From Roseburia sp. 499 (GTDB taxonomy: Bacteria > Bacillota > Clostridia > Lachnospirales > Lachnospiraceae), in contig NZ_CP135164.1 in the NCBI RefSeq assembly GCF_001940225.2, forward strand, positions 2,046,001 through 2,110,000: a stretch of DNA of 64,000 nt, given 5' to 3'. The position numbers and the translations under genes are program-made. The notes beneath the pieces are model-generated. The model had not been told where the DNA came from. It saw nothing but the letters and a program-made list of their open reading frames with translations, and did not search any database. Below, in pieces: positions 1 through 64,000 of this stretch (the first letter of the stretch is position 1; each line of letters opens with the position of its first letter).

Positions 1-440
1 TGCTGTGCATCCTACTTTGTCTTTTTCTTTCTCTTTTTCGTCACACTCATCCTTATATATTTCCCGATTCAATTCATTGCTCATAATGGTCTCATTTCGA
101 ATTGGGAATTGTTTTCTTATTACTTCCCACAATTATGATATGATGAATCAAATAAAACAGTTCCTTTTATCTCCCATTGTTCAAGCGTATAGTACACTCC
201 AAAGCTTCACATACTATCTGCGAAAGTATGGTGTGTTATATGAATCTTGATAAAATCGTATGTAACTGTATGAACATAACAAAAGGATAAAGCCTACTTT
301 AGAAAAAGCTATCCCTTTTAGCAAAAGCCCGTTATTCAGCAGAGTCTCACCCCCACTGTTTCTATATTCAAATGTTTCATTTGAAGAACCAAAAACACAC
401 GTCCATTTTCGTTCCTTAATATCCCACAAACCGCAGAAAA
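1..440. other. Left flank, no supported gene
   Basis: I see no convincing coding sequence, RNA or terminator here. A minus-strand reading frame at 214-465 exists but overlaps the recombinase 3' end and resembles nothing I know. If the element boundary at 457-475 is right, this stretch is the chromosome that originally lay downstream of rlmD. Confidence 0.5.
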
Positions 441-2120
441 TCAAGGTTTCTTTGAAAGCAGGCACACAGTTTCAACGGTACTTTCATTGTCCCAATCAAG
501 TTCATATAACTCCTGATCATTGAAAAATACAGGAAAACGGAACTTGAGACTTCTTAAAATCCTACCGTCCTCTTGTTCTGCCTCATAGATATTTACTTCC
601 TCGAGAAAGCTCTTCATAAATGTCTTCTTCTCCATATCCGCAAATCTGTCATACAGCTTATCAAAGAATAATAAGAACTGATACACATTTTCACCGGATA
701 TCTTTTCCTGCTTAATATTATACAGTCTTGTCTCTATAGCTTCAATGGAAGTTTCAATTTCCTCTATCTCACCATAAAGCTTATCCAGTCTGACTTGCAT
801 ATCCTCATACTTCTTGTCATAATGCTTGTCCGATACAGATAAGTTATCCATCTGATTTGCCAGCTTGTTCTTGGCACCGGTTACCTGCTTTAATCGCTCC
901 TGTAAACCTGTATGCTCTCTGTCCAATTCTTCCGTATCAATGCTGTTACCGATGTGCTTCTGAATCTCAGTTTTGAACTTTGGATTGTTTACAAGCTTTC
1001 GGATAACTTCTTCCACCGCCGCATTGATTTTATCCTCACTCCACTGCTTACGGTAAGTACATTTGTGACCATTTACAAAGGTTCTGTGCTTGCAGGCATA
1101 GTAGAAATAATCTCTGTAATGCCCGCCGTCGGGATGCTTTTTTCGATTTACATTGCCATACATACCGCTTCCGCATATCGGACATTTAATGATACCGGAT
1201 AAAATATGCTCGTGATCCAGACTGTGAGTTTTGATATTAGCAACACCTGTTTCCTGTCTCTTTTTGTGTACCTGATTCCACAATTCTTCCGAAACAATTG
1301 CCTCGTGAATACCATCATTTAACATATAGTTATTCTGCTTTACCACATGATACTCATTTCTTGTACCCGGAATCTTCTCATTCTTTCTTCTACCAAAGGC
1401 AAGCTTGCCGCAGTACACCGGATTATCAAGCACACCTTTTACAAAGGATGTGGAAAATCCTTCAATGGTATTGTTCTGGCGAAGCTTTTTCTTGTATCCG
1501 CTGTTGTTTAGGAATGTAGCAATTGCGGCAATTCCCATGGTTGTGTTGGCATACTTATCGTAAATAATTCGTATTACCTCAGCTTCATCCTCTGCAATAT
1601 GCAACTCACCATTAATAAGCTGATATCCATAAGGAGCAAATCCACCATTCCACTTACCTTCTCTTGCCTTCTGTCTGCGACCTTCCATGGTCTGCACCAA
1701 TATATTTTCACGCTCTATTTCAGCCACTGCGGATAACACGGAAATCATCAGCTTACCCGCGTCTTTAGAACTGTCGATACCATCTTCCACACAGATAAGA
1801 TTAACACCAAAATCCTGCATTCGCTGAAGAGATGATAAAACATCCGCTGCATTTCGTCCAAATCGGGATAGCTTGAATACGAGTACGAAATCAATGTTGT
1901 CTTTACCTGTTTCAATATCCTGAAGCATCTGTTGAAATTGTGGGCGACCCTCCACGCTTTTACCGGATTTACCTTCGTCAGAGTATTCCCCAGCGATAAT
2001 CATATCTTGGTAATCAGCGTATTTATGCAATTTGTCTTTTTGCGCATCTAAACTGTAGCCATCTACCTGCATGGAGGTGGATACACGGGTGTAGATGTAG
2101 CATTTTAGTTGTTTTTTCAT
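441..2120 (-). CDS. Large serine recombinase (integrase), probable integrase of the element
   Basis: This 559-residue protein is a large serine site-specific recombinase that would integrate and excise DNA through a covalent serine-DNA intermediate. The N-terminal resolvase domain (about 1-150) has the motif YTRVST with Arg12 and catalytic Ser14. A recombinase domain follows, then a zinc ribbon with CPICG and a later Cys pair (about 310-355), then a coiled coil (about 400-480). The start has an excellent site (AGGAGG, 6 nt before ATG). It lies 12 bp behind the SEC-C gene and looks like the last gene of that operon. Its final codons form the putative attachment segment shared with rlmD, which suggests it is the active integrase. 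The family is certain; the target is inferred. Confidence 0.93.
   Translation of the reverse strand: MKKQLKCYIYTRVSTSMQVDGYSLDAQKDKLHKYADYQDMIIAGEYSDEGKSGKSVEGRPQFQQMLQDIETGKDNIDFVLVFKLSRFGRNAADVLSSLQRMQDFGVNLICVEDGIDSSKDAGKLMISVLSAVAEIERENILVQTMEGRRQKAREGKWNGGFAPYGYQLINGELHIAEDEAEVIRIIYDKYANTTMGIAAIATFLNNSGYKKKLRQNNTIEGFSTSFVKGVLDNPVYCGKLAFGRRKNEKIPGTRNEYHVVKQNNYMLNDGIHEAIVSEELWNQVHKKRQETGVANIKTHSLDHEHILSGIIKCPICGSGMYGNVNRKKHPDGGHYRDYFYYACKHRTFVNGHKCTYRKQWSEDKINAAVEEVIRKLVNNPKFKTEIQKHIGNSIDTEELDREHTGLQERLKQVTGAKNKLANQMDNLSVSDKHYDKKYEDMQVRLDKLYGEIEEIETSIEAIETRLYNIKQEKISGENVYQFLLFFDKLYDRFADMEKKTFMKSFLEEVNIYEAEQEDGRILRSLKFRFPVFFNDQELYELDWDNESTVETVCLLSKKP
457..475. other. Putative left attachment segment of the integrated element
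   Basis: This 19-bp segment matches 22,062-22,080 at 16 of 19 positions in the same orientation. It encodes the ETVCLL end of the serine recombinase, and the matching segment encodes the ETVCLL end of RlmD. Serine integrases are known to use 3' ends of rlmD/rumA-type genes as target. That these are attL and attR is my inference; the crossover dinucleotide cannot be fixed from one genome. Confidence 0.5.
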
Positions 2121-2132
2121 AGGTACCTCCTT

Positions 2133-2921
2133 CTATTTTCTTCCGCAACATTTTTTATACTTCTTTCCCGAACCACACGGACAAGATTCATTAGGATAAA
2201 TCTTTCTACCAGAATTAAGCTGTATTTTCTTCTCTAATTTCTCAATACTTTTCAAAAGGCTATCTCTATTAGCTCTTCTTTTTCTATCTACTTTCAGTTC
2301 ATATTCTTCTTTCAAAGATTTTGAAATATTGCTTTCTTCCAATTCAGCAAATTCCTCTGACAATTCCCTATATAAATCTTCCGCATCACGATATTTATTC
2401 CCCGCTTTAATGTCAAAATACAAATCCTTCATTATGTCTATATAGTGAGGATTTTTCTGATCCTTAAACAAACGATAATATCCTATCCAACCCCAGCCCC
2501 ATAAGGGATCAGACTCAAGATATCCTTCATATAACTTATATGCTTTTTCTATTTCACCCATATCTGCATATGTATCCGCAATCTCACGTTTTGCATTTTC
2601 GTGAAACAAATCCGTATCACCGTTTCTTGACCACTGAATCTTCAAAATCTGCTCATTAACCGCTATTACATCCTTATACCGTCTGGTATTTTGCAATATC
2701 ATAGTTGTATCATTTGCCCAATTTCCAATCTGCCAATCTAAAACATTACTACCAAGTTGGTCAGAATAATTGTTTTCCCTTTCCATCAACCCCCATAACA
2801 GATTCCATGCTTCCAACGCTTTATCAGCTGTTTCGTCATTCTCGGGCAAATCTGGCAAAAAAGCCATAACAAAAGCATATTCAACTCTTTCTTCATCTCT
2901 TTCAGTAATAGCCATACTCAT
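2133..2921 (-). CDS. TPR-like protein with C-terminal SEC-C zinc motif
   Basis: The 262-residue protein ends in a clear SEC-C metal-binding motif, CPCGSGKKYKKCC, preceded by a basic helical segment (about 195-240). The central part (about 70-180) reads as helical hairpins typical of tetratricopeptide-like repeats, with spaced Ala, Tyr and Gly residues. SEC-C motifs are found in SecA and in many stand-alone proteins, some encoded in defence or mobile regions; the motif alone does not give a function. The start codon overlaps the stop of the upstream gene by ATGA, so the two are probably translationally coupled. No catalytic motif is visible. Confidence 0.8.
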   Translation of the reverse strand: MSMAITERDEERVEYAFVMAFLPDLPENDETADKALEAWNLLWGLMERENNYSDQLGSNVLDWQIGNWANDTTMILQNTRRYKDVIAVNEQILKIQWSRNGDTDLFHENAKREIADTYADMGEIEKAYKLYEGYLESDPLWGWGWIGYYRLFKDQKNPHYIDIMKDLYFDIKAGNKYRDAEDLYRELSEEFAELEESNISKSLKEEYELKVDRKRRANRDSLLKSIEKLEKKIQLNSGRKIYPNESCPCGSGKKYKKCCGRK

Positions 2922-3472
2922 CCCTCTTCAACCCACGGTATTGAATAGTATTCTCCGGCTATAAAGTCATCCATGCCCCAACCAAAACCGGAAAATTTAT
3001 GCAATATCGTTTCTAACCGATTCTTCCATAATTGATACAACTGTTCATCTCCACTTGCTATAATAACTGCGTCATGATATGCATCACCAAGTGCATCATA
3101 AAAAGCTTCATCTATATCGCCATAACACATAGTAAAGTCCGTTGCACATTCTGAAAAATACAATGCAAGGTCACCGTACCACCTGCCATCATCTCCCACA
3201 CATACATCTGCAAAATCAGACAATACCATCTGTGCTCTTTCTAACGAAAATCCTGTTCTTACAATATCAGAGGGATTAAATATTCTATACAATTGGCTCT
3301 TGTATTTCTCTAACAATGTATTTCCATAGTCCTCGCCTAATATCATAAGGCTCAATCCTGCCTCTACAGCCTTATTGGTCTTATAAAAATCAACAATAAT
3401 ATTCATTAACTCTTCTTTTCTCAATGATTCCAATTTTTTAACTAGTGCCTTTTCTGTTAATTTTTTTGCCAT
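2918..3472 (-). CDS. Hypothetical protein, possibly DUF6155-like
   Basis: This 184-residue soluble protein has an N-terminus (about 1-35) of the form KKLESLRKEELMNIIVDFYK, which resembles DUF6155-type proteins of Firmicutes; I am not certain of the family. The rest is acidic, rich in aromatic residues and mostly helical, with no signal peptide or catalytic motif. It overlaps the SEC-C gene by 4 bp and starts 1 bp after the stop of the 106-residue gene, so the three form one transcription unit. Function is unknown. Confidence 0.7.
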   Translation of the reverse strand: MAKKLTEKALVKKLESLRKEELMNIIVDFYKTNKAVEAGLSLMILGEDYGNTLLEKYKSQLYRIFNPSDIVRTGFSLERAQMVLSDFADVCVGDDGRWYGDLALYFSECATDFTMCYGDIDEAFYDALGDAYHDAVIIASGDEQLYQLWKNRLETILHKFSGFGWGMDDFIAGEYYSIPWVEEG

Positions 3473-3473
3473 A

Positions 3474-3794
3474 TTACCACTCCTTACTGATAATAAAATC
3501 CACTTTTTCCTTTAAATCATCACTAAATCCATCTAAATCATCCTTCGAAATCACACCCAGGTTAATCAGAGAAACAATATCATAAATCATATTGCTTTTT
3601 CTTAATTCGATAAGCACTCCCGGATTTTTTCTGTCTCTTTTGATTCGTTCTTCCAAATTCCAAAACTTATCTGATGCATTCCCTTCCCCTTTCAGCAAAT
3701 CAATATATTCTTTTACCAAACGTTCCATATAGTTTTCCTGCCATTCAGCAATACTTGATCTGAATAATTTCCAATCACTTTTTGAAACTTCCAT
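3474..3794 (-). CDS. Small conserved protein of unknown function
   Basis: I place the start at the ATG ending at 3794, not at the in-frame ATG 33 bp further upstream, because GGAGG lies 7 nt before 3794. The resulting 106-residue protein begins MEVSKSDWKLF and contains WQENYMERL and NPGVLIEL. It matches a small Firmicutes family I recognise by pattern, but its function is not known to me. It is soluble and helical with no cysteines or membrane segment. It is the first gene of the operon reading through the SEC-C gene and the recombinase, under the promoter at 3851-3879. Confidence 0.75.
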   Translation of the reverse strand: MEVSKSDWKLFRSSIAEWQENYMERLVKEYIDLLKGEGNASDKFWNLEERIKRDRKNPGVLIELRKSNMIYDIVSLINLGVISKDDLDGFSDDLKEKVDFIISKEW

Positions 3795-3850
3795 GCAAAC
3801 ATCCTCCAATCTTATGCATAATTTCATACGCTTTATATAGTCCCAACAAA

Positions 3851-3879
3851 ATTATATATCTGTTCCAACATTTTCTCAA
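3851..3879 (-). promoter_or_regulatory. Sigma-A-type promoter of the 3474-3794 operon
   Basis: On the minus strand TTGAGA and TATAAT are separated by exactly 17 bp. Transcription would begin about 50 bp before the 106-residue gene. It diverges from the promoter at 3986-4014, about 110 bp away. Confidence 0.7.
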
Positions 3880-3985
3880 CCAGTTTTTCTCTTATCAGGT
3901 ATAAACATATAAACTTCACATAATCCTTATCATAAACCCTTTAAAACTACATATAATATTATTGCAGATTTAGCCAAAATACCGC

Positions 3986-4014
3986 TTGCATTTAGCGGAT
4001 AATAATGGTATCAT
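3986..4014 (+). promoter_or_regulatory. Promoter of the small RNA upstream of the AbiF-like gene
   Basis: TTGCAT and TATCAT are separated by 17 bp. The predicted start near 4020 is about 10 nt before the first RNA stem and about 90 nt before the protein start, so the promoter serves first the RNA and, on read-through, the AbiF-like gene. Confidence 0.65.
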
Positions 4015-4019
4015 ATCTG

Positions 4020-4089
4020 TTAGTGATCAGGTTGCAGAAACTTGCGATGCCTGCGACCGGAAGGAAGACCTGCGGGCCTTCCTTTTTTT
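4020..4089 (+). ncRNA. Compact two-hairpin RNA upstream of abiF-like gene (abiF-RNA-like)
   Basis: Two stems abut each other. The first is GGTTGCAG (4030-4037) with CTGCGACC (4051-4058), 8 bp with one G-T pair and a 13-nt loop. The second is GGAAGG (4059-4064) with CCTTCC (4077-4082), followed by seven T. A promoter sits directly upstream. The layout (short structured RNA ending in an intrinsic terminator, then a HEPN Abi_2 gene 24 nt later) agrees with what I recall of the abiF RNA motif reported next to abiF genes. Membership of that motif is inference; the hairpins and T-tract are directly visible. Confidence 0.65.
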
Positions 4090-4112
4090 GTACAAAATAT
4101 ATGGAGAAAAAT

Positions 4113-5060
4113 ATGCCCAAAAAAGCAATCAAACCTTTTATTACATACTCTGATCAGTTAAATGTTCTGACTCAGAAAAAACAACTTAATATTTCTGATT
4201 TGTCATATGCTGAGGGAAAGCTGCATGATATTGGCTACTACTCCTTAATCGATGGATACAAAGATATATTCTACAATCCAATGACAAGAACATATGAGGA
4301 AGGCACAAATTTTACGGATATTGTTGCATTATATGAATTTGATGAAAATCTTCGTTCTCTTGTATTTAAATACATTTGTCATGTCGAGCAAAAAATCCGC
4401 TCATTGATTTCTTATTCCTTCTGTGAAGTTTTTTCTGAAAATCAGTCAGCGTATTTAAATCCTACCAACTACAATATTTCCAATAAAAACAGTCGTGATA
4501 TTACTAAACTAATATCTATATTGACATACGAAGCCAATCAGAACACCGAACATAGTTATGTTGTATATCAGAGAAACACATATGGTAATGTCCCATTATG
4601 GGTAATCATGAAAACTCTTACTCTTGGACAAACTTCAAAAATGTATTCATTTATGCTCCCAAGCATAAAATCCAAGGTTAGCGTACATTATGGCAATATT
4701 ACAGAAAAAGAATTAATACAGTATCTAAAGGTACTTACGGTCTTTCGTAATATATGCGCACATAACGAGCGTCTGTTTTCTTATGAATCTAGATTTGAGA
4801 TTCCTGACACCTCGCTACATAAGAAAATGAGGATACCCCAAAAAGGAATCCAGTATCTTTATGGCAAACACGATATGTTTGCTTTGCTCATAGCTTTTCG
4901 ATACCTACTGGATAAAGAAGATTTTAAATTTCTAAAGAAAGAATTAACCAAACTGTTTAATACTTTCTCCACTGCCACATCAGCAACCCAAAAAAGCAAA
5001 TTACTTTATGCAATGCATTTTCCATCTAATTGGGCAAATATTACCCAATATAAACTATAA
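4113..5060 (+). CDS. AbiF/AbiD (Abi_2) family HEPN protein, probable abortive-infection RNase
   Basis: I start the protein at 4113 (MPKKAIKPF, 315 residues) because GGAG lies 6 nt before; the open frame continues upstream to 4005 but there it crosses the RNA gene. It belongs to the Abi_2 family, with the typical N-terminal repeat-like block ending GYYSLIDGY, the conserved VEQKIRSLI block, and a C-terminal HEPN active-site motif RNICAH (Arg212, His217; R-X4-H). HEPN proteins of this type are metal-independent RNases, and Abi_2 members act against phage or as RNA-controlled toxins. No membrane segment is present. Its place between mobile cargo genes and the RNA in front support a defence role; activity is not shown by sequence alone. 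Confidence 0.88.
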   Translation: MPKKAIKPFITYSDQLNVLTQKKQLNISDLSYAEGKLHDIGYYSLIDGYKDIFYNPMTRTYEEGTNFTDIVALYEFDENLRSLVFKYICHVEQKIRSLISYSFCEVFSENQSAYLNPTNYNISNKNSRDITKLISILTYEANQNTEHSYVVYQRNTYGNVPLWVIMKTLTLGQTSKMYSFMLPSIKSKVSVHYGNITEKELIQYLKVLTVFRNICAHNERLFSYESRFEIPDTSLHKKMRIPQKGIQYLYGKHDMFALLIAFRYLLDKEDFKFLKKELTKLFNTFSTATSATQKSKLLYAMHFPSNWANITQYKL

Positions 5061-5072
5061 TATATTAATTAA

Positions 5073-5094
5073 CCTCCACCGTAACAGGTGGAGG
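5073..5094. terminator. Perfect 8-bp hairpin after the AbiF-like gene
   Basis: CCTCCACC and GGTGGAGG flank a 6-nt loop 12 bp past the stop codon at 5060. The T-tract on the plus strand is poor, so it may be a weak terminator or an mRNA-stabilising hairpin. Confidence 0.45.
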
Positions 5095-5229
5095 ACAACA
5101 CTTTCAACCCGACCATTTATATACCACTTATCGGTCAGTTATAAACTTTCATTCTTTCTACATTTGAACGCTCATCCATATGTATACATCCTACTTAATC
5201 AATTAAATCTTGCAGGATGCCGGTAATCC

Positions 5230-5424
5230 TTATGCTACTTTCTGAAAACTCGTTTGAAAGTTCTTCACATAAGCCAAATACCGCAGTCTTTTTCCTTCTG
5301 CATCATAGCCCCAAGTTTCCGGATCATAGTGAAGCTCTTCAAGTATATCTTGCATAACCAATAGCCCATATTTCTCCATCATCTCAGCCAGAAATGTGCA
5401 ACAGCGTTCAAATTCCTTGTTCAA
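5230..5424 (-). CDS. Small hypothetical protein with TTG start
   Basis: The 64-residue protein begins at a TTG codon with a strong site (GGAAGGAG, 7 nt upstream), which is why I accept it despite the unusual start. It is soluble, with two adjacent cysteines (about 8-9), a helical N-terminal half and a basic C-terminus. I do not recognise it. It stands alone between the AbiF-like gene and a long AT-rich spacer, in a region full of recombinase genes. Confidence 0.6.
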   Translation of the reverse strand: MNKEFERCCTFLAEMMEKYGLLVMQDILEELHYDPETWGYDAEGKRLRYLAYVKNFQTSFQKVA

Positions 5425-6120
5425 ACTGCTTCTCCTTCCATAGTTGCTTCTGCATCGTTTCTTACATATAAAATTGTAATTACTTCATATACCAATGATA
5501 CAACCACGACTCAGAAAAAGCAATAATTCAAGCATATATAAAAATTTGTCGTTAAATAAAAATTTGTTTTCTGATTATCGAGCTCATAATTCGCTGCAAT
5601 AATTTTCTCATGTCCATGGCAAGATACGCATTAGAGACGTCTCTGCCTCCTCCAATGCATCTTGTCAGGGAACTTCCCCTAAACCCCCTGTTATTTATAC
5701 CTTTACTGAAAAATATGGAGTAAAATTGCTCATTTGCACCAAAATATGGAGTATTCCTGCCATTTTCCAGTAAAAAACGGGTGATATGCTTTTGCCCACA
5801 AATGAATGGATTTTTAAAGTACAGTAAAATTTGAAGTAAAAAATACATTTCACATTGAAATATGATGTATTTCAGAGCTTTTACCTAAAAAAATAATGTG
5901 CTCTTTTTTCCAACTATTTTAGCACATGAAAAACTGATGTAAAAATGAAATTTTACTGTAAAATACGCACCATTATAGTATTAATTTGCATCCATAAACT
6001 TTTCACAAAAGTTTAATTTTATGCTACCACAATTGTCGTTATGAGAAGGTTGCTTAATTACTGAATAAGTGTTTCTCCCACTGGATGTCTATACTAATTC
6101 GTTGGGACAAAGAAAATGAT
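5425..6120. other. AT-rich spacer with short direct repeats
   Basis: No supported gene is present. The motif AAATATGGAGTA occurs twice near 5710 and 5750, related strings with AGTAAAATTT recur near 5820 and 5950, and the tract is very AT-rich. A 98-codon minus-strand frame (5552-5848) has no ribosome binding site or family resemblance. The stretch next to 5425 on the minus strand probably holds the promoter of the 64-residue gene. Confidence 0.45.
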
Positions 6121-6178
6121 ACAATCTTAACGATTGTACCATTTGGGGTGTTCAAAGGGGTGTTCATTTGAACACCCC
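6121..6178. repeat. Palindromes beside the truncated msr(D) gene
   Basis: ACAATC and GATTGT form an inverted repeat at 6121-6137. GGGGTGTTCA occurs twice (6145 and 6157), and the second copy forms a perfect 10-bp palindrome with TGAACACCCC (6169-6178). The cluster lies 11 bp beyond the stop of the msr(D) fragment and may be a recombination junction, operator or transcription stop. Confidence 0.55.
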
Positions 6179-6189
6179 TACTAAATGCA

Positions 6190-6360
6190 TTATTTCTTGT
6201 TAAATTCAGTATCCTTAACAAAGGTCCAAACTGAAAGTTTTCTACGCATCGCTTTTCTATTTTGGGTGGAATTTGTTAACGAAACTAATTCATCTATATC
6301 TAAACAAGTGCGTCCTTTAAATTCCACACGAATGTCTTTTGCTTTTAATATCAATTCCAT
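6190..6360 (-). pseudogene. msr(D): Truncated msr(D)-type ABC-F ribosome protection gene
   Basis: The fragment starts MELILKAKDIRVEFKG, the recognisable N-terminus of Msr(D), an ABC-F protein that removes macrolides from the ribosome. Similarity stops after DIDEL at about residue 25, before the first Walker A motif, and 31 unrelated codons follow to a stop. Of about 487 residues only 56 codons remain open, so it cannot function. It keeps its strong ribosome site (AGGAGG) and its leader at 6440-6460. It follows mef(A) as in the classical mef-msr operon; the deletion removed nearly the whole gene. Confidence 0.88.
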
Positions 6361-6405
6361 AACATTTTCCTCCTGTCTATAATCGCATGTTTTCATTTGC
6401 TTGTA

Positions 6406-6423
6406 CGCAGGGAAAACCCTGCG
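6406..6423 (-). terminator. Attenuator hairpin of the msr(D) leader
   Basis: CGCAGGG and CCCTGCG flank an AAAA loop (7 perfect pairs) just after the MYLIFM leader and before the msr(D) start. In the known mef-msr operon this position holds the stalling-controlled terminator. No T-run follows directly here, so its strength is uncertain. Confidence 0.6.
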
Positions 6424-6439
6424 ATTTTAGCAGGAAAAA

Positions 6440-6460
6440 TTACATGAAAATTAAATACAT
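6440..6460 (-). CDS. msrDL: Leader peptide MYLIFM of msr(D)
   Basis: A six-codon frame reads MYLIFM and stop, preceded by AGGAGGG. It is identical to the peptide known as MsrDL, which senses macrolide-bound ribosomes and controls msr(D) transcription. It lies between the mef(A) stop and the msr(D) fragment. The regulated gene is now destroyed, so the leader is a relic. Confidence 0.85.
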   Translation of the reverse strand: MYLIFM

Positions 6461-6473
6461 AAAAATGGCCCTC

Positions 6474-7700
6474 CTATGAATTTTGTTTTAAATCTAATTT
6501 TCTAATCTCAGTTATCATTGGGCAAACTATTGCAATGCAAATAATTAAAATACCTGATAGTAAAAACCAATGATTTACACCGATTCTATCAGCAAAGAAT
6601 CCAGAAAGAATTAACCCAATTGGCATAGCAAGAGACATGATACTTCCAGTTAAAGAAAATACACGTCCTAAATATTCAGGCTTAATTTTCTCCTGAAAAA
6701 GAGCTGTTTGCACACCGCTGTAAAACGGAACCGAAAGCCCCATTATTGCACAGCAGACTACAAATATGAAAAATCCACTTTGGGGAAGTAATCCTGAAAT
6801 GGTTAAGCTTATCCCCATCATAAAAATGGATGCCGTTATTAATAAGATTCGCTTTTGGTAATTCCCAAATAACCCTAATAATAGACCCCCTATCAACATA
6901 CCAGAGGCATAAGCAATCTCCGTAATAGAACTATGCATCGGTGTACCATTAAAATATTCCATAGTGATTAAAGGATATAATGCATTTATGGGCATATAAA
7001 CAAACATATATAATGTTCCAACGAGTAATAAAGCGAATAATCCTTTATTTTGCCGTAGTACAGCCATTCCTTCTTTCATTTCTCGTATGAAATTTGGTTT
7101 CAAACTTTGCACTTGATCACCCAGCTTAGGAATACGTACAATTGCTACCGTAATAGATGCAATCACAGCACCCAATACATCGATGGCAATAATAGCATTT
7201 AGTTCCCAAACGGAGTATAAGAGTGCTGCAACCGCCGGACTAACAATATAGCTTATAGACTGCAAAGACTGACTATAGCCTGCACATTTCGTAAGCTGTT
7301 CTTCTGGTACTAAAAGTGGCGTAACCGCATTGAGAGCCGGGGTGTGAAAAGCTGTTCCAATGCTACGGATAAACAATACTACCATAACCATCCAGATAGG
7401 TAGCTCCATATACAATGCAACAATAGCAAGCACTGCCCCAGCTGCTGCGATAATTAAATCAGCACCAATCATTATCTTCTTCCTATCATGACGATCCACT
7501 AATACACCAATAGCTGGTCCAAAGACCGCATAGGGTAAAAAACCTACTAGTGAAGCCATAGACAAGACCATCGCAGATCCTGTTTTCTCTGTAAGGTAAA
7601 AAATGATCGCCATTTGCAGGATGGCACTAGTGATTAATGATACTGCCTGCCCTGCCCATATTGTATAAAACTTAAGTTTCCAATTGTTGTATTTTTCCAT
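6474..7700 (-). CDS. mef(A): Mef(A)-family macrolide efflux transporter (MFS)
   Basis: The 408-residue protein begins MEKYNNWKLKFYTIWAGQA and follows Mef(A)/Mef(E) closely from end to end as I remember those sequences (about 405 residues). It is a major facilitator superfamily antiporter with twelve predicted membrane segments and the MFS loop motif GVLVDRHDRKK after the second helix. It exports 14- and 15-membered macrolides by the proton gradient. It is intact, has its own promoter (7859-7887) and a drug-sensing leader (7792-7818), and is followed by the msr(D) relic. Because Mef works best together with Msr(D), resistance from this copy alone may be modest. Exact allele naming needs a database comparison. 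Confidence 0.93.
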   Translation of the reverse strand: MEKYNNWKLKFYTIWAGQAVSLITSAILQMAIIFYLTEKTGSAMVLSMASLVGFLPYAVFGPAIGVLVDRHDRKKIMIGADLIIAAAGAVLAIVALYMELPIWMVMVVLFIRSIGTAFHTPALNAVTPLLVPEEQLTKCAGYSQSLQSISYIVSPAVAALLYSVWELNAIIAIDVLGAVIASITVAIVRIPKLGDQVQSLKPNFIREMKEGMAVLRQNKGLFALLLVGTLYMFVYMPINALYPLITMEYFNGTPMHSSITEIAYASGMLIGGLLLGLFGNYQKRILLITASIFMMGISLTISGLLPQSGFFIFVVCCAIMGLSVPFYSGVQTALFQEKIKPEYLGRVFSLTGSIMSLAMPIGLILSGFFADRIGVNHWFLLSGILIICIAIVCPMITEIRKLDLKQNS

Positions 7701-7744
7701 TTATATTATCTCCTGCATATTATTTTGCTTGAATTTCTAACAAC

Positions 7745-7782
7745 AAAAAAGCCTATCATCGGGGATAGATTCTGCTTTTTTT
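7745..7782 (-). terminator. Transcription attenuator between the mef leader and mef(A)
   Basis: On the minus strand CTATC and GATAG flank CCCGAT, extended outward by AAAAAAGC and GCTTTTTT, so the stem ends in a T-run. It lies just after the MTASMRLR leader and about 45 bp before mef(A). This fits the known model in which a macrolide-stalled ribosome on the leader prevents termination. Confidence 0.75.
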
Positions 7783-7791
7783 ATTGCCAGC

Positions 7792-7818
7792 TTATCTTAA
7801 ACGCATTGAGGCTGTCAT
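7792..7818 (-). CDS. Leader peptide MTASMRLR of mef(A)
   Basis: An eight-codon frame reads MTASMRLR and stop, preceded by AGGAGG about 10 nt upstream. It carries the RLR stalling motif known from erm and mef leaders, in which macrolide-bound ribosomes stop at Arg-Leu-Arg. It precedes the terminator at 7745-7782. Confidence 0.85.
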   Translation of the reverse strand: MTASMRLR

Positions 7819-7858
7819 AGTTTCGGTTCCTCCTAAACTCTTATTTGTATCAGCATAT

Positions 7859-7887
7859 ATTTTAACACAATAAGTTGTTTTAAGCAA
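7859..7887 (-). promoter_or_regulatory. Promoter of the mef(A) leader
   Basis: TTGCTT and TAAAAT lie 17 bp apart on the minus strand, placing the transcript start about 30 bp before the leader peptide. Confidence 0.6.
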
Positions 7888-7932
7888 CGTTTAAAATTGA
7901 AAAAAGCCACGGACAGCGATATCAAAATACGC

Positions 7933-7984
7933 AATACCGTCAATGGTCTCGATGAACAGTGCAAGCACTGCCATTGACGGTATT
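7933..7984. repeat. Nested palindrome upstream of mef(A)
   Basis: AATACCGTCAATGG (7933-7946) and its exact reverse complement (7971-7984) flank a 24-bp centre that itself contains CAGTGC-AA-GCACTG. It lies between the tnpV stop and the mef promoter. It could be the tnpV terminator, a transposon end or a cruciform; I do not recognise the element. Confidence 0.6.
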
Positions 7985-8056
7985 TCTTTATTTTGCTTAT
8001 GAGCAGACAAGGGCAGTAAGCCAAAAGCTGGCTTACCGCCCCAATCACTCATTCTG

Positions 8057-8434
8057 TTATGCGTAGATAATCTCGCTGTAAATGATTTCTCTAACTCTGG
8101 ACTGAATTTCATTCATTTTCTGTACCCACAGCATAGCATTATCTGCTTTCAGTTGCTCGGTCACATTTTCCTGCTCTGCAATTTGCTTTGTCAGCAGGAG
8201 CAAACGCTCCTGTGCCTGTCTGTCAATATCTGCAAGGTAGGAGTTTAGTGTACCCTCAATCAGCATTGTGGTATAGAGGAACTGCTTATGCTCCTTTAGA
8301 TACTGCTTGTGGCGTTGTCCCCACAAACCGATAGGCTGTGTTTCTTTTTCGGAAAGTATCAGACAAGGGATATAATAATCTCCCTGCAATTCATACCATA
8401 AACCATTACTCTCATCAAAAATGTACTTGTCCAT
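8057..8434 (-). CDS. tnpV: TnpV-like transposon-encoded protein
   Basis: The 125-residue protein resembles TnpV, a small protein of unknown role encoded on Tn4451-type mobilizable transposons. Recognisable parts are DYYIPCL, the block PIGLWGQRHKQYLKEH (about 34-50), LNSYLADIDRQAQER (about 62-76), and the ending REIIYSEIIYA. I start at 8434 because GGAGG lies 9 nt upstream; the frame remains open 20 codons further. No tnpX is adjacent, so it marks a transposon remnant. It lies between lnu(C) and mef(A) on the same strand. Confidence 0.8.
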   Translation of the reverse strand: MDKYIFDESNGLWYELQGDYYIPCLILSEKETQPIGLWGQRHKQYLKEHKQFLYTTMLIEGTLNSYLADIDRQAQERLLLLTKQIAEQENVTEQLKADNAMLWVQKMNEIQSRVREIIYSEIIYA

Positions 8435-8648
8435 ATAATAAATCCTCCAGTATAATATATTCGCACATACGTCACAGTTCTCCGATTGCCACATTCTGTT
8501 ATATCTTGTTATCAGATTTTCTTTCCCTTGTGTTTGCCCTTATCAGCTTCCAAGGGAAGAATAAGCATAAGTGAAATCGTATAATAAGTTAAGGTGAGCA
8601 TTTTGCGATAAACTCTTTATTTTCAAGGCTTTTGGAGGATTTTATTAA

Positions 8649-8688
8649 AACCCTGTGAGGGTTAATAACCACTTATAAAATTGTGGTT
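8649..8688 (-). terminator. Tandem hairpins after lnu(C)
   Basis: Two stems, AACCCT/AGGGTT (8649-8663) and AACCAC/GTGGTT (8667-8688), lie about 45 bp beyond the lnu(C) stop. On the minus strand the second stem met is followed by TTTTA. They are suited to stop lnu(C) transcription before tnpV. Confidence 0.6.
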
Positions 8689-8734
8689 TTCAAATTCAAA
8701 TTTTTCTAACAGTTTGCTAAATTGGAATTTACAG

Positions 8735-9229
8735 TTATCTATACTCATTTGGAATTTCGATATGAAATGTCTCACACAACAGCTTCACATCATGTACATC
8801 ATTTTCATCAAATTCATATCCCAAATGGAACATTACTTGACTATGTGGTTCAATACAAGAAACCTCTATCTCCTCAATTTTTCCTTTGCCAGAAAAAGTT
8901 TCTACCGGAAAGTAATCCCCCTCATAAAGAATTTCACCTTCGCCCGTATATTCAAAACAATGCAAATCAACAATCCTGTTTTTCGCATCTTTCCATACAG
9001 TATGGTTCAATGTTGTATATTCCATCTTAATCTCATAAAAGTCATTAGCTTTCATTATCTCTATAAAGTTCTGATAATCTTTCTTTTCTACAAAAATATC
9101 AATATCGTTATGGACTCTTGACTGATGTCCAAGCAACGCATCTACCCCCCAGCCACCATCAAGAAAGACTTTAATCTCGGCATCTATCGCGAGTTGAAGA
9201 ATCTGTTTTACATCTGTAATATTGACCAT
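8735..9229 (-). CDS. lnu(C): Lnu(C)-type lincosamide nucleotidyltransferase
   Basis: The 164-residue protein follows the Lnu(C) sequence closely as I recall it, from MVNITDVKQILQLAIDAEI to HIEIPNEYR, including the exact family length. It transfers a nucleotide to lincomycin or clindamycin and inactivates them. The nucleotidyltransferase core shows DGGWGVDALLG (24-34) and the metal-binding pair Asp42 and Asp44 in NDIDIFV. The start has GGAG 8 nt upstream. Lnu(C) was first seen on the small mobilizable transposon MTnSag1; no MTnSag1 transposase is visible here. Some substitutions relative to the classical allele are likely, so it may be a variant. Confidence 0.92.
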   Translation of the reverse strand: MVNITDVKQILQLAIDAEIKVFLDGGWGVDALLGHQSRVHNDIDIFVEKKDYQNFIEIMKANDFYEIKMEYTTLNHTVWKDAKNRIVDLHCFEYTGEGEILYEGDYFPVETFSGKGKIEEIEVSCIEPHSQVMFHLGYEFDENDVHDVKLLCETFHIEIPNEYR

Positions 9230-9265
9230 CTTATCATCTCCACAAATTCAAGTTTTTCTAATTCT

Positions 9266-9274
9266 ATTATATCA
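9266..9274 (-). promoter_or_regulatory. Extended -10 promoter of lnu(C)
   Basis: TG-A-TATAAT reads on the minus strand about 37 bp before the start codon. The -35 region is poor (GTGAAA), as is common for extended -10 promoters. Confidence 0.55.
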
Positions 9275-9295
9275 TACGAAATTTAATTTTTCACT

Positions 9296-9925
9296 CTATA
9301 TGTTCATGATTGGCTGTCTTTTCATACCATCAAGGATTTGTTTAACAGCCGATTCATAATCAGATTTTATTTTCTGAATCTCACTATATTCCAATGAAAT
9401 GCTATACTTTGCATCTTCTGGCACATCAAAGTGTTCACTACTTTCAATCTTACCATCCGGGAAACTAAGTGTACCTATCGTAAGGCTTTTAAGTTCAAAA
9501 GTACGCTCTTCGTATTCACAAGCCAGCATATAAACTGTGCATCTAATAATCTTCTCTACTAATTCATCAGGAAAATATTGCAGAAAGGCAGCAATCAACA
9601 AATTCCCTTCAAAAACAATTCCATGACATTCTACATTACAGTCATTTAACTTTTTAGTCTTTGTCTGAAGACGCAATTTGATTATAAATGGAAGATTAAA
9701 TTCCTCCCTATACTTATCAATCATTTTACTAACCTTCTTACGGAAGGCTTCCTTTGCCCTCTTCTGCTTATCATATTCCGTGGTACCAAGACCCATTATA
9801 TGCTTAATAATCTCCTTATCATCACAGTTCTTTGGTGCCACTATTTCCAAGAGACCATTCTCATTCTGTGATGAACTCACTTCTTGACAATCTTCTTTTG
9901 TTACACGAAAGAATAAGTTATCCAT
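9296..9925 (-). CDS. Hypothetical protein, possibly a degenerate YgjP-like fold
   Basis: The 209-residue soluble protein matches no family I can name with confidence. The middle section (about 60-140), with FNLPFIIKLRLQTKT, a GNLLIAAFLQYFPDELVEKII block and a following helix, runs in the same order as SprT/YgjP-type metallopeptidases. The HEXXH motif expected in that last helix is absent, so any such protein would be inactive; this comparison is weak. The ribosome site is also weak (GGGG). It stands between the small gene at 9973 and lnu(C), separated from lnu(C) by its own spacer and promoter. Confidence 0.5.
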   Translation of the reverse strand: MDNLFFRVTKEDCQEVSSSQNENGLLEIVAPKNCDDKEIIKHIMGLGTTEYDKQKRAKEAFRKKVSKMIDKYREEFNLPFIIKLRLQTKTKKLNDCNVECHGIVFEGNLLIAAFLQYFPDELVEKIIRCTVYMLACEYEERTFELKSLTIGTLSFPDGKIESSEHFDVPEDAKYSISLEYSEIQKIKSDYESAVKQILDGMKRQPIMNI

Positions 9926-9972
9926 AAAAACAACCCCATTTCTACCTAATAAATTATATTATACCATATTCA

Positions 9973-10176
9973 TCATTTCCCGGATACAAGATATTCATGA
10001 TATGCCTCTTCAAATTCGGCTGCAGTCATATTGTCTAACGCTTGTTGACACTCATATAACACTTCCGCTTTTTTATGAACACCACATCCAGATTCTCGTA
10101 AAGCTACTGTAACAACACCCATCACGATTCGATTGAAACTTCCGGTATCAAAAATTGCATTAATATCTTTTCCCAT
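9973..10176 (-). CDS. Small hypothetical protein downstream of the split gene
   Basis: I start at 10176 (MGKDINAIFD, 66 residues), where GGAG lies 6 nt upstream. The protein is acidic and helical, with two cysteines (in GCGVH and YECQ) and no signal or membrane segment. The start lies 10 bp after the stop of the gene split by the IS3 element, so the two were originally an operon. The frame is usually read from 10206, but that start has no ribosome site. Function unknown. Confidence 0.6.
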   Translation of the reverse strand: MGKDINAIFDTGSFNRIVMGVVTVALRESGCGVHKKAEVLYECQQALDNMTAAEFEEAYHEYLVSGK

Positions 10177-10390
10177 ACTTTTCTCCTTAAATAAAAATCC
10201 TATCATCTAAAATATTCATTACAAAGTTTTTCTCTTCAATCGACCATGATTCATAGGTTTCTTCAATTATCTGACTTTCTTCCCATCTAATTTCATGAAC
10301 CAACCTAGTGTTAGCATCTAATTAGTACAAAATAAAATGAGATATTCCCTTAAATGTATTATATAATCAATACAAGAGGAGGAACTCATT

Positions 10391-10690
10391 ATGTCACGTA
10401 AAAAGCCACAACACACCAAGCAGTTCAAGTTGGATGCTATCAACTATCGCAAGGAACATCCCGACTTAACTCAAACAGAAGTAGCCAAGAATCTCGGTAT
10501 AGGAGTCAGTACCCTGGCTCGCTGGGAAGCCCAATTCAGAGACTGTGATGGTGACATCCCAGTAAGAGGATCAGGTAACTATGAATCAGACGAAGCAAAG
10601 GAAATTGCTCGTCTTAAACGTGAGCTCCGTGATGCTCAGGATGCGCTTGATGTATTAAAAAAAGCCATCAGCATTCTGGGGAAAGATTAA
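10391..10690 (+). CDS. IS3-family transposase OrfA
   Basis: The 99-residue protein carries an N-terminal helix-turn-helix (about 25-50, TQTEVAKNLGIGVSTLARWE) that binds the inverted repeats and a C-terminal leucine-rich coiled coil (about 70-95, IARLKRELRDAQDALDVL). GAGGAGG precedes the ATG. Near its 3' end the A7 run at 10,657-10,663 allows a -1 shift into the orfB frame to make the OrfAB transposase. Confidence 0.92.
   Translation: MSRKKPQHTKQFKLDAINYRKEHPDLTQTEVAKNLGIGVSTLARWEAQFRDCDGDIPVRGSGNYESDEAKEIARLKRELRDAQDALDVLKKAISILGKD
10657..10663 (+). other. Probable -1 frameshift site of the IS3 element
   Basis: Seven A residues read A-AAA-AAA in the orfA frame and are followed by GCC. The orfB frame is -1 relative to orfA and is open from 10,651 through the whole of orfB. 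This matches programmed frameshifting known in the IS3 family. Confidence 0.7.
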
Positions 10691-10767
10691 CGGAAGCTAT
10701 CTATACAGAAGTTTCTGCAAAGGTAGAGGCGTCTAAAGTTACTGGACACCGCGTCTCTACTTCCGGA

Positions 10768-11592
10768 ATGCTGAAATTTTTAGGTGTGTCTCGCTCTGGA
10801 TATCGTTCTTTTCTTAACCGAACAGTCTCTGCTACCAGGCAGCGCAAGGAAGCTATGAAAAAGAAAATCCAGACCATCTATAATGATTCTAAACAGAATT
10901 ACGGCGCCCCTAAAATAACCCGGGAACTTCGTAAATCCGGCGAAACCATTGCTGAACGCACTGTTGGTAAATACATGCGTGAAATGGGCATTAAAGCTCA
11001 GTGGATTAAGCCTTGGACTACTACAACCAGAGATTCTGATTTTAGCAATGAGCTTCTCAACATCCTTGATGAGCAATTCAACCCTGAACGTCCTAACGCT
11101 GTCTGGTGCACCGATATCACATATATTTGGACTCAAGACGGCTTTGTTTACCTCAATTGCGTTATGGACTTATTTGCCAGGAAAATCATTGCCTGGACTC
11201 TCGCGGACACCATGGAAGTGTCTACTGTTATTGAAACCATTAATAAAGCTAAGGCTCGTCGTAATACCGATTTACCTTTGATAATACATTCAGATCGTGG
11301 CAGCCAGTATGTTTCAAATGCCTGGCGTGAAGCCACTGAATCAATGCAGCGAAGCTATTCTCATAGCGGTTATCCTTACGATAATGCTTGTATTGAATCC
11401 TTCCATTCCTTGATTAAAAGAGAATGGCTAAACAGGTTCAACATCAGAAACTATAGCCATGCATACAGGCTTGTCTTTGAATACATTGAAACCTTCTATA
11501 ACACCGTCCGGATTCATAGTCATTGTGACTATATGTCCCCTGACGAATTCGAAAAACTGTATGAAAGGGTGAATGTTCTGCCGGCTGCTTAG
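10768..11592 (+). CDS. IS3-family transposase OrfB (DDE integrase domain)
   Basis: The 274-residue OrfB has an HTH_21-like N-terminus (about 20-70) and an rve integrase core with catalytic Asp116 (CTDITYIW), Asp176 (HSDRGSQY) and Glu210 (NACIESFHS). It is normally produced as the OrfAB fusion by frameshifting at 10,657; the frame is open back to 10,651, so the ATG at 10,768 may not be used. Spacing of the triad and length are normal, and no stop or deletion is present. Confidence 0.93.
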   Translation: MLKFLGVSRSGYRSFLNRTVSATRQRKEAMKKKIQTIYNDSKQNYGAPKITRELRKSGETIAERTVGKYMREMGIKAQWIKPWTTTTRDSDFSNELLNILDEQFNPERPNAVWCTDITYIWTQDGFVYLNCVMDLFARKIIAWTLADTMEVSTVIETINKAKARRNTDLPLIIHSDRGSQYVSNAWREATESMQRSYSHSGYPYDNACIESFHSLIKREWLNRFNIRNYSHAYRLVFEYIETFYNTVRIHSHCDYMSPDEFEKLYERVNVLPAA

Positions 11593-11864
11593 CTGGCGGA
11601 ACCTCTCATTTTAATTTGTACTAAATCTTGACATAAGACCAACCCTTTATGCATATAATAATAGCTACCATATCTTTTTCCGAAGAGTGTGATGTCATTC
11701 TCGGATTCCAGTTGTTTCAAATATTCATTTACGAAATCATCGTACTTTTCCTTTCCTATATTATCTGCAATTATCTTCATTTCCTTAGCCATCTTAACAC
11801 TCCCCCTTCTGTGCTAATAATTTTTTATCATTCTAACACCTAAAATATATTATGTAAACCAAAA

Positions 11865-11895
11865 TAAGCCGACTGGATCCACTCCTGCCGGCTTA
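11865..11895 (-). terminator. Terminator of the rlmA-like gene
   Basis: TAAGCCG and CGGCTTA pair, with further internal pairs, 45 bp after the methyltransferase stop. On the minus strand it is followed by TTTTGGTTT. Confidence 0.65.
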
Positions 11896-11940
11896 TAAAA
11901 CTTGTCACTATTTAATTAATAAAACTGAAAGTTTCAAGCG

Positions 11941-12771
11941 TTATAGACTTCCCACAAATATCTCTGCATCAATCGTCAAAGTTTTTAGCTTTTTGAAATC
12001 AATCTCAGTTTTATCTACATGGAAGAGCAGTGGGGTCATGTCTGCAAAAATTTTAATATCCTCTAACGGCATTTCATATGATTCTGAAACTCTTTTTTGG
12101 TAAATAACAGAATACTGCTTCTTGAATAAGTTAATCACATTCTCATTGGAATACTCTTGATTTTTCAAATGTTCTTTTGCAATGTTTCTGAACTCCATCA
12201 GATGTTTATTCCCAGGAATAACCTTTACAATATAGCCGCTATCCGTCAGAACTCTATTGAACTCCAAATAATTAGCTGGTGTAAATATGTCCAGTATACA
12301 GTCTACTGAGTGGTCTCTAATTGGCATATTTTCCAAATCACCCACAAACCACTTTATAGACTTACTACCGTCTCTTTTTGAAGCAAGGGAAATGGCATCT
12401 TTTGAAATATCAAAAGCAACTATATCTGCTTGAAATAGTTCTTTGATTTTTCTAGAATAATATCCTTCACCACATCCGACATCAAGAATAGTTGTTATGT
12501 TTTCAAGCTTGCTCAATATATGTGTTATCTCCGTAAGAATATGTGAATAGTATCCCTTTTCTAAAATATCCATTCTGCTTTCAAAAGAAGTTCTGCTATA
12601 ATGCTTAGATTGCTTTTGATTTAATGCAAAATTCACATATCCTAATTTAGAAATATCGAAACAATGCTTATTACTACACAGCAAACTATTGCCTACCATC
12701 TTTAACTTTCGTTTACATATTGGACAACGAAAAAGCTTTTCGCTGTCATTAAATCTAATAATTTTATTCAT
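11941..12771 (-). CDS. RlmA-type 23S rRNA (guanine) methyltransferase, leader-controlled
   Basis: I start at 12771 (MNKIIRFND, 276 residues), where GGAGG lies 5 nt upstream; the longer frame crosses the attenuator. The N-terminus has the zinc site of the RlmA/RrmA family (Cys16, Cys19, Cys32, Cys37). A class I methyltransferase follows, with the SAM motif ILDVGCGEGYY (about 94-104). Family members methylate N1 of G745 (RlmA-I) or G748 (RlmA-II, TlrB) in the peptide exit tunnel, and the G748 enzymes contribute to resistance to tylosin-type macrolides. The preceding RLR leader and RBS-sequestering stems argue that this copy is an inducible resistance gene and not a housekeeping enzyme. The exact nucleotide modified cannot be told from sequence here. 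Confidence 0.85.
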   Translation of the reverse strand: MNKIIRFNDSEKLFRCPICKRKLKMVGNSLLCSNKHCFDISKLGYVNFALNQKQSKHYSRTSFESRMDILEKGYYSHILTEITHILSKLENITTILDVGCGEGYYSRKIKELFQADIVAFDISKDAISLASKRDGSKSIKWFVGDLENMPIRDHSVDCILDIFTPANYLEFNRVLTDSGYIVKVIPGNKHLMEFRNIAKEHLKNQEYSNENVINLFKKQYSVIYQKRVSESYEMPLEDIKIFADMTPLLFHVDKTEIDFKKLKTLTIDAEIFVGSL

Positions 12772-12772
12772 G

Positions 12773-12846
12773 ACATCCTCCATTATTACATTCTTGCCCG
12801 AAAGCGAGTTATGTAATACGGATGTACCGCAACACAACTCGCGGTA
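12773..12846 (-). promoter_or_regulatory. Translational attenuator of the rlmA-like gene
   Basis: Three stems compete on the minus-strand RNA. Stem 1 pairs TACCGC (12,846-12,841) with GCGGTA (12,830-12,825). Stem 2 pairs ACATCC and TATTACAT (12,825-12,811) with ATGTAATA and GGATGT (12,791-12,773), taking in part of the GGAGG site. The alternative stem pairs GCGAGTTGTG (12,842-12,833) with CATAACTCGC (12,813-12,804) and disrupts both. A ribosome stalled on the leader would mask TACCGC and favour the alternative stem, freeing the ribosome site. This follows the erm(C) logic; function is inferred from base pairing. Confidence 0.75.
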
Positions 12847-12873
12847 TTATCTTAATCTCATATATGCTGTCAT
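12847..12873 (-). CDS. Leader peptide MTAYMRLR of the rlmA-like gene
   Basis: An eight-codon frame reads MTAYMRLR and stop behind AGGAGGTGATAAG, a near-perfect ribosome site. It differs from the mef(A) leader at one residue (Tyr for Ser) and has the RLR motif at which macrolide-bound ribosomes stall. The attenuator begins immediately after the stop codon. Confidence 0.85.
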   Translation of the reverse strand: MTAYMRLR

Positions 12874-12965
12874 CTTATCACCTCCTCAAATTCAAATTTT
12901 AGCGAGCATATACTTTCGCTCATATAATAAAATATAATATCATAATAACTGTTATGTTTCTACCA

Positions 12966-13003
12966 CAAAAAAATGACACCCAAGCATTTCTGCCTGAGTG
13001 CCA
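12966..13003 (-). terminator. Terminator of the serine recombinase gene
   Basis: On the minus strand a 13-bp stem (TGGCACTCAGGCA with TGCTTGGGTGTCA, three G-T pairs, loop GAAA) is followed by seven T, starting 13 bp after the recombinase stop. Confidence 0.8.
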
Positions 13004-13016
13004 TCAAATCCTATTT

Positions 13017-14591
13017 CTATACTCTTACTTCAAATCCGTTCTTGAATATGAATCTTATATCATCCTTGGTCTTAACAATCACTTCCTGCACAAGGCTACT
13101 CCAAATCCCGGCATCAAAATCTTCCATTAAGCCATCCTGCTTCTCCAAAGTTCGAATGAAGCCTTTAAATAATTCTCTCTTCGCCTTCTTGCTTTCTATC
13201 TGCTCTGCGATGTCATCATACTTAGCTTTTGCCTTTTCATACCTTGCCGTAAGTTCGGCATAGCGTTTTTCATACTCATCCTGGTCTAATGCTACCCGGC
13301 TGTTCTCTGCAATGGCAATCTGCATCTGCTCCGAGATGATATTAAGTTCTGTGATGCTATCCTGTAAATCCCTGTCAAGGGAATCCGTTTCACAGACCAT
13401 TTCCATCATAACTTTGGTATTGGCAAGAATCTCTTCCCTTTCAGAAAATAACTCGTTGGCCGCCTTGATGAACAATTTCTTTAACTCATCCTCGTTGATG
13501 TGTGGTGTTTTACACTTGCAACCATCGGCATATTTGTTATTGCATCTGTAGATGACCTTTCTGTACTTATCATTGGAATGCCAAACCTTGGCACCGTACC
13601 AAGAACCACATTCTCCACACCTTATTATGGAAGAAAACAATCCCACACCACTATATTTCTGCATACCCTTTCGCCTTAAAATTTCTGCCTGAACTTGGTC
13701 GAACTGGTCGGCTGTCACAATGCCTTCATGGTGTCCTTCCACATAGTACTGTGGTACTTCGCCATTGTTAACTACCAGCTTATGAGTTAAGAAGTCCTTT
13801 GTAAATGTCTTCTGCAGAAGGGCATCCCCTTTGTACTTTTCATTCTGAAGGATACTCATCACCGAACTTGGATGCCATTTATCTTTCCCGGCAGGGGTCT
13901 TCACTCCCATTTCGGTAAGTTCACAGGCAATCTTATATGTGGAATACCCCTCAAGATAGCGCTTGTAAATATATCTGACGGTTACTGCCTGTTCTTCGTT
14001 GATGATAAATTCGCCATCGGGTCCTCTGTCATACCCAAGGAAATGTTTAAATCCAATGCTTGCCCTTCCGTCTGCGAACATTTTTCTTTTTCCCCATGTG
14101 GTATTCTCTGAAATAGATCTGGATTCCTCCTGTGCAAGGGAACTCATTATCGTAATAAGAAGCTCCCCTTTTGCATCAAGGGTCCAAATATTCTCTTTCT
14201 CGAAATAAATCTCCACACCTTTTTCCTTCAGTTCCCTGACTGTTGTTAGGGAATCAACGGTATTTCTCGCAAATCGGCTGACCGACTTTGTAATGATAAG
14301 GTCTATCTTTCCGGCAAGGGCATCCTCAATCATCTGATTAAAGCCTTCTCTTCTTTTGGTGTTTGTAGCTGTAATACCCTCATCAGAATACATCCCGACA
14401 AAAATCCAATCATCACGGGAAGTAATGTAATTAGTATAATAATCCATCTGAGCCTCATAGCTGGTAGCCTGTTCTTCATGCTCCGTTGAAACTCGGGCAT
14501 AGCCAGCAACTCTACGCTTGGTCTTCTCTGCTATTGGCTTTGCTGTATATCTGTTGACCGATGCCGGGATTCTCGTTATCGTCTTTGCCAT
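13017..14591 (-). CDS. Large serine recombinase
   Basis: The 524-residue protein has the resolvase catalytic domain with GYARVST (Arg33, Ser35), the SRFARN helix motif, a recombinase domain (about 190-290), a zinc ribbon (CGECG ... CNNKYADGCKC, about 325-365) and a coiled coil (about 400-470). It looks intact. Its start overlaps the end of the next recombinase gene by 16 bp and has AAGGAGG. Overlapping sets of two or three such recombinases are typical of certain Clostridia integrative elements, where partners act together. Its partner at 14,576 has lost its catalytic serine, so this pair is probably no longer functional. Confidence 0.92.
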   Translation of the reverse strand: MAKTITRIPASVNRYTAKPIAEKTKRRVAGYARVSTEHEEQATSYEAQMDYYTNYITSRDDWIFVGMYSDEGITATNTKRREGFNQMIEDALAGKIDLIITKSVSRFARNTVDSLTTVRELKEKGVEIYFEKENIWTLDAKGELLITIMSSLAQEESRSISENTTWGKRKMFADGRASIGFKHFLGYDRGPDGEFIINEEQAVTVRYIYKRYLEGYSTYKIACELTEMGVKTPAGKDKWHPSSVMSILQNEKYKGDALLQKTFTKDFLTHKLVVNNGEVPQYYVEGHHEGIVTADQFDQVQAEILRRKGMQKYSGVGLFSSIIRCGECGSWYGAKVWHSNDKYRKVIYRCNNKYADGCKCKTPHINEDELKKLFIKAANELFSEREEILANTKVMMEMVCETDSLDRDLQDSITELNIISEQMQIAIAENSRVALDQDEYEKRYAELTARYEKAKAKYDDIAEQIESKKAKRELFKGFIRTLEKQDGLMEDFDAGIWSSLVQEVIVKTKDDIRFIFKNGFEVRV

Positions 14592-15912
14592 ACCTTTTTG
14601 CCTCCTTCCTTCATATAAAATTCGATTCTGTCATTGTAAGATATGGTTTTCTCGATATGTAAGTAAATCTCCATATCCAAGTTTTCTTCCGTGCCGAGGA
14701 TGGATTGGGCTGCACCATACAGTTCTCCATCCGACATAAGTTCATGCTCACATCCGGCTTTATCAGTTTTCTTTACACTACACATCCAACAGGTTCTTCT
14801 TTTATTGCCACCCATTCGCACAATACTCGAACCACAGTATCCACAGAAGATTTTTCTTGAAAATGGCGTTTTGTTAAATCCATCTCCCGAATATTTCCTA
14901 ATGTGACTCTTTACTGTGCCGTCCTTCATAAGGAAATCAATGTGTCCGTCAAATAATGTAATTCGCTCCACATTCTCCCTGCACCCGGCTATCTGCTCCA
15001 TTATGCCTTTTAACTCCAACTCTCTGATGGGAAGTAAATCACACTCCTTGGTCTTTCTTTTGTTACATTCAATATAAGCCTTGTCTGCAGGTTGCCTATG
15101 ATAAAGAACATGGTTACAGGCATACCCACACTTACCGCATTTCACAAGTCCTGCAAAGAAAGTCTTTTCATATCCGTGGTTGTCTGCTGCCTTTGCCCTT
15201 CTATTTAGCCTTTCCTGAACCTTCGCATAATCTTCTCTGCTAACAAGCGGTTCGTGGGCATTCGATACAAGTATCTGCTCCATTTCACCTTCGTTCAGCT
15301 TTGGCTTATGGATTTCCGGGGAGAAATATCTTTGAAGAAGCAAATCTCCCACATAGGTTTCTGTAGAAAGAATCCTGCGAAGTGTTGTCCTTCCCATCAA
15401 ATCTCCACGCTTACCCCTTACACCTTTTTCCTTTAGGTCAAGGGTTAGCCCTTTAATGGAAGCCCCGGCAAGATACTGTTCATAAATATACTTGACCCAT
15501 TTACCTTCCTCTTCGTTGATGGTAAGGCTCTTTGTTTCAGGATTCCAATCATATCCAAAGCAAAGGATACCCGTGTTTGGTTCTCCTCTTTCAAATCTCT
15601 TTTGAACTGACCATTTCTCATTTGCAGAAATGCTCTCTGCCTCTGCCTGCGCAAAAGAAGCAAGAAGTGTAAGGAGCAACTCTCCCTCGCCCGACATGGA
15701 ATGGATGCCTTCCCGCTCAAAGAAAACATCAATTCCTAAATCTTTTAGATGCCTTGTGGCATTAAGAGTATCAACCGTATCTCTTGCGAATCGGCTGATG
15801 GACTTTACCAGTACAAGGTCAATCTTCCCGGCATCGCAGTCTTTCATCAATCGATTGAACTCATCCCTTTTCTTTGTGGATGTTCCTGTGATACCTTCGT
15901 CAGCATCACACG
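14576..15912 (-). pseudogene. Large serine recombinase lacking its catalytic N-terminus
   Basis: The readable frame gives 450 codons, of which recombinase similarity begins at ADEGITGTSTKKRDEFN. The first 60-70 residues, including the Arg and Ser of the active site, are missing. The remainder is complete: SRFARD helix, recombinase domain, and two zinc ribbons (KCGKCG near 270 and FCGYCG near 370). Upstream of the break the sequence is a phage Dit gene in another frame, so a deletion or insertion joined them near 15,906-15,912. It overlaps the intact recombinase downstream, so originally the two were a coupled pair. Confidence 0.85.
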
Positions 15913-16062
15913 CTCGGAGAACACACACCCAAGGTCAAGCAGTCCGTCTTTTCCAGCCATTGTAAGAGTGTTATTTCTCAAGTCTGGAATTCGATTTTCT
16001 GTTGTCATTCTTGTGGCAATTCCCATACTCTTTGAAGTAATACCATCAAAAGTAAATCCCAC
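15906..16062 (-). pseudogene. N-terminal fragment of a phage distal tail protein (Dit)
   Basis: The fragment reads MGFTFDGITSKSMGIATR followed by a segment ending DLGCVFSERV, the recognisable N-terminus of siphophage distal tail proteins, which join the tail tube to the baseplate. After about 50 codons the reading crosses into the truncated recombinase. It starts 15 bp after the tape measure stop, the normal phage gene order. Confidence 0.8.
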
Positions 16063-16076
16063 TGTCTCATCCTCCT

Positions 16077-17005
16077 TTAAGTAAATCCGTTAGCGCGTCT
16101 ACCTTGCTGTAGCTGTCTGTATAGCTGTTGCGATATCTTTTTAATGTCATCATCATTTCGTACTGTCATTTCCTTAATTTCAATCAAAGGACCCGCAACA
16201 GAACCTGTATCAGATGAACTTGAAGTGCTACTTCTTTCGATAGCAAAATCAGATGGATTTACACTAGCCACAGGACTAATAATCATATCTGATGCAACAC
16301 CCTCTACCGCTTTGGCAACAACGGCCTTACTCTTATTGATGCCTTTTGCTAGTCCATCCATAAAGTCTGGCATCCATGACTCGTAATCGGTAAGTGGTCC
16401 CTCGTCTGGCACAGAGAAGTGAAGGAAAGATTTAATCTTATCTGCCACTCCTTTTACAGCATTTCCTACTGCACTCATGCACGATTTAATACCATTTACG
16501 ATTCCCATAATCATATCCTTACCCCACTGCAAAGCCTGTGAAGGAAGTGATGTGATAAATTTAATTGCTGTCTGAAATCCTGACTTTATAGCTGATGCAA
16601 TATTTCCAACGGTACTCTTAATTGCAGACAGCATATTGTTAAACACATTACCTACTGTGGACTTGATACCATTAACAATCGATGTGATTGTAGATTTGAT
16701 TCCATTCCAAAGATTTGAGATGGTATTTTTTATGGTATTCATCACAGTTGTGATAACCGTGCTAATTGCATTCCATACCGTAGTAATTACAGTTTTTATT
16801 GCGTTAATTACTGTGGTAACAGCTGTCTTTATGGCATTCCATATCGTAGAAAAAGTATTAGAAATCGCAGTAAGCGTAGTCGTAAAGAAAGTAGATATTG
16901 CTGTCCATACTGTAGTAACGCCCGTCTTTATAGCCTCCCACGCAGCGGATATCGCACCTTTTATCTTCTCCAACACGCCATCAATAAAATTCCTAAAACC
17001 TTCGC
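16077..17005 (-). pseudogene. C-terminal part of a phage tape measure protein
   Basis: About 300 codons remain of a tape measure protein, which sets tail length and normally has 700-1500 residues. Most of it is a run of degenerate 11-residue-type repeats of the WNAIKTAVTTVINAIKT kind (about 1-140), then the conserved FSVPDEGPLTDYESWMPDF segment and a polar C-terminus. The frame is open upstream to about 17,000, where it meets an out-of-frame connector gene. The N-terminal half and the genes between are deleted. Confidence 0.82.
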
Positions 17006-17287
17006 AATTGTCATACTGTGCTTTTGTCCATTAAAAATAATAATGTCATCCTCTGCAAACTCAATGTCCTTTGGTCTGCTGTTCCTACTGTCATAGAAAA
17101 GTGTGGCTGCAAGCTGAACCTCTGCATTATTCTTATCCCTTACCACCTTACCGGATGGCTCCATGCGTACATGAGTAATCTTCTGTTCATCTTTCAATGT
17201 CTCGGCTCCCCAGCGGTCATCATCGATTTTTGCATGAGTGACCGTATGAATGAGGAGTTTTTTAGGTATTGCCTTAATAACAGCCAC
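16961..17287 (-). pseudogene. Phage minor capsid/head-completion protein, 3' end replaced
   Basis: I start at GTG 17,287, overlapping the upstream connector gene. The protein reads VAVIKAIPKKLLIHTVTHAK and continues to GQKHSMTIAKV, matching small head-completion (minor capsid) proteins of Firmicutes siphophages. After about residue 94 the frame runs into the tape measure gene out of frame and stops within 15 codons. The deletion removed its own last residues plus the tail completion and major tail genes. Confidence 0.7.
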
Positions 17288-17663
17288 CCCCTCGATAAAG
17301 GAATCCTGTAGGGGCAAGCAGGCGCATAGCACGCGGAGCATACATAGACTGTTGTGTACTTTCACTGGTACCAGATGCCTTGGTATAATTAAACTTACCA
17401 AGACTAGCACTCTGTAAGTCATTTCCATTGTCCATATCACTTCCACCATTAGCATTCAAATACTCTATCTGGGCGCACACTGCTTTTTTTACTCTTTCCT
17501 GCACTTCTTCCGGCATGGCTAATATCGTTACCGATGTCACCCGATACATGGTCATTTCTTCCACAATCTCTGATGCCCTTTCAGAAAGAGATGGGAAGTC
17601 GGCATCATCTACCGGCTCCCCGTGGAATGTATTCTTATAATAATCATCTGTCACATAAGACAT
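17274..17663 (-). CDS. Phage head-tail connector protein
   Basis: The 129-residue protein follows the major capsid gene and precedes the head-completion gene, the usual place for the connector (gp6/gp15-like) that links portal and tail. Its pattern, an N-terminal MSYVTDDYYKNTFHGEPV, a central helix AVCAQIEYLNANGG and a C-terminal ending in GLLYRGGGC-like residues, fits this group. AGGAG precedes the ATG. It appears intact, but its partners are broken. Confidence 0.72.
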   Translation of the reverse strand: MSYVTDDYYKNTFHGEPVDDADFPSLSERASEIVEEMTMYRVTSVTILAMPEEVQERVKKAVCAQIEYLNANGGSDMDNGNDLQSASLGKFNYTKASGTSESTQQSMYAPRAMRLLAPTGFLYRGGGCY

Positions 17664-17675
17664 TTAACCATCTCC

Positions 17676-18569
17676 TTAGGACGCTGCAACCTCTGTACGC
17701 TTAATGTATACAGTCTGCGGCTTTGAAATCTTACGACCCCAAATCTTACGACCCTGTACAGCAGAAGCACCAATATAATTACCGGAACCAGACAAATCCT
17801 GAGAATGAACATCTACAGCCCATTCCTGCACACGGTGGCACCAGTTCGGATGACCTGCGATAAACTCAGTGGTAGTCTTTTTACCGGAAGTAATTTTCGT
17901 ATTTTCAAAAGCAAGGTTGTTTGATTCGAATACCGCAAATCCGGCTACGGAACCAACAGCACCCGCATTTTTCAATTCCTGAGATAAATCCCCCTGACGA
18001 ATAAAGTGGTCATCCATCATAAGGGTTGACACAAACTCAGGAGAAACAATCAACCATCTTCCATCCTTTGGCACGCCCTGTCTGCCAAGATAGGTCTTAG
18101 CGGCAAGAACTTCTTTATATGCTGTAGTATCTGTTGCTGCTGTTTTGGTTGTTGCAACATTTGTTCCAGAAGTCGTTTCCAGACAGTCAATAGAATCCTA
18201 ATCCATTGCAAGTGCCATAGAATATCCGGCTGAATCCAAACGGTCAGCAACAAGATTATCTGGAACAGATGCGGCATCGTATCCATCAATCAGTTCATTT
18301 ACTGCCTTGTCTCTGTCGATATTTAAATCCATGTAAGTAGTTGTACCAGTCTCAAGGTCTACACCCTTTGCTTTGTCATAATCTTTTACGGTTACTTCCG
18401 TATCTCTTACTGGAATTTTAACCTTGCCAGCTTTTGGGCTTCCTTCGTAGTTGGTATTAAAAATATAATTGTCTCTGGTAACAAGGGTCTGTCTTAATTT
18501 TGCATCTACAAGAGAAGACCATCTCTCCTGGTGTGCATGTGCAAATAACTGCAAATTCATTTTAAACAT
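17676..18569 (-). pseudogene. Phage major capsid protein with internal amber codon
   Basis: The frame runs 297 codons from MFKMNLQLFAHAHQERW to KRTEVAAS but is broken once by TAG at codon 124 (18,198-18,200). Both halves are in the same frame with no deletion between them, and both resemble phage major capsid proteins (NLQLFA start; PKDGRWLIVSPEF in the second half). The single stop would give a useless fragment in a host without amber suppression. It lies between the scaffold and connector genes, as in HK97-type head modules. Confidence 0.85.
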
Positions 18570-18583
18570 AAAATCATCCTTTC

Positions 18584-19195
18584 CTAATCAATCTTTATTC
18601 CGGGGTTCTTCCTTAAAAAGGCGTCTTCTACTCCAGAAGTTTTCTTTCCTTTGCCTTTCTGTCTTTCGCCCCATGCTTTTCTTGGTTCTTCTTCCTCTTC
18701 ATACGGGTCCTGCGCACCCTTTTTGAACTGAGGATATTTCTTTACTACTTTTTCAATAGCATCTTCCAAATCAAGGTCTTCATCAGTTGCCATATAAGAA
18801 CGTGCAAGAGCAGCTACATCATCCACTGCATCCTTTGCAACATCAGCCTCATAACATGCAACCTTTACTTCAAGCTGAGAAGCCTTGCTAATAGCCTCTT
18901 GCTTTTCCTTGTCCTCTTTTTTGCCATCGTCTCCGGGCTCTTCTTCACTACCCGTTTTCTTCTGTTGCTCTCTCTGCCATTTACGACGTTCTCTTGCGAT
19001 ACGCTTTTTAATGGCTTCGTCAACATCCTTTTGGGAAAACTTCTTTTCCTCTTCTCCGTCTTCGTCCGATTCATCATCGTCCTGGTCGTCACCTTCTCCG
19101 GAATCGTCTCCGTCTGCACCATCATCACCGCTATCTTCTGCAAATAACTGTAAATCAAGTGTCTGGTATTTCTTCTTCATGTTCATGTACTTCAT
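18584..19195 (-). CDS. Phage scaffolding protein (DUF4355-like)
   Basis: The 203-residue protein starts with a LDLQLFA-like leader, a very acidic Asp/Glu/Gly tract (about 20-50), then a charged coiled coil (about 50-150) and a basic C-terminus. This is the usual make-up of DUF4355 capsid scaffold proteins, which guide assembly of the major capsid protein. AGGAGG precedes the ATG. It sits directly before the major capsid gene and looks intact. Confidence 0.8.
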   Translation of the reverse strand: MKYMNMKKKYQTLDLQLFAEDSGDDGADGDDSGEGDDQDDDESDEDGEEEKKFSQKDVDEAIKKRIARERRKWQREQQKKTGSEEEPGDDGKKEDKEKQEAISKASQLEVKVACYEADVAKDAVDDVAALARSYMATDEDLDLEDAIEKVVKKYPQFKKGAQDPYEEEEEPRKAWGERQKGKGKKTSGVEDAFLRKNPGIKID

Positions 19196-19244
19196 AATCG
19201 TACCTCCTTAAATCTAATCCGCTTAACGCCCGTACGGCGCCATG

Positions 19245-19535
19245 CTATTTTATTTGCACGTATTCTCTGCCATAAGATTCCGAAATGGAATTTATGCCAA
19301 TAAAAAAAGAATCAACCAAGAGCTTTCCTCGCTCTGACAGATTCTTAAAATTTATATCAATATGCCCAGGCACCATCCGGTACTCAATGGAATCTCCTGT
19401 TAAATCCTTTAAGGATTCAATCAGATTCTGCGCTAGTACCGATACCGCGGCACACACGATATCTTTTCCCGGTTCTGCGTATTCTGCATGACCGTCTACT
19501 GTAATACAATTTTCTGTTACACTCACAACAATCAA
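19245..19535 (-). CDS. Prp-like cysteine protease of phage origin
   Basis: I start at TTG 19,535, 8 nt after GGAGG, giving 96 residues; the GTG at 19,544 lies inside the ribosome site. The protein shows the Prp motif GHAEYAEPGKDIVCAAVSVL with the catalytic His (about 19) and Cys (about 31). Prp processes ribosomal protein L27, and phage homologues cleave scaffold or capsid proteins. The place immediately before the scaffold gene supports a head maturation role. Confidence 0.82.
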   Translation of the reverse strand: MIVVSVTENCITVDGHAEYAEPGKDIVCAAVSVLAQNLIESLKDLTGDSIEYRMVPGHIDINFKNLSERGKLLVDSFFIGINSISESYGREYVQIK

Positions 19536-19564
19536 TGTAACCACCTCCTTAAAAATGTGTATAA

Positions 19565-19598
19565 AAATACCACTGAACTATTAAGACCAGTGGTATTT
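19565..19598 (-). terminator. Terminator after the 74-residue gene
   Basis: AAATACCACTG and CAGTGGTATTT form a perfect 11-bp stem and the minus strand continues with TTTA. It overlaps the stop codon of the gene ending at 19,597 and separates it from the Prp-like gene. Confidence 0.75.
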
Positions 19599-19821
19599 AA
19601 TCAATATTTAGTTCCTCAGAAATTTCATCAAGAGATTTCCCATTGTAGAACTTATCTTTCATCACATCTTCAATATTACTGTATGTTTTTACATTATCTC
19701 CATATCCAACCTCTATCTTATTTTGATTCCAAGGATTTATGCACGCATACTTTCCTGCATATTGAAATGTGACATCTTGTGTTAAAGATAAAATCAATTC
19801 CTTAAGTTCACTAGCTTTCAT
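19597..19821 (-). CDS. Small hypothetical protein after the minor capsid fusion
   Basis: The 74-residue protein is acidic and soluble, with MKASELKELILSLTQ at the start and the ending SLDEISEELNID. It overlaps the upstream gene by ATGA and is followed by its own terminator. The position directly after a minor capsid protein with a toxin-like C-terminal extension is the place where immunity genes are often found; I have no sequence motif to prove it. Confidence 0.6.
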   Translation of the reverse strand: MKASELKELILSLTQDVTFQYAGKYACINPWNQNKIEVGYGDNVKTYSNIEDVMKDKFYNGKSLDEISEELNID

Positions 19822-20816
19822 AAAATATCACTATTCTCCTTTCTTTCCTTTTCCGTCAAATCACGAGTAGTACGATTTACAATTTTCCCATTTTCCCATT
19901 CGTAATCATGTGCGTGTTCTCCGTTTTTACCATATGGGTGCTGTTTCGGGTTTACATGAGCCCCAGAGTGAATCTGTTGGCACATTCTACCTTCATTGTC
20001 ATAAAAGGTACGGTTAATCTGTGTCTGGTCAGCTTTCTTTTCTTCTGTTTCAATAATTGCATTCTTTTTATAGTTCTTGGGAATGGAAACATGACCTCGT
20101 GAATTCCAATGGTCAGTTACAATTACTGTCCCGTCTTCATTATATCTTACTTTTCCGTACTTCTCAACAAAATTATTTGCCGCGGTTGCTCTTGCGCTAA
20201 CACCTCTGTTAAATCCTACTACCTGTTCTCTGTCTCTCCGTCTATGCAAATCATCATGACCATTTACATATTGTTTTAGCCTTTCTTCTTTTGCTTTTAG
20301 CTTAACGGCAGCATCATCGAAAGCCTCACTGTCTCCAATTTCATCATAAAGCATGCACTCTCTTTTCTGATTCCTAACATCTCGTTCCAGCGCCCTCTGT
20401 ACCTGTGTTTCCTTGTACAACCTATCATTTTCTTCCATGTCATCCGCAGGGAAGTATCTCTGTATATTAACTCCAGGAACGAATGGCCACTTATGATGTC
20501 TGCAGTTAATGCCTAGGATTCCATCCGGTTTTCCATAGCTTGAAGAACTCCAAGGATAATAATTAATCTTCTTTCCATATAAATCCTCTGTTTCTCCGCT
20601 GGTATTATCCAAAGAGAATATTTTCCCTTCTTTGAGTAATGGTGTCATCTCTGTATTTACTTCTGCTGTAAGTAGCATATTTAAAGTCTTTCGGAAGTTT
20701 GCTTTTCTTCTTCTTGCTTCTCCAGATGCCTTCCCCCCCATCCTTGCCAGTTCACGTCGTTCTTCCGTTGTTCGACTATCAAAACCTTTCCCTTTTAAGT
20801 TATCCTCATTTGCCAC
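19818..20816 (-). pseudogene. Fusion of small terminase N-terminus to minor capsid C-terminus
   Basis: The 332-codon frame starts at GTG behind GGAAGG. Residues 1-55 (RMGGKASGEARRRKANFRKTL) resemble phage small terminase-type DNA-packaging proteins. From about residue 80, with YYPWSSSSYGKPDGILGIN and CRHHKWPFVPGV, it is the C-terminal part of a Phage_min_cap2-type minor capsid protein. The large terminase, portal and most of the minor capsid are missing between. Residues 225-332, rich in His, Asn and Tyr, form an extra C-terminal domain (VTDHWNSRGHVSIPKN ... HPYGKNGEHAHDYEW) of the kind seen in polymorphic toxins; its activity is unknown. The join is in frame. Confidence 0.72.
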
Positions 20817-21054
20817 AACACCACCTTCCTATCTGTTTGTTTATATATAAATTTTAATTAGTTCCTAACGGGAGGTACCGGACACCCTAAGTTTCATGCG
20901 CCCGGCTTTGTTTCCCCATACAAAAAGACACCATGCTTTTCAGCACAGTGCCTTTCGTAATAAAGGGGAGTCTATACGAAAAAATGTAAAGAGTAGTACG
21001 CCTTGTCTACCCAACTCGGCTTAATATCATATTACTATATTAAAAGCGGACAGT
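20817..21054. other. Spacer at the start of the phage module
   Basis: No gene is supported. It contains the terminator at 20,922-20,952 and the sequence before the truncated integrase. Upstream phage genes on the minus strand and the integrase N-terminus are missing at this point, so a deletion junction probably lies here. Confidence 0.5.
20922..20952 (-). terminator. Terminator of a lost phage gene
   Basis: On the minus strand GGCACTGTGCT and AGCATGGTGTC pair around GAAA and are followed by TTTTT. No gene ends just before it, so its gene has been deleted. Confidence 0.65.
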
Positions 21055-21966
21055 GTGGACATTATGGACAAAAACCTAATTTTTTTCAACATCCTGTCTA
21101 CGCTCTCTGCTGCGCTTGACTATGCAATAGAGCCGATGCAATATATACAGTACAATCCGTGTAGCCGAATACGTCTTCCACAGTTTGAAAAAATTGCAAA
21201 AGAGAGAACTGTTATCCGCCCGGAAGAATTTCAACGAATTATCACCAGATTTCCGGTAGGTAGTAATTTTTACATTCCACTTGTGATTGGATATTATACT
21301 GGATTGCGAATTAGTGAGACATTTGGGCTTACATGGGACAATATTGATTTTGAAAATAGTACGCTTACCGTAAATAAGCAAGTGATAAAGCGCAATTACG
21401 GTGTTGATGTCCGCCAAGTACTAAAACAAAAAGGGAAAAAGGAAGAAAAATCCGCTTGGTACTTCGGAACTCCAAAAACGAAAAGTTCCATTCGAACTAT
21501 TAAAATCGGAAATACATTATTCCAAGCACTGAAATCTGAGAAAATACGTCAACAGAAAAACCGGTTACGCTATGGGGAATATTATACAGAACACTATTTG
21601 TCACCAGAAACTGACGAAAAGGGCAACACAATCTACAGGATCATGCCGGGGGAACGTACACTTCGTTCTCCGCTTCAAAAAGTAGAAATGGTGTGTGTAC
21701 GAGAAAATGGGGAATACATAAGTACAGATTCTTTCAAATACTGCGCAAGAGTTATTCACAATGAATTAAAATTGAAATTTGACTACCACTCTCTCCGGCA
21801 CACGCACGCAACCATGTTGATAGAAAATGGTGCTAACCCTAAGGATGTTCAAGCAAGGCTGGGGCACTCCAACGTTAGTACTACCTTACAAACTTATACA
21901 CATGACACAGAGAAGATGCAGAAGGAGACAGTAGAAATATTCGAAAAAGCTGTCTCAATAATATAA
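21055..21966 (+). pseudogene. Phage tyrosine integrase lacking its N-terminus
   Basis: The 303 codons cover part of the core-binding domain (from about ILSTLSAALDYAIEP) and the whole catalytic domain: Arg in GLRISETFGL, HSLRHTHA, and the nucleophile Tyr in LQTYTHDT. Phage integrases of this type have about 380-400 residues with an arm-binding domain that is absent here. The GTG at 21,055 has no ribosome site. It ends about 80 bp before rlmD, at the end of the prophage remnant, as integrases usually do. Confidence 0.82.
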
Positions 21967-21969
21967 AAC

Positions 21970-21998
21970 TTGTCCACGGATTTTTTTACCGTGGACAA
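21970..21998 (+). terminator. Hairpin after the integrase
   Basis: TTGTCCACGG and CCGTGGACAA form a perfect 10-bp stem with an AT-rich loop of ATTTTTTTA. CGTGGACAA occurs again just downstream. It may be a terminator or part of an integrase binding region. Confidence 0.6.
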
Positions 21999-22045
21999 AT
22001 CGTGGACAAATTACCAAATTTAATATTTTGAAACATAAGTTTTCC

Positions 22046-23443
22046 CTATTTTTCAAGCGTTAGCAAGCAGACGGTTTCAATATTCGCCGTCGCCGGAAAC
22101 ATATCTACGCAACAAATCCGCTCTGCGCGATATCCTCTTGCCTGCAATACTTCCAAATCTCTTGCCAAACTGGTAGGCTTACAGGAAATATACACCAACC
22201 TGTCCACACCATAAGCAATAATCTTCTCCAATGCCTTCGGATGAATTCCATCTCTTGGTGGGTCTAACACAATAAAGTCCGGCTTTTCCTCAATTTCATC
22301 CAGAACCTTCAGTACATCTCCTGCTAAAAACTCGCAGTTATTTAAACCATTCAGTTCCGCATTTTCTCTTGCTGCTTCTACTGCCTCTTCTACAATCTCT
22401 ACACCAATGACCTTCTTTGCCACCGGAGCTAAAATTTGAGCAATAGTTCCTGTTCCGCTATACAGGTCATACACTGTTTTTCCATTGCCTGCATCCGCTA
22501 CATACTCGCGTGCAGTCTCATACAATACTTCCGCACCAAGAGAATTTGTCTGGAAAAAGGAAAATGGCGAGATTCGGAAACGAAGTCCCAAAAGTTCTTC
22601 ATAAAAATAATCCTGTCCGTACAATACTTCTGTTCCTTCATTGATAACAGCATCTGCTAAACTATCATTATGGGTATTAAGAATTCCCACTAGAGTTCCA
22701 TCCAATTCCAATGCTCCTAATTTCCCTACAAAACCTCTTAATAATTCCTGCTCTTCTTCTCCTGCTATCTGTGTGGTAGTTACCAAATCCACCAGTATCT
22801 CTCCTGTCTTTACTGCTTTACGCACCAGAAGATGACGCAGATATCCAATATGACGCATCTTGTGATAATAAGGCGTCTCTTTTTCCTGAAAATAGGATAA
22901 TACCGCAGACAAAATCTTAGAATAATCCTCATCTACAATCTTGCATCCCGTTACCGTCACAATATCGTGAAAGCTTCCTCTCTTATGCATTCCAAGAGAA
23001 AGGGGCCCATCCTTCACCATATCTCCAAAAGAAAATTCCATCTTATTTCGATAAGCCAACTGTCTTGGACTTCCCTTGATTCCTTCAAAAATTCCTTCAT
23101 TAATATCATAGTAAGGTGTACAGACTGGCTCTAACAACTCCTTTACCTGCTTTTCCTTCAGTTTTAACTGATTCTCATAATCCAGGCTTAAAAATGTACA
23201 GCCACCACAAATTCCAAAATGTTCGCATGGAGACTGTTCCATTTCCAATGGTGATTTTTCCAATACCTCTAACAGTCTGCCCTCGCCCTTCCCCTTTCTG
23301 ACCTTATTTACGGAAAAAGATATCTTTTGTCCGGGAATCACATTCTTTACTACAGCTGTCTTTCCTTCTTCTAAACGTACAATTCCCTTGTTTGGAAACG
23401 CTACCCTTTCTACAATTCCTTCGCAAATCTGTCCTTTTTTCAT
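22046..23443 (-). CDS. rlmD: 23S rRNA (uracil-5-)-methyltransferase RlmD/RlmCD
   Basis: The 465-residue enzyme makes 5-methyluridine in 23S rRNA using SAM. It has an N-terminal TRAM domain (about 1-60), the iron-sulfur ligands Cys73, Cys79 and Cys82 (CEHFGICGGC), a SAM site (VYDLYSGTGTIAQ) and the catalytic segment YISCKPTSLARDL. In Firmicutes one such enzyme often modifies both U747 and U1939. GGAGG precedes the ATG. Its last codons form the putative insertion target of the mobile element, yet the protein looks complete, so integration has preserved it. Confidence 0.93.
   Translation of the reverse strand: MKKGQICEGIVERVAFPNKGIVRLEEGKTAVVKNVIPGQKISFSVNKVRKGKGEGRLLEVLEKSPLEMEQSPCEHFGICGGCTFLSLDYENQLKLKEKQVKELLEPVCTPYYDINEGIFEGIKGSPRQLAYRNKMEFSFGDMVKDGPLSLGMHKRGSFHDIVTVTGCKIVDEDYSKILSAVLSYFQEKETPYYHKMRHIGYLRHLLVRKAVKTGEILVDLVTTTQIAGEEEQELLRGFVGKLGALELDGTLVGILNTHNDSLADAVINEGTEVLYGQDYFYEELLGLRFRISPFSFFQTNSLGAEVLYETAREYVADAGNGKTVYDLYSGTGTIAQILAPVAKKVIGVEIVEEAVEAARENAELNGLNNCEFLAGDVLKVLDEIEEKPDFIVLDPPRDGIHPKALEKIIAYGVDRLVYISCKPTSLARDLEVLQARGYRAERICCVDMFPATANIETVCLLTLEK
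22062..22080. other. Putative right attachment segment in the rlmD 3' end
   Basis: The segment encodes the ETVCLL end of RlmD and matches 457-475 at 16 of 19 positions. If both are attachment sites, rlmD got its present last codons from the element. Confidence 0.5.
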
Positions 23444-23495
23444 AGTTCCTCCAATTTTCTCTTGTTCCAGTTCTACATTCTACTCCCGTAGAAAA

Positions 23496-23524
23496 AGCTC
23501 CCGCATCAGCTAATACGGGAGCTT
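23496..23524 (-). terminator. Terminator between the small membrane protein and rlmD
   Basis: AAGCTCCCG and CGGGAGCTT form the stem and the minus strand continues TTTTTC. Confidence 0.8.
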
Positions 23525-23543
23525 CTTACTGGTCGTTCACTTT

Positions 23544-23798
23544 CTATTCTTCGGTTTCATCCTCATCATCAAAGAAATCGTCTTCAAAATCGTCGTCGAA
23601 GTCATCTTCGAAATCGTCTAAATAATCCGGTGTAAAGAAACGGTATACGCCGTATGCAATTGCTGCTACAGCAGCTACACCACCAATAATAGCAAATATC
23701 CAAAGTGTCTTAGACTTTTTTTCTTCCTTTTCTTTTTTGTGCAGTAAATCATTTAATTTCACTGTACTTATTATTTCGTCAATTTTTTCCTTATTCAT
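23544..23798 (-). CDS. Small membrane protein with acidic tail
   Basis: I start at 23,798 (MNKEKIDEII, 84 residues), where AGGAG lies 8 nt upstream. A charged N-terminal helix (1-30) is followed by one membrane segment (about 32-53, LWIFAIIGGVAAVAAIAYGVY) and a tail of almost only Asp, Glu and Phe (about 58-84). Such proteins are common in Lachnospiraceae, with no known function. It lies between pcrA and rlmD with its own terminator. Confidence 0.75.
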   Translation of the reverse strand: MNKEKIDEIISTVKLNDLLHKKEKEEKKSKTLWIFAIIGGVAAVAAIAYGVYRFFTPDYLDDFEDDFDDDFEDDFFDDEDETEE

Positions 23799-23901
23799 AA
23801 TTACCGCTCCTTTTCCATTTATATTTGTTGAAATTTTCAACATTTGAGTTATTTCTAGTATACCACATCTTTATAAGTTCGCATACCAATTTTTATAAAT
23901 T

Positions 23902-26151
23902 TTATACTTTTTTTAGTTTTGCAAAGGATGCAAACATCTTCTTCGTTCCTACCTTGTCAAAGTCTACGGTTACCTCATAATCCCGTCCACCTTCTACAAT
24001 CTGAGTTACAGTTCCTTCTCCAAACTTCATATGCTTCACACGGTCACCGGTTCCATAACTCAAGGAAATCTTACCGGTAGTGTTACTGGAAAAAGAAGTA
24101 CTCTGATATGGCTTAGTCTCATAGGTATTTCTGGTACTGAATATTGGATTCACCTTGGAATTTGCCTGGCGGAAAGACTGTGTCGGCGCCTCTGACAATG
24201 TTTTTGTCACCGATGGATTCCGTACTGCTCCAGTCAGAAGATTCCTTGGGATTTCTTTTACAAACCTTGACACTTTATTATATTGCGTTTCTCCACGAAT
24301 CATACGTTGTTTCGCACAACTAATTGTCAAATCCTTCATGGCACGGGTAATTCCTACATAGCACAGACGCCGTTCTTCCTCAATTTCTGACGGATCATCT
24401 GCGGTAATAGTCATATAACTTGGGAAAACACCATCCTCCATTCCCACCAGATATACATTAGGGAATTCCAGCCCCTTTGCGCTATGTAATGTCATCAATA
24501 CCACATAATCGTTACCTTCCTGAAGGTCATCAATATCTGCAACCAGTGCTACTTCTTCTAAAAATCCGCTTAAGGTAGGATTCTCTTCGCCTTCTTCATA
24601 AGCAACTACTTTACTGATTAATTCGTCAATATTTTCAATACGAGCCTGCGCTTCTTCTGTATTTTCCGCTTCCAACTCTGCCACATACCCGGTTTCTTCA
24701 ATAATATCCTTTAACAACTGTGATGGAGTCAAATATTCCACCTTACTGCGCATAGACTGAATAAAAGTCACAAATGGCTTTATTTTTACTCCTGCCTTTC
24801 CAATAGACGGAATATCCTCTGCCAGCTTCAATGCATTATAAAAACTTAAACCGTTTTCTTCTGCGTAAGTCTGAACTCTAGATAATGTGGTTGCTCCTAT
24901 TCCTCGCTTTGGTACATTGATAATTCTGCGTACTGCAAGGTCATCCCGACCATTATCAATGGTTTTTAAATATGCCAGCAAATCCTTGATTTCCTTTCTG
25001 GCATAGAAATTTACACCGCCCACAATCTTATATGGCGTATTATTTACCACAAAACGCTCTTCAAACAAACGGGATTGTGCATTGGTACGATAAAGAATCG
25101 CGCAATCTCCATAATTGTAAGTGCCTTCTTTCACTTTTTTCTGAATATCTTTTATAACATAATCAGCTTCTTCATAGGCAGTATCAAACTGCTGAAAGTT
25201 AATTTTTTCTCCTTCGTCATTGTCTGTCCAAAGTACCTTTGACTTTCTTCCTACATTATTAGCAATGACACCATTTGCTGCATCCAAAATGGACTTGGTA
25301 GAACGATAATTCTGCTCTAACTTAATTACCTTAGCATTTGGATAAACTTCTTCAAAGTTCAAAATATTTTTAATATTAGCACCACGGAACTTGTAAATAG
25401 ACTGGTCATCATCACCTACTACACACAGATTCTGATATTTTCCGGCTAGTAACTTAATCAACTGGAACTGAGCTGTATTGGTATCCTGATACTCGTCCAC
25501 CATAATGTATTTAAAACGTTCCTGATAGTAATCCAATACTTCTGCATCCGTCCGAAACAGTTCTACCGTCTTTACAATCAAATCATCAAAGTCTAAGGCA
25601 TTATTCTTCCGAAGTTCTGCCTGATATTCCCGATATACGGCAGCCTGTTTCTCCTTGGCAAAATCTCCTGCTGCACGCAAGGTAAACTCCTCCGGTGAAA
25701 TCAGTTCATCCTTAGCGGAAGAAATCACGCCCATAAAACTCTTTTCCTTATATATCTTGGTATCAATCTGCAATCTTTTACAGATATCCTTCATCAATGT
25801 CTTCTGATCATCTGTATCATAAATGGTAAAATTGGTATCATATCCTAAACGGTCGATATAACGTCTCAAAATTCTCACACAGGTGGAATGGAACGTAGAT
25901 ACCCAGATGCTTTCCGATCCAAATCCTACCAGGTCATCAATACGTTCTCGCATCTCACCTGCTGCTTTATTTGTAAAGGTAATCGCCATAATATTATATG
26001 GGTTTACGCCCTTTTCTTCTATTAAATATACGGTTCGGTGGGTAAGCACTCTGGTCTTACCGGAACCTGCCCCTGCTAAAATCAGTACCGGTCCCTCCGT
26101 ATGAAATACAGCCTCCTGCTGCATGGAATTTAGTGTGTCGTACATACTCAT
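23902..26151 (-). CDS. pcrA: ATP-dependent DNA helicase PcrA/UvrD
   Basis: This 749-residue superfamily 1A 3'-5' helicase unwinds DNA in excision repair and rolling-circle replication and clears RecA and RNA polymerase. It shows the Q-motif (NSMQQEAV), Walker A GAGSGKT (27-33), VDEYQDTN, GDDDQSIYKFRGA, EQNYRST and VLMTLHSAKGLEFP, plus the C-terminal Tudor-like end (VKHMKFGEGTVTQI) characteristic of PcrA. Length is normal. GAGAGG precedes the ATG. Confidence 0.96.
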   Translation of the reverse strand: MSMYDTLNSMQQEAVFHTEGPVLILAGAGSGKTRVLTHRTVYLIEEKGVNPYNIMAITFTNKAAGEMRERIDDLVGFGSESIWVSTFHSTCVRILRRYIDRLGYDTNFTIYDTDDQKTLMKDICKRLQIDTKIYKEKSFMGVISSAKDELISPEEFTLRAAGDFAKEKQAAVYREYQAELRKNNALDFDDLIVKTVELFRTDAEVLDYYQERFKYIMVDEYQDTNTAQFQLIKLLAGKYQNLCVVGDDDQSIYKFRGANIKNILNFEEVYPNAKVIKLEQNYRSTKSILDAANGVIANNVGRKSKVLWTDNDEGEKINFQQFDTAYEEADYVIKDIQKKVKEGTYNYGDCAILYRTNAQSRLFEERFVVNNTPYKIVGGVNFYARKEIKDLLAYLKTIDNGRDDLAVRRIINVPKRGIGATTLSRVQTYAEENGLSFYNALKLAEDIPSIGKAGVKIKPFVTFIQSMRSKVEYLTPSQLLKDIIEETGYVAELEAENTEEAQARIENIDELISKVVAYEEGEENPTLSGFLEEVALVADIDDLQEGNDYVVLMTLHSAKGLEFPNVYLVGMEDGVFPSYMTITADDPSEIEEERRLCYVGITRAMKDLTISCAKQRMIRGETQYNKVSRFVKEIPRNLLTGAVRNPSVTKTLSEAPTQSFRQANSKVNPIFSTRNTYETKPYQSTSFSSNTTGKISLSYGTGDRVKHMKFGEGTVTQIVEGGRDYEVTVDFDKVGTKKMFASFAKLKKV

Positions 26152-26321
26152 ATCTTTTATCCTCTCAAAAAACTAGAGAAACCCAATAAATGAGTTTCTC
26201 AAATCAAACATATGTTTATTATAATGGATAGTGATAGAGATTTCAACCGTTTTCGAGAAAAGCAACAAAATACTTGTCATCTAGTTTTTAATACTATATA
26301 ATAAAAGTCGAGGTGAAACGA

Positions 26322-27002
26322 ATGACAATAGACGCAAAAGATTTACTCAACAGCATATTACAAAGTCTTTCCCGCATCGACTACGTAAAGCCGGAAGACC
26401 TTCCAAATATAGATTTATACATGGACCAGGTTACTACTTTTATGGATTCTCAGCTTGCTGTATCTAAACGACATCCGGAAGATAAAGTACTTACCAAAAC
26501 CATGATTAACAACTATGCGAAGAACAACCTGCTTCCGGCACCGGTAAAGAAGAAATACTCTAAGGAACATCTTCTTGCCCTTATTTTTATTTACTACTTT
26601 AAAAATATTTTGAGTATCGGAGACATTCAGGAGATTTTAAATCCTATCACTGATAAGTATTTTGCTTCTGACTTGAATTTTAATCTGGAAGATATTTACT
26701 CGGAAGTATTTCGTCTGGAAGAAGCCGAGGTATTGAATCTTCAAAAGGATATTACCAAAAAATACAATACCAGCCATCAGACTTTCCAGGACATCCCGGA
26801 AGATATTTCCAAAGAAGATAAAGATGACTTACAGCAATTTGCATTTATCTGTATGTTGAGTTTCGATGTATATGTGAAAAAGCAGTTAATTGAAAAGCTC
26901 ATTGACTTGAAAGTTACAGAACGTGAGAAAAAAGATTCAGAAGCTAATTCTAAGTCTGACTCAAAAAATAAATCTAAAGAAAATAAAAAGGATACAGAAT
27001 AA
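26322..27002 (+). CDS. DUF1836 family protein
   Basis: I start at ATG 26,322 (AGGTG 6 nt upstream); a GTG at 26,313 is in frame. The 226-residue protein has the DUF1836 core (about 55-175: LTKTMINNYAKNNLLPAPVKKKY, then HLLALIFIYYFKNILSI), which resembles a MerR-like winged helix, and a lysine/serine-rich tail. DUF1836 proteins are common in Clostridia and are thought to be DNA-binding regulators. It diverges from pcrA and ends in a strong terminator. Confidence 0.8.
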   Translation: MTIDAKDLLNSILQSLSRIDYVKPEDLPNIDLYMDQVTTFMDSQLAVSKRHPEDKVLTKTMINNYAKNNLLPAPVKKKYSKEHLLALIFIYYFKNILSIGDIQEILNPITDKYFASDLNFNLEDIYSEVFRLEEAEVLNLQKDITKKYNTSHQTFQDIPEDISKEDKDDLQQFAFICMLSFDVYVKKQLIEKLIDLKVTEREKKDSEANSKSDSKNKSKENKKDTE

Positions 27003-27012
27003 GATTCCTTAC

Positions 27013-27067
27013 TAAAATACAACCGGCCTTGACCTTATGTTCACAGGGCTGGCTGTATTTATTTTTT
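27013..27067 (+). terminator. Terminator of the DUF1836 gene
   Basis: AAATACA-CCGGCCTTG pairs with CAGGGCTGG-TGTATTT and is followed by a long T-run. Confidence 0.8.
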
Positions 27068-27148
27068 TCCCAAACTCTCTTGCATTTACATTATTGTACT
27101 GTTACAATAGTACAATAAACAACAATCTATTTGAAAGGAACGATTATT

Positions 27149-28015
27149 ATGAAGAAAGTATTCAAAAAAATTGGCAGTATCCTGTTCTGTCTTCTACCTT
27201 TTTTACTGGCATTTGGTCTGCAACTCATTGTTTCGATTATAGCCGTCGTGGTAAAATCTTTTTCTCTGCTTGCAGAACATCCGGAATTGTTATCTGACAT
27301 AGAACTTTATCTGTCTACTCTTATGAATTCTATCATGGGAGACTTTTCTATTTGGATTTCAGCTATTTATGCAGTAATTGCGGCTCTCGCTCTTGGATTC
27401 TGGTACTGGAAAAAATTCGCTCCTAAAAAGGTTCCAAAGCGTAAACCGGGAGAAATTATCAATCTAAAAATGTTTGTTGGTGTATTAGCACTGATGGTTG
27501 GTCTACAATACTTGTCCACCTATATTGTAGGTCTGGTATATCTTATTAATCCAAACTGGTATTACACTTACGAATCCCTGATGGAAAACGTCGGCTTTAC
27601 AGATATATCTGTAATTCTGGCTATCTACTCCGTTATCATTGCTCCAATCAGCGAAGAACTTATTTTCCGTGGTGTCACACTACATTATGCGAAAAAGACA
27701 ATGCCTTTCTGGGTTGCAAATATTTTTCAGGCACTTCTTTTCGGTGTCTTCCATGCAAATGTGGTTCAGGGAACTTATGCCTTTGTAGTAGGCCTATTCT
27801 GCGGTTATGTATGCTATAAAGGTGACAGTATTTACTTATCCATTTTGTTCCATATGTTATTTAACATTTGGGGCACTTTCGTTCCCGAAAATTTCTTATA
27901 CAGCGGCAACTCCGTCATATTACAGTTTCTTATGTTTCTGCTTACTGTGGCAATTACTCTTCTTGGCTTTTATCTATACAGTAGCGGAGCGAAAAAGAAA
28001 GAAAATACCATATAA
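27149..28015 (+). CDS. CPBP family intramembrane metalloprotease
   Basis: The 288-residue membrane protein starts at ATG 27,149 behind AAAGGA. About eight membrane segments are predicted. The CPBP (Abi/Rce1-like) motifs are present: EEL-FRG (SEELIFRGVTLHY), FGVFHAN and HMLFN, which form the glutamate/histidine active site. Members process bacteriocins, regulators or prenylated peptides; the substrate here is unknown. It forms a single-gene unit before a terminator, convergent with ychF. Confidence 0.88.
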   Translation: MKKVFKKIGSILFCLLPFLLAFGLQLIVSIIAVVVKSFSLLAEHPELLSDIELYLSTLMNSIMGDFSIWISAIYAVIAALALGFWYWKKFAPKKVPKRKPGEIINLKMFVGVLALMVGLQYLSTYIVGLVYLINPNWYYTYESLMENVGFTDISVILAIYSVIIAPISEELIFRGVTLHYAKKTMPFWVANIFQALLFGVFHANVVQGTYAFVVGLFCGYVCYKGDSIYLSILFHMLFNIWGTFVPENFLYSGNSVILQFLMFLLTVAITLLGFYLYSSGAKKKENTI

Positions 28016-28025
28016 GAAAAACAAG

Positions 28026-28058
28026 GCAGCTCCAATGATGAATTGGATGCTGCCTATT
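28026..28058. terminator. Hairpin between the CPBP gene and ychF
   Basis: GGCAGC and GCTGCC with inner CCAAT/ATTGG arms form a stem followed by TATTCTTT. Lying between convergent genes, it may serve both. Confidence 0.75.
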
Positions 28059-28087
28059 CTTTCATAAACTATTTCAAATCAAAGCTC

Positions 28088-29185
28088 TTATACATTGAAA
28101 CGGAATAAAATCACGTCTCCGTCTTTTACGACATACTCTTTTCCTTCTAATCCTACCAGACCTTTTTCCTTGGCTGCTGCAATAGAACCACAATCCAATA
28201 AGTCCTGATAATTCACAACCTCTGCACGGATAAATCCACGTTCAAAGTCTGTATGTATCTTTCCTGCTGCCTGCGGAGCCTTTGTTCCTTTCTTAATGGT
28301 CCATGCTCTTGTCTCATCCTCGCCGGAAGTAAGATAACTAATTAAGCCCAACAAACTGTAGCTTGCTTTGATTAACTTCTCCAGACCGGATTCTTTTAAG
28401 CCAAGTTCTTCTAAGAACATTGCTTTTTCTTCGTCGTCCAACTCTGCAATTTCCTGCTCAATCTGAGCACAGATGACAAATACTTCACAACCTTCCTTCT
28501 CTGCATTCTCACGAACTTCCTGAACAAAAGAATTATTTGCCCCATCATCTGCTAAATCATCCTCTGATACATTGGCAGCATAAATTACCGGCTTTGCAGT
28601 CAAAAGATTATATCCCTTGAACCACTCTTCTTCGTCCTCGTCTTCTAATTCAAAGGTCTTTGCCAACTGTCCGTTTTCCAGATGTGCCTTAATTCTCTCT
28701 AACAACTTCAGCTCTTTTGCAAGAGTCTTGTCCATTCTTGCTCCCTTGCTGGTCTTAGCAATTCTACGTTCCAGAATTTCAATATCAGAAAAAACAAGTT
28801 CTAAATTGATTGTTTCGATATCTCGTACCGGATTGATGCTTCCATCAACATGAACAATATTAGTGTCTTCAAAACAACGTACCACATGTACAATCGCATC
28901 CACTTCACGAATATTGGATAAGAACTGATTTCCCAGACCTTCTCCCTTGCTGGCACCCTTTACCAGACCTGCAATATCCACGAATTCGATAACAGCAGGT
29001 GTTACTTTCTTAGAATGATATAAATCTCCCAGCTTCTTCAGACGCTCATCGGGAACAGTTACGATTCCCACATTCGGGTCTATAGTACAGAACGGATAGT
29101 TTGCTGATTCTGCTCCTGCCTTTGTTAATGAGTTAAATAACGTACTTTTTCCTACGTTTGGTAATCCTACGATTCCTAATTTCAT
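28088..29185 (-). CDS. ychF: Redox-regulated ATPase YchF
   Basis: This 365-residue Obg-family P-loop protein (OLA1/YchF) binds the ribosome and hydrolyses ATP rather than GTP. It has GLPNVGKST (7-15), the switch element VDIAGLVKGASKGEGLGNQF and NVSE in place of the GTP-specifying NKxD, which is the YchF hallmark. A TGS domain ends the protein (VNYQDLLDCGSI ... LFRFNV). GGAG precedes the start. Length is normal. Confidence 0.95.
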   Translation of the reverse strand: MKLGIVGLPNVGKSTLFNSLTKAGAESANYPFCTIDPNVGIVTVPDERLKKLGDLYHSKKVTPAVIEFVDIAGLVKGASKGEGLGNQFLSNIREVDAIVHVVRCFEDTNIVHVDGSINPVRDIETINLELVFSDIEILERRIAKTSKGARMDKTLAKELKLLERIKAHLENGQLAKTFELEDEDEEEWFKGYNLLTAKPVIYAANVSEDDLADDGANNSFVQEVRENAEKEGCEVFVICAQIEQEIAELDDEEKAMFLEELGLKESGLEKLIKASYSLLGLISYLTSGEDETRAWTIKKGTKAPQAAGKIHTDFERGFIRAEVVNYQDLLDCGSIAAAKEKGLVGLEGKEYVVKDGDVILFRFNV

Positions 29186-29331
29186 AATATATGTTCTCCT
29201 TTAAAGTTTCTTTCCCTTTAAATCTTTTTCCATATTATCACTCATTCTCTAACCAGAAAAGAGTCTAATACAACTCACTAAGTGTATCACAAACAGGCTC
29301 ATTTTTCAATGATGATATATCTGTTACTCTT

Positions 29332-30531
29332 TTAATCTTTCCCCAATAGCCACTCCACAATATCATATACTTCAATTCCCTCATATGTGTACTTCGGATG
29401 CTTTGTTCTCGCAATGATCATCTTTGGGTAGGCATCCTTTACCTGTAATAGTGGAGAATACTCTCTCTCAAAAGTTTCCTGATTAGAAATATTATCGCTA
29501 ACTTGAATATATATCTTCTCACTGCCACACTGAGCAACAAAATCTATTTCCTTTTGATAAAGCTTTCCTACATAAACCTCATAACCTCTACGCAAAAGTT
29601 CCACACATACAATATTTTCATATACACGTCCATAGTCCATATTTCGGCTACCTAATATGGCATAACGCATTCCTGTATCACACATATAGAACTTATCTGA
29701 GGTCTCCAAGTACTTCTTACCCCTTATATCATATCTCTTGATATCGTAGAAAACAAATGCTGTGCATAGATATTTAATATACTTTCCTATTGTTACATGA
29801 TTTGTTGGCACTTCATTTGCCTTCAAAATATCACTCACTCTGTTCGGTGATGTCAAATTGCTGATATTATCCATCAAAAACTCACTCAGTTGACGAAGCA
29901 CTTGTGTGTCCGGTATATTATACTTTTGCACCAAATCTCTATTCACAATAGTCTCATATACTTCTTTAATGTAGGTTGTTCGATCCAAATCAGTATTATA
30001 TGCGTACGATCCTGCCAAACCACCTTTCATAAAATACTCATCAAACAATTTGTCTTTATCATTTTCTTCACTATAATATTCACAGTATTCCTTAAAACTA
30101 AATGGGAACATGTGAATTTCAATATATCTTCCAGTAAACAGCGTTGCTAGATCAGCACTGAGTAAGAAGGCATTGGATCCAGTTACATAAATATCATATT
30201 TGTTTTTTGAATATAGACTATTGATTGCCAATTCAAACTTTGGACATAGTTGTACTTCATCAACAAATAGATAATTTTTCTTATCTTTGTCATATCTATC
30301 TTCCACATACTTGTGCAAAGCATGGTATTCCTTTATTTCTTCAAAATCCAAATCCATATAGTCTATAAAGATAATATTTGCATCTTCGAAATTTTCTTTT
30401 AAATAATCTATATATACTTGCATTAGATTTGACTTTCCAGAACGTCTAATGCCAGTTATAATTTTTATATCAGGAGTATCTTTTAATGCCTTGATTCTTT
30501 CTAAATATCTTTCTCGAATAATTGTCTTCAT
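29332..30531 (-). CDS. AAA_14/DUF4143 ATPase
   Basis: The 399-residue protein joins an N-terminal AAA_14 ATPase domain (Walker A GIRRSGKS, 27-34; Walker B YLFVDEVQL, about 90-98) and a C-terminal DUF4143 domain (about 210-370, ending with KEIDFVAQCGSEKIYIQVS, a nuclease-like fold in part of the family). Such genes spread widely by transfer and their role is unknown. GGTGAG precedes the ATG. A clear promoter (30,584-30,613) and TTTCGAAA palindromes precede it, and a group II intron relic lies just upstream, which fits an acquired locus. Confidence 0.88.
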   Translation of the reverse strand: MKTIIRERYLERIKALKDTPDIKIITGIRRSGKSNLMQVYIDYLKENFEDANIIFIDYMDLDFEEIKEYHALHKYVEDRYDKDKKNYLFVDEVQLCPKFELAINSLYSKNKYDIYVTGSNAFLLSADLATLFTGRYIEIHMFPFSFKEYCEYYSEENDKDKLFDEYFMKGGLAGSYAYNTDLDRTTYIKEVYETIVNRDLVQKYNIPDTQVLRQLSEFLMDNISNLTSPNRVSDILKANEVPTNHVTIGKYIKYLCTAFVFYDIKRYDIRGKKYLETSDKFYMCDTGMRYAILGSRNMDYGRVYENIVCVELLRRGYEVYVGKLYQKEIDFVAQCGSEKIYIQVSDNISNQETFEREYSPLLQVKDAYPKMIIARTKHPKYTYEGIEVYDIVEWLLGKD

Positions 30532-30565
30532 TCGCTCACCGCTTTCGAAACTTTAATTATTTTAT

Positions 30566-30721
30566 AATTTTGAAACTAACCATATTATACCACCCCCCTT
30601 ACATGTTATTCAATATGTCACTTTCGAAATTTCAAAACATTTTTATTTTTGAAATAGTTCTGAAATCACACATAAAAAGCGCCACAAATTGAAGAACTTT
30701 TCCAATTTTGAAACTAACCAT
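30566..30721. repeat. Pair of 18-bp direct repeats
   Basis: AATTTTGAAACTAACCAT occurs exactly at 30,566-30,583 and at 30,704-30,721. One copy lies in the leader of the DUF4143 gene, the other at the end of the intron relic. Each minus-strand copy opens with ATG. Confidence 0.75.
30584..30613 (-). promoter_or_regulatory. Promoter of the DUF4143 ATPase gene
   Basis: TTGAAT and TATAAT lie 18 bp apart on the minus strand. TTTCGAAA palindromes at 30,543 and 30,622 flank the promoter and may be an operator. Confidence 0.65.
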
Positions 30722-30988
30722 CGTGCGTATCGTTCGGTACACGGCAGTTCAATCAACTTAACAGGTAGTAATCTAACATAGAGATTAGTCCAAATGAGAT
30801 TGTTGTGATATAACTTATCTCCCAGAATTTAGCCTTATATGTGATTTCTGTTCTTCAGACCAGAGGTTTGCCTACAACTTCTTTCAGATTCCACCTCACG
30901 CTGGACACCCTTGCTGTTCGGCTATACATTTCCCACTACCTAGGCATGTTCGGGACTTGTACCCGTTAGAGCGCGCCCATGGCGCGCA
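30722..30988 (-). mobile_element. Group II intron 5' fragment
   Basis: On the minus strand the sequence has the layout of domain I of a bacterial group II intron: GC-rich 5' hairpin (GCGCGCC...GGCGCGC), TAACGGGTACAAGTCCCGAAC, GTGGAATCTGAAAGAAG, and a late GCCGTGTACCGAACGATACG stem. No reverse transcriptase or domain V is present, so only about 270 bp of about 2-2.5 kb remain. Identification rests on my memory of intron sequences; the hairpins are visible. Confidence 0.7.
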
Positions 30989-30992
30989 AACT

Positions 30993-31028
30993 AAAAACAG
31001 CGTAACAGCCAATAAAACTGCTACGCTT
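30993..31028 (-). terminator. Terminator of the sortase-anchored protein gene
   Basis: AGCGTAGCAG and CTGTTACGCT form a 10-bp stem with one G-T pair and the minus strand continues GTTTTTAG, 60 bp after the stop of the gene at 31,088. Confidence 0.75.
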
Positions 31029-31087
31029 AAAAAGTCTAACTTTTGGGGGGGCACCTCATTACTGAGCTAATTTGATGCCATTTACAA

Positions 31088-31723
31088 CTAATCACATTTT
31101 GCTTTTTTCTTCTGGTTACATATTACACAAGCGGACAAACCGATTCCTACAAACAACATAATCATACATCCTTCATAGAAAAATGTATCTCCTGTTTTTG
31201 GTGATTTCACCGCTTTCACTGATTCATTACCACCTGACACGTTATTGCTACCCGTTGTGTTAGCACTCGAATTACCTGAGCTATTGTTGGTTGACGAATT
31301 TACTCCCGAATTGCCTGACCCATTTCCACTCGACGGATTATCTCCTTCACTACCTGACCCATTTTCGCCCGAAGGAGTATTACTTGCTGCAACAGTTACC
31401 GTAGTCTCGGAATAAGTACCACCTTCATAATCAGCGACTTTAATCAGATAACTTCCACTAGCTAAATTAATTGTATCATTGAATGTATGATCATCCCTCA
31501 CTGATACGGATTCCATAATAATAAGATTTGTACCTGTGCTATCATACACCATAATCGCTACTGCAGTTACCCCATTTTCTGCTGTACCACTGACAGTTGC
31601 TGAAGTACTATTTCCCGTTGCACTTACAGTAACAATATTAGCTGCAAATACTGTTTGCTTTTGTATACAGAGAATGCATACGAGAGCAAATGCCATAAAG
31701 AATACTTTAAATCTCTTTTTCAT
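31088..31723 (-). CDS. Surface protein with sortase signal
   Basis: The 211-residue precursor has a signal peptide (about 1-27), a small beta-sandwich-like domain (about 30-115, with VSATGNSTSATVSGTAENG), a Gly/Ser/Asn-rich linker (about 115-165) and a sortase signal SPKTGD followed by a membrane helix and a KKKAKCD tail. It should be joined to peptidoglycan. AGGAGGG precedes the ATG. It begins 14 bp after the secreted protein gene at 31,738, so the two probably work together, with this one as the anchor. Confidence 0.8.
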   Translation of the reverse strand: MKKRFKVFFMAFALVCILCIQKQTVFAANIVTVSATGNSTSATVSGTAENGVTAVAIMVYDSTGTNLIIMESVSVRDDHTFNDTINLASGSYLIKVADYEGGTYSETTVTVAASNTPSGENGSGSEGDNPSSGNGSGNSGVNSSTNNSSGNSSANTTGSNNVSGGNESVKAVKSPKTGDTFFYEGCMIMLFVGIGLSACVICNQKKKAKCD

Positions 31724-31737
31724 GCTTCCATGCCCTC

Positions 31738-33651
31738 CTAATATTTTATTTCTCTTGCATCAATATCATAGTAAGTACCTGTTCCAGAGCCCAAATATGC
31801 GCCTCCAAAGGTATTACCAGACAACGAACCTGCTTCTACTGCGTTATAGGCAATTCCCACCATATCACCGGTATAGGAAATCTCATATTCCGCAAAATAC
31901 AATCCGGTACCACCATTATTATTCGTTGTAGTTGCTGTAAGTTTCTGCATTTTCTTGCTTCCATCACTATAGAAAATTGTTGCATATACATCGTAGTCAG
32001 ATGCATTTTGTGAAGTTGGATAATACATCTCACAGATTATTTTTTCATCTTCCTCTTCCGTATTAGGTCCAAAATTGTCATGTACCTGAATCGCAACACG
32101 CTCTATTTCAACATAATATGTTTCCGTAGAAGTCTTAACTTCAAATACGACATGATCATAGAAGTTACTAGCATAATTGATTGTCCACTCACCATTTGAC
32201 TCTGATACACTTACTGCGCCACTTGGCACATCAAGCGCTGTTACACTTGTAATCGCACCAAGAGAATTAGCACCTGTAGCAAACTTAATGTTTGGTTCCT
32301 CAACAAAAGCTTCATAAATAGCCGGATTTTCCTTTGTCGTATTGCTAATATCTACCGTACTGGTAAAGAGAATTGGATCCCACCAACCCGGAAAATATGT
32401 ATAATCATTAGCATCAGCGCTAAATGAAATTGCTTCATATTTGGTATTATCAATAATAACTGCACGGAATTGACGATCCCCGTAAGTTCCTACGCAACTT
32501 CCACTATTTTCAAACCCGCAAGGGTCAATCGCATAACTTCTTTTCGTATTCTCATCCGCTTCCAATGTTTCTTTCATAGACGAATATGTCTGATAATTTG
32601 GCAAAAATTCTTCCGCATTATCCCACATCCAGTATACGGTATTGGCTGCTGACATTGTAAATGCTTCATTTGTGCTATCATCTTTCACATCTGAAATATT
32701 GAAATAATTTGTTGTATCATCCGTCCATCCAGATGTTAGATTTTCAAATTTATGAATGCACAATTTATCATCAATACCTTGCCATACAAAATAAACGGTA
32801 CCGGAAAATGTATTTCCTCCCGGTTCGTTACCCCCCGGTTCATTTCCTCCCGGTTCATTTCCACCACCGGCATTATTCTTAGCTTCTACCACAAGTTTCA
32901 AATCATTTGGTAAACCACCATCACCTTGCTTATTTGCAAGCTTTGTCTTTCCATTTTCTACTGCTAAGGTTGTACTAAATCCATCACTTGCATAAACGCG
33001 GACCTGCATTGTCTCTGCATTATAATTGTCACTTAAAGTAATCTCATCATTTTCAGATAAGCTTGCCACGTTATTAGATAAATTGATTGTATCAGGCAAA
33101 GTAGCAGTAACCGTTGACTCCCCAATGGTATAGCTAATCACAGATCCGTTAATTGTTCCATCTGAGAAGTCAATATTATAGGTCTGATTTCCATTGTTGT
33201 TTCCGCCATTACCTCCTGGATTTTGCGATTGCTGGAACAATTCGAAATTATATTCACTTTGAAGTGCAGTGATTAAAATATATTTTCCTTCTGACCAGCC
33301 TTCATTTGTCACATCAGCTCCGTTTAATCGAATTCCCAAGCCTCCTGACTGAACCTGAATTTTCACACTATAGCTACCGTCAATATCTGTAAAGTTAATA
33401 TTGGTGTAATCACTCGTAGTTACTTGTCCACTTGGAGCACCGTCAACCACAGTATGTGCTTCATCATTTTGCACCACTGTGTAATCCACCCCGTAATTCT
33501 GTGGTACGGTTGTACCATCTGCAATTGTAATTTTTACTTGCGTTGACTTAGTTACATTCTCTGCTCTTACTGATTGATTGCCCCCGTACAATCCTGCAAT
33601 CATGAGTACCATGGCAAGCAGAACCGCCATAACCTTTTTTAGTTTTCTCAT
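31738..33651 (-). CDS. Large secreted protein of unknown function
   Basis: I start at 33,651 (MRKLKKVMAVLLAM), 7 nt after AGGAGG; the 637-residue precursor has a signal peptide (about 1-30). The body contains a beta-rich N-terminal part, a proline/glycine linker of four GGNEPGG-type units (around 255-270), and a C-terminal part from GTVYFVWQGID with many Trp, Tyr and Asp residues, the make-up of an extracellular binding or adhesion protein. There is no sortase signal or lipobox; the anchored protein encoded next may hold it. No enzyme motif is seen. Confidence 0.75.
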   Translation of the reverse strand: MRKLKKVMAVLLAMVLMIAGLYGGNQSVRAENVTKSTQVKITIADGTTVPQNYGVDYTVVQNDEAHTVVDGAPSGQVTTSDYTNINFTDIDGSYSVKIQVQSGGLGIRLNGADVTNEGWSEGKYILITALQSEYNFELFQQSQNPGGNGGNNNGNQTYNIDFSDGTINGSVISYTIGESTVTATLPDTINLSNNVASLSENDEITLSDNYNAETMQVRVYASDGFSTTLAVENGKTKLANKQGDGGLPNDLKLVVEAKNNAGGGNEPGGNEPGGNEPGGNTFSGTVYFVWQGIDDKLCIHKFENLTSGWTDDTTNYFNISDVKDDSTNEAFTMSAANTVYWMWDNAEEFLPNYQTYSSMKETLEADENTKRSYAIDPCGFENSGSCVGTYGDRQFRAVIIDNTKYEAISFSADANDYTYFPGWWDPILFTSTVDISNTTKENPAIYEAFVEEPNIKFATGANSLGAITSVTALDVPSGAVSVSESNGEWTINYASNFYDHVVFEVKTSTETYYVEIERVAIQVHDNFGPNTEEEDEKIICEMYYPTSQNASDYDVYATIFYSDGSKKMQKLTATTTNNNGGTGLYFAEYEISYTGDMVGIAYNAVEAGSLSGNTFGGAYLGSGTGTYYDIDAREIKY

Positions 33652-33843
33652 TCGTCTACCTCCTCCACCTAATATATAGTAAAATTCTACTATTCTCTCC
33701 CTCATTTTTATAGGTGACATATGTCTCAAACTGTGTATCTTTTTAAATTTTCATTCATTTAATTGAGACAAGAAATATCAGTAAGACGAATAATTCTGAC
33801 TAATTAAAGTGTTTTTGCTTCATATTCTCTCCTTGTAGCTATT

Positions 33844-34494
33844 CTATTCCCTTGATTCCATCATTAACAAAATGCCGTCCTCAAAAGAAATTTCCGCTTC
33901 TTCCTGTGTAATTTCATTGCTGACTCCTAGGGAATGATAGCATTGCAATTCATACTTATGCAAAGGATATTTAAATCCTGTCAACGTTAATCCCTTAACA
34001 GTGGGGGTAAAAGGAAACAGCGAGATATAATCGCCGTACTGTTCTGCCTTTTTTAACCGAATCCCATGCTTCAGCATACGAATGCGGTTATGCGCATCCA
34101 GCATAATACATTCGCATCCTTGCTCCATTGCCATACCAAGGAGATGAATATTACCTAATACATGGTCCAGACGAGTTCCGGTTGCTCCCAGAAGCCAGAT
34201 TTTCTCACATCCTGCTTCCATAGCAGTCCGTAAGGCAAGTTCCGTATCGGTCTCATCTTTTTCCGGCTGAAACTTCATAACCTTGATATCCGGATTATTC
34301 TTCCGAAAGTACTCTAAAACCCCTTCCTTTACGGAATCAAAATCTCCCACAATTACATTCGGCACTAGTCCGTTCCGATAAAAGAATTCCATACCACTAT
34401 CTGCTGCTATCATCAAATCACAAGGATTCTCTTTTATAAAATTCAAGGTGAAAGCATCATCAATGTTCCCACCTGTTATAATCAATGTCTGCAT
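33844..34494 (-). CDS. thiN: Thiamine pyrophosphokinase
   Basis: The 216-residue enzyme transfers pyrophosphate from ATP to thiamine to give thiamine diphosphate. Motifs are AADSGMEFFYRNGLVP, GDFDSV and KDETDTELAL in the N-terminal catalytic domain, and a beta-sandwich C-terminal domain (about 140-216). AAGGG precedes the ATG. In Firmicutes it usually follows rsgA and rpe, as here, but a hairpin at 34,588 separates it from rpe. Confidence 0.92.
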   Translation of the reverse strand: MQTLIITGGNIDDAFTLNFIKENPCDLMIAADSGMEFFYRNGLVPNVIVGDFDSVKEGVLEYFRKNNPDIKVMKFQPEKDETDTELALRTAMEAGCEKIWLLGATGTRLDHVLGNIHLLGMAMEQGCECIMLDAHNRIRMLKHGIRLKKAEQYGDYISLFPFTPTVKGLTLTGFKYPLHKYELQCYHSLGVSNEITQEEAEISFEDGILLMMESRE

Positions 34495-34587
34495 ATCTAT
34501 CCCTTTCTATTTCTATCGCACTATACAAAGTTAAAAGACTACTATATCTTGTACAGTTTAGCATATTTAAGGCTCTAAGAAAATACT

Positions 34588-34633
34588 AAGAAGAGGATAA
34601 TAAGCTTACTTGCTGATTATCCTCTTCTTTTAA
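34588..34633 (-). terminator. Terminator of the murE-rpe cluster
   Basis: AAGAAGAGGATAAT and ATTATCCTCTTCTT form a perfect 14-bp stem around a 15-nt loop, 24 bp after the rpe stop. T-rich sequence follows on the minus strand. Confidence 0.8.
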
Positions 34634-34656
34634 TAAAATTCAAGGTGAAAACCTTC

Positions 34657-35310
34657 TTATTTGTGCATGATATTCAAGAAATCTGTTACATTCTTCTGAA
34701 CATCTCCATGGAAAATAGCACTTCCCGCAACAATAATATTGGCTCCCGCCTCCATCACGGTCTCTACATTCGAAAGGTTGATTCCTCCATCTACCTCTAT
34801 ATCTGTTTTCAAACCTCTTTCTTCTATCATCTGACGCAGTCTGCGAATTTTTTCGGTAGAATATTCAATATACTTCTGTCCGCCAAACCCTGGATTCACC
34901 GTCATAAGCAACACCATATCAAGCTTTGGCAAAACATATTCCAGAACACTCAGGTCTGTAGAAGGATTCAATGCTACTGAAGCCAAAATTCCCTTTTCCT
35001 TAATTGCTTCAATGGTACGGTCCAGATGTATGCAACTTTCTGCATGAACGGAAATAATATCTGCACCACAGTTTACAAAATCATCAATATAACGGATTGG
35101 CTCATCAATCATAAGATGCACATCAAAAATTTTGTCTGTACACGGACGTATGGACTGTATCACCGGCATTCCATAGGAAATACTGGGTACAAAACTCCCA
35201 TCCATAACATCAATATGGACATATTCAGCTCCTGCCTCATCAATAAGTTGTACCTGCTCTCCTAACTTTGCAAAATCTGCGGATAATATGGATGGTGATA
35301 AACAATTCAT
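34657..35310 (-). CDS. rpe: Ribulose-phosphate 3-epimerase
   Basis: The 217-residue TIM-barrel enzyme interconverts ribulose 5-phosphate and xylulose 5-phosphate. It shows SILSADFAKLGEQ, HIDVMDGSFVPSIS, VNPGFGGQKYI and VDGGINLSN, with the metal and proton-relay residues. AGGAGG precedes the ATG, 9 bp after rsgA. Confidence 0.95.
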   Translation of the reverse strand: MNCLSPSILSADFAKLGEQVQLIDEAGAEYVHIDVMDGSFVPSISYGMPVIQSIRPCTDKIFDVHLMIDEPIRYIDDFVNCGADIISVHAESCIHLDRTIEAIKEKGILASVALNPSTDLSVLEYVLPKLDMVLLMTVNPGFGGQKYIEYSTEKIRRLRQMIEERGLKTDIEVDGGINLSNVETVMEAGANIIVAGSAIFHGDVQKNVTDFLNIMHK

Positions 35311-35319
35311 AACTTCCTC

Positions 35320-36198
35320 CTAATATTTCTTTACGTTTTTTAATTCTTCATACATTGACACATAATTTTCATATCTAATTTGGCTTATTTTTCCTTCTTC
35401 TAATGCCTGCTTTACACCACAGTCCGGCTCATGAATATGACTACATCCCAAGAATCGGCACTCTGGCTCATACTCTTTGAATTCTTTAAAATATTCCTTT
35501 AATTCTTCTTTTTCGAATCCCATCAAATACAGGGAACTAAAACCCGGCGTATCCATAATATAGGTATTATCTTTTATATGAATCAATTGGGAATGGCGAG
35601 TAGTATGCTTTCCACGCTCAATTTTTTCACTGATGCTTCCGGTCTCCATTTCAATTTCCGGCTGAAGGAGATTAATGAGAGAAGACTTACCTACTCCGGA
35701 AGGTCCTGCTACTGTAGTAGTTTTGCCCTCCAACACTTTTTTCACCTCTTCTACTCCTTCTTCCTTCATAGCACTGGTAAAAAGAATATGATATCCACAC
35801 TTTTCGTAGGTTTCCTCTAGTTTGCGAAGTTCCTCTTCGGTGGCAAGATCCTGCTTATTGAAGCAAATGACCGTTTCTACCTGCTGCTGTTCCATCATAA
35901 TCAGAAACCGGTCCAACAAATTAAAATTGGGTTTTGGCTTTGCTGCTGCAAAAATCACCATCGCCTGATCAATATTTGCCACTGCCGGACGAATCAACTG
36001 ATTCTTCCGTTCCAGAATCCTACTAATGTTTCCAGTCTTTTCTTCCTCACTGATAATATCAATTTCAACATTATCACCGACCAGCGGCTTTATTTTCTCT
36101 TTTCGGAAAATTCCCTTTGCTTTACATTCATATACTCCGGCTCCTATTACATGCACATAGTAGAAGCCGGCAATTCCTTTGATAATTTTTCCCTGCAT
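35320..36198 (-). CDS. rsgA: Ribosome small subunit GTPase RsgA
   Basis: The 292-residue circularly permuted GTPase assists late 30S assembly. An N-terminal OB fold (about 1-65) precedes the GTPase domain with CFNKQDL, GPSGVGKSSLINLL and DTPGF in the permuted order, and a C-terminal zinc site (CRFLGCSHIHEPDCGV). In Firmicutes the gene is regularly next to prkC, as here, and RsgA is a known PrkC substrate. Confidence 0.95.
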   Translation of the reverse strand: MQGKIIKGIAGFYYVHVIGAGVYECKAKGIFRKEKIKPLVGDNVEIDIISEEEKTGNISRILERKNQLIRPAVANIDQAMVIFAAAKPKPNFNLLDRFLIMMEQQQVETVICFNKQDLATEEELRKLEETYEKCGYHILFTSAMKEEGVEEVKKVLEGKTTTVAGPSGVGKSSLINLLQPEIEMETGSISEKIERGKHTTRHSQLIHIKDNTYIMDTPGFSSLYLMGFEKEELKEYFKEFKEYEPECRFLGCSHIHEPDCGVKQALEEGKISQIRYENYVSMYEELKNVKKY

Positions 36199-36225
36199 AT
36201 ATACTTCCTGTTCATCTCTGGAAAT

Positions 36226-38289
36226 TTAGTTCTTTGTAAAATTTACACCTTCGATTGTAGTCTGCTTTGTTTCATTTTTTACATTTCCACTTTCATCCGT
36301 CACAGTCCATGACCAATCTACTACAAAATATCCACTGCTGCAATTTTCGATATTTCCCTGACTTATATTAAATGGGAATGAAGTTGCAGTCCATGAGTTA
36401 ATTTTGTCATTTCCCTCGGATTTATACAAGGTAATATTAGCTGAAACACCAGTAGCATTATCTGGAATTTCGCTTAACCTTTCAATCTTATAATTATTTA
36501 AAGAGTACGTTTCTACTTTTTTACCAAGGCTAATCGTCAATGTTACAGATGTACCCGGATTCACAAAAGTACCCTCTGAAATACTCTGACTAATCACACT
36601 ACCTTCCGGTACGGTATCGCTGTAATCAGAACTTACACTTGATACACTAACATTAATTCCTGCCAAAGCATCTCTTGCCTGCTGTTCTGTCATTCCTAAG
36701 ACATTAATCATCTTTACCTGTTCTGTTCCACGACTAATATAAATGGTAATAGCATCGTCCTTCTTCGCCTTAGCATTTCCCTCCGGAGTCTGACGAATAA
36801 CATCACCTGCCGGAACATCACTGCTATACTCATACTCTGTCTTTACATTATTAAAGCCTGCTGACTTCAATTTGTCTGTTGCAGCATCTTTATCCAATCC
36901 TACCACACTTGGTACCTCAATCTCTCCGGCACCACTGCTTAAGTTAACGGTAATCGTAGTATTCTTCTCTACCATATCCCCGTCTTTTTCACTCTGTCCT
37001 ACAATGAGACCTTCCTCATATTTATCCGAAGACATGGAATCTCCCTTTTTAATACCTAATCCAATCTCATTCAATGCCTTCTTTGCTTCATCGAAGGTCA
37101 TTCCGGTGAGGTCAATCATTTCTACCTTATCCGCAGTTTCTTCCTTCTTCGTATCTGTATCTTTGTCTGTATCCTTATCATTACTCTTAAACTTCATTCC
37201 ACCCATAAGACTGATGGCAATATATGCAACAATGAGTACAATGATTACTGCTGCAACAATTCCCATGATAGTAACGGCCTTTTCCATCTTCGGATTTAAA
37301 AAGCCGCCTTCTTCCTCATCATCCTCGTCGTCTTCTTCATTTTCATCTTCATCAGGTTCTTCGTAGTATACCCTTCCGGTCTGCTCCTTAATGGATTCTA
37401 ATTCTTCCGGTTTCATCACTCTGGTCTTTTCCTGCTGTCCCACCGGAACCATTACAACAAAGTCTTCATCCGGACTAATCAATGCTTTCTTTAAGTCCAT
37501 CAATAAATCGCTGATGGTCTGATAACGTCTATCCGGGCTCTTCTGTGTACATTTTAAAATAATCTTTTCCATACTGATTGGAAGATTCGGTGCATACGCG
37601 CTTGGCACTACCATTTCTTCCTGTAAATGCTGAATAGCAATTGCTACTGTAGACTCTCCATCAAATGGTACTCTTCCGGTTACCATCTCATACATTACAA
37701 TACCCAGCGAATAGATATCACTTTTTCCATCAACGAATCCATTTCTCGCCTGCTCTGGGGATGCATAATGAACAGAGCCCATTACATCTGCATTAATGGT
37801 ATTTGTAGTTGCCACTCTGGCAATTCCAAAATCGGTTACCTTTACTTTTCCTTCTGTAGATATAATGATATTCTGAGGCTTAATATCACGATGAATAATA
37901 TGCTTATTATGAGCAGCCTCAATTCCTCTACCTACCTGAATGGCAATACTTACAGCCTCCTTAAAAGACAGCTGTCCTTTTTTCTCAATATAGGTCTTTA
38001 AGGTAATTCCTTCTACATATTCCATTACAATGTAGTACATTCCGTTTTCGCTTCCTACATCGTAAATATTTACAATGTTTGGATGTTCTAATCCTGCTGC
38101 GGATTGTGCCTCTGTACGGAACTTTGTCACAAAATTAACATCTTCCGAAAATTCCTGCTTTAATACTTTAATTGCTACGAAACGTCCTAAGGTATGGTCC
38201 TTTGCCTTATACACGTCTGACATTCCGCCTGCGCCAACTTTTCCTACTATTTCATATCTGTCTGCCAGATACATTCCCTCTTTTAACAT
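36226..38289 (-). CDS. prkC: PASTA-domain serine/threonine kinase PrkC/PknB
   Basis: The 687-residue membrane kinase senses muropeptides or lipid II and phosphorylates wall and translation proteins. The kinase domain (about 10-270) shows GAGGMSDVY, Lys41 in VAIKVLK, HRDIKPQN and DFGIA. An acidic linker and one membrane segment (about 340-365) lead to three PASTA repeats (from about 390, 455 and 525; with DLTGMTFDEAKKAL, VPSVVGLDKDAATDKL and VLGMTEQQARDAL) and a non-PASTA C-terminal domain (about 600-687). The start overlaps the prpC stop by 7 bp. Confidence 0.95.
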   Translation of the reverse strand: MLKEGMYLADRYEIVGKVGAGGMSDVYKAKDHTLGRFVAIKVLKQEFSEDVNFVTKFRTEAQSAAGLEHPNIVNIYDVGSENGMYYIVMEYVEGITLKTYIEKKGQLSFKEAVSIAIQVGRGIEAAHNKHIIHRDIKPQNIIISTEGKVKVTDFGIARVATTNTINADVMGSVHYASPEQARNGFVDGKSDIYSLGIVMYEMVTGRVPFDGESTVAIAIQHLQEEMVVPSAYAPNLPISMEKIILKCTQKSPDRRYQTISDLLMDLKKALISPDEDFVVMVPVGQQEKTRVMKPEELESIKEQTGRVYYEEPDEDENEEDDEDDEEEGGFLNPKMEKAVTIMGIVAAVIIVLIVAYIAISLMGGMKFKSNDKDTDKDTDTKKEETADKVEMIDLTGMTFDEAKKALNEIGLGIKKGDSMSSDKYEEGLIVGQSEKDGDMVEKNTTITVNLSSGAGEIEVPSVVGLDKDAATDKLKSAGFNNVKTEYEYSSDVPAGDVIRQTPEGNAKAKKDDAITIYISRGTEQVKMINVLGMTEQQARDALAGINVSVSSVSSDYSDTVPEGSVISQSISEGTFVNPGTSVTLTISLGKKVETYSLNNYKIERLSEIPDNATGVSANITLYKSEGNDKINSWTATSFPFNISQGNIENCSSGYFVVDWSWTVTDESGNVKNETKQTTIEGVNFTKN

Positions 38290-39026
38290 GTCTTCACCTC
38301 GTCTGAAAATGGTTCTATCACGACTACCGTAATATTATCGTTACCGCCGTTTTCATTGGCTGTCTCTACTAAACATTCGATTCCTTCTGCCGTGGTTTTC
38401 TGTTCCTTTAGTATTTTAAAAATCTCTTCGTCTTCTATCATATCCGTCAATCCATCGGAACACATCAATATGCGGTCAGTATCCTTCAATTCTACTTCAA
38501 AGAAATCTACCTCTAACGGATTTCCGCCTCCAACCGCTCTGGTTATGATATTTCGATCCGGATGTACTCTCGCATCCTTCTCATTCAATTCACCTCTGCG
38601 GACCATTTCTTGTACATAAGAATGATCTTTCGTAATCTGTTGTATCTCATCTCCAATTACATACAAACGACTATCACCTACATTGGCTACATACATTTCA
38701 TTCCCAATAATTGTAGTTACCACCACTGTAGTACCCATTCCATCCAAATCAACATCTGTCTTTGCCTTTTCCAGAATTGCCTGATTTGCCTCTTGTACTG
38801 CCTTCCCAATAATACATACCGGTTCCTTATCCGTATCCTTTTTTATGGCATCTACAACAGTTTCCACTGTATATCTGGAGGCATAATCTCCCGCATTATG
38901 CCCTCCCATTCCATCTGCTAAAATGCACAGATTCGGAAGATTACCAATCTTGCTTTCAGAGGTATATACATAGTCCTGATTCATTTCTCGTTTTTTCCCC
39001 TTATCCGTCTTGGAAAATGCTCTCAT
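38283..39026 (-). CDS. prpC: PP2C-type protein phosphatase PrpC
   Basis: I start at 39,026, where ATGA overlaps the rlmN stop and AGGG lies upstream. The 247-residue phosphatase removes phosphate from PrkC and its substrates. The PP2C motifs are MNQDYVY, LADGMGGHNAGDYAS, VGDSRLY, CSDGLTDMI and GGNDNITVVV, with the metal-binding aspartates. Its end overlaps prkC. Confidence 0.95.
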   Translation of the reverse strand: MRAFSKTDKGKKREMNQDYVYTSESKIGNLPNLCILADGMGGHNAGDYASRYTVETVVDAIKKDTDKEPVCIIGKAVQEANQAILEKAKTDVDLDGMGTTVVVTTIIGNEMYVANVGDSRLYVIGDEIQQITKDHSYVQEMVRRGELNEKDARVHPDRNIITRAVGGGNPLEVDFFEVELKDTDRILMCSDGLTDMIEDEEIFKILKEQKTTAEGIECLVETANENGGNDNITVVVIEPFSDEVKTC

Positions 39027-40078
39027 GATAATCCCTGCCTTTCTGCGTGAGATAGGAACCTCTTTCTCAATTGTCCACAAGCTCCATCGATATCTCTGCC
39101 CATTTCCCTTCTAATAGTAACATTTATTCCATATTTTTCAAGTTTATTTTTAAAATTGGAAATCACCTGAGGGTTCGATTGCACATAATCTCTCTCTTTT
39201 ATCGGGTTTACCGGTATCAGATTCACATGGCAATTTAAGCCTTTTATCAGCCCCGCCAACTGAGCAGCATCCTCATCCGTATCATTGACGCCTCCTACCA
39301 GACTATACTCAAAAGTAATTCTTCTTCCTGTCTGTTCAAAATAGTACTTACATGCTTCAATTACTTCTTCTATTTGATATTTATTTGCTACCGGCATCAG
39401 TTCCAGACGCTTTTTCTGCGAAGAAGCATGTAAGGACAGTGCTAATGTAATCTGCAATTTTTCCTCTGCAAGCCTTCGCATATTTGGCACAATACCACAA
39501 GTGGAAACGGTAAGGTTTCTCTGACTAATATTCAGTCCATTCTCATCTGTCAAAAGATAAATAAACTTCAAAAGATTATCGTAATTATCCATTGGCTCTC
39601 CGGTTCCCATTACTACTACGTTAGAAACCCGTTCTCCAATATCCTCCTGTATCCGGTAAATCTGATCCAACATCTCAGAAGGCTTTAATCCTCGTACTAA
39701 GCCATCCAGTGTGGAAGCACAAAAACGACAGCCCATGCGGCATCCTACTTGTGAAGAAATACACACACTGTTTCCATGCTTATATTTCATCAAAACACTT
39801 TCGACCATATTTCCATCTGCTAAAGCAAATAGATACTTTCTGGTACCATCCAACTTAGACTCTTGCATTTCTACCTTCTGCAATGCCGTCAGTTCACAGT
39901 TTTCCTGTAATTGCTCTCTTAATTTTTTTGAAATATCCGTCATATCTTCCCAGTGACTTACATGCTTTACATGCAGCCAGGCGTAAATCTGCTTCGCCCG
40001 AAACTTTTTTTCGCCATGAGAAACCAGCAATTCCTCCAGTTCCTTCAGATTCAATGACTTAATATCTGTCTTTTCCAT
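39023..40078 (-). CDS. rlmN: Dual-specificity rRNA/tRNA methyltransferase RlmN
   Basis: The 351-residue radical SAM enzyme methylates C2 of A2503 in 23S rRNA and A37 in some tRNAs. CRMGCRFC carries the three iron-sulfur cysteines (about 115-125); the mechanistic C-terminal cysteine lies in DGACGQLR. AAGGA precedes the ATG. It sits in the conserved order rsmB-rlmN-prpC-prkC. No change suggesting the Cfr (C8) activity is apparent. Confidence 0.95.
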   Translation of the reverse strand: MEKTDIKSLNLKELEELLVSHGEKKFRAKQIYAWLHVKHVSHWEDMTDISKKLREQLQENCELTALQKVEMQESKLDGTRKYLFALADGNMVESVLMKYKHGNSVCISSQVGCRMGCRFCASTLDGLVRGLKPSEMLDQIYRIQEDIGERVSNVVVMGTGEPMDNYDNLLKFIYLLTDENGLNISQRNLTVSTCGIVPNMRRLAEEKLQITLALSLHASSQKKRLELMPVANKYQIEEVIEACKYYFEQTGRRITFEYSLVGGVNDTDEDAAQLAGLIKGLNCHVNLIPVNPIKERDYVQSNPQVISNFKNKLEKYGINVTIRREMGRDIDGACGQLRKRFLSHAERQGLS

Positions 40079-40087
40079 ATGAATTCC

Positions 40088-41395
40088 TTATAACTTCCGC
40101 ACCATTCTTGCCAAAAAGAATCCGTCATTCTTTCCCTTTTCAGGCAATATCTGCTGCTGTTTTTCTAATACAAATTCCGAATATTCCTTTAGAAACCATT
40201 GTACATTTTCTTCATTTTCCTGCTCATTTATAGTACAGGTACTGTACATCAACACTCCGCCCGGTTTCACATATCGCTGCACTGTATGTAAGATTTCTCT
40301 TTGTAGTTCCACCAGTTCTAAGCATTTTTCATTTGTCATCTTAAATTTAATATCCGGCTTTTTCCCAATAACGCCTAGTCCCGAACAAGGTAAGTCTGCA
40401 ATCACGATATCCGCCGTACCTATTCTATCTTCTTCCAGTACTCTGGCATCGGCCTGTTTTGCACAAATATTTTTAAGTCCACATCGCTCTATGTTTTCTT
40501 CTATAAGAGACACCTTATATTCCGTTAAATCCCTTGCCTCTACCATACCGGTCCCATGAAGAAGCTGTGCCATGTGTATACTCTTTCCTCCAGGAGCTGC
40601 GCATACATCCAATACCTGTGCTCCTTCTTTCGGTTCTGCCCACAAAGACACCAGCATAGAACTTACATCCTGCACATAAAACTTTCCATCTATAAACGCC
40701 GGAATTCCTGCCAGAAAATCGTATCCACCAATGTACAATGCATCCGGAATCTCTTCGTTTTCCGTTACTGTAATCTTTTCTTGTTCCAGTTCTTCTTTTA
40801 ATGCTTCCTTTGTAATCTTCTCTGTATTTACTCGAATAGAGGTTGCGCTTTTGTCCAAAAATGCCTGGAACATTTCCTCCAATTGAGATACCTCATAACA
40901 TTTCTTCCATTTTTCTACCAACCACTCCGGAATAGAATAAGTAATGGAGAGCCACTTTACCGGCTCTTTTTCCTTATCCGGCATAGAAATATTTTCAAGA
41001 TTTCTACTGATATTACGAAGCACGCCATTTACAAAACCTTTCAGATTATGAAACCCTTTCTTCTGCGCCAACTTTACTGCCTCATTACAAGTGGCAGATA
41101 CCGGAACGGAATCCATATACTTCATTTCATAAACACTGCTTCGCAAAATACACCGAATTACCGGTTTCATTTTATTTACTTTTACCTTAGAGAATTGATT
41201 GATAATATAGTCAATTAATATCATATTCTCTAAAGTTCCTTCACATACCCGTGTAAAAAAACTGCGCTCCTGTTTTTCCAGATACTGATATTTATCCAAT
41301 GTATTTTTTATGGCAATGTGACTATATTCCCCATCTCTTGTGACTTCCAAAAGTACATTCAATATCAGTTCGCGCACATTGACGCCATTAGTCAT
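40088..41395 (-). CDS. rsmB: 16S rRNA (cytosine-967-C5)-methyltransferase RsmB
   Basis: I start at 41,395 (MTNGVNVREL, 435 residues), 5 nt after GGAGG, inside the end of yugP. An N-terminal NusB-like RNA-binding domain (about 1-130) precedes the methyltransferase with DVCAAPGGKS, DLPCSGLGVIGKKPD and YSTCTINEQENE, which hold the two catalytic cysteines. Confidence 0.95.
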   Translation of the reverse strand: MTNGVNVRELILNVLLEVTRDGEYSHIAIKNTLDKYQYLEKQERSFFTRVCEGTLENMILIDYIINQFSKVKVNKMKPVIRCILRSSVYEMKYMDSVPVSATCNEAVKLAQKKGFHNLKGFVNGVLRNISRNLENISMPDKEKEPVKWLSITYSIPEWLVEKWKKCYEVSQLEEMFQAFLDKSATSIRVNTEKITKEALKEELEQEKITVTENEEIPDALYIGGYDFLAGIPAFIDGKFYVQDVSSMLVSLWAEPKEGAQVLDVCAAPGGKSIHMAQLLHGTGMVEARDLTEYKVSLIEENIERCGLKNICAKQADARVLEEDRIGTADIVIADLPCSGLGVIGKKPDIKFKMTNEKCLELVELQREILHTVQRYVKPGGVLMYSTCTINEQENEENVQWFLKEYSEFVLEKQQQILPEKGKNDGFFLARMVRKL

Positions 41396-42104
41396 CGTCT
41401 CCTCCTCTTCCACCGAACAGGATAATCAGACGCAACAACTGTAAAATTGCAGATGCCGCTCCTGCCACATAGGTAAGAGCCGCCGCTCCTAGCACTTTCT
41501 TGGTTCCCTTCAATTCTTCATGTCCTAAAATCCCAGTATTTTCTAATATTTTTACTGCACGGCTGGAAGCATTGAATTCTACCGGAAGTGTAACCAACTG
41601 AAACAGCACCGCCAGAGAAAAGCAAATAATTCCGAGGTTGATTAAAAACATTCCCGTACTACTCGTAAAAAATAGACCAATCAAAATCAATGGCCATGCA
41701 ATGGTAGATCCAAAATTTGCAATTGGTACAATAGCACTCCGAAGCGTAAGCGGTGCATAGCTTGTCTGATGCTGAATCGCATGACCACATTCATGTGCTG
41801 CTACTCCTACTGCTGCCACAGAAGCAGAATTGTAAGTACTGTCTGAAAGACTTAGTACCTTATTTCTTGGGTCATAATGATCTGTCAGATTACCGGAAAT
41901 ATGCTGTATACTTACATCATAGATTCCTGCGGAATTTAATATTCTCTCCGCTGCCTGCGCTCCTGTCATACCAGACATACTTCTTACTCTGTTGTACTTG
42001 TTAAAGGTAGTTTTTACCTTTGCAGATGCTGCCAGACAAATAACAGCTCCGATAATAACTAAAATATAAGTTGGGTCAAAATAGAATCCATATCTATATG
42101 GCAT
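41388..42104 (-). CDS. YugP-type zinc metallopeptidase
   Basis: The 238-residue membrane protein belongs to the Zn_peptidase_2 (YugP) family. It has an N-terminal membrane segment, HECGH (the HExxH zinc motif, about 110) and three further membrane segments. Its substrate is unknown. The gene lies between fmt and rsmB, a usual place in Clostridia, and overlaps rsmB by 8 bp. AAGGAG precedes the ATG. Confidence 0.9.
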   Translation of the reverse strand: MPYRYGFYFDPTYILVIIGAVICLAASAKVKTTFNKYNRVRSMSGMTGAQAAERILNSAGIYDVSIQHISGNLTDHYDPRNKVLSLSDSTYNSASVAAVGVAAHECGHAIQHQTSYAPLTLRSAIVPIANFGSTIAWPLILIGLFFTSSTGMFLINLGIICFSLAVLFQLVTLPVEFNASSRAVKILENTGILGHEELKGTKKVLGAAALTYVAGAASAILQLLRLIILFGGRGGDDD

Positions 42105-42133
42105 AAGTTATCACTCCTTCTACTTTTCGTTCA

Positions 42134-43063
42134 CTAATTTCCGAGTATCATTCCTGTTTCCAAACTTACTCCCCGCAAAAATGCATCCGTCTGCATCCGT
42201 TTCTTGCCTTCTAACTGGATTTCCTCTAACTGTAACATTCCTTTTCCGGTCTGAACTGCAATCGTACTTTTTCCAACTTCTATTGTTCCCGGTTCTTTTC
42301 CGGTTTCTTTCTCCAATACAGAAGTTTTCCATATTTTTAATGTTTTCCCATTCAAATGAGTATATGCACTAGGCCATGGATTTAATCCACGTACCAGCCG
42401 TTCTAACTCCTGTGCAGATTTTGTCCAGTCGATCTCACCTAGCTGCTTTTTTATCATAGTCGTATGAGTAGCCTCCTCATGATTCTGAGGTGTATATGTT
42501 GCCGTTCCATTTTCAATGGCTGTTAAGGTTTTTACGCAAAGCTCTCCTCCGGTCTTTGCTAACCGGTCAAAAAGACTACCGCCTGTTTCCTCTGCATCAA
42601 GCTCCACTTCTTCTTTTAAAATCATATCACCGGTATCTATTCCTTCCGCCATCCGCATGGTAGTAACGCCCGTTACTTTTTCTCCATTGATGACTGCCCA
42701 CTGAATCGGTGCAGCACCACGGTACTTCGGAAGCAAAGAGGCATGCACGTTGATACATCTATACTTCGGCATTTCCAGAATCTCTTTCGGCAATATCTGT
42801 CCAAATGCTACTACTACAATAATATCTGCCTCATATTTTCTCAAATACTCTATGCACTCCGGTTCCCGAACTCTTCTTGGCTGATATACTTCAATCCCAT
42901 GTGCCAAAGCAGCCTCTTTTACCGGAGGATACTGCATAGACTTTCCTCTGCCCTTTGGCTTATCCGGCTGGGTTACTGCCAAGGTAATCTCATGTCCTGC
43001 TGCAATCAGGGCTTCCAACGTTCCTACCGAAAAATCCGGTGTTCCCATAAAAATTACTTTCAT
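42134..43063 (-). CDS. fmt: Methionyl-tRNA formyltransferase
   Basis: The 309-residue enzyme formylates initiator Met-tRNA. FMGTPDFSV starts the formyltransferase domain; the catalytic region is NVHASLLPKYRGAAPIQW with Asn, His and later Asp (GIDTGDM). An OB-like C-terminal domain follows (about 205-305). AAGGAG precedes the ATG. It lies next to def, which removes the formyl group later. Confidence 0.95.
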   Translation of the reverse strand: MKVIFMGTPDFSVGTLEALIAAGHEITLAVTQPDKPKGRGKSMQYPPVKEAALAHGIEVYQPRRVREPECIEYLRKYEADIIVVVAFGQILPKEILEMPKYRCINVHASLLPKYRGAAPIQWAVINGEKVTGVTTMRMAEGIDTGDMILKEEVELDAEETGGSLFDRLAKTGGELCVKTLTAIENGTATYTPQNHEEATHTTMIKKQLGEIDWTKSAQELERLVRGLNPWPSAYTHLNGKTLKIWKTSVLEKETGKEPGTIEVGKSTIAVQTGKGMLQLEEIQLEGKKRMQTDAFLRGVSLETGMILGN

Positions 43064-43083
43064 CTAAAATCTCCTTTCGGATA

Positions 43084-43563
43084 TTATGCTTCTTCGTCTT
43101 CCTCATAAACTACATCATGAAGCTCGCCTTCTACCTTTTCTACATACATATGGCCATCTAAGTGGTCAATTTCATGGCAAAAAGCACGAGCAAGAAGCTC
43201 TGTTCCTTCCATTTCAAATTCCTGCATATTTTCATCAAATGCTCTTACTTTTACATAATTTGGTCTGGTTACTACACCGGATTTTCCAGGAAGGCTTAAA
43301 CATCCTTCTTCTCCGGTCTGTGAACCATCTGTTTCCACAATCACCGGATTAATCAGAATAATTGGTCCTTCTCCTACGTCAATCACTACCAGACGTTTTA
43401 AAATTCCGACCTGTGGAGCTGCAAGTCCTACGCCATTTGCTTCATACATGGTCTCTAACATATCTTCGATTAATTCCTGAATTCTTGGAGTTACCTCCTT
43501 GATTTCTCTACATTTCTTGGTCAATACTTCATCGCCCATTTCACGAATTGTTCTTAATGCCAT
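43084..43563 (-). CDS. def: Peptide deformylase
   Basis: I start at 43,563 (MALRTIREMG, 159 residues), 8 nt after AGGAGG. The metalloenzyme removes the formyl group from new proteins. The three motifs are GVGLAAPQVG, EEGCLSLPG and HEIDHLDG, with the Cys and two His metal ligands. Confidence 0.95.
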   Translation of the reverse strand: MALRTIREMGDEVLTKKCREIKEVTPRIQELIEDMLETMYEANGVGLAAPQVGILKRLVVIDVGEGPIILINPVIVETDGSQTGEEGCLSLPGKSGVVTRPNYVKVRAFDENMQEFEMEGTELLARAFCHEIDHLDGHMYVEKVEGELHDVVYEEDEEA

Positions 43564-43588
43564 CTTATTATCCTCCTGCTTTCTACCT

Positions 43589-45832
43589 TTAGAATCCATT
43601 CATGGGATTAAAATCAAATTGTATTACTACATTGGCAAATTCCCGATGCCTGTTTACAAATAATTCTAACGCATCCTTAATCTTTACCAGTTGACTATAA
43701 TCTTTGGATTTAAAATAAATTACTTTTTTGTATATATCTTTTACCTTTGCCACGGCTGCATCTGCCGGTCCAATGGTTCTTACTCCTGTTATTTTTCCAT
43801 TTTCCATGGACTGCTGTATCTTTTTCGCCAGAAGTTCTGCACTTAATGCCGCGGTCATTTCATCCTTAGATGCTACTAGCATTACCATCATATGTCCTGC
43901 AGGCGGATACTGCATCATCTTGCGGAATTGAATCTCTTTTTCATAAAATCCCTTATAGTCCTGCTTTTCTGCTAAGGTAATACTATAATTATCTGGGCTG
44001 TAAGTCTGAATCACCACTTCACCGGGCAGTTTTCCACGGCCTGCCCTTCCTGCAGCCTGTGTTATCAACTGAAATGTCCGTTCCGGTGCATGATAGTCAC
44101 TAACATAGAGGGATAAGTCTGCGGCCAACACTCCTACTAACGTAACATTTGGGAAATCATGTCCCTTTACAATCATTTGTGTTCCGATTAGCACATCCGC
44201 CTCTTGGTTTGAAAAGGCTGATAATATCTTCTCGTAACTATCCTTGTTTCTGGTTGTATCAAAGTCCATGCGGAGTACCCTTGCCTTTGGAAAACGTTTC
44301 TTTACAATTTCCTCTATCTTCTGTGTACCTGCTTTAAAACCGCTAATATATTTTGAACCACATTCCGGACACACCTCCGGCACCGGCTCCTCATAACCAC
44401 AGTAATGGCACACCATTCTTCCATTATTGTGCTGGCTTAAAGACACATCACAGTGCGGACATTTTAACACATGCCCACAGGCACGACAAGATACAAATCC
44501 TGACATTCCTCGCCGATTGATAAAAAGCATAGTCTGCTGTCCTTTTTCCAATCGTTCTTCCATCAGTTCCTGCAACTTCTCACTTAGAATAGAACGGTTT
44601 CCATGCTTTAATTCTTCCCTTAAATCTATAGTATAACACTGTGGAAGCGGCTTTTCTTCAATTCTTTTTTCCAACTCCAAAAGAATGTATTCTCCATTTT
44701 GCGTTTTATAGTAACTGTCAATAGAAGGGGTTGCAGACCCAAGCAAAACAGATGCCCCTGCCATTCTTGCCCGTTCTATTGCCGTTTCTCTGGCATGATA
44801 CCTTGGAATCGTCTCACTCTTATAGCTGGTCTCATGTTCCTCATCAATAATGATAAGTCCCAAATTTGAAAATGGTGTGAACAATGCTGACCTTGGACCT
44901 ATCATCACATCCAATTCTCCACCTTTTGCCCGCTCAAACTGGTCGAAACGCTCTCCCGGTGACATCTTGGAATTCAGAATAGAAACCCTTTCTCCAAATC
45001 TTTGATAGAACCGTACTACAGTCTGATAAGTCAATGCAATTTCCGGAATCAATACAATTGCCTGCTTTCCTGCCTTTACTACCTTTTCAATCAGTTCTAT
45101 GTAGACTGCTGTCTTTCCACTTCCGGTAACTCCATGCAATAAATAGGTGTGGTTCTTATTCTTAGAAAAGTTCTGCCATACCGTTTCTACAATATGACTT
45201 TGCTCCTCATTCAGTACAATCCGACTTTTTTCCTGCTTCATCTCGCCAAGTGGATTACGATAACTGCGACTGGTTTCTACTTTAAGGATTCCCAGTTCTT
45301 CCATTGCCCGTATGACCGTTGCTGTAATACTAAGTTTTCTTGTTACTACTTCGTAGGGCAATATAGGTTCTTCTATGAGCGCTTTTAACAATCTCGCTCT
45401 TGCCATACTGTGTTTTTTTTCAAATACTGCAAGTTGCTGTTTCGCCTCTTCCTCGGATAAAAGCAGATGCAAAGACCGCTGCTGTTTCTCTTTTGTCTTC
45501 TGCTTTACCGGAAGTACCGTTTTTAGCGCATGATTCATGGTTCCTCCATAATTCCTGCGCATCCACCCTGCTAATGCTATCAGCTGAGACTCTATCGGTA
45601 TACTTCCTTCTGCTATGGAAATAATCTCCTTCAGTTTCTCAACCTCGTATTCCGGCGTATCCGTCAATTCAACTACATACCCGGTGGTCTTACGGCTGCC
45701 CTTTCCAAAGGGAATTTCCACCTGCATACCGATTTTCAGAACCGCTTTTAATACTTCCGGTATCTTGTATTGAAAGGTCTTATCCAGTTTTTCATGAGAA
45801 ATATCAACAATGATATTGGCATATTCCGCCAT
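43589..45832 (-). CDS. priA: Primosomal protein N' (replication restart helicase PriA)
   Basis: I start at 45,832 (MAEYANIIVD, 747 residues). PriA reloads the replisome at stalled forks. It has a 3'-DNA-binding domain (about 1-105), a winged helix, the DEAH-like helicase core (GVTGSGKTAVYIE, DEEHE), two zinc-binding sets (CRACGHVLKCPHC and CHYCGYEEPVPEVCPECG) and the C-terminal domain. The end overlaps the def upstream region. Length is typical. Confidence 0.95.
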   Translation of the reverse strand: MAEYANIIVDISHEKLDKTFQYKIPEVLKAVLKIGMQVEIPFGKGSRKTTGYVVELTDTPEYEVEKLKEIISIAEGSIPIESQLIALAGWMRRNYGGTMNHALKTVLPVKQKTKEKQQRSLHLLLSEEEAKQQLAVFEKKHSMARARLLKALIEEPILPYEVVTRKLSITATVIRAMEELGILKVETSRSYRNPLGEMKQEKSRIVLNEEQSHIVETVWQNFSKNKNHTYLLHGVTGSGKTAVYIELIEKVVKAGKQAIVLIPEIALTYQTVVRFYQRFGERVSILNSKMSPGERFDQFERAKGGELDVMIGPRSALFTPFSNLGLIIIDEEHETSYKSETIPRYHARETAIERARMAGASVLLGSATPSIDSYYKTQNGEYILLELEKRIEEKPLPQCYTIDLREELKHGNRSILSEKLQELMEERLEKGQQTMLFINRRGMSGFVSCRACGHVLKCPHCDVSLSQHNNGRMVCHYCGYEEPVPEVCPECGSKYISGFKAGTQKIEEIVKKRFPKARVLRMDFDTTRNKDSYEKILSAFSNQEADVLIGTQMIVKGHDFPNVTLVGVLAADLSLYVSDYHAPERTFQLITQAAGRAGRGKLPGEVVIQTYSPDNYSITLAEKQDYKGFYEKEIQFRKMMQYPPAGHMMVMLVASKDEMTAALSAELLAKKIQQSMENGKITGVRTIGPADAAVAKVKDIYKKVIYFKSKDYSQLVKIKDALELFVNRHREFANVVIQFDFNPMNGF

Positions 45833-45897
45833 CTTCCCACCACCTGTCAATTTAATGTCTGCAATAGAATAAGGTAAAAGGTTTTGAATTCCGACTT

Positions 45898-47364
45898 CTA
45901 TTGCTGCAATTCCTGCAACACTTCCTGAATCAGCACGCGCTCATCCATAGGGTATTTCTTACCTTTAATCTCCTGATAATCCTCGTGTCCTTTTCCAGCC
46001 AACACGATAACATCTCCCGGTTCACCATGCTCGATAGCATACTTAATCGCTTCCTTACGGTCTGCAATCTCCACATACTTTCCATCTGTCTTTGCCATAC
46101 CGATTTTAATATCGTCAATAATAGCTTGTGGCTCTTCAAACCTTGGATTATCGGATGTAATAATTGTTAAGTCTGCCAGTTTACCGGAAACCTCTCCCAT
46201 CTCATAACGACGTAGTTTGGAACGATTTCCACCACATCCAAATAAACATACCAAACTTTTTGGATTATATTCTCTTAAAGAGGTCAGCAGACTTTCCAAA
46301 CTCATAGCATTATGAGCATAGTCAATCATAAGAGTAAAATCGTCTGATACTTTAATCATTTCGATTCTGCCCTTTACCTTTGCTACCTTCAATGCTTTTT
46401 TCATATCCTCTTCTGTTACCTTAAAATGACGACAGATAGCAATAGCGGTCAGAGAATTGTATACACTGAACTTGCCCGGCACATCAATCTCCACATCCAT
46501 ATTTACCAATCCCTGTGCCTGATAAGATACACCAAGATATCCCGGTCTGCTTACAAGCTGTGTATTCACTGCACGCAAGTCTGCCTTTTCGGAAAATCCA
46601 AAGGTTTCTATGGTACAAGTATGACCTTCGATAACCTTTTCACAATGCTCATCATCAATATTTACAATACCGGTCTTACACTGTTTAAATAATAAGCCTT
46701 TGCATGCCATATATTCCTCAAAAGAAGCATGCTCATTTGGTCCGATATGATCCGGCTCAATATTGGTAAATATTCCGATTTCAAAAGTAAATCCTGCAGT
46801 ACGATGCATCATCAGTCCCTGGGAAGATACTTCCATAACAACACACTGACATCCTGCTTCTACCATTTTACGGAAATACTGCTGTATGATATAAGACTCC
46901 GGTGTGGTATTACTTGCCGGAATAACTTCGTCTCCAATAATTGCTTCAATTGTTCCAATCAGGCCTACCTTATATCCGGCATTCTCCAAAATAGACTTTA
47001 CCATATAAGTCGTAGTAGTTTTTCCTTTCGTTCCGGTAACACCGATAACCTTTAATTCCTCCGCCGGGTGATGGAACCATGCAGCGGATACCAGTGCCAG
47101 ACCATAGCGGGTATCCTTTGTCTGAATAACAGTAAGGCTCTCCGGTGCCTCTACCTTATCCTGCACCAGTACAGCCGCTGCACCCTTTTCTGCTGCTTCC
47201 TTTACAAAAGTATGACCATCTACTACCGTTCCTTTAATACAAACGAAAAGACATCCCTTTGTAATTTTTCTGGAATCATATACTAAATCTGTAATCTCTA
47301 TGTCTGTACTACCTTGTACTGTTTCATAGTCCAAACGCTCTAACAGGCTTGTCAACTTCTCCAT
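45898..47364 (-). CDS. murE: UDP-MurNAc-tripeptide synthetase MurE
   Basis: I start at 47,364 (MEKLTSLLERLD, 488 residues), behind AAGAGG. MurE adds the third residue to UDP-MurNAc-L-Ala-D-Glu. It shows TGTKGKTTTTYMV (ATP site), the Lys-containing central domain and SDNPRFEEP in the C-terminal domain; DNPR is the signature of meso-diaminopimelate specificity. It is the first gene of the cluster ending at rpe; the repeat at 47,434 lies upstream. Confidence 0.95.
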   Translation of the reverse strand: MEKLTSLLERLDYETVQGSTDIEITDLVYDSRKITKGCLFVCIKGTVVDGHTFVKEAAEKGAAAVLVQDKVEAPESLTVIQTKDTRYGLALVSAAWFHHPAEELKVIGVTGTKGKTTTTYMVKSILENAGYKVGLIGTIEAIIGDEVIPASNTTPESYIIQQYFRKMVEAGCQCVVMEVSSQGLMMHRTAGFTFEIGIFTNIEPDHIGPNEHASFEEYMACKGLLFKQCKTGIVNIDDEHCEKVIEGHTCTIETFGFSEKADLRAVNTQLVSRPGYLGVSYQAQGLVNMDVEIDVPGKFSVYNSLTAIAICRHFKVTEEDMKKALKVAKVKGRIEMIKVSDDFTLMIDYAHNAMSLESLLTSLREYNPKSLVCLFGCGGNRSKLRRYEMGEVSGKLADLTIITSDNPRFEEPQAIIDDIKIGMAKTDGKYVEIADRKEAIKYAIEHGEPGDVIVLAGKGHEDYQEIKGKKYPMDERVLIQEVLQELQQ

Positions 47365-47433
47365 TTTCATTCCTCTTTTCAAAAAGCATATTCATTTCAT
47401 TATATGATAAAAATGGGGATTTGGCAAGTGACG

Positions 47434-47805
47434 GAGAATTTGCAGGAATGATATTAATTTTCCTAATTCGAAACTCGGTTTTTCCCTTCATGCAACTGAA
47501 CCTGAATACAAAAAATTGGATTTTCATATGTTGAACACTTTGTGTTCTTCTTACAGCAGCATAAAAGAATGAATGGGTATGCCAGAAAGATGTTTGAGGA
47601 CAGAGAAACATGTTCTTAAATGTGTATCTGTCCGAGTTCTTTTGGCATACCCTTATCAAACATTCTTGTTGCTGCTGTCTAGAAGAACTAGAAGTGTGGG
47701 TTCATATGAAAATCCAATTTTTTGTATCAGGTTCTTTGCAGAAGATGGAAAAACCTCAGACAACGAACTTAGAAAATTTATAACAGTACTTGCAACTTCT
47801 CCAAC
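47434..47805. repeat. Long imperfect inverted repeat
   Basis: The two arms (about 47,434-47,590 and 47,640-47,805) are inverted copies. The best part is a 32-bp match, 47,498-47,530 with 47,703-47,734, with one extra base. Further paired blocks are GGGTATGCCA (47,575-47,584) with TGGCATACCC (47,643-47,652) and GGACAGA with TCTGTCC near the centre. The right arm takes in the last codons of the sensor kinase gene, and the left arm keeps a diverged copy of that end (GGAGAATTTGCAG). No gene is present in 47,383-47,777. A transcript of either strand would form a very long hairpin. Confidence 0.8.
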
Positions 47806-50597
47806 AGTTTTTCATAATCCTGCATCATTTCGTCATGATGTTCTCTAATATAAGATAGATTTCTCTCTTTCGCCGCCTGCTCTAGCATTTTTGCCTGCTC
47901 GGAAACATTGATTGCTCCGATGGAAAGTGAGGTACTCTTTAACGCATGCACCTGAATCTGATAGTTTTCCCAATCCTGCTTCTCATATAACTCTTTCAAA
48001 GCACTATACCGCCCATTATCACGATAAGTGGTCAACATTTCCAGATAAAATTCTTCACTGTCACAGCAATAAGAAAGTCCCATCTCTGTATCCAGGAAAT
48101 CTAATTTTTCCAAAATGGAGACCTCTGTTTCTCTGTTTTCTACCTTTTCCTCTGGTTTCTTTCCCACATCCTCCTTTATAATCAACTCTTGAGGCAGATA
48201 CTTCATTATCATATCCTCCAGCTCTGCTTCACGAATGGGCTTCGACAAATAATCATAGAATCCTGCCTTCAAATATTCTTCCTTTGCACCGATAATTGCA
48301 TTTGCAGTCAACATAATAACCGGGGTATTTTTATTTAGATTGTTCTCCATCTTCTGCATATTATGTAACGTCTCTATTCCATCCATTTCCGGCATCATGT
48401 GATCTAAAAATATCATATGATACTGCTTTTTCGCCACCATCTGTATACATTCTTTTCCACTTCCTGCGGTTTCAATCTGCAATTTAGTACTCTTCAGCAA
48501 TCCCTTCATAACCTTGAGATTCATAGGTACATCATCCACAATTAGAATTTTTCCTTCCGGCGCTTGGAATTTTTCATGATATGCTTCTATTTCACTACTA
48601 TTCTTCACATATCTTTCTGAAAAATTGCCCAACGGCTCTTCCGAAAGTATTTCCTGGGGAATCTCTACATGAAATACTGACCCTTTTCCATACTCACTCA
48701 CAACAGAAATACTTCCATCCATCATTTCCAACAGCTGCTTTGTAATTTTAAGTCCCAATCCGGTTCCTTCTATATTGCGGTTTCTCTTTTCCTCTACACG
48801 TTGAAAAGACTGAAAGAGTCTTTCCTTGTCTTCCTTGGCGATTCCTATTCCTGTATCCTCTACAGATATTTTCAATAACATTTTCTTTTCATCTATCCTT
48901 TCCCAATTCAAGGAAAGAGTAACACTTCCTTCTTTTGTATACTTTATCGCATTTGTCAAAAGATTTACCATAATCTGACGAATGCGAACTTCATCTCCAA
49001 ATAACCGCCTTGGAATAGTACTGTCATTCTCAATGGTAAAATTTAAATTCTTTTCCCTTGCTCGCATAAATACCATATTATAGCTGTCATTTAAAAGGGA
49101 AGCCACCTCGTAATCAACCGGAATAATTTCCATCTTACCGGATTCAATTTTGGAAAAATCAAGAATATCATTTATTAAAGAAAGCAGATTCTGCCCCGCA
49201 TTCTGGATATCTGCTGCATACTCCCTAATATTTTGTTCATTAGTTTCCCGCAAAATCATAGCATCCATTCCAAGTACCGCATTGATTGGTGTACGAATCT
49301 CATGAGACATATTTGCCAGGAAATTACTCTTTGCCGCATTTGCTTCTACAGCCTCTTCTTTTGCTATTACAAGCTGCTTATTCTGCCTTTCTACATTTTC
49401 TACTTCTCGTTGTAAAAGTCTTGCATTTTCTTCTACGCTGGCTGAATAACTTCTGATTACTCTTTTAATATGGACAATCGCCATAATCATACAAAATACA
49501 GCCGTTCCGTATCTGCTAAATTTCCCAAAATCTCCCACCTTTATAACATAAGATCGAACCACATCTATAACAGCTCCAAGTCCCATACAAAACAACGCAA
49601 TACATTCGGGAGATATCCCTTTTTTCGCTTTTCTGTAAAAATCATGATAGCTTTTTAGCATCGTGACTATTGTTATAAAAATCAACAAATGGGAAACAAA
49701 TACCATATTCATAAAATCTACAATATTCAGTATCTGAAGTAAAATCTGCACTATGTTGTTAGCATAAGAAAGGTATAGTAATACAGAAATTCTTTTTTCA
49801 CACTCCTGTGGCAAATTCTTTTCACAATATAACAGCAAAAGTATTGGCATTCTCATCAAAATCAGAAATACCATAGCAGAATAAAATGTCTGGTTTCCAA
49901 AAAATATACTTAATGATTTTGTTTCTATAATCTGATAAAAAAAACATTCTACTCCGAACCATCCTAAATACCACATTCCTTCCGGATTCTTTTTGGATAT
50001 TCTCTGCATTAAATTAAGTACAGCCAAAACTGTTCCCGCAAAAATAAGCACCATTCCACACAAGATGTTAAACATATTACTTTTAATTAAATGCAAAATA
50101 GCGATATCTCGTTTTGCAATTATCATTGTACTGATATTGGCGGCATAATCATCATAAGGAGATACCATTTCGATTCGAATATTTCCTTGTTCCAATTTGC
50201 TTGGAATATCTATAAAATTCGTAATACTTCCCGGGGTATGTCCAAAACCTCTTTTATCCTTTGTGCCAAATTCATACACCATTTCCCCATCTATGAATAC
50301 CTTTAACACCTTGTCTGCCGAAAGAAACGACAGCGTCATCCCCCAATACTTCTCCGGTATGGTATTTTCAAGAACCACCATTTCATCTGCTTTACTCCCT
50401 CCGGCAAACGGCAGCTCCTCAATTTTTTCTTGGTCACCATTCTCCCAAAGAATCGTCCAATTCTTGTTAAAATCATAGATTTCACCCTTGTATAAAGTCA
50501 TATCTCGTATCTGAAATCCAACCACCACATATGTTACTACCATAATCTGAATTACTACTACAATATATGCAAATTTTCGCGGCACCTTCCTGTTCAT
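47778..50597 (-). CDS. Hybrid sensor histidine kinase with receiver and Hpt domains
   Basis: The 939-residue protein has an N-terminal membrane anchor (about 10-30), an extracellular jelly-roll-like sensor (about 35-165, resembling 7TMR-DISM extracellular domains), about seven membrane segments (about 170-380), a HisKA domain (His432 in SHEIRTP), HATPase_c (NLLTNAIKYT, GTGLGLKI), a receiver (Asp732 in FLDHMMPEMDG) and a C-terminal Hpt domain (His884 in HALKSTS). This makes a full internal phosphorelay. The signal is unknown. It starts 2 bp after the lone receiver gene, so they are an operon and likely a pair. Confidence 0.92.
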   Translation of the reverse strand: MNRKVPRKFAYIVVVIQIMVVTYVVVGFQIRDMTLYKGEIYDFNKNWTILWENGDQEKIEELPFAGGSKADEMVVLENTIPEKYWGMTLSFLSADKVLKVFIDGEMVYEFGTKDKRGFGHTPGSITNFIDIPSKLEQGNIRIEMVSPYDDYAANISTMIIAKRDIAILHLIKSNMFNILCGMVLIFAGTVLAVLNLMQRISKKNPEGMWYLGWFGVECFFYQIIETKSLSIFFGNQTFYSAMVFLILMRMPILLLLYCEKNLPQECEKRISVLLYLSYANNIVQILLQILNIVDFMNMVFVSHLLIFITIVTMLKSYHDFYRKAKKGISPECIALFCMGLGAVIDVVRSYVIKVGDFGKFSRYGTAVFCMIMAIVHIKRVIRSYSASVEENARLLQREVENVERQNKQLVIAKEEAVEANAAKSNFLANMSHEIRTPINAVLGMDAMILRETNEQNIREYAADIQNAGQNLLSLINDILDFSKIESGKMEIIPVDYEVASLLNDSYNMVFMRAREKNLNFTIENDSTIPRRLFGDEVRIRQIMVNLLTNAIKYTKEGSVTLSLNWERIDEKKMLLKISVEDTGIGIAKEDKERLFQSFQRVEEKRNRNIEGTGLGLKITKQLLEMMDGSISVVSEYGKGSVFHVEIPQEILSEEPLGNFSERYVKNSSEIEAYHEKFQAPEGKILIVDDVPMNLKVMKGLLKSTKLQIETAGSGKECIQMVAKKQYHMIFLDHMMPEMDGIETLHNMQKMENNLNKNTPVIMLTANAIIGAKEEYLKAGFYDYLSKPIREAELEDMIMKYLPQELIIKEDVGKKPEEKVENRETEVSILEKLDFLDTEMGLSYCCDSEEFYLEMLTTYRDNGRYSALKELYEKQDWENYQIQVHALKSTSLSIGAINVSEQAKMLEQAAKERNLSYIREHHDEMMQDYEKLLEKLQVLL

Positions 50598-50599
50598 GT

Positions 50600-50992
50600 T
50601 TATTCACCACCCAGTAAACGATTCACACACTCAAACACATTATCCTTAACCAATGGTTTCGTAATAAATTCCAAAGCTCCCTTCTCCAGTCCCTTCTTCT
50701 TTACCTCCGGATCATCTTCTCCCGTAAGGAAAACAACAGGTATATCTTTATATATTTCTTCTGATTTTATTTTTTCTATTACCTCAAATCCATCCATTTC
50801 AGGCATACGCAAATCCAGTAAAATCAAATTCGGTCTACTTTTTTTCAAAAACTCCAATGCCTCTGCTCCCGATGCTACGCAACTTACCTGAAATTGTTTT
50901 CCTAACATCATCTCCGCAATTCGAAGATTCATCATATCATCATCCACTACCAAAATATGTGCAGATATTTTCTCATAATATGCAAGTGGCAT
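50600..50992 (-). CDS. Single-domain response regulator
   Basis: The 130-residue protein consists only of a receiver domain: acidic pocket VVDDD (16-19), phosphorylation site Asp60 (LLDLRMPEMDG), Thr in FLTGED and Lys in TKPL. GGGAGG precedes the ATG. Without an output domain it probably takes phosphate from, or feeds, the hybrid kinase encoded 2 bp downstream. Confidence 0.92.
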   Translation of the reverse strand: MPLAYYEKISAHILVVDDDMMNLRIAEMMLGKQFQVSCVASGAEALEFLKKSRPNLILLDLRMPEMDGFEVIEKIKSEEIYKDIPVVFLTGEDDPEVKKKGLEKGALEFITKPLVKDNVFECVNRLLGGE

Positions 50993-51090
50993 TCTTCTCC
51001 CTCCCTTTCCATGTTTTCGAACATTTCAAAAATTTATCAACAAAAATATAACTATTATTATTATTTTATCAAAAATGTTAAAAAATAGCA

Positions 51091-51126
51091 AACAGGCTGC
51101 TGCACTTATCGTGCAACAGCCTGTTC
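51091..51126 (-). terminator. Terminator of the amylase gene
   Basis: AACAGGCTG and CAGCCTGTT, with inner TGCAC/GTGCA, form a stem 11 bp past the amylase stop, and the minus strand continues into TTTTTT. Confidence 0.82.
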
Positions 51127-51136
51127 ATCTGTTTTT

Positions 51137-54100
51137 CTATGCTTTTTTTCTTTTTCTTCTTGTCACAACTACAACTGCCGCTCCTCCCACAAAGAGTAAT
51201 ACTACATATAACCCTATTGGTGATGTATCACCTGTCTTCGGTGCACTTGCTGTTGTTTGAGTTGTTGTTGTCTGAGTTGTTGCTGTTGTTGTCGTATTCT
51301 GTGTTCCGGAAGCTAATACCGGATTCATATCAGTATCACTGAACACAATTACATACTCAGAAGCATGAGTGAACTCAAACGTTACGGTACCATCTGCATT
51401 TACCTTGCAAGCCTGTGTATATTCTAGCTTTCCGGTACTCTCGTTGTAATAGTACAAGTTTGCATATTTTCCGCTGTTCTCTGTTCCAACTTTTAAATTC
51501 AAACTTGCATCAAATCCAAATGCTCCATCATGAGCCAAAGAAATCTCAAGTGTGTTATTATCTCCTGCCAGTGCCTTAATCTTATTTGTTGGAATAGAAC
51601 TACTTCCCATTGTTACACCTAAATCAATTGGTGTTGTAACATTATTTTTAACGTTGTTACCATTTACTATCCAAGTTGCCACATCACTTACTTGAATATT
51701 AACAGTTACATCTCTGTTAGAAATAGCATTAAATACCTCTGCCGGTACTACTGCAGTGTTCGCATCTGTATCTGGCATAATTATGGTAATTGTGGTTCCA
51801 TCTTCTACTTCATTGATGGTATCAATTACCTCTGTGAAGTCATTTCCCGAAACAGGAATCACCGTTCTGACATCCGCATTTTCTTTCTTTTCTCCCAAAA
51901 CGATGGTACCACCATTCTTTGCTTCCGGAATTGTGATGGAAATCTTCTTATCTGCAGAAACGGTGTATTCCTTGCCATCATACAGATTCGTAAGAACAGT
52001 TCCTGCTTCTGCGCTAACCGGAATTACTACATTTTTCGCTGTTCCTGTGATATTCATACCAACATACAGTGTCTCTACGCCATAGCTTCTGCTGATTACT
52101 TCATATCCATCGGCATCAGACTGTAATACAGTTGCTCTGTCACCCTTCGCAAATACTTTGCTATAATCATTGCGGATTTTCAACATATTCTTATAGTGAT
52201 TGTAGATGCTGTTACTGTCTGTTTTCTGTTTCTCCAGTTCTGCCCAATCAAAATCACGACGATTGGTCTGATATGGCCAATTGTTAGCTCCTGCCTGCCC
52301 AATTTCCTCACCATAGTAAATAACCGGCTGTCCTTTTGCCGTAATCTGCAATGTTGCTGCAACCTTCATCAAGTTGTATGCTTCTGTTTCAGATAATCCG
52401 GATTCATTCACTAATGTATACTGTAAACTGTCCTCATCATGGCTGCTCAGGAAGCTACCCATAGTTGCAGTGTTGTTAATTGCACCATTACGTTTCTGCA
52501 GATTTTCTTCAATTTTGGAAATACCTCCGGTCAAAAATTCCTTTGCCCATCCATTAAAATCAAAGTCTAATAAAGAATCCATGCTTCCGGTTCCAAGTTC
52601 ACCTGCTGTATTAGCATAACCTGCACCTGCATACTCACCAATCATCTTGAAATCAGGATTTACCTTAGTAAGGGAGTTTTTGAACGCCGCCCATGTAGTG
52701 TTATCAACATGTTTTACCGTATCTACACGATAATAATCAATGTCAAATTCATCCATCCAATCTGTCTGCCACTCAATCAACTGATTTCTTACTTCCTCAT
52801 TCTCTGTTACAAAATCCGGAAGTCCTGAAAGGGAATCCAACTTATCATCACCGGATACTGTATTGCCAGAATCACGAATCATATCAATTGCCGAACCGTC
52901 TTCTGCAGTCACTATACTATTAAAGTAATCTTCTGTGCCATATCCTGCATGGTTCAGAACTACGTCTACCATAATCTTCATGTTTCTGCTATGAGCTGCA
53001 TCCAGAAGTGCTTTAAACTCTTCCTTAGTTCCCAGATGCTTGTTAAGTTCTGTGAAATCACTTGCCCAGTAGCCATGGTAACCATAAGTACCGAAACCAG
53101 TTTTTGAATCAGGCTGATTGTCTATAATATTTTCTACGATTGGAGTAATCCAGATTGTATTTACTCCCAAATCCTGCAAATAATCTAACTTAGCATTTAA
53201 ACCTGCGAAGTCTCCTCCATGATAGGAAGAACCGCCATCTTCTCCTGTATTGTAATCTCCTACACCGTAGGCATCGTTATTACTTGCATTACCATCGAAG
53301 AAACGGTCTGTTACTGCAAAGTAGATTACAGCCTCATCCCAGTCAAAATCTCCATTACTCTTGTCTCTTGCTGTAACAGTAACAGATGCATTTGTTGTAT
53401 ATACATTACCATATATATCCGTTACAGTTACCGGAAGTGTTTTCACACCTGTAGTAGTCGTATCTTTACATGCAATGGACAGTTCCATCAGTTCTGTATT
53501 GATTGCCTGTGTGCTGCTTAATCCCAATGCACTTAAATCTACTGACGCATTTGCAACTTCAAATCCTGCCATAGACTGCCCTGCTGCCGGATTACACTTA
53601 ACTTTTAAAACATTATTATCATTGTAATCCATGGATGACTGTGACATCTCTGCTGAGATTGTCATATCATATTTTTTATAGGTACACTTGCTACATTCTT
53701 CTGAATTGTAAGTACCTTTTTCGCCATTAAATGCATCTAACTGTTTCTCACCATTTATAGTGTAGTAATAATAGTAATCGCCTGGCTCGATACCGGACAA
53801 ATCATATACGAAACGATCTGTTGCCGCATCATAGGTCATATCGTGAACAGTTCCATTTACAGTAATGCTTACCTTGCCATTCAAAGATGCAAGATTGTTA
53901 TTTGCTGCTAATACATCATCTCTGTAGTAGAAATGAATCTTTCCATTCGCTCCGTCCATTTGGTAGCCGGTATTGTAAGGAAGAACCTCTGTGATACCTT
54001 GATCCTGTACGAACTTCGCCTTTACAACAGTCTGGTTAGCAGGAACATTTACATAATGGTCTCCGCCATCCTTTTTTGCCCAATCTTTTCCAGGTTCACT

Positions 54101-55666
54101 TCTTCTCATACAGAAGGATAACATTAAATCCGCTGTGGAATCTTTTACCGGAACCTTAGCAACCATCTTGCCACCCAGTTCTTCTACCGGGACAGATACG
54201 CTATTTCCAAATCCGCTGTTCCATGTAAAAATATTCCAACCTTCATAATCAGCTTCCGGTCTGTCATACTCTACCAGAACGTAACGTTCTCTTGGCGGAA
54301 CCAGATCCGGAATAGAAGTGTATGCCTCTTTGCTGTTAGAAGTAAGGTAGATTGTTGTGTTTTCTGCCTGTGTGGTGTTGTCGTAGGAAATGGTATCATT
54401 CTGCCAATTCCATGCACCTGCACTTCTTGGAATAATTCTGATATTGTCGTAGAAAGGAACCGTTACTGTTGCCTTCAACCAAGTATTTCCATCTTTTTCT
54501 TCTGTTCCAGAGAAAGTATATGCAACTCCTCCTGCACCGCCCTCCTGCCAGAGCCACAAATCTGTAGCATCCGTTGCCATGTGGGTCGGATTAAAATCAT
54601 AATAGTAAATAGTGTAAGTATATAATTTCTCTACTACCGGAATGGTAATATTTTTTTCAAATCCATTGCAAGTAGCTTTAACAGTCGCATCTGTTCCGGT
54701 ATAGCTATTCGGAACAGTCAATGTAGTTCCGCTTACTGTCACTCCCTCAGATACTGGTGTATAAGTAACTGGTACTTCACTCTTGTTCCCTTCACCATCA
54801 TAATATATACCAGTAGATGGTAGAGTCAATACACTATCCTTTTTTATCTGCTTTGCCACATCTACAACCAAGTCTTTGACATATTTGCAAGTGACTTTAA
54901 TGTCATATGACGTATCTGTTAAATCAATTGTAAATGTAACATCTGCTGGCGCACTCACTTCTACACAACGGTTATACTTACCTCCCCAAGCAAGTTCCCA
55001 ACCTTTATTAGCCGGATCCTGTAAGATTTGGTACTCATACTTACCTACAGGAACACTTTCAAATGTAATACTATAGATATTTTCATTACTTGTACTTTGC
55101 ACTAATACATTGCTTGTATCTGTATTATTCCAAGCACTTCCCGCCAATCCAGCGTCTCCAACCAAAACAAAGATATTCTGAACTTCCGCCTCTTTTATTT
55201 CTTGAGTTTTATCAGAATCGGCATACCACACCTTATCACTTGTTGAATAATATGCTGTATCATATCCTTGTGCCGTAATTTGAGCATTCCAGCACTTGTA
55301 TTCCTTTCCTTCTAAATTCACAAACTGTAAACCCTCTACGGTTCCTGATACAGTCACATATCCCCAGCCTGGCAAGTTGTCATCCGCTAGCAATGTAGGG
55401 TATGTAGCTCCCTCTCCCCAGTTAGTTGGTCGAAATGCATGAGCACTATCTCCTGAAACAGTAACATCATTCCATGCATTTACCGCCCAATCTGTTGCAC
55501 TTGTATTTTCTGGTAATTCAAAATACAACTTGACGCTTCCTGCAGCATGCGCCTCCATCTTACCGCCTGGCAATGTCGGAGCCATAGTTACTATCATCGC
55601 CAATGCCATGATAAAACTCAGGACTCTGTTTGCCCATTTGTGTTTTGCTTTTCGCATCCTTTTCAT
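51137..55666 (-). CDS. Cell-wall-anchored multidomain alpha-amylase (GH13)
   Basis: The 1,509-residue precursor has a signal peptide (about 1-41), several beta-sandwich modules of starch-binding type (about 45-750, with repeats such as IYYYDFN and WNSGFGNSVSVPV in the style of CBM25/26), a GH13 catalytic domain (about 780-1,190), a C-terminal beta domain, further modules, and a sortase signal APKTGD with membrane helix and RRKRKKA tail. Catalytic residues are Asp982 (YYRVDTVKH), Glu1011 (IGEYAG) and Asp1077 (SSHDED); DVVLNH is at 901-906. It hydrolyses starch outside the cell while fixed to the wall, as in Roseburia and E. rectale amylases. GGAAGG precedes the ATG. It is monocistronic. Confidence 0.92.
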   Translation of the reverse strand: MKRMRKAKHKWANRVLSFIMALAMIVTMAPTLPGGKMEAHAAGSVKLYFELPENTSATDWAVNAWNDVTVSGDSAHAFRPTNWGEGATYPTLLADDNLPGWGYVTVSGTVEGLQFVNLEGKEYKCWNAQITAQGYDTAYYSTSDKVWYADSDKTQEIKEAEVQNIFVLVGDAGLAGSAWNNTDTSNVLVQSTSNENIYSITFESVPVGKYEYQILQDPANKGWELAWGGKYNRCVEVSAPADVTFTIDLTDTSYDIKVTCKYVKDLVVDVAKQIKKDSVLTLPSTGIYYDGEGNKSEVPVTYTPVSEGVTVSGTTLTVPNSYTGTDATVKATCNGFEKNITIPVVEKLYTYTIYYYDFNPTHMATDATDLWLWQEGGAGGVAYTFSGTEEKDGNTWLKATVTVPFYDNIRIIPRSAGAWNWQNDTISYDNTTQAENTTIYLTSNSKEAYTSIPDLVPPRERYVLVEYDRPEADYEGWNIFTWNSGFGNSVSVPVEELGGKMVAKVPVKDSTADLMLSFCMRRSEPGKDWAKKDGGDHYVNVPANQTVVKAKFVQDQGITEVLPYNTGYQMDGANGKIHFYYRDDVLAANNNLASLNGKVSITVNGTVHDMTYDAATDRFVYDLSGIEPGDYYYYYTINGEKQLDAFNGEKGTYNSEECSKCTYKKYDMTISAEMSQSSMDYNDNNVLKVKCNPAAGQSMAGFEVANASVDLSALGLSSTQAINTELMELSIACKDTTTTGVKTLPVTVTDIYGNVYTTNASVTVTARDKSNGDFDWDEAVIYFAVTDRFFDGNASNNDAYGVGDYNTGEDGGSSYHGGDFAGLNAKLDYLQDLGVNTIWITPIVENIIDNQPDSKTGFGTYGYHGYWASDFTELNKHLGTKEEFKALLDAAHSRNMKIMVDVVLNHAGYGTEDYFNSIVTAEDGSAIDMIRDSGNTVSGDDKLDSLSGLPDFVTENEEVRNQLIEWQTDWMDEFDIDYYRVDTVKHVDNTTWAAFKNSLTKVNPDFKMIGEYAGAGYANTAGELGTGSMDSLLDFDFNGWAKEFLTGGISKIEENLQKRNGAINNTATMGSFLSSHDEDSLQYTLVNESGLSETEAYNLMKVAATLQITAKGQPVIYYGEEIGQAGANNWPYQTNRRDFDWAELEKQKTDSNSIYNHYKNMLKIRNDYSKVFAKGDRATVLQSDADGYEVISRSYGVETLYVGMNITGTAKNVVIPVSAEAGTVLTNLYDGKEYTVSADKKISITIPEAKNGGTIVLGEKKENADVRTVIPVSGNDFTEVIDTINEVEDGTTITIIMPDTDANTAVVPAEVFNAISNRDVTVNIQVSDVATWIVNGNNVKNNVTTPIDLGVTMGSSSIPTNKIKALAGDNNTLEISLAHDGAFGFDASLNLKVGTENSGKYANLYYYNESTGKLEYTQACKVNADGTVTFEFTHASEYVIVFSDTDMNPVLASGTQNTTTTATTQTTTTQTTASAPKTGDTSPIGLYVVLLFVGGAAVVVVTRRKRKKA

Positions 55667-55702
55667 ACCTTCCTTTTTCTATAATCTTGAAAATTTTACC
55701 CC

Positions 55703-55723
55703 TGGAACAAAATCGTCTGTTCC
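55703..55723. repeat. Inverted repeat in the amylase leader
   Basis: GGAACA and TGTTCC flank 9 bp in the 5' untranslated region, about 40 bp before the start codon. It may be an operator or an mRNA hairpin; no CcpA-type site was found. Confidence 0.4.
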
Positions 55724-55830
55724 AAATTTTCTCCATCAAGCATAATAACACATTCTTTTTGTATAAAGTATCGTTTTTTTATGTTTTTATATTGTTTTTT
55801 TATGACATTTGCACCGACATCTACAAAATC

Positions 55831-55878
55831 AAAAAAAGTCTTTCGGCAATCTGCTTTTTAAGACTGCCAAAAGACTTT
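55831..55878 (-). terminator. Terminator of the aspartokinase gene
   Basis: AAAGTCTTTTGGCAGTCT and AGATTGCCGAAAGACTTT pair over 18 positions with one G-T, and the minus strand continues TTTT, 43 bp after the lysC stop. Confidence 0.9.
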
Positions 55879-55920
55879 CATTATTATAGTACTTTTTTTA
55901 CCACTCTCAATACTTTCGCT

Positions 55921-57240
55921 TTAAATCTGTGTCATTACAAAAATATCATAAATTGCCTTTACCGCTGCTTCGAAGTCTTCATTTCTTACACCAATAATGA
56001 CATTTAACTCACTAGACCCCTGGTCAATCATCTTAACATTAACATTAGCATGTGCCAACGCAGAGAAGATTCTTCCTGCTGTTCCACGAGTGGACTTCAT
56101 TCCACGACCCACTACTGCAATCAATCCTAAGTTAGACTCAATTTCAATAGAATCCGGCTTTGCAAGACGATGAATTGCTGCCAAAACTTCCTGTTCTTTT
56201 CCTTCGAATTCTTCCTGATGAACGAATACGGTCATAGTGTCAATACCGGATGGTACATGTTCAAAGGAAATACCTTGTTCTTCGAATGCTTCTAAAACTT
56301 TTCTTCCAAATCCTACTTCAGAGTTCATCATAGCCTTTTCAATATTAACTGCTACGAAACCTTTCTTTCCTGCAATTCCGGTAATAGTATATGCAGACTG
56401 ACGGCAAGTACTCTCTACAATCAGGGTACCTTCATCTTCCGGTGCATTGGTATTACGGATATTAATTGGAATTCCTTCCTTACGAACCGGGAATACTGCA
56501 TCTTCATGAAGTACAGTTGCTCCCATGTAGGAAAGCTCACGAAGTTCTCTATATGTAATTACCTTGATTGATTCCGGATTTTCAATGATTCTTGGGTCAG
56601 CTACTAAGAAACCGGAAACATCTGTCCAGTTCTCATACATATCCGCATGAGCTGCTTTCGCAACAATAGAACCGGTAATATCAGAACCACCTCTGGAAAA
56701 TGTCTTAACCGTTCCATCTTCCTTTGCACCGTAGAATCCAGGTATAACGGCACGTTCACATTTTGCCAAACGCTCTGATAAAATCTTGTTTGTCTTTTCT
56801 GCTTCAAATTCACCATCTTCGTCGAATACAATTACTTCTGCTGCATCAATAAACTCATATCCAAGATAATTCGCCATGATAATACCATTTAAAAATTCAC
56901 CTCTGGATGCGGCATAATCGCTTCCTGCTTTTTTCTTAAAGTTCTCTGCTATCACTTTGAATTGCTCGTCCAAAGATAATGTTAAGTTCAATCCGTTAAT
57001 GATAGAATTGTAACGCTCCTGAATCTTCTTCAATGCTGCACTAAAATCCTTATCTTCTTCTGCCAAGGCATAACATTGATACAGCATATCTGTTACCTTG
57101 GTGTCTTTGGAATTTCTTTTTCCCGGAGCACTTGGTACTACATATTTACGCGCTTCATCAGAACGAATAATATTTCCTACTTTCACAAACTGCTGGGCAC
57201 TTGCCAGTGAACTTCCACCAAATTTTACTACTTTTACCAT
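55921..57240 (-). CDS. lysC: Aspartate kinase
   Basis: The 439-residue enzyme phosphorylates aspartate, the first step toward lysine, diaminopimelate, threonine and methionine. It shows VKFGGSSLASAQQF at the N-terminus, the kinase residues around SRGGSDITGS, and two ACT domains (about 300-439) for allosteric control. It is monocistronic with its own terminator. I looked for a lysine riboswitch in the 200 bp upstream and saw none. Confidence 0.93.
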   Translation of the reverse strand: MVKVVKFGGSSLASAQQFVKVGNIIRSDEARKYVVPSAPGKRNSKDTKVTDMLYQCYALAEEDKDFSAALKKIQERYNSIINGLNLTLSLDEQFKVIAENFKKKAGSDYAASRGEFLNGIIMANYLGYEFIDAAEVIVFDEDGEFEAEKTNKILSERLAKCERAVIPGFYGAKEDGTVKTFSRGGSDITGSIVAKAAHADMYENWTDVSGFLVADPRIIENPESIKVITYRELRELSYMGATVLHEDAVFPVRKEGIPINIRNTNAPEDEGTLIVESTCRQSAYTITGIAGKKGFVAVNIEKAMMNSEVGFGRKVLEAFEEQGISFEHVPSGIDTMTVFVHQEEFEGKEQEVLAAIHRLAKPDSIEIESNLGLIAVVGRGMKSTRGTAGRIFSALAHANVNVKMIDQGSSELNVIIGVRNEDFEAAVKAIYDIFVMTQI

Positions 57241-57439
57241 TTCTCTTTTCTGCAGAATTTCGTTATATCCTGCCTCTCCTTTTCCTTTTTGTGTCTAACT
57301 TGCATTTTATCACAAGATTTCCTATATAGAAACCCGTTTTTTTATTTTTTCTTAATTTTGCTACTGTACCGCGTTACAGTGATGTATTTTTGGGCAGAAT
57401 GTACAGAAAATCCTAGTATATCACTGGTGGAACAAAGAA

Positions 57440-58339
57440 TTAAATTCGTAGGAACGTAAGCGTTATTTTTAAAGCCTCTCCGTCTAATTCTGCCGTCATT
57501 TCTCCCTCCATAGATTCCATCAGCATTTTTGCAATGGTAAGTCCCAGTCCTGAACCTCCCACAGTTCTGGACTGCTCCTGCATATAGAATCGGTCAAATA
57601 AATGTAGTACCTCTTCTTCTGTAAGTCCTCCTGCCGGATTCCGAAATATTATTCTGACATTCTGTTCTGTTGATTCAAAATCTATTTTCCAATAATCTTT
57701 TCCATACTTTATGGCATTTCCAATTAAATTGCCGAATACCCTTTCCAAAGCTTGAGCATCTACCATTACCTCATACTGTTTTTCTTCCGGAAGAGTTACT
57801 TGTATTCCCTTTGTTTCAAAATCATGATAGTAATTCAGTATCTGATTACAGAAAAATCCATATAACTCCGTTTTTTCCAGATGCAGTGCTTCTGTTCTGT
57901 CCTTCATGCTGGCATATTCATACAACTGTCCCACCAGATATTGAAGCTGATTTGTTTTACGTTGAATCACTTCCAGATAACTTTTCCTCTCTTCCTCAGT
58001 AATATTCTTATCTTCCAGAAGTCTTAAATATCCTTTCATAGAGGTCAGTGGTGTACGCAAATCATGGGAAATATTCGCTATCTCATCCTTTAATTCCTGT
58101 TCTTTCTTCTTCACTGCAAGCTGATTCTCTTTTGTTTTTTCCAGATATGTATGAAATACTTCTAAAAACCTTTCCACATCAGAAGAAGGAGAGCCTAAAT
58201 GAAGCTCCCCATTTCCTTCTTCTGTGATGAGCATTTGAAATTCCTTTGTCAATGCCCGTAGGTTTCTCTTATCCAATATAATTTTTACAACTGCTGCTAA
58301 CAATAAAACAACCAAAACTACGATAATTACATTCTCCAC
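57440..58339 (-). CDS. Sensor histidine kinase of the ABC transporter operon
   Basis: The 299-residue kinase starts at GTG behind AAGGTGA. One N-terminal membrane segment (about 3-20) leads straight to HisKA (His92 in ISHDLRTPLTSM) and HATPase_c (GNAIKYG, GGSGLGLTIAKML). With almost no extracellular part it belongs to the intramembrane-sensing type often paired with peptide transporters. It is the last gene of the operon that begins with the response regulator at 60,842 and includes both transporter subunits. Confidence 0.92.
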   Translation of the reverse strand: MENVIIVVLVVLLLAAVVKIILDKRNLRALTKEFQMLITEEGNGELHLGSPSSDVERFLEVFHTYLEKTKENQLAVKKKEQELKDEIANISHDLRTPLTSMKGYLRLLEDKNITEEERKSYLEVIQRKTNQLQYLVGQLYEYASMKDRTEALHLEKTELYGFFCNQILNYYHDFETKGIQVTLPEEKQYEVMVDAQALERVFGNLIGNAIKYGKDYWKIDFESTEQNVRIIFRNPAGGLTEEEVLHLFDRFYMQEQSRTVGGSGLGLTIAKMLMESMEGEMTAELDGEALKITLTFLRI

Positions 58340-58348
58340 ATTCTCACC

Positions 58349-59122
58349 TTAGCGTATTTCCTTTTTCTGGAAACATCTCATACCTATAAACGAAAATACT
58401 ACAATTGCACTAACTGCAGCAATCATACACTTTACAATTCCGATAGTCGTATCCCAGGTATATGCCCGCGCATATCCTGTTACAGTTTCCGTAAGTTTTA
58501 CCTGCATCAGATTATACATCAACATATCACTGATTTCCTTCACCTGTGATATCTTATACGCCAAAATACTCATTCCCTTTGGCACAACAACCAGAATGAT
58601 AATCATAATAGCTGCAGATGTTATACTATTCTTATTCAAAAGGATACAACAATGATAAGCAACCACTGCTCCCAAAAACATAGGAATACATACAAACGTA
58701 CTTCGAATAAAAGTTTGCGATATCTCGCTTCCACTATCTTCTAACAACAGTTTTCCAAGGCCAAAATGTAATCCCATCAAATACAAGTACATCACCAGGC
58801 AAACGCAACTATACACAATTATTCTGCCAAAATAAATCACACTTCGATTTACCCCAAATGCCACAGAATTCTTCATATTTTTCATACTACTGCCATCCAG
58901 CATACTGCATATTACAATAATAATATAAATGAATGTCCCCATTGACATATCAATCATTCCATAAGAATGCCGGGTATTCGCATATTGAAAATGCGGTAAA
59001 TTCTGACACAGATAAAGTATCACATTATATGCAGTGATTAACCCTGTAAAAATTGCAGTAAGGACATATACCTCTTTAGAATGTAAAATCCGATAAAATT
59101 CACTTTTGATATAATTTAACAT
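58349..59122 (-). CDS. ABC transporter permease (ABC-2 type)
   Basis: The 257-residue membrane protein has six predicted membrane segments, with MLNYIKSEFYRILHSKEVYVLT at the start, typical of lantibiotic-immunity-type permeases. It overlaps the ATPase gene by 7 bp and is 9 bp before the kinase gene. The transporter probably removes or senses an antimicrobial peptide; the substrate is unknown. Confidence 0.85.
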   Translation of the reverse strand: MLNYIKSEFYRILHSKEVYVLTAIFTGLITAYNVILYLCQNLPHFQYANTRHSYGMIDMSMGTFIYIIIVICSMLDGSSMKNMKNSVAFGVNRSVIYFGRIIVYSCVCLVMYLYLMGLHFGLGKLLLEDSGSEISQTFIRSTFVCIPMFLGAVVAYHCCILLNKNSITSAAIMIIILVVVPKGMSILAYKISQVKEISDMLMYNLMQVKLTETVTGYARAYTWDTTIGIVKCMIAAVSAIVVFSFIGMRCFQKKEIR

Positions 59123-60060
59123 GCCATACTCCCCCTTTCTGCACTTCCGTCTTCGCCAACCATATTCATATAGTAATTTTCCAAATCAACTGTCTTTTGT
59201 GACAGTCCCAGTAATCCGATACCATTCTGCACTGCCAATTGACTGATTTCCTGTGCTTTATCCTGATTCTCGTAAATATGAATCACATTCTGCGGATACA
59301 CCCGGTATCGCATTTTAGGGAAATTCTGTTCTAATAGGACAGACATCTTTTCTCCATCTGATACTTTCAATTCCAGATAGGTCTGACATTTTTCTTCCAG
59401 TGCTTCTCTGCTGATTTCTTCTAATATTTTTCCCTTATCCATAAAGCAAAAATAAGTTGCAAGATTGGTAAGTTCTGCCAAAATATGACTGGAAATCAAA
59501 ATGGTAACTCCCTTTTCTCGATTCAAACGTAAGAGAGTATTACGAATCTCAATAATTCCCTTTGGATCTAGTCCGTTGATTGGCTCATCCAATATCAGAA
59601 AATCCGGATGATTCAACAGTGCCAAGGCAATTCCAAGACGCTGTTTCATTCCTAAAGAATAACCTTTTACTTTCTTTTCCGCTGCTTCTGACAATCCCAC
59701 CTGCATCAGCAATTCTTCTACACCCTGTTTTCCTGGAATCCCAAGCTGAATCCGATAATACTCCAGATTCTGTCTTCCTGTCAGATTTTCAAAAAACGCC
59801 GGTGTTTCCAAAAGAGAACCCAACCTTTTTCGCTCTCTTCCAATCTTCTGTGACTGTTCTTTTCCAAAGAGCTGGAGGCTTCCTCCATCCCAAAAAGCAG
59901 TTCCTGTAATCATTCGCATCAGTGTAGTCTTTCCAGCACCATTATTTCCAACCAATCCATATATCTGTCCCTGTTTTATGGAAATCGACACATGATTCAA
60001 AGCTACTTTTCCTTGGTATAGCTTGGTCATATCCGAAATCCTTAAAATTTCTTCTTCCAT
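59116..60060 (-). CDS. ABC transporter ATP-binding protein
   Basis: I start at 60,060 (MEEEILRISDM, 314 residues), behind AAGGAGAGG. The nucleotide-binding domain shows GNNGAGKTT (38-46), the signature YSLGMKQRLG and FLILDEPINGLDPKG. The C-terminal 90 residues are the extension of BcrA/SpaF-type ATPases. A promoter with response-regulator boxes (60,095-60,149) lies directly upstream. Confidence 0.93.
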   Translation of the reverse strand: MEEEILRISDMTKLYQGKVALNHVSISIKQGQIYGLVGNNGAGKTTLMRMITGTAFWDGGSLQLFGKEQSQKIGRERKRLGSLLETPAFFENLTGRQNLEYYRIQLGIPGKQGVEELLMQVGLSEAAEKKVKGYSLGMKQRLGIALALLNHPDFLILDEPINGLDPKGIIEIRNTLLRLNREKGVTILISSHILAELTNLATYFCFMDKGKILEEISREALEEKCQTYLELKVSDGEKMSVLLEQNFPKMRYRVYPQNVIHIYENQDKAQEISQLAVQNGIGLLGLSQKTVDLENYYMNMVGEDGSAERGSMAC

Positions 60061-60094
60061 TTTCTTCCTCTCCTTCTGTCTCTTTTCTTTTCCT

Positions 60095-60149
60095 ATTATA
60101 GGAAAAGAGTTTTTAAAAGTCATAAATGAAGTTTAAAGAAAGTTTAAAG
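60095..60149 (-). promoter_or_regulatory. Regulated promoter of the ABC transporter genes
   Basis: TATAAT (60,095-60,100) has a weak -35 (ATGACT), but just upstream AAGTTTAAAG is repeated at 60,129-60,138 and 60,140-60,149. The 11-bp phase puts both on one face of the helix, as for OmpR-family regulators. The boxes overlap the last codons of the response regulator gene, which is the obvious binding candidate. Confidence 0.65.
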
Positions 60150-60842
60150 ATTTGCCAATTTAAATCCTATGCTCCATACGGTCTTAATATATTCTTCCTC
60201 ATCCAAGGCTGCAATTTTCTTACGGATATTACTGATATGCACGCTAACCGTACTGTCTTCTCCTATATAATTCTCTTTCCACACTGCCTGATATATGTTT
60301 TCCTTAGAGTATACCTTGTCCGGATGTTCCAAAAGCAATGTTAAAATATCAAATTCCAGCACCGTAAGAAAAATCTCTTGTCCTTTTACCTGACAAGTTC
60401 TGGCTTCCTTATCCAACACCAGATTTTTAAATTGCAATTTCTGCCCTTCTTTATCTGCACTCTTATTCTTGCAAAACCTACGCAGTCTGGCATTGACTCT
60501 CGCCACAACCTCTTCATTTTCAAAAGGCTTTGTCAGATAATCATCTGCACCCAAATTTAATACTGAAACCTTATCTTCCAAAGATGCCTTGGCCGTCACT
60601 ACCAAAACGGGAATTTCATTTTCTTTTTCCCGAAGTTGCTTTATGACTTCTTCTCCTGAGATTCCCGGAATCATCAAATCTAACAGCATCATATCAAAGT
60701 GTTCCACGGAAAGTCGCAGCAATGCTTCACTTCCGGAATAGGCACTTACTGTCTCGAATCCTTCTTTTTCTAAAATTTTACACAATAATCCGTTGATGTC
60801 ACTGTCATCTTCCACAATTAGTATTTTTTCTTTTTCCATCAT
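60144..60842 (-). CDS. OmpR-family response regulator
   Basis: The 232-residue protein has a receiver domain (Asp55 in LLDLMIPG; Lys in TKPF) and a winged-helix DNA-binding domain (about 130-230, ending in YIKTVWSIGFKLANL). GAGGAG lies very close to the first ATG, so the second (60,839) may be used. It heads the operon with the ABC transporter and kinase, and likely controls the promoter at 60,095-60,149. Confidence 0.94.
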   Translation of the reverse strand: MMEKEKILIVEDDSDINGLLCKILEKEGFETVSAYSGSEALLRLSVEHFDMMLLDLMIPGISGEEVIKQLREKENEIPVLVVTAKASLEDKVSVLNLGADDYLTKPFENEEVVARVNARLRRFCKNKSADKEGQKLQFKNLVLDKEARTCQVKGQEIFLTVLEFDILTLLLEHPDKVYSKENIYQAVWKENYIGEDSTVSVHISNIRKKIAALDEEEYIKTVWSIGFKLANL

Positions 60843-60853
60843 TCTCCTCTTAC

Positions 60854-60893
60854 GAGAAAACCGACCAATGCTTTCGCATTTAGCCGGTTCTCT
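60854..60893 (-). terminator. Hairpin between the chemotaxis receptor and response regulator
   Basis: GAGAACCGGCTAAATGC and GCATTGGTCGGTTTTCTC pair around GAAA with some mismatches. No good T-run follows, so it is a probable but imperfect terminator of the receptor gene. Confidence 0.6.
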
Positions 60894-60921
60894 TTCAAAA
60901 TCATCATTCTTTCAAAGCATT

Positions 60922-62661
60922 TTATACATTTGTAAAATTCTCCGATTCTTCCTTCAGATTTTTAGCAACTGCACTATTCTCCGTCATCTGTGTGCTAACC
61001 TGAGAAATTGACTGTACTAAAGAATCAATGTTCACGGCAGCATCTGTAACCCCTTTCGCACTTTCCTCTACAGCACTATTAATACCATCAATAGACTCTG
61101 TCATCTCTGTCATATTAGACATCACTGCTTTTACTTCCGTTGCATATTCTGCCATATTCTGATCAATTTGAGTAGCATCCTCATTATACTGCTGACCACC
61201 TTCTACAAAAGAGTCATAATCAAGAAGGATTGTCTCATTCACATATGTAATAATCTTCTCCGAAGCATTTACCAAACCATTTACAGACTGAATTACCATT
61301 TCATTAATACTCTGAATTTTATTGGCTGTTTCTCTACTAGAATCTGCAAGTTGACGAATTTCATCTGCAACAACTGCAAATCCTTTTCCAGCTTCACCTG
61401 CACGCGCTGCCTCAATGGATGCATTTAAGGCCAACAAATTGGTCTGACTAGAAATACTTAAAATATCCTCGGTAAGCTGTGCAACCTTTTCTACACTCTT
61501 GCTATTTTCAAGTGCAACATTCATCTCATCTGTAATTTCACCAACCACTTTACTTGTATGTTCTTTATTATCCTTGGCACTATTTTCAAGTTCAACAGCA
61601 CGTGCTTTCATTTCTTGAGCATATTTAGAAATAACTTCTGTCTGCTCTGCCATATTTTGAACGCGCTTATTCACTGCCTCTGCATTTGTTGTAACATTAT
61701 TCGTAGTAGCTGATACTTCCTCCATAGTTGCAGAAAGTTCTTCCATAATAGCAGAAATATCACTTGCATTGTCATTCGAAGTATTCACATTTGTTACAAC
61801 ATTTCCTACTATACCATCCAATACACTTGAATTGGTAATAATCTTTGACATAATATTCTGAAGAGTTTCAATAAATTCATTGATTCCTCTTGAAGAAGCC
61901 CCAATTTCATCATTGCTCTTAATCTCTAAACGCTTGGTTAAGTCTCCTCTTCCTTCATTAATCTCTCGAATAATGAGATGTAACTGCTCTGACTGCTTCT
62001 TCAGAGGCTTAATAACTAAACAATACACTAAAATTACAGTAATTACAAATGCCAATATAAGTATAATAATCAATACTGCCGATAGTATAAAGCTACGTTC
62101 AAAGACTTTTCTCTGATTAGAAACCAAATCATTAATCTGATTATCATTGCCCTCAGTCAACTTATCCAGATTGTCTCCAATCTGCTTAGACCATTCTGTC
62201 ATTTTTTCATTAAAAACTTTCAATGCAACTTCCGGATTCTTGTCTGCAACTGCAAGTGTCTCTATAATTTCCCCTTGAGCCTGTGAAATCACCTCAAATG
62301 TCTCTTCCATCATTTGTTGTTCTTCTTCCGAGAAATCATCCTTGTTCTTCCGAAGTGTATCTTGATATCCTGTTATCTTCTCCGCATAATCGTACAATTC
62401 TTCCATTACATATTTTTTAAAATCCACACTATCAGAAGTACAATATGCCAGAGAAAGCTTCATTGTTTTCTCATATTCAAGATTAATCGCGTCCAATGCC
62501 GTTAAGTTATCCAGCCCTTCTCCGGTAATCTGGGCGCTAGAATGTTGATTCATATTCAATGCCTTTAGTGTAATGATTCCACCAGCTATTCCTGCCAGCC
62601 CTACTATAATCACCGGAATCATAATTTTCCATAATACACTTATGCTCTTTTGTTTTCTCAT
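60922..62661 (-). CDS. Methyl-accepting chemotaxis protein
   Basis: The 579-residue receptor has a membrane segment (about 12-32), an extracellular four-helix-bundle domain (about 35-190), a second membrane segment (about 192-215), HAMP (about 217-270) and a cytoplasmic signalling domain whose hairpin tip reads [25 protein letters not shown]. It signals to CheA and flagella, suggesting a motile cell; no other chemotaxis gene is in the window. AGGAG is 13 nt before the ATG, longer than usual. Confidence 0.93.
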
Positions 62662-62767
62662 TTCAAAATTTCAACTCCTTAGTTCCAACTTCTCTTATGG
62701 TTTTCTTATATAACTATATAGTACTACAAAAAAGCATAAATGTCTAGAATTCACTACAAAGCTAATA

Positions 62768-63388
62768 TTACCTATTCAATTTTTCTCTTACTACAATTCC
62801 TGCTATCAACAAAATCACTGTTCCCACTGCCATCCATGGAATAAAGGAAAAATTATCATTCATCATCCGGAATAACGCCAATTTTCCAAAGTATTTACTT
62901 CCGCCAATATTCCCAATAAAATATAGGACGGATACCATATACCCCAACACCACTTGATTGGTAATGCCACTTATACAAAATCCCACGCTTCCCAGAAAAC
63001 AAGTTTCACAAAAGGAACCAATCCACAGTTTTTTTGTTTGAAATTCACTATTGCCCAGATGAAGAATTCCAATAAACACAGTTACAATAAGTGCCAATAT
63101 TACTATCGCCTGAAAAACTCTCACCAGGTACACTTGCCATAACGCCATTCTTTTTGACTTCTCCAACAACCAGACTTCTCGATTCTGTTCCGGCATAAAC
63201 AATGGTGTAAGCAATAATATTCCAACAAATATTACAAACATTTCCATTACCTTTGCAGCTTGCCTAGGCGACAGGTTCCGAAAACTCACAAAAAATCCGG
63301 ACATAGCACAGAAGAACAATGTAACCAGAAGGTGAGGCAAATACTGTTTTCGAAGGAAACTACTTCCTACGCTTAAATATCTTTCCAT
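62768..63388 (-). CDS. Membrane protein, probable ABC-2 permease subunit
   Basis: I start at 63,388 (MERYLSVGSSFL, 206 residues), behind GGGAG. Six membrane segments are predicted. The start lies inside the end of the next gene upstream (63,360), so the two are translated together. It resembles ABC-2 permease subunits but the family is not certain; the ATPase would lie beyond the right edge. Confidence 0.65.
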   Translation of the reverse strand: MERYLSVGSSFLRKQYLPHLLVTLFFCAMSGFFVSFRNLSPRQAAKVMEMFVIFVGILLLTPLFMPEQNREVWLLEKSKRMALWQVYLVRVFQAIVILALIVTVFIGILHLGNSEFQTKKLWIGSFCETCFLGSVGFCISGITNQVVLGYMVSVLYFIGNIGGSKYFGKLALFRMMNDNFSFIPWMAVGTVILLIAGIVVREKLNR

Positions 63389-64000
63389 AGATAGTCTCTC
63401 CCTCCCTACGCTTCTTCTCATATACCAAACAGGTCAATCCAAACAAAACCAGTGACAGTATAAAATAAAATCCCCTGTTGATATACAACTGAGATTTCTG
63501 CTGTTCGAACAACGCTGCAGCCCCCGCCTCATTCCAACGTACTATCAGCTTAAATCCAAAACTCCCCTTAAGGATCATACTACTGAATAGACTTGCAATA
63601 GCCCAGAATACCTGTACAAAAATAGATATTATATTTTCCGTCATCTCTGTAATAAAAAATGCTACTGCAAGCACTATCATAATTTCGGGCAACAGCCAAA
63701 TTACATCGTATTTCAAAAATGCCAACACATCTGCTTTCACTCCTAACGTCTGTGCCTGATACTGCCATGGCAACTGAAGTATAAAAGATACAATCAACAC
63801 CGGTAAAAATGTCATACACACATTTGCCAAATATCTGCTTCCCTGAATCACCCCTGCTCCTGCATTTCTTGCATAAATCACCTGTGAAACCTGGGAACGT
63901 TTATCCCTTAAGCATCTGGTTACTCCAAGAAAAATAGGAAGTACCCCTAATATAATTCCGGCATAATCGCAAAACAAACGCATATATGCTCCGGTTACTT
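63360..64000 (-). CDS. Membrane protein, probable ABC permease subunit (partial)
   Basis: The frame is open to the right edge of the window, so the gene is cut; at least 212 codons are present. It contains at least five membrane segments. Residues such as LRDKRSQVSQVIYARNAGAG match the cytoplasmic loop after the first helix of ABC-2-type permeases. It is coupled to the gene at 62,768. Confidence 0.65.
   Translation of the reverse strand, partial: VTGAYMRLFCDYAGIILGVLPIFLGVTRCLRDKRSQVSQVIYARNAGAGVIQGSRYLANVCMTFLPVLIVSFILQLPWQYQAQTLGVKADVLAFLKYDVIWLLPEIMIVLAVAFFITEMTENIISIFVQVFWAIASLFSSMILKGSFGFKLIVRWNEAGAAALFEQQKSQLYINRGFYFILSLVLFGLTCLVYEKKRREGETIYGKIFKRRK

Follow-up and report, generated by a model that had tools for sequence, protein, structure and literature searches.

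The window (the whole stretch of 64,000 nucleotides analysed here, from Roseburia sp. 499) carries at positions 4113–5060 of its plus strand an abiF-like gene encoding a 315-residue protein, a candidate Abi_2/HEPN RNase toxin. The full-length protein matches Abi_2 (PF07751) with 163.4 bits, above the cut-off of 25.6, and is labelled AbiD by PADLOC; a search of NCBIfam gave no match. It is the sole Abi_2 match in its own 3.38-Mb genome. With this protein as query, phmmer retrieved one solved relative, 8vz6 (E 9e-15), which a profile built from 44 relatives reached at 2.9e-31. An AlphaFold2 model (pLDDT 95.4) led to the same structure: in the fold search PbAbiF (8vz6) was matched at E 4.8e-11, with TM scores of 0.77/0.81 and 21% identity in the fold alignment, and nothing else, including any Cas13 chain, appeared at E ≤ 0.001.

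The HEPN R-X4-H motif, which a preliminary description of this DNA had reported as intact, is indeed complete (R212-N-I-C-A-H217, with R212 encoded at 4746–4748 and H217 at 4761–4763). R212, N213, A216 and H217 are invariant across 44 aligned proteins, and there is a single R-X4-H region. The listed open reading frame (4005–5060, 351 aa) runs in frame through the RNA segment described below; a start at 4113 rather than 4005 is favoured by a GGAG ribosome-binding site read from the sequence (4103–4106, plus strand) and by the start of the homologues. This ATG lies 23 nt past the T run of that RNA, where 24 nt had first been noted. Together, the profile match and the predicted structure support the assignment of the protein to the AbiF family of HEPN proteins. 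By analogy with the RNase activity and toxicity of published relatives, it is a probable RNA-cutting toxin.

R1 is a conserved two-hairpin RNA upstream of the gene

The promoter claimed ahead of the RNA could be recognised by eye. It is a predicted sigma-A promoter (3986–4014, plus strand) with a weak -35 box, TTGCAT (3986–3991), a 17-nt spacer and an extended -10 element, TGgTATCAT (4006–4014). Since the -35 box keeps just three of the six consensus bases, the promoter is missing from the output of a consensus scan. Many homologues have, by eye, a better TTGAC-type -35 box, together with a -10 box, at about the same place.

The segment of about 70 nt with two hairpins and seven T residues that had been described corresponds to a 68-nt RNA, R1 (4022–4089, plus strand), a candidate antitoxin delimited by a covariance model, by strong covariation and by its linkage to an AbiF clade. 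The window RNA scores 81.8 bits against this model, the window itself being among the model's sequences. Hairpin 1 (4031–4057, plus strand) consists of a 7-bp covarying stem, GTTGCAG (4031–4037) with CTGCGAC (4051–4057), around the conserved 13-nt loop AAACTTGCGATGC (4038–4050), and an extra pair joins 4030 and 4058. Hairpin 2 and the T7 run (4059–4089, plus strand; hairpin approximately 4059–4086, T7 at 4083–4089) form a predicted intrinsic terminator, as read from the sequence and indicated by folding and covariation, with a mostly conserved tip.

We aligned 31 R1 sequences, one of them the window RNA and the rest taken from 29 further loci, of which L022 contributes two tandem copies. The preliminary description had named beforehand a lack of stem covariation among homologues as the finding that would speak against it. 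RNAalifold found 16 pairs, 12 of which show two-sided changes. Among the 496 cells of the alignment 97.6% are paired (80.6% in shuffles), 84 are changed on both sides (22.4 in shuffles) and the covariation score is 0.665 (0.310 in shuffles); none of 500 shuffles reached the paired fraction or the covariation score, and shifting the pair partners by 1–3 columns abolished the signal. Stem 1 is paired in all 31 sequences, with two-sided changes at five of its seven pairs, and one C and three G residues of its loop are invariant. At the tip of hairpin 2 most sequences read CC-UGCG-GG or, by a two-sided change, CA-UGCG-UG, and a few have other tetraloops (UGAG, UGUG, CGAG, CGCG and GCUU). It is this comparative evidence that settles the reality of R1, since the single window sequence, when folded, exceeded chance only moderately (z -2.57, with 1 of 200 shuffles doing equally well).

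The gene had also been credited with a dedicated abiF RNA motif. A structured RNA linked to the gene throughout its clade (see below) was found, but it is not the abiF RNA of Rfam: the expected match to that model, RF03085, failed to appear in the RNA segment (3930–4140) at E values up to 10, in the window at the gathering score (37) or in the window's own genome, and the identification was therefore rejected. At gathering scores, Rfam 15 gave two matches in the window, both away from R1, a group II intron D1-D4-3 (30723–30905, minus strand) and the Enterococcus sRNA_1300 (7740–7789, minus strand). R1 reaches no Rfam 15 threshold and is, as judged from these searches, an RNA class distinct from RF03085.

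R1 follows one clade of AbiF proteins

The R1 model was searched against genome samples of the window's family, Lachnospiraceae (299 genomes), of its order (246) and of its phylum (299). It matched 63 genomes of the family sample, 17 of the order sample (12 from Lachnospiraceae and 5 from two other families) and 3 of the phylum sample, all from Lachnospiraceae and none outside it. R1 is thus rarely met outside this family. On plasmids, blastn with the window RNA gave no convincing R1, with two matches of 21–26 bases at E 1.

Seventy-one R1 matches of at least 45 bits were counted, 11 matches of 23–30 bits being left out. Forty of them lie at most 400 nt upstream of a same-strand Abi_2 match (partial in 5 cases) and 2 at most 400 nt downstream of one, as measured with 47 Abi_2 rows. 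The other 29 have no intact Abi_2 gene nearby and by eye share their contig with no row of the Abi_2 table, which shows that R1 is not an obligate partner of the toxin. Beside four of these solo copies (L127, L128, L137 and L140) an Abi_2 fragment was detected by HMM and beside two (L129 and L132) a short N-terminal remnant was seen by eye; one (L151) lies at a contig end, and the fetched flanks of the remaining 22 hold no Abi_2 trace.

In a tree of 87 Abi_2 proteins, from which L006 and L007 were dropped as too short, one branch of 48 rows (support 98/94) makes up the R1 clade. The association of the RNA with close abiF homologues, a further point of the preliminary description, holds for 46 of these 48 rows, where R1 is found upstream; in L016 it is found downstream only, and for L037 the contig breaks off on the upstream side. 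Ten rows with RF03085-type matches (39–42 bits in 2 and 33–36.7 bits in 8, for a cut-off of 37) fall outside the clade. This placement indicates that R1 follows one AbiF protein clade. On sequence grounds, the locus is a unit of known kind whose RNA class lies outside Rfam 15 at threshold and is tied to one AbiF clade; because the RNA class tracks the protein clade, toxin-RNA recognition should be readable from natural covariation.

Several other arrangements were observed. Outside the R1 clade, several types of hairpin-like stretch, each common to two or three loci, were seen by eye upstream of Abi_2 genes (L058/L059/L075, L060/L076, L071/L079/L080 and L066/L068/L073). Tandem upstream copies of R1 occur in L022 only (248–382). 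R1 flanks the abi gene on both sides in L023 (2469–2536) and in the phage record L171 (232–299 and 1322–1389), and it stands behind the gene only in L016 (2143–2209), a position at odds with control by terminator read-through.

A second effector beside solo R1 was considered and rejected: ten neighbours at ten loci belong to mostly unrelated families (zeta toxin twice, AAA, HAD, GNAT, CBAH, GreA, nucleotidyltransferase and exonuclease, one being without match). In two genera, solo R1 (L131, 5000–5066; L138, 4866–4932) stands in the same arrangement ahead of a small ORF, seen by eye, and a zeta-toxin-like gene. A RelBE-like pair and phage-tail-like genes (by eye) accompany solo R1 in the bacterial contig L133 (1615–1681), and the same setting was seen by eye for solo R1 in the viral records L156 (2557–2623) and L157 (5102–5168).

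A compact unit in a possibly mobile neighbourhood

Comparison of L001–L007 and L169 with the window by blastn delimits a unit that L002–L005 have in other contexts (3915–5108 at its outermost limits, plus strand). These four loci, with 87–96% DNA identity, match the window from 3915–3946 to 5065–5108, that is, approximately 1.15 kb containing promoter, RNA and gene only. L001 (97%) matches 3666–5065 plus a 57-base piece of the recombinase gene. Two loci cut by contig ends extend the match, L006 from 3837, with 65 additional bases at 5394–5456, and L007 up to 5231. A large serine recombinase gene (441–2120), TnpV, an IS3-like transposase and a second serine recombinase are found near the unit. 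The suggestion that the unit is cargo of a mobile element is plausible in view of this shared segment and these neighbours, which would fit a mobile neighbourhood.

Two further features of this region were recorded. Three divergent genes (2133–3827, minus strand), one encoding a SEC-C protein and two without Pfam match, lie between the serine recombinase gene and the AbiF unit, and a nucleotidyltransferase of the aminoglycoside-2''-adenylyltransferase type (PF10706; 8735–9229, minus strand) lies among transposon genes.

R1 occurs in viral records and in phage tRNA arrays

Nineteen IMG/VR records with R1 were obtained with DNA patterns followed by the R1 model at 41 bits or more. Abi_2 is present in 6 of them (L152–L155, L158 and L159), and no Abi_2 match was found anywhere in the record for the other 13. 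These 13 are not independent, as L165–L167 have the same RNA and neighbours, as do L163 and L168, and L156 resembles L157; for several of them, short fragments of 4.5 to 25 kb, the absence of Abi_2 says little. The record of L165 is 170,146 bases long. All three GenBank fecal phage records with R1 (L169–L171) have Abi_2. Peptide patterns from the window AbiF found nothing in viral_contigs. A looser R1 DNA pattern gave 23 new loci, with R1 in L208 only, and another pattern gave only L172, without R1.

In L165, an array of eight tRNAs has R1 (2474–2540) between its tRNA-Met and tRNA-Arg genes, at distances of 0 and 2 nt, and in L168 (5598–5664) R1 occupies the same slot, 4 and 2 nt away. Both copies keep hairpin 2 but are devoid of the U tract. 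The two RNAs are 91% identical (61/67), with one two-sided stem change among the differences, to be compared with 55% for tRNA-Met, 68% for tRNA-Arg, 63% for tRNA-Thr, and 75.5 and 58.7% for two neighbouring genes.

The group of large phages to which these arrays belong was defined by a neighbouring DNA-binding protein and contains 8 distinct lineages in 11 records. R1 was found in three lineages (L174–L176, L178–L179 and L231). The last of these, which is the L208 record (2254–2309, 50.9 bits), has stem 1 (GTTGCAG/CTGCGAC) intact, a loop shrunk to 4 nt by the loss of 9 nt, and no tRNA-Arg after it; the shortened loop counts against a simple full mimic. In a fourth lineage, L232 (a record of 174,761 bases), tRNA-Met (2344–2421) is followed by an RF03085 RNA (2429–2465; 39.6 bits for a cut-off of 37, E 6.6e-7 for the record), and the record has no Abi_2 match. 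For L177, L180, L181 and L230 neither RNA class was found in the fetched stretch, and their records contain no RF03085. In total, tRNA-Met stands at the slot in five of the eight lineages (in L180 by Rfam at 34 bits, with the anticodon read by eye), and an AbiF-class RNA lies behind it in four of these five.

Structured-looking stretches between phage tRNAs were also seen by eye in L180 (2130–2200 and 2278–2392) and L230 (2258–2376); the second and third resemble each other, and neither matches Rfam at E 0.5. To look for a host of the array phages, a 10-kb stretch was compared with the 299 family genomes; no match convincingly resembled a spacer, and the best one (197 nt, 74%) has the appearance of a gene common to both.

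The alternation of two AbiF antitoxin classes in one slot would be difficult to account for if these RNAs had no action on AbiF. The balance of evidence leans towards phages carrying stand-alone AbiF RNA antitoxins as dedicated anti-defence genes, with R1 and RF03085 alternating behind tRNA-Met, and solo phage R1 may disarm an AbiF toxin. tRNA processing could free an array RNA that has no promoter or terminator of its own. A literature search that did not cover the key 2025 Cell paper found no published proposal of AbiF antitoxin RNAs in phage tRNA arrays, and we make no claim of priority; the main text of Fremin and Bhatt (2021), as far as available, contains no Abi motif.

RF03085 RNAs without Abi_2 in other phages

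When the RF03085 stretch of L232 was compared by blastn with 50,697 phage records, 27 of them matched at E ≤ 1, some no better than chance. Seven of the matching records, including L234–L238 from isolated phages, were examined with Rfam. RF03085 is above its cut-off in three of the seven (Aeromonas phages PT2 and T7-Ah and Salicola phage CGphi29, 44–51 bits) and below it in fecal phage L239 (34.2 bits), Rhizobium phage Pasto (L236, 30.3 bits) and fecal phage L240 (28.6 bits). In the isolated phages, of Bacillus, Aeromonas, Rhizobium and Salicola, the solo RF03085-like RNAs are intergenic and three of the five pass the cut-off. For Bacillus phage SBSphiJ5 (L234), whose matching region has five tRNAs, blastn aligned 38 bases (E 0.008) and Rfam gave no RF03085 at E 0.5; the stretch is common to 18 Bacillus phage records by blastn.

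None of the seven examined stretches has an Abi_2 match, which is uninformative for L239, whose record ends 46 bases past the RNA, where the gene would start. T7-like phages such as PT2 are lytic, and none of the 44 annotated genes of PT2 is named Abi. A tblastn search with the window protein returned 70 phage records, none from an Aeromonas, Bacillus, Salicola or Rhizobium phage. In fecal phage L240 (3004–3415) the RF03085-like RNA is followed about 310 nt further on by a DUF3800-VIII RNA (76.7 bits), and antitoxin-like RNAs may be clustered there. A role of the abiF sRNA in phages was called unconfirmed in the available part of a 2025 review (PMC12197685), and three phages besides S-CREM1 are mentioned as having this sRNA according to Rfam (PMC9964418, available part).

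A model for the locus and its phage counterparts

The gene family, the catalytic motif, the predicted fold, the conserved covarying RNA, the order of the parts and the tie of R1 to its clade come directly from the analyses above. As the same parts stand in the same order as in the AbiFCd and PbAbiF relatives, we infer the same working cycle. By this analogy, the locus is very likely an AbiF-type (type-III-like) toxin-antitoxin system and a probable abortive-infection unit, whose toxin R1 would neutralise. Transcription would begin at about 4022 from the single promoter, the majority of transcripts would end at hairpin 2, giving an excess of the 68-nt R1, and rare read-through would provide the toxin mRNA. 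R1 would use hairpin 1 with its conserved loop, and probably the conserved tip of hairpin 2 as well, to bind the HEPN dimer and keep the RNase off; as published relatives suggest for neutralisation and defence, it probably keeps the toxin silent. Infection or stress would lower the ratio of R1 to protein, and the freed toxin would cut RNA and stop growth. Phages would in turn oppose AbiF with AbiF-antitoxin RNAs of their own.

In our reading hairpin 2 probably belongs to the antitoxin fold besides terminating transcription, given the conservation of its tip and its retention, between tRNA genes and without the U tract, in two phage lineages. However, the major 3' end of RCd22 is described as lying upstream of its terminator (PMC12373285, available part), by which hairpin 2 may be a terminator only.

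That R1 is instead a cis-acting leader or attenuator, setting expression of the gene without acting on the protein, would agree with the order promoter, RNA, terminator, ribosome-binding site and gene, and RCd22 too is reported to lower expression through its terminator (PMC12373285, available part). Conserved loop letters inside both hairpins, R1 copies behind the gene in L016, L023 and the phage contig L171, stand-alone copies with their stem pairs kept and phage copies sitting between tRNAs without a U tract all argue against it and make it improbable. Still less credible, to the point of being hardly conceivable, is a Cas13-like system in which R1 would be the guide of an RNA-targeting effector. 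AbiF and the ancestors of Cas13 have the HEPN fold in common (PMC12737573, available part), but no direct repeat of 20 nt or more, and hence no repeat-spacer array, is present in 3000–6500, both sides of stem 1 stay complementary in 31 of 31 sequences, and 8vz6 alone was reached at E ≤ 0.001 in the fold search. Membership in Cas13, defined by two HEPN domains and a CRISPR array, was rejected on the single R-X4-H region and the absence of array repeats in 3000–6500.

The stand-alone copies of bacteria and phages could also be functionless relics that outlived a lost toxin gene, which we regard as rather doubtful. Solo antitoxins are an expected product of decay, the Abi_2 remnants at 6 of the 29 bacterial solo copies (4 by HMM and 2 by eye) fit it, detection by a covariance model is biased to intact copies, and in the phage copy L208 the conserved loop is 9 nt shorter. 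Against decay, 30 distinct solo RNAs, in an alignment fitted to the R1 model, keep 97.9% of their pair cells (100% in helix 1), with 101 cells changed on both sides. The set comprised 31 RNAs, 22 bacterial and 9 viral; of the 29 bacterial copies it omits the 7 that have a remnant or lie at a contig end, and of the viral ones the near-identical L163, L166 and L167. The 91% identity of the L165 and L168 RNAs, compared with 55–68% for the tRNAs and 59–76% for the neighbouring genes, also counts against decay, although a recent exchange of the RNA alone between the two lineages is possible. Finally, an RF03085 RNA in the same slot of the L232 lineage is hard to reconcile with decay.

The reading of R1 as an AbiF antitoxin gains its main interest outside the window, from phages that appear to bear the antitoxin but not the toxin. 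Phage tRNA arrays in which AbiF antitoxins look interchangeable offer a directly testable case of RNA-encoded anti-defence. If this is true, the same strategy would account for the RF03085 RNAs that stand alone in T7-like, Bacillus and cyanobacterial phages, small intergenic and tRNA-array RNAs would be a place to seek counter-defence, and the toxins met by a phage could be inferred from its RNAs.

Comparison with known systems

The closest system is AbiFCd/RCd22 of the C. difficile phi027 prophage, described in the available part of PMC12373285. RCd22 neutralises the toxic AbiFCd protein in cis and in trans by direct binding, and the locus has one promoter and a terminator between RNA and gene. 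The window resembles it in having an Abi_2 protein, a promoter-driven upstream RNA, a terminator and a short gap. RCd22 differs in containing two RF03085 motifs and a separate terminator, whereas R1 has one different motif whose hairpin 2 would itself be the terminator. RF03085 and R1 are both small structured RNAs ahead of Abi_2 genes, also found in phages, and a GAUGC-like loop stretch, seen by eye, may be common to both; the stem layout and sequence of RF03085 are different, and its Abi_2 genes lie outside the R1 clade.

PbAbiF, solved with its AbiFr RNA (8vz6), is described as a dimer with one RNA per monomer (PMC12737573, available part). It is like the window protein in its fold over most of the length and in the HEPN R-X4-H motif, and unlike it in sequence (21% identity in the fold alignment); the comparison covers the proteins. 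Type III toxin-antitoxin systems have RNA gene, terminator and toxin gene in one transcription unit; the window shows this order and the conserved terminator in its sequence, the co-transcription being putative. Their tandem antitoxin repeats have no equivalent in the window, which has one R1.

The phage RNAs also have precedents. The pseudo-ToxI RNA of phage PhiTE mimics the antitoxin of the type III system ToxIN and allows escape (PMC3475682, available part), and R1 phages would likewise oppose an RNA antitoxin system with a phage-borne mimic RNA. PhiTE needs repeat expansion or recombination, whereas here single RNAs are found in environmental phage records, some of them within tRNA arrays. 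The lytic cyanophage S-CREM1, which has many tRNA genes, bears an abiF sRNA expected by its authors to act during infection; in the available part of that report (PMC9964418) this RF03085 RNA is discussed as a regulatory sRNA and not as an antitoxin against AbiF.
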